Positions 1 to 9,182 of a stretch of 9,182 nt of DNA are shown piece after piece. A model generated the notes under the pieces. It worked only from the letters and a program-made list of their open reading frames with translations, made no database searches and was not told the origin of the DNA. A program made the translations under genes and the position numbers. The stretch is from the NCBI GenBank assembly GCA_001797815.1, contig MGQK01000053.1:54722-63903 (forward strand). The letters run 5' to 3'. The stretch comes from Deltaproteobacteria bacterium RBG_13_61_14 (lineage in GTDB: Bacteria; RBG-13-61-14). The stretch's first letter is position 1; each line of letters starts with the position of its first letter.

Positions 1-2
1 CC

Positions 3-1130
3 ATCTTGTGTTTGATTCTCAGCGCCGGGATGCCACTCGCCGTGGCCTATTATGTGGCCAGCAAAAAATATCCGATCGAGGATATCGCGCTCAGCCTGAT
101 CGTTTTCAGCCTCTTCGCCTCGGCCATCACGTTTGGCTTGTGGCTGCTCGGATCCCCTTTCCTGCACCAGCGGTATTTCCCCTTCCTCACCCGGCACCAG
201 ATCCTGCTCGCCGGCCTGCTCGCGCCCATGATCCTGGGCAATCAAATGGCCTCGCGGCTTTTGCAAGGCAAACAAAACTACCTGGCCGCGAATTCCATCC
301 TGATGGCGGCGGACCTAGCCATCTTAATCACCTTGTGGAGTCTGGTGTTGCTTCAGCCGAAGCCCGATTATCGCCTGATTCTGGAGGCGGTCCTGATCGG
401 CGAGGGCATGAGTTTCTTGTTGGGCCTGGGCCTGGTCATGCGCCTGGGAATCCGGCCGCGGCTCCGGTTGCATTTCCCTTTTCTCCGGGAAGCGCTCAGT
501 TACGGTATCCGCGGTCAAATCGGAGCGATCGTCAATATCATGAATTATCGCCTGGACGTGCTCATCCTGGGCTTTTTTGCCACCCCCGCGGTCGTCGGCC
601 TTTATGGCTTGGCTTCAAAATTTGCGGAGGTTCTCCGCGTACTCCCCAATGCGGTCGCGTTTGTTTACATGCCGCGTTTCGGCAAGCGCGCCTTTGCCGA
701 AGCCGCCCGGATGGCCGAAGAAACCTTTTATCTACTCATGATGATCAACTTGGGTCTGGTGGTGGCGGCGGCCTTGCTCGGCAAGATCCTCATCCTTACC
801 TTTTTCGGCCCCTCGTTTCAGCCGGCAGTTTTACCTTTCTATATTCTGCTCCTGGGAATGGCGGCCCAGGGCGGCAACGGCGCCTTGAGCGCGTTCCATA
901 ACGGAACCGGTAACCCCGAATATAGTACTTACGCGGTGGGGTTGGCCTTTCTCGTCACCTTGGTGTTCGACTTGCTCTTGATTCCCCCGTACGGGGCGAC
1001 CGGCGCCGCCATCGCGTCCTCCCTGTCCTATGCCACCATCGCCCTGGCCTTGCTCTTTTTCTTCTCGCGGAACACGGGAAGAGCCTTCGGTCGGTTCAAG
1101 CTCTGGCAATGGAACATGACCAAACCCTGA
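3..1130 (+). CDS. Wzx-like polysaccharide flippase (MOP superfamily), 5'-truncated
   Basis: Polytopic inner-membrane protein expected to flip undecaprenyl-diphosphate-linked repeat units to the periplasmic side. The frame is open to the window edge and the visible protein begins inside a hydrophobic helix, followed by a GMPLAVAYYVA stretch typical of the second helix of MOP-family flippases. The in-frame TTG at 6 is therefore probably not the start, and roughly 50 N-terminal residues lie outside the window. About 375 residues are visible, with some ten hydrophobic segments. Family-like signatures are the central YRLDVLILG...VGLYGLASKFAEVL region (about residues 180-210) and the late LLLIPPYGATGAAIASSLSY block (about 325-345). 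It ends 22 nt inside the next gene, which suggests translational coupling. The sugar specificity cannot be read from the sequence. Other MOP transporters are possible, but the neighbouring polymerase and glycosyltransferases make a Wzx role by far the likeliest. Confidence 0.88.
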   Translation: MLCLILSAGMPLAVAYYVASKKYPIEDIALSLIVFSLFASAITFGLWLLGSPFLHQRYFPFLTRHQILLAGLLAPMILGNQMASRLLQGKQNYLAANSILMAADLAILITLWSLVLLQPKPDYRLILEAVLIGEGMSFLLGLGLVMRLGIRPRLRLHFPFLREALSYGIRGQIGAIVNIMNYRLDVLILGFFATPAVVGLYGLASKFAEVLRVLPNAVAFVYMPRFGKRAFAEAARMAEETFYLLMMINLGLVVAAALLGKILILTFFGPSFQPAVLPFYILLLGMAAQGGNGALSAFHNGTGNPEYSTYAVGLAFLVTLVFDLLLIPPYGATGAAIASSLSYATIALALLFFFSRNTGRAFGRFKLWQWNMTKP

Positions 1131-3283
1131 GTGCCGCCATCTGGCAATGCCCTGCTTGCCGGACGAGCCTGCGGCCTGAAAACTCTTCGTGGTGCTGCCC
1201 CGCCTGCCAAATCCACTACCCCTTGCAGGAAGGTTTTTTCTATCGGTTTACCGAGACCGATTACTACTATGGGTTTAGCGGCTTTCCCCGGGAGGAGATG
1301 ACCCGGTTTTTTGAAGAGGCCCAGGCCCAGGGATGGAAAAATACCTATGTGAAAAGGATGGCCTCAATCTTTCCGCGCTACGCGCTCGGCACTGGCTGGC
1401 GCGACCGGGCCCGGGCGCTCTACCGTGCCTTGCGGGGCAGCACAATCCCGCTTTTTATCCGCAATGTCTTTGATGCCAGCCGGGCAGGATTTAAATTTCT
1501 TCTGCCGCTGAACCAGTCCGGCATCCTGCTCGACTACGGCAGCGGCGTGGGAACCATCTCCTGCTTGTTAGCGCCTCACTACCAGCAGGTAGTGTCCCTG
1601 GATCTATGCGCGGCCCGGCTGCGCTTCTCGCGCTTGCGCGCCCAGGAAGAAGGCGCCCTGAACCTGACCTATGTCTTGGCCGGAGACCGGCTCCCTCTAC
1701 CTTTCCGCGACCAAACCTTCGACACGATCATCCTCAACGGCGTTTTGGAATGGGCGCCCGTGAGTTTCTCCGGTCCCCCCGATGAAGCCCAAACACGCCT
1801 GCTCCGGGAGATGGCTCGAATCCTCAAACCCGCGGGATCCCTCTTTGTCGCCATTGAAAATCGCTACAGCCTCCTGGATGTCCTGGCTCTCATCGAAGGC
1901 CATACCGGCCTGATCTGGGGAGCCGTGCTGCCGCGTCGGATTTCCGACCTCTATTCCCGCCTCAAGTATGGGAAAGAAATGCGCGTGTATACACACTCGC
2001 GGCGGGTTTTAGCGCACATGCTCACCGAGGCGGGTTTCGAGTCCACCCACTTTTTCTGCCCGCTCCCGTCCTATCACAACTTTCGAAAAATTGTCTCCCT
2101 GGAAGACCAGGGCATGAGCTTATCGTTTGATTTCTTCCCCACTACGCGTAGGTTTCATTGGGTCAACCGCGTTCTCTCCGTGGCCGCGGATATCTCCCCC
2201 CTGAACCAGCTTTTGCAAAAAACCGTCCCCTCGTTCCAGGTCACCGCGCAAAAAAATCACTCTTCTGCCCCCTCTTCTTTTTTGACCCGCCTCTTGCAGC
2301 ACCTGGGCCGGGAGATGGAAAACTGTTCTCCCAACCTGCAGGTGGAGCAATATCTGGTGCGGGGAAACCGGGTGGTGGTTTTAGCGAGTCCCCCTTCCTC
2401 ACCCGCCGGGGTCGTGATCCGATTACCCTTGAACCCCGCCGGGGAGGCGATGACCCGAACCAGTTGGAATGCCTTGCAGGCGTTACAGGACCATCCCACC
2501 TTGCGGCATGAGAGAAAAGCGTTGTTTCCGCGACCCCTGCGAACCGGGATTTTGGAAGGCCAAACTTATTTCGTCGAGGAAAAAAAGTCCGGCCGGCCTG
2601 GAAGTTACTGGGTTTCGTTCCCTCTTTATCAGAATCGAATTCACCAGGCGGTTTCCCTGTTTTCGGACCTCTGGGCCGAGAGCCAGACCGTCCGGGGTTT
2701 TACCGAATCGGACTTTGACCGTCTTTTTGCCAACCCCCTGAGGCATCTGGAATCGGTCCTGGCCCACTCTCCTCTGGCTGACTTCCCGCAGCGACTGGGA
2801 GATGCTCTCCGGCTTTCTTTGCTGGGACACCAGACCTCCCTCGGTATGGTCCACGGCGATTATCATCTCTTAAATCTCCTCTTCGGCAAGCAAGGAGAAA
2901 TTCAGGGAATTACCGACATGGATACGCTCACCTGGCAAGGCCTGCCGGGAGTGGACCTGATCGCGCTTTTTTCCCGCTATCCCTATCTGCGCCAGGGTAT
3001 GAATTTTGGCCAGGCCTTTCTCTCCGTGATTCTCCCCCGGCGCTTCTTCTCCTTTGAACAAGCCCTCTGGGAGCAACATGCCCGACAGTACCGCCTCGGC
3101 GACCTCGATTACTCGGCCAGTGCGATCTGGTTTTGGCTGATGCACGTGCACCTCAATTTGATGGGCCTGCTGCAATACGATCCGAATTGGATTCAGGCCA
3201 ACGTGATCCTGATGGCCCAGCATCTCTCCACCAAGCTTTCTCCAGAGCGCCTCTTGGATGGCTTCCTTCACCCGCAGGACTAA
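1109..3283 (+). CDS. Trm112-like zinc ribbon / SAM methyltransferase / APH-like kinase fusion
   Basis: A 724-residue soluble protein with three recognisable parts. Residues 14-45 form a Trm112-like zinc ribbon (C14-x2-C17, C30-x2-C33, then a YPLQEGF tail). Residues about 120-330 are a class I SAM methyltransferase: motif I is LDYGSGVG (141-148), D165 ends strand 2 where the SAM ribose is usually bound, and FDTIILNGVLEW (204-215) is the strand-4 region. Residues about 410-690 resemble aminoglycoside-phosphotransferase-type kinases: VVIRLP (435-440), FPRPL (473-477), catalytic loop VHGDYHLLN with D584 and N589, ITDMD with probable metal ligand D603, and the GVD at 614-616. The usual N-lobe helix Glu is not obvious. 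It overlaps the flippase gene and ends 3 nt before the next start. By inference it methylates and phosphorylates the glycan or a precursor. The domain order recalls WbdD, the methyltransferase-kinase that caps E. coli O8/O9a chains, though WbdD has no such zinc ribbon as far as I know. The substrate is unknown. Confidence 0.85.
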   Translation: MEHDQTLSAAIWQCPACRTSLRPENSSWCCPACQIHYPLQEGFFYRFTETDYYYGFSGFPREEMTRFFEEAQAQGWKNTYVKRMASIFPRYALGTGWRDRARALYRALRGSTIPLFIRNVFDASRAGFKFLLPLNQSGILLDYGSGVGTISCLLAPHYQQVVSLDLCAARLRFSRLRAQEEGALNLTYVLAGDRLPLPFRDQTFDTIILNGVLEWAPVSFSGPPDEAQTRLLREMARILKPAGSLFVAIENRYSLLDVLALIEGHTGLIWGAVLPRRISDLYSRLKYGKEMRVYTHSRRVLAHMLTEAGFESTHFFCPLPSYHNFRKIVSLEDQGMSLSFDFFPTTRRFHWVNRVLSVAADISPLNQLLQKTVPSFQVTAQKNHSSAPSSFLTRLLQHLGREMENCSPNLQVEQYLVRGNRVVVLASPPSSPAGVVIRLPLNPAGEAMTRTSWNALQALQDHPTLRHERKALFPRPLRTGILEGQTYFVEEKKSGRPGSYWVSFPLYQNRIHQAVSLFSDLWAESQTVRGFTESDFDRLFANPLRHLESVLAHSPLADFPQRLGDALRLSLLGHQTSLGMVHGDYHLLNLLFGKQGEIQGITDMDTLTWQGLPGVDLIALFSRYPYLRQGMNFGQAFLSVILPRRFFSFEQALWEQHARQYRLGDLDYSASAIWFWLMHVHLNLMGLLQYDPNWIQANVILMAQHLSTKLSPERLLDGFLHPQD

Positions 3284-3286
3284 CCC

Positions 3287-4699
3287 ATGTCCCGCCGTTC
3301 CTTCTATTCTTACTGTTTCAGCCATTTCTTGTATCCGGCCTTCAATCGCCTGATTGGCCGGGACATGTATGGAGTTTTTACCGAACGGAAACAAACCGAG
3401 TGGTGGTCGCCCGAAGAAATCCGGGCGCTCCAGCTTCGCAAACTTCAGCGCGTCCTCGCCGTGGCCAACGAGCGGGTGCCCTTCTATCGGCGGACGTTTC
3501 AAAAGATCGGCTTTCATCCCCAGGAGCTGAAAAGCCTGGACGAGTTTCGCGCCCTGCCTTTTTTCATCAGTAAACCCGACGTGCAACAGCACACCGAGGA
3601 GTTCATTGCCGAAGGCTGTAACCGCAAGCAACTCACCTGGCATCGGACCGGCGGATCCACCGGAGTGCCGCTCCTGTTCGCCACCGATCCGGCCACCAAC
3701 GCGGCCAGCGCGGCAACTCTTATGCGTCTGGTGGATTGGTGGGGCATGGCCCTGGGCGAACCCCATGTCATGTTCTGGGGCTCTCCTCGTTTCATCATTC
3801 GCACGCGCCTCGACCGCTTCCGGAAAAGGACCCTGGCGATCCGGCACCGCCTGATGAACCGGCGGTTTTTCACCAACTACAATCTCAACCCGCAGAATAT
3901 GCGGGTCTATCGCCAGATGATTGAAAAGTTTCAACCCTCTTACATTCGGGGCATGGCTTCCTCCCTGTTCCTGTTTTCACGATTCCTGGTGGCGGAGAGG
4001 CTGGAGCTGGATCGAGGGCGACCCCGTGCGGTCTTCTCCTCCTGCGAGCAACTCTACGACTGGGAAAAGGAAATGATCGAGCGCGGTCTGCGCGCCCCGG
4101 TGGCGAATACCTATGGGGTGAGCGAACACTCCGAGATCGCCGCTTGCCCGCCCTGCGGCAGCATGCACCTGATGGAAGAAGATGTCTACTGCGAGCTGGT
4201 GCCCCTTTCCGAAGACGGCCAAACCCTGGAGATCGTGGCCACCCAACTCAACAATACCCTGACCCCCCTCATCCGCTACCGGACCGGAGACATCGCCGAT
4301 CGCATCACCCAGGGCTGTTCCTGCGGAAGGGGGCTGGGAATCTTGGAAGGCCTGCGCGGCCGCGCCCATGATTTCATCGTGGCCCCGGACGGCCGTTTTG
4401 TTCATGGCCAGTTCTTTACCCATCTGCTGGTTTTCGAATCCGGGATTCAAAAGTATCAGGTGATTCAGGAAGAGCTGACTCGGTTTCGGATTCTGCTCGT
4501 TACCGGCCCCGACTACTCTCGGGAAAGTGAAACCCGCGTCTTGACCGGAATGCAGAGCTACCTCGGAGACAGCATCAAGGTCCAGTTTGAATATCCGGAC
4601 CTTATCCCGCTGACCGGTGCGGGCAAACACCGCTGGATTGTCTCCAAGGTGGCCCAGCGCGCTGCGGAAAATCCAGCGAGCAAACAGGCTCCCGGGTAA
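3287..4699 (+). CDS. PaaK/CapK-like adenylate-forming enzyme (COG1541-type)
   Basis: A 470-residue cytoplasmic protein of the ANL adenylate-forming superfamily, resembling phenylacetate-CoA ligase and the CapK/F390-synthetase group. Such enzymes activate a carboxylate with ATP to an acyl-adenylate and may pass it to a thiol or other acceptor. Visible motifs: phosphate-binding loop HRTGGSTG (119-126), YGVSE (276-280) at the adenine/substrate site, YRTGD (331-335) with the ATP-ribose Asp, and TGAGKHR (443-449) with K447 as the probable catalytic lysine. Two cysteine pairs, CPPC (287-290) and CSC (344-346), sit where PaaK relatives often carry a metal-binding knuckle. The ATG lies 3 nt after the preceding stop, without a clear Shine-Dalgarno sequence, so translation is probably coupled. 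Relatives recur in polysaccharide gene clusters, but their acyl substrate there is mostly undefined. A role in acylating or amide-decorating a sugar is inference only. Confidence 0.85.
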   Translation: MSRRSFYSYCFSHFLYPAFNRLIGRDMYGVFTERKQTEWWSPEEIRALQLRKLQRVLAVANERVPFYRRTFQKIGFHPQELKSLDEFRALPFFISKPDVQQHTEEFIAEGCNRKQLTWHRTGGSTGVPLLFATDPATNAASAATLMRLVDWWGMALGEPHVMFWGSPRFIIRTRLDRFRKRTLAIRHRLMNRRFFTNYNLNPQNMRVYRQMIEKFQPSYIRGMASSLFLFSRFLVAERLELDRGRPRAVFSSCEQLYDWEKEMIERGLRAPVANTYGVSEHSEIAACPPCGSMHLMEEDVYCELVPLSEDGQTLEIVATQLNNTLTPLIRYRTGDIADRITQGCSCGRGLGILEGLRGRAHDFIVAPDGRFVHGQFFTHLLVFESGIQKYQVIQEELTRFRILLVTGPDYSRESETRVLTGMQSYLGDSIKVQFEYPDLIPLTGAGKHRWIVSKVAQRAAENPASKQAPG

Positions 4700-4760
4700 A
4701 GCCTGGGGGGCCAGAGGAGAGGTTGGCCGTCTTGTTGAAGAACTCGGACCTCCTGTAATT

Positions 4761-4783
4761 AGCGAAGGGGTCCGCTTTTCGCT
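4761..4783 (+). other. Small inverted repeat before the polymerase gene
   Basis: AGCGAA (4761-4766) pairs with TTCGCT (4778-4783) around an 11-nt loop, ending 3 nt before the ATG at 4787. The loop and stem contain the only purine-rich GAAGGGG stretch near that start, which lies about 16 nt from the ATG, too far for a normal Shine-Dalgarno. It could influence initiation of the polymerase gene. A six-base stem can arise by chance. The rest of the 87-bp gap 4700-4786 shows no gene. Confidence 0.25.
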
Positions 4784-4786
4784 CCC

Positions 4787-6238
4787 ATGTCTCCGTTTTC
4801 TAAGCTGCTCTTAACCCTCGGCCTCATCGCTCTGATCTCGCTCCCCTTTCTGTTCGTTTTTATCTTGCGGGACCCGAAACGGTTCCTCTACCTGGTGGTC
4901 TTTGCCATGCCTTTTATTACCAACCCGAGCCGGAATATGGTCTTGAAACGACTTGGCCTTTCGGAGCTCATCTTTGTTCCCTTCTTGATCTTTTGGATCA
5001 TCTATTCTTCTCTGTCGGGAAGAGGTCTGAAGCGGCCGACCCCCCTGCATTCCCTGATCTTCGTTTTTTTCATTTCCGTGACTTTTTCCATGCTGGGCCT
5101 GGACAGAACCAATTACTTGCTCCCGCTGGTCGAACTCCTGGTCCTGCTTTATGCGATCATTTTCTGCTTTGCCGCGGATCAAGTGATTGACAACGAACAT
5201 GACCTGGAAAATGTCATTACTGCCTGGATGTTGGGAGCCGCAACCATGTCCATCGTCGGAATGCATGATGTCTTTGCGATTGTCTTCGGCGGCACCCGGT
5301 GGTTCTGGACCCCGGATCCTTACCGGATTGTGGCCACCTTCCGGGCGACCGGGCAAGTGGGAGTGTTTTGCCTGTCCACCTTTTTCCTGGCCGTCGCTTA
5401 CTCGTCCTGCGGCTGGCTCTCCTTGCGGAAGCGAGCGCTGCTCTGGTCCCTGGCCGCAACTATGGTGGTATTGATTACCTTCAGCTCCCGCCGCTCGGCG
5501 ATTGCCTCCCTGGCGTTCGGGGCGGCCTTCTTCCTGATTTCTCGAATCCGTCAGCCGGCCCGGATCATCTTCTATTCGTTGATCTTTTTCCTCACTCTTT
5601 CCGCCTCCGCGGTTCTCCTTAACTATAACCCCGAGGCCAAAGAGCATCTCCTCAAGCGTCTCAGGGTTTTGGAATTACCCGAGGATTCGACAGGATCGGA
5701 AACCTTTATCAAATCCAACTTTGGCAGCGCCCTTGATGCATTTATGGATAAGCCGTTGGTGGGCATCGGTTATGGCGCGTTTGCCGATTCGGAGTATTCC
5801 GAATTTGGAGTCGAAATCCACAGCACGCCGCTGCGCATCTTGGCCGAATGCGGCCTCGTCGGCTTTATCGCCTACGCGGCTTTCATCCTCGCTCTTTTAT
5901 ATTATGCCTTCCAGAATATACTCCTGGCCCGAAACACGCGCTGGAAAAACTTCAGCACCCTGCTTTTTGCCAGCCTGCTCGCCCTGCAGGTGAGCTACCT
6001 TTATAACCGAGCCGTCCGTGACCGCACCTTTTGGCTCCTGGTCGCTCTCACCATCGCCTTGTACCGGATCTTGGGCCAAAAGCGCGCGCAGAAGACCACG
6101 GCTTTGTGGAATGCAAAATCGAATTATCTTGCCGTTCCCCATCCTTCCCCCTCGGCCTTTCCCGCTCCCCGCTCGGGAGGAATCCACCCGGGCGGGAGAG
6201 AATGGCCAGGGACTGCCGCGCGACGAGGAACCCCCTAG
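4787..6238 (+). CDS. Wzy-like O-antigen polymerase/ligase family membrane protein
   Basis: A 483-residue polytopic membrane protein with roughly eleven hydrophobic segments between residues 5 and 428. It matches the O-antigen ligase/polymerase (Wzy_C, WaaL) pattern: FRATGQVGVF (185-194), TFSSRRSA (231-238) leading into a helix, a large periplasmic loop (about 278-345) containing KPLVGIGYGAF (322-332), then HSTPLRILAECGLVGF (345-360). H345 and the Arg pair 235-236 are candidate functional residues by analogy with WaaL-type enzymes. The product either joins repeat units in the periplasm or ligates glycan to an acceptor; with a flippase in the same cluster, polymerase is favoured. ATG 4787 is the first usable start after an in-frame stop at 4760, but no good Shine-Dalgarno precedes it. 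The last ~45 residues, after a basic segment near 430, are a Pro/Gly/Arg-rich tail that looks unlike the rest and may be poorly conserved. Confidence 0.83.
   Translation: MSPFSKLLLTLGLIALISLPFLFVFILRDPKRFLYLVVFAMPFITNPSRNMVLKRLGLSELIFVPFLIFWIIYSSLSGRGLKRPTPLHSLIFVFFISVTFSMLGLDRTNYLLPLVELLVLLYAIIFCFAADQVIDNEHDLENVITAWMLGAATMSIVGMHDVFAIVFGGTRWFWTPDPYRIVATFRATGQVGVFCLSTFFLAVAYSSCGWLSLRKRALLWSLAATMVVLITFSSRRSAIASLAFGAAFFLISRIRQPARIIFYSLIFFLTLSASAVLLNYNPEAKEHLLKRLRVLELPEDSTGSETFIKSNFGSALDAFMDKPLVGIGYGAFADSEYSEFGVEIHSTPLRILAECGLVGFIAYAAFILALLYYAFQNILLARNTRWKNFSTLLFASLLALQVSYLYNRAVRDRTFWLLVALTIALYRILGQKRAQKTTALWNAKSNYLAVPHPSPSAFPAPRSGGIHPGGREWPGTAARRGTP
6157..6200 (+). repeat. GC-rich inverted repeat in the 3' end of the polymerase gene
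   Basis: CTTTCCCGC (6157-6165) can pair with GCGGGAGAG (6192-6200) in RNA, giving nine pairs with one G-U. A competing shorter hairpin, CTCCC-CGCTC-GGGAG, spans 6165-6179. It lies within the low-complexity tail of the polymerase frame and 70 nt before the GTG start of the glycosyltransferase. It could affect ribosome passage or mRNA stability. GC-rich coding DNA often yields such stems by chance, so this is a weak call. Confidence 0.25.
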
Positions 6239-6269
6239 GCGTTCCCGTAGGGTTGGGGTCGGTCCAGAC

Positions 6270-7466
6270 GTGAAGGCGAGGAAGATCAAGCTGCTGCATG
6301 TGACGACGGTTCCCCAGACGCTTTTTTATTTTCTCCGGGGACAGATTCAGCATGTCCAGCGGAAGGGGATTCTGGTGGAGGCCATTTCCTCTCCAGGTCC
6401 GATGTTAGAGGAGTTGGCCCAGCGGGAGCAGATCAAGGTTTATCCGGTGTTGATGGTGCGCGGCATCTCGTTGTTCCGGGATTTGGCCTCCGTCTGGAAG
6501 CTGTGGTGGCTTTTTCGGAAGCTGTCCCCCACCATTGTCCACGGCAGCACTCCTAAGGCCGGCCTTCTGACCATGATCGCGGGGGCCTTGGCCCGGGTTC
6601 CGATCCGGTTTTACACTATCCGCGGCCTGCATATCACCTCCCGGACCGGGGTGCTCCGGCGCATCCTGAGACTGACCGAAAAAATCTCTTGCTTTTTTGC
6701 TCACCAAGTAATCTGCGTCAGCCACAGCATCCGGAACATCGCGGTGGCCGAAGGCATCTGTCCCGAATCCAAAATCAAAGTGCTTCATCACGGGAGTAGC
6801 AACGGCGTGGATGCCCAGCGCTTTTGCCGGTCCAACCTGAGCGAGGCCCGGTCCCAGGAATTCCGCCGGCAATGGAACATCCCGGAAGAAGCCCAGGTGC
6901 TGGGATTCATCGGCCGGCTGGTGCGGGACAAGGGGATCCATGAATTGATTTCCGCCTGGAATCTGCTCCGGCCCGAATTTCCCAAGCTCCATCTCCTGCT
7001 CGTGGGATCCCTTGAAGACCACGATCCCTTGGACCGCGGCGTGGTCCAGCAGATTCGAGAAGACCCCCGCATCCACCATACTGGGATGATCAAGGACGTC
7101 TTGCCCGTCTACGGGATTTGCCAGGTGGCCGTCCTGCCCAGCTATCGCGAAGGCTTCCCCAATGTTCCCCTGGAAGCGGCGGCCATGGAACTTCCTGTCA
7201 TCGCCACCCGGGTTCCGGGCTGTATGGATGCAGTGGTGGAGGGGGTGGCCGGCATCCTGGTCCCGCCCCGCGAGGTCCCCGCCTTGGCCCAGGCAATTCG
7301 CGCCTTGCTCAGGGATCCGGAATTAAGGAAAAGAATGGGCCAGGCGGGAAGGGAGCGGATCCTTCGGGACTTTCGGCCCGAGAATATCTGGCAGGCACTT
7401 TATCAGGAGTATCTGGATTCCCTCGAAAAAAAGGGAATTCCCGCTCCCCAGCCGGAAAGCGCGTAA
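6270..7466 (+). CDS. CapM-like GT4 family glycosyltransferase (GT-B fold)
   Basis: A 398-residue retaining glycosyltransferase, cytoplasmic and probably membrane-associated, that transfers a sugar from a nucleotide donor to the lipid-linked glycan. The N-terminal acceptor domain starts KIKLLHVTTVPQT and includes HGSTPKAGLL (91-100) and FYTIRGLH (114-121), a pattern typical of CapM-type GT4 enzymes. The linker region has ICVSHSIR (148-155) and GSSNGVD (175-181). The donor domain shows GFIGRLVRDKG (212-222), with R216 and K221 as the likely donor-phosphate ligands, and the EX7E motif SYREGFPNVPLE with E294 and E302. The start chosen is GTG at 6270, because homology begins directly after it; a GGGG at 6255-6258 may serve as ribosome site. 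The frame is open further upstream but overlaps the polymerase gene there. It abuts the phosphoglycosyl transferase gene with no gap, so it may add the second sugar. Donor identity is unknown. Confidence 0.9.
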   Translation: MKARKIKLLHVTTVPQTLFYFLRGQIQHVQRKGILVEAISSPGPMLEELAQREQIKVYPVLMVRGISLFRDLASVWKLWWLFRKLSPTIVHGSTPKAGLLTMIAGALARVPIRFYTIRGLHITSRTGVLRRILRLTEKISCFFAHQVICVSHSIRNIAVAEGICPESKIKVLHHGSSNGVDAQRFCRSNLSEARSQEFRRQWNIPEEAQVLGFIGRLVRDKGIHELISAWNLLRPEFPKLHLLLVGSLEDHDPLDRGVVQQIREDPRIHHTGMIKDVLPVYGICQVAVLPSYREGFPNVPLEAAAMELPVIATRVPGCMDAVVEGVAGILVPPREVPALAQAIRALLRDPELRKRMGQAGRERILRDFRPENIWQALYQEYLDSLEKKGIPAPQPESA

Positions 7467-8177
7467 ATGAATTCAAAGCAGCACCGGATCCAGAAAGCAT
7501 TGAAGCGGGTCCTGGATGTCCTGATCGCGGGGACCGCCTTGCTCGTGCTCTCTCCTTTGATCCTGCTTCTGTCTCTGTTGATCCGGTTGACCACGGGAGC
7601 GCCGGTCTTTTTCCGGCACCAACGCCCAGGCTATCGAGCGAAAATTTTTACCTGCTACAAGTTTCGCACCATGACGGAGGCGCGGGATGAGGAGGGGAAC
7701 CTCCTGCCCGATGACCAGCGGCTGACCCGGGTGGGGAAATTCATGCGCTCCCTCAGCCTAGATGAACTGCCCCAGCTATTCAATGTGCTCAAGGGAGATA
7801 TGTCCCTGGTAGGCCCCCGTCCGTTGCTGATCGAATATCTCAAGCGATATACCCCGGAACAAGCGCGGCGCCATGAGGCGAAGCCTGGGATTACCGGCCT
7901 AGCCCAGGTGAAAGGAAGAAATGCGTTGCTTTTTAGCCAAAGGCTGGCTTACGACATTGAATACGTGGATCATTTCAGCCTCTGGTTGGACGTGAAAATC
8001 TTATTGTTGACCGCCCTCAAGCTATTCTTTCGGCGACTGGAGGATCGGGCAGGCCAGCATGTCTCGGTGGTGGATGATCTGGGGCTTCACCGGGACTCTA
8101 ATCCTACCCTTTTCCATGGCGGGAATCCCTCCGGGGCTCGGAAGGAGATGTCCGAAGCTAGGAGTCTGTCGGAATAA
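7467..8177 (+). CDS. PglC-like phosphoglycosyl transferase (bacterial sugar transferase)
   Basis: A 236-residue monotopic enzyme that transfers a sugar-1-phosphate from a nucleotide sugar to undecaprenyl phosphate, the first committed step of repeat-unit assembly. It is the short, catalytic-core form without the extra N-terminal helices of WbaP-type proteins. Residues 15-42 are the hydrophobic re-entrant helix, with the S29-P30 break seen in PglC. YKFRTM (64-69) is followed by SLDELPQLFNVLKGDMSLVGPRP (97-119), containing the catalytic D99-E100 dyad and R118. KPGITGLAQVKGR (139-151) and the DHF motif near 168-170 complete the core. The ATG follows the previous stop directly and has a GGAAAG Shine-Dalgarno at 7454-7459, seven bases upstream. 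About 45 residues beyond the core form a polar, Gly/Ser/Arg-rich tail longer than in PglC. It is the last gene before the AT-rich gap, and its stop is followed at once by TAG. Confidence 0.93.
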   Translation: MNSKQHRIQKALKRVLDVLIAGTALLVLSPLILLLSLLIRLTTGAPVFFRHQRPGYRAKIFTCYKFRTMTEARDEEGNLLPDDQRLTRVGKFMRSLSLDELPQLFNVLKGDMSLVGPRPLLIEYLKRYTPEQARRHEAKPGITGLAQVKGRNALLFSQRLAYDIEYVDHFSLWLDVKILLLTALKLFFRRLEDRAGQHVSVVDDLGLHRDSNPTLFHGGNPSGARKEMSEARSLSE

Positions 8178-8190
8178 TAGGTTGCTGATA

Positions 8191-8217
8191 TAGCATTATG
8201 CATAATTATACGTGCTA
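8191..8217. promoter_or_regulatory. Palindromic element TAGCA...TGCTA with inner 12-bp palindrome
   Basis: The arms TAGCA (8191-8195) and TGCTA (8213-8217) form an inverted repeat with a 17-nt spacer. Within it ATTATGCATAAT (8195-8206) is a perfect 12-bp palindrome. It lies 14 nt after the phosphoglycosyl transferase stop. It could be a protein-binding site or part of a 3'-end structure. No known operator consensus is recognised, and palindromes are easier to find by chance in AT-rich DNA. Confidence 0.3.
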
Positions 8218-8233
8218 AGTGCTTGATTTTTAG

Positions 8234-8254
8234 TCGGAGAAATTTTTTCTCCGA
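8234..8254. terminator. Terminator-like perfect stem-loop without a U tract
   Basis: TCGGAGAAA (8234-8242) and TTTCTCCGA (8246-8254) form a perfect 9-bp stem with a TTT loop, 57 nt beyond the end of the upstream gene. This is the strongest hairpin in the gap and a reasonable 3' end for the upstream operon. However, neither strand has a run of T after the stem (plus strand continues AAGGATC), so it does not meet the standard rho-independent form. It may instead stabilise the mRNA end. Confidence 0.4.
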
Positions 8255-8290
8255 AAGGATCATGGATTCTTATAAAATCAATCTGAGAAT

Positions 8291-8309
8291 TTATCACTAA
8301 CATTGATAA
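8291..8309. promoter_or_regulatory. Dyad TTATCA-N7-TGATAA, operator-like
   Basis: Perfect 6-bp arms TTATCA (8291-8296) and TGATAA (8304-8309) are separated by 7 bases, giving one-turn spacing suited to a dimeric helix-turn-helix regulator. The right arm overlaps a weak -35-like TTGATA (8303-8308). No specific regulator is implied by the sequence. Confidence 0.3.
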
Positions 8310-8332
8310 CGCATTAAAATTTCAAATATTTT
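8303..8332 (+). promoter_or_regulatory. Weak sigma70-like promoter candidate
   Basis: TTGATA (8303-8308) and TATTTT (8327-8332) are separated by 18 bp in AT-rich DNA, oriented toward the O-methyltransferase. The -10 box matches the consensus at only four of six positions, so this is speculative. It would give a leader of nearly 180 nt before the proposed GTG start. Confidence 0.2.
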
Positions 8333-8504
8333 GGCTAGGTTTTAAGGAAGCTGGCGGTGGTGGCCCCGGAAATCAGGAAAGCAAATCCGACACTGCCGGA
8401 TGGAATGCTTTGGGGCCACTGCGGGGCTTGGCGAAGGGTGGTGGAATGGCTTGCGTTCGTGGAGTGGATCGCGGAGGAACGGAGCAAAAAAAACTTTGAG
8501 CGAT

Positions 8505-8510
8505 GGAAGG
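8505..8510 (+). promoter_or_regulatory. Shine-Dalgarno GGAAGG setting the O-methyltransferase start
   Basis: GGAAGG ends 9 nt before GTG 8520. The other in-frame candidates, ATG 8400 and GTG 8559, have no comparable purine-rich site, so this motif decides the start. Confidence 0.5.
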
Positions 8511-8519
8511 CATACGAAT

Positions 8520-9182
8520 GTGATCAATCTCCGCCTCGTAATCAAGAATTCCGGCTACGTGAAAGTCACAGCCTGGGCTTTGCGCTCGAACCACCCGTGG
8601 CAAAATCTTTTAGCATGGAGAAAAAATTTATTATTTGCCTCGGTCATAACCGAAACCCTGGTCAGCTACGATCGGTTGCTGAATACCTACGAGCTGGCCC
8701 AGAAAGTGGCATCCCAGTCCCTGGAAGGAGCCTTTGTGGAAGGCGGGGTTTGGCGGGGGGGGGTAGCCGCGCTGATGAGCCTGGTCGCCCAGGAAGAGGG
8801 CAAAGGAAGAAGGACCCATCTTTTCGATAGTTTTGAAGGTTGTCCCCGCCCCACCTTGGAAGATCGGGAAGCGGTGTTGCTGTATCCTTCCCATCGGCAA
8901 GGGGAGGAGTTGGAATCCGTCGGCCTCTATGTGGCGAGCCTAGAAGAGGTGTCCAAGTTTCTTTTCCAGAAATTGAAGCTTTCCCCGGACTTGGTTAAGC
9001 TCCACCCCGGATGGTTTCAACACACCCTTCCCCGGGTGCGGAAACAAGTGGGCCCCATCTCGCTGTTGCGGATTGACGCCGACTGGTACGACTCGGTCAA
9101 AACCTGCCTCACCGAGCTTTACGACCAGGTAGTGCCAGGAGGTTATTTGATCTTGGATGACTACGGCGGCTACTCGGGTTGC
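8520..9182 (+). CDS. TylF/MycF-family SAM-dependent O-methyltransferase, 3'-truncated
   Basis: The first 221 residues of a methyltransferase of the TylF (macrocin O-methyltransferase) family, probably O-methylating a sugar of the glycan or its nucleotide precursor. Features: FVEGGVWRGG (72-81), the SAM-binding loop with E74; HLFDSFEG (100-107); LLRIDADWYDS (182-192); and PGGYLILDDYGG (206-217). D186 together with D213 and D214 corresponds to the metal-binding aspartates of TylF/MycF enzymes. The frame is open to the last base, so the C-terminal end lies outside. It is open upstream to 8346, but GTG 8520 is preferred for its GGAAGG site; sequence upstream of about residue 45 does not look family-like, so the start is uncertain. 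It is separated from the upstream genes by the AT-rich gap and could be a separate transcription unit. A run of nine G (8755-8763) encodes part of the SAM loop and could slip. Confidence 0.85.
   Translation, partial: MINLRLVIKNSGYVKVTAWALRSNHPWQNLLAWRKNLLFASVITETLVSYDRLLNTYELAQKVASQSLEGAFVEGGVWRGGVAALMSLVAQEEGKGRRTHLFDSFEGCPRPTLEDREAVLLYPSHRQGEELESVGLYVASLEEVSKFLFQKLKLSPDLVKLHPGWFQHTLPRVRKQVGPISLLRIDADWYDSVKTCLTELYDQVVPGGYLILDDYGGYSGC

What the first reader, a model, noticed from the sequence alone, without database searches (positions are those of the whole stretch)
1109..3283. Three-part zinc ribbon-methyltransferase-kinase fusion, possible chain-capping enzyme
One polypeptide joins a Trm112-like ribbon, a SAM methyltransferase with an intact GSGVG loop, and an APH-like kinase with HGD, N589 and D603 in place. 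Established precedent: WbdD of E. coli O8/O9a fuses methyltransferase and kinase in the same order and stops chain growth by phosphorylating and methylating the non-reducing end. Here the cluster looks Wzx/Wzy-dependent, where no such capping is standard. It may be a new terminator, or a decorating enzyme adding phosphate and methyl groups.
Basis: partly seen in the sequence, partly recalled or inferred. Interest (0 to 1): 0.6.

Follow-up and report, generated by a model that had tools for sequence, protein, structure and literature searches.

The report
Sugar-modifying methyltransferase–kinase fusion beside Wzx
A three-part bacterial enzyme encoded directly behind a sugar-lipid flippase gene probably adds a phosphate and a methyl group to sugar building blocks of a surface polysaccharide before export; it belongs to a widespread family for which I found no description, and it resembles, without belonging to, the known chain-capping enzyme WbdD.

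Summary
In detail: 1109-3283 (+) is one 724-aa frame with a CxxC/CxxC ribbon, a class I SAM methyltransferase (MTase) and an APH-fold kinase with H582-G583-D584, N589 and D603 intact. It is not chance. A scan of 84,980 genomes gave 46 relatives from many phyla and two archaea: 24 fused, 15 with the kinase as a separate gene in the same locus (usually next door), 7 with no kinase seen (some at contig ends). The window's own genome also has a split pair. A Wzx flippase is the immediate neighbour in 14 of the 46 loci and at both own-genome loci. The host cluster is a full Wzx/Wzy/Wzz system.

The predicted structure's best Foldseek match is WbdD across both domains, but the protein is not a WbdD: no coiled-coil ruler, no ABC transporter, no clear sequence similarity, and WbdD's phosphate-binding His pair is Glu-Trp. 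The only relative found beside Wzm/Wzt has a long, coiled-coil-like tail. 'Terminator' is therefore poorly supported. A cytoplasmic modifier adding phosphate, and probably methyl-phosphate, to the lipid-linked repeat unit before Wzx fits best. Verdict: new variant of a known kind.

The parts
1109..3283 (+). Ribbon-MTase-APH kinase fusion, 724 aa
1139..1246 (+). Trm112/RlmA-like zinc ribbon, about residues 11-46 (C14, C17, C30, C33)
   Evidence: sequence; the family profile matches 2kpi; Pfam Trm112p in 5 of 24 relatives; cysteines in 34-37 of 48 members
1253..2260 (+). Class I SAM methyltransferase domain, about residues 49-384
   Evidence: Pfam Methyltransf_11; AF2 model, VIA Z 14.7-16.3 to MTases
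1532..1552 (+). SAM-binding loop D142-Y-G-S-G-V-G148
   Evidence: G144 in 48 of 48 and G148 in 46 of 48 members
1733..1753 (+). Family signature L209-NGVLE-W215 at the acceptor side of the MTase; E214-W215 align with WbdD H132-H133
   Evidence: its invariance is partly built in, because the scan used this motif
1934..1936 (+). Invariant R276 (46 of 46 ungapped members), aligned with WbdD's essential phosphate-site R203 (low-confidence register)
2234..3280 (+). APH-fold kinase domain, residues 376-724 as modelled
   Evidence: AF2 pLDDT 89.0; VIA Z 18.1 to 3dxp, about 17 to APH(2''); Pfam APH
2852..2875 (+). Catalytic loop H582-G-D584 to N589
   Evidence: HxD in all 35 aligned kinases, N in at least 90%; aligned with WbdD D351 and N356
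2915..2917 (+). Metal-binding D603 (ITDMD)
   Evidence: invariant in 35 kinases; aligned with WbdD D369
3..1130 (+). Wzx-type flippase, 3' end overlapping the fusion gene by 22 bp (N-terminus lies before the window)
   Evidence: Pfam Polysacc_synt_3 E 1e-9; sequence
3287..4699 (+). PaaK/CapK-like adenylate-forming ligase
   Evidence: NCBIfam PaaK-type models, 74-113 bits, below their cut-offs
4787..6238 (+). Wzy-type polymerase/ligase
   Evidence: Pfam Wzy_C E 1.7e-11
6261..7466 (+). GT4 glycosyltransferase
   Evidence: Pfam Glycos_transf_1 E 8e-37
7467..8177 (+). Initiating phosphoglycosyl transferase
   Evidence: Pfam Bac_transf E 2e-65

Best explanation
A bifunctional, cytoplasmic glycan-modifying enzyme of a Wzx/Wzy-dependent surface polysaccharide pathway. 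Its APH-type kinase phosphorylates a hydroxyl of the undecaprenyl-diphosphate-linked repeat unit. Its SAM-dependent MTase then methylates the product, most likely on the phosphate to give a methyl-phosphodiester, less likely on a sugar hydroxyl. The modified unit is flipped by the Wzx encoded directly upstream and joined by Wzy. The ribbon probably stabilises the MTase or shapes its acceptor side. Shown: domains, intact motifs, kinase fold, conserved MTase/kinase pairing, Wzx adjacency, cluster type. Inferred: the glycan substrate, the order of the two steps, the site of methylation.
For: Catalytic residues intact and conserved. The best Foldseek PDB match over both domains is WbdD, four of the top five rows, E about 1e-8. 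The kinase alone matches small-molecule kinases: APH(2'') and choline kinase LicA, APH(4) and N-acetylhexosamine kinase. The MTase/kinase pair is fused or encoded in the same locus in 39 of 46 relatives, with repeated fusion or fission on the tree (6 changes; starred branches force 4), so the two activities work together. Neighbours are Wzx, GTs and Wzy_C. Wzx is adjacent at both own-genome loci. Precedents: WbdD (PMC3482155) and Kp O7 ORF6-N (PMC11231755) phosphorylate a sugar and then methylate the phosphate. R276, invariant, aligns with WbdD's phosphate-site R203.
Against: WbdD's phosphate-site H132-H133 is replaced by E214-W215, so methylation of phosphate is not secured. The R276/R203 register has low posterior confidence. 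No substrate can be tested here. About half the loci show no Wzx within the fetched DNA (some are contig ends), and two acidobacterial split pairs (L067, L075) lie near aconitase and STAS genes, so the family may not be purely glycan-linked.
Confidence: 0.6

Rival explanations
1. WbdD-like chain terminator: the enzyme caps the non-reducing end of the growing chain with methyl-phosphate and sets chain length.
For: Same MTase-kinase order and Foldseek match to WbdD. One relative, L048, sits beside Wzm and Wzt_C and has a 207-aa coiled-coil-like kinase tail, so the family can probably do this in ABC systems.
Against: The window protein has no ruler (121-aa compact tail, no coiled-coil window), no Wzm/Wzt, a Wzy and a Wzz/Wzc-type regulator in the cluster. 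Wzy-type growth at the reducing end is not stopped by a cap on a repeat unit's non-reducing end.
Confidence: 0.12
2. Two separate decorations: the kinase phosphorylates one sugar position and the MTase O-methylates a different hydroxyl; no methyl-phosphate is made.
For: E214-W215 replaces the His pair that WbdD uses for phosphate. The E. coli O8 enzyme methylates a sugar hydroxyl directly (PMC3482155).
Against: MTase and kinase stay fused or in the same locus in 39 of 46 relatives, which fits sequential action on one group better. R276 is kept. In both characterised MTase-kinase terminators the methyl goes on the phosphate.
Confidence: 0.2
3. The kinase acts on a small precursor (free sugar or amino sugar, making a sugar phosphate for nucleotide-sugar synthesis) and the MTase methylates that precursor.
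For: The kinase fold matches small-molecule kinases such as APH, choline kinase and N-acetylhexosamine kinase.
Against: This would not explain the persistent coupling to the MTase or the adjacency to Wzx; WbdD and the O7 enzyme act on polymer ends.
Confidence: 0.07

Closest known systems
WbdD, E. coli O9a / K. pneumoniae O3 (PDB 4azs, 4uw0)
   Same: MTase then kinase in one chain; best Foldseek match across both domains; catalytic D351, N356, D369 equivalent to D584, N589, D603; both kinases match Pfam APH; possibly R203 = R276
   Different: No clear sequence similarity (BLASTP E 0.06); extra ribbon; H132-H133 replaced by E214-W215; no coiled coil; Wzx/Wzy rather than Wzm/Wzt context
ORF6-N terminator of K. 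pneumoniae O7 (PMC11231755)
   Same: MTase plus APH-fold (AmiN-like) kinase; shown to make methyl-phosphate on a glycan
Aminoglycoside phosphotransferase / choline kinase superfamily (PF01636)
   Same: Fold and HGD...N...D motif; VIA Z 16-18
   Different: Fused to an MTase and encoded in a polysaccharide cluster; unlikely to be drug resistance
RlmA and Trm112-type ribbon methyltransferases
   Same: N-terminal four-cysteine ribbon before the MTase; 1p91 (RlmA) aligned over model residues 11-384, Z 15.3
   Different: rRNA or translation-factor substrates; no kinase

Membership tests
WbdD (O9a-type terminator) | MTase followed by kinase in one polypeptide | tested here: met
WbdD (O9a-type terminator) | Kinase catalytic Asp, Asn and metal Asp (D351, N356, D369) | tested here: met
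   hhalign registers HDD..N..D to HGD..N..D
WbdD (O9a-type terminator) | Phosphate-site H132-H133 in the MTase | tested here: not met
   E214-W215 at that register; E-W in 48 of 48 members, partly by construction of the scan
WbdD (O9a-type terminator) | Phosphate-site R203 | tested here: inconclusive
   R276, invariant in 46 ungapped members, aligns with it in three hhalign runs, but posterior confidence there is low
WbdD (O9a-type terminator) | C-terminal coiled-coil ruler | tested here: not met
   121-aa tail, 0 coiled-coil windows against 29-76 in four WbdD proteins (heuristic)
WbdD (O9a-type terminator) | Wzm/Wzt ABC export with a Wzt C-terminal recognition domain | tested here: not met
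   The window and its cluster carry Wzx, Wzy and Wzz/Wzc; no ABC transporter seen there. Among relatives only L048 has Wzm/Wzt_C
K. pneumoniae O7 ORF6-N terminators | MTase joined to an APH/AmiN-fold kinase | tested here: met
   definition from PMC11231755
K. pneumoniae O7 ORF6-N terminators | Coiled coil after the kinase, shared by all the orthologues aligned in the paper | tested here: not met
K. pneumoniae O7 ORF6-N terminators | Sequence orthology | not testable with these tools
   ORF6 sequence not held in the collections I searched
APH superfamily PF01636 | Profile score above the curated cut-off, and fold | tested here: met
   27.2 against 23.2 bits; VIA Z 16-18
Class I SAM methyltransferase (Methyltransf_11) | Profile score above cut-off with SAM loop | tested here: met
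   58.4 against 21.2 bits
Trm112-like zinc ribbon | CxxC...CxxC with Trm112p/RlmA ribbon similarity | tested here: inconclusive
   Cysteines present; single-sequence Pfam match sub-threshold; family profile matches 2kpi at 7.7e-7. Zinc binding untested
All of the above | Enzymatic phosphorylation and methylation of a glycan | not testable with these tools
   needs biochemistry

The most novel reading that the evidence does not exclude
A methyl-phosphate tag is placed on the lipid-linked repeat unit as a completion signal read by the cognate Wzx flippase, a Wzx-pathway counterpart of the cap that Wzt recognises in the O9a system.
Probability: 0.12. Interest if true: 0.8.

Novelty: new variant of a known kind. 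Interest (0 to 1): 0.48.

Why it matters
Phosphorylating and methylating a glycan end is known mainly as chain termination in ABC-transporter systems. Here the same pair of activities is tied to flippase pathways in many bacterial phyla and some archaea. This points to an overlooked class of charged glycan decorations, or an export tag, and gives a directly testable gene-to-structure prediction.

Tried and rejected
(1) Plasmid search with the protein: only MTase-domain matches. (2) Anti-phage defence: PADLOC mad2 matches the MTase domain only (67-255, E 4.6e-16); neighbours are glycan genes, so rejected. (3) Antibiotic resistance via APH: rejected on context and fusion. (4) Search of 391 genomes of the class of the L048 organism for more ABC-linked relatives: none beyond L048's own, so the tail/ABC link rests on n = 1. 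(5) WbdD search in 369 genomes of the class of L034's organism: nothing found, and without a positive control this shows nothing. (7) Paper searches for MTase-APH enzymes in Wzx clusters found no description; the library is open-access only. (8) AmiN, the best match of the O7 kinase in the paper, is not among the 50 rows shown for this kinase; this does not exclude it.

Full report
OBSERVATION. The frame at 1109-3283 is real and complete. It starts inside the end of a Wzx-type flippase gene (22-bp overlap) and ends 3 bp before a PaaK/CapK-like ligase gene, as in an operon. Pfam gives a class I MTase and an APH kinase, both above the curated cut-offs. The ribbon cysteines C14, C17, C30, C33 are there; the ribbon is weak for the single sequence (E 0.088) but real for the family (2kpi, E 7.7e-7; Trm112p in 5 of 24 relatives). 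Every residue number in the finding is correct.

FAMILY. A scan of 84,980 species genomes with an alignment of the MTase part gave 46 loci: Verrucomicrobiota, Lentisphaerota, Planctomycetota, Omnitrophota, Chloroflexota, Gemmatimonadota, Pseudomonadota, Myxococcota, Acidobacteriota, candidate phyla, one Bacillota isolate, two Methanosarcinaceae archaea and one aenigmarchaeote. Twenty-four encode MTase and kinase in one frame (23, plus L069); 15 have the kinase as a separate gene in the same locus, usually adjacent or overlapping; 7 show no kinase, some because the contig ends there. The window's own genome carries a second, split pair (L002). On a tree of 48 MTases the fused label changes 6 times, and well-supported branches force at least 4, so fusion or fission happened repeatedly. 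Caveat: the scan pattern included LNGVLEW, so the invariance of that motif is partly circular; R276, H265 and Y322 (46 of 46 ungapped members) were not in the patterns.

STRUCTURE. AlphaFold2 with the 24-member alignment gave a confident model (pLDDT 83.8, pTM 0.88). Foldseek's first three PDB matches, and four of the first five, are WbdD structures spanning both domains (561-647 columns, E about 1e-8). The high rmsd and low TM mean the relative placement of the domains differs. VIA-align, dominated by the MTase, gives Z 14.7-16.3 to MTases, including RlmA over the ribbon as well. The kinase folded alone (pLDDT 89) matches APH and choline kinases at Z 16.2-18.1.

COMPARISON WITH WbdD. I took WbdD from E. 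coli HS (O9). BLASTP finds no clear similarity (E 0.06, SAM motif only). hhalign registers the kinase catalytic residues and aligns WbdD H132-H133 to E214-W215, H197 to H265, and R203 to R276. According to PMC3482155, H132, H133 and R203 are all essential for phosphate methylation and have no equivalent in the O8 hydroxyl methyltransferase. The family thus keeps, at best, one of the three; posterior confidence around R276 is low. Methyl-phosphate is my favoured product but is not shown.

CONTEXT. Wzx is the immediate neighbour in 14 of the 46 loci (one of them, L076, is cut by the contig end) and lies within the fetched DNA in about half; Pfam confirms Polysacc_synt families among neighbours. 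The window's cluster, read from the assembly, has Wzx, Wzy, an initiating phosphoglycosyl transferase, GT4 enzymes, a Wzz/GNVR/P-loop regulator, nucleotide-sugar enzymes and a NusG-domain antiterminator. Only L048 (Thermotalea metallivorans) has Wzm and a Wzt with C-terminal recognition domain. Its separate kinase has a 207-aa tail that reads like a coiled coil followed by a WR-containing amphipathic end, whereas the 34 other kinases have 56-126-aa tails. By the same heuristic the four WbdD proteins have strong coiled coils, the window none, L048 a modest signal.

MECHANISM. In O9a the chain grows at the non-reducing end, so a cap there stops growth, and Wzt reads the cap (PMC3482155). In Wzy systems the growing chain is moved onto the non-reducing end of a new lipid-linked unit, so a cap on a unit cannot stop growth in the same way (established knowledge). 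With no ruler, no Wzt and a Wzz-type regulator present, decoration of the lipid-linked repeat unit before flipping is the most economical reading. Klebsiella O7 ORF6-N shows that an MTase with an APH-like kinase can make methyl-phosphate on a glycan (PMC11231755).

VERDICT. A well-founded observation. It works like WbdD and O7 ORF6-N in chemistry, but it is not a member of the WbdD family on tested features. The family, its ribbon and its Wzx context appear undescribed in the papers I could search.

Noticed in passing
L002 (own genome, G000:C84:7453-11112): Second, split MTase + APH pair beside another Wzx; no ribbon, and the kinase motif reads NGD instead of HGD.
   Followed up: partly
L048:3513-10335: Wzm, Wzt_C, ribbon-MTase and a kinase with a long coiled-coil-like tail in one cluster: a likely WbdD-like terminator in a Bacillota isolate.
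   Followed up: partly
L067 and L075 around 7600-10700: Acidobacterial split MTase/kinase pairs whose neighbourhood seems to hold aconitase, STAS and HATPase-type genes rather than glycan genes (inferred from the pooled Pfam tally).
   Followed up: no
L039:2703-6535: A fused copy followed directly by a split MTase + kinase copy.
   Followed up: no
L055, L057, L058, L060, L062, L066, L072: A well-supported fused subgroup with a YWCN-type motif that includes two Methanosarcinaceae archaea; the pooled neighbour tally of fused loci holds 7 radical SAM and 5 B12-binding proteins, probably near this group.
   Followed up: no
window:8400-9182, continued in L079:9122-10864: TylF-type methyltransferase in one 581-aa frame with a PylC-like ATP-grasp domain.
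   Followed up: no
window:1307-1873 (residues 67-255): The MTase domain matches PADLOC mad2 of the MADS defence system at E 4.6e-16, so that defence MTase may belong to the same subfamily.
   Followed up: no
L096:101-2533: A plasmid-borne WbdD of 810 aa with about 100 aa more tail and more coiled-coil windows than the 708-aa form; possibly a longer ruler.
   Followed up: no
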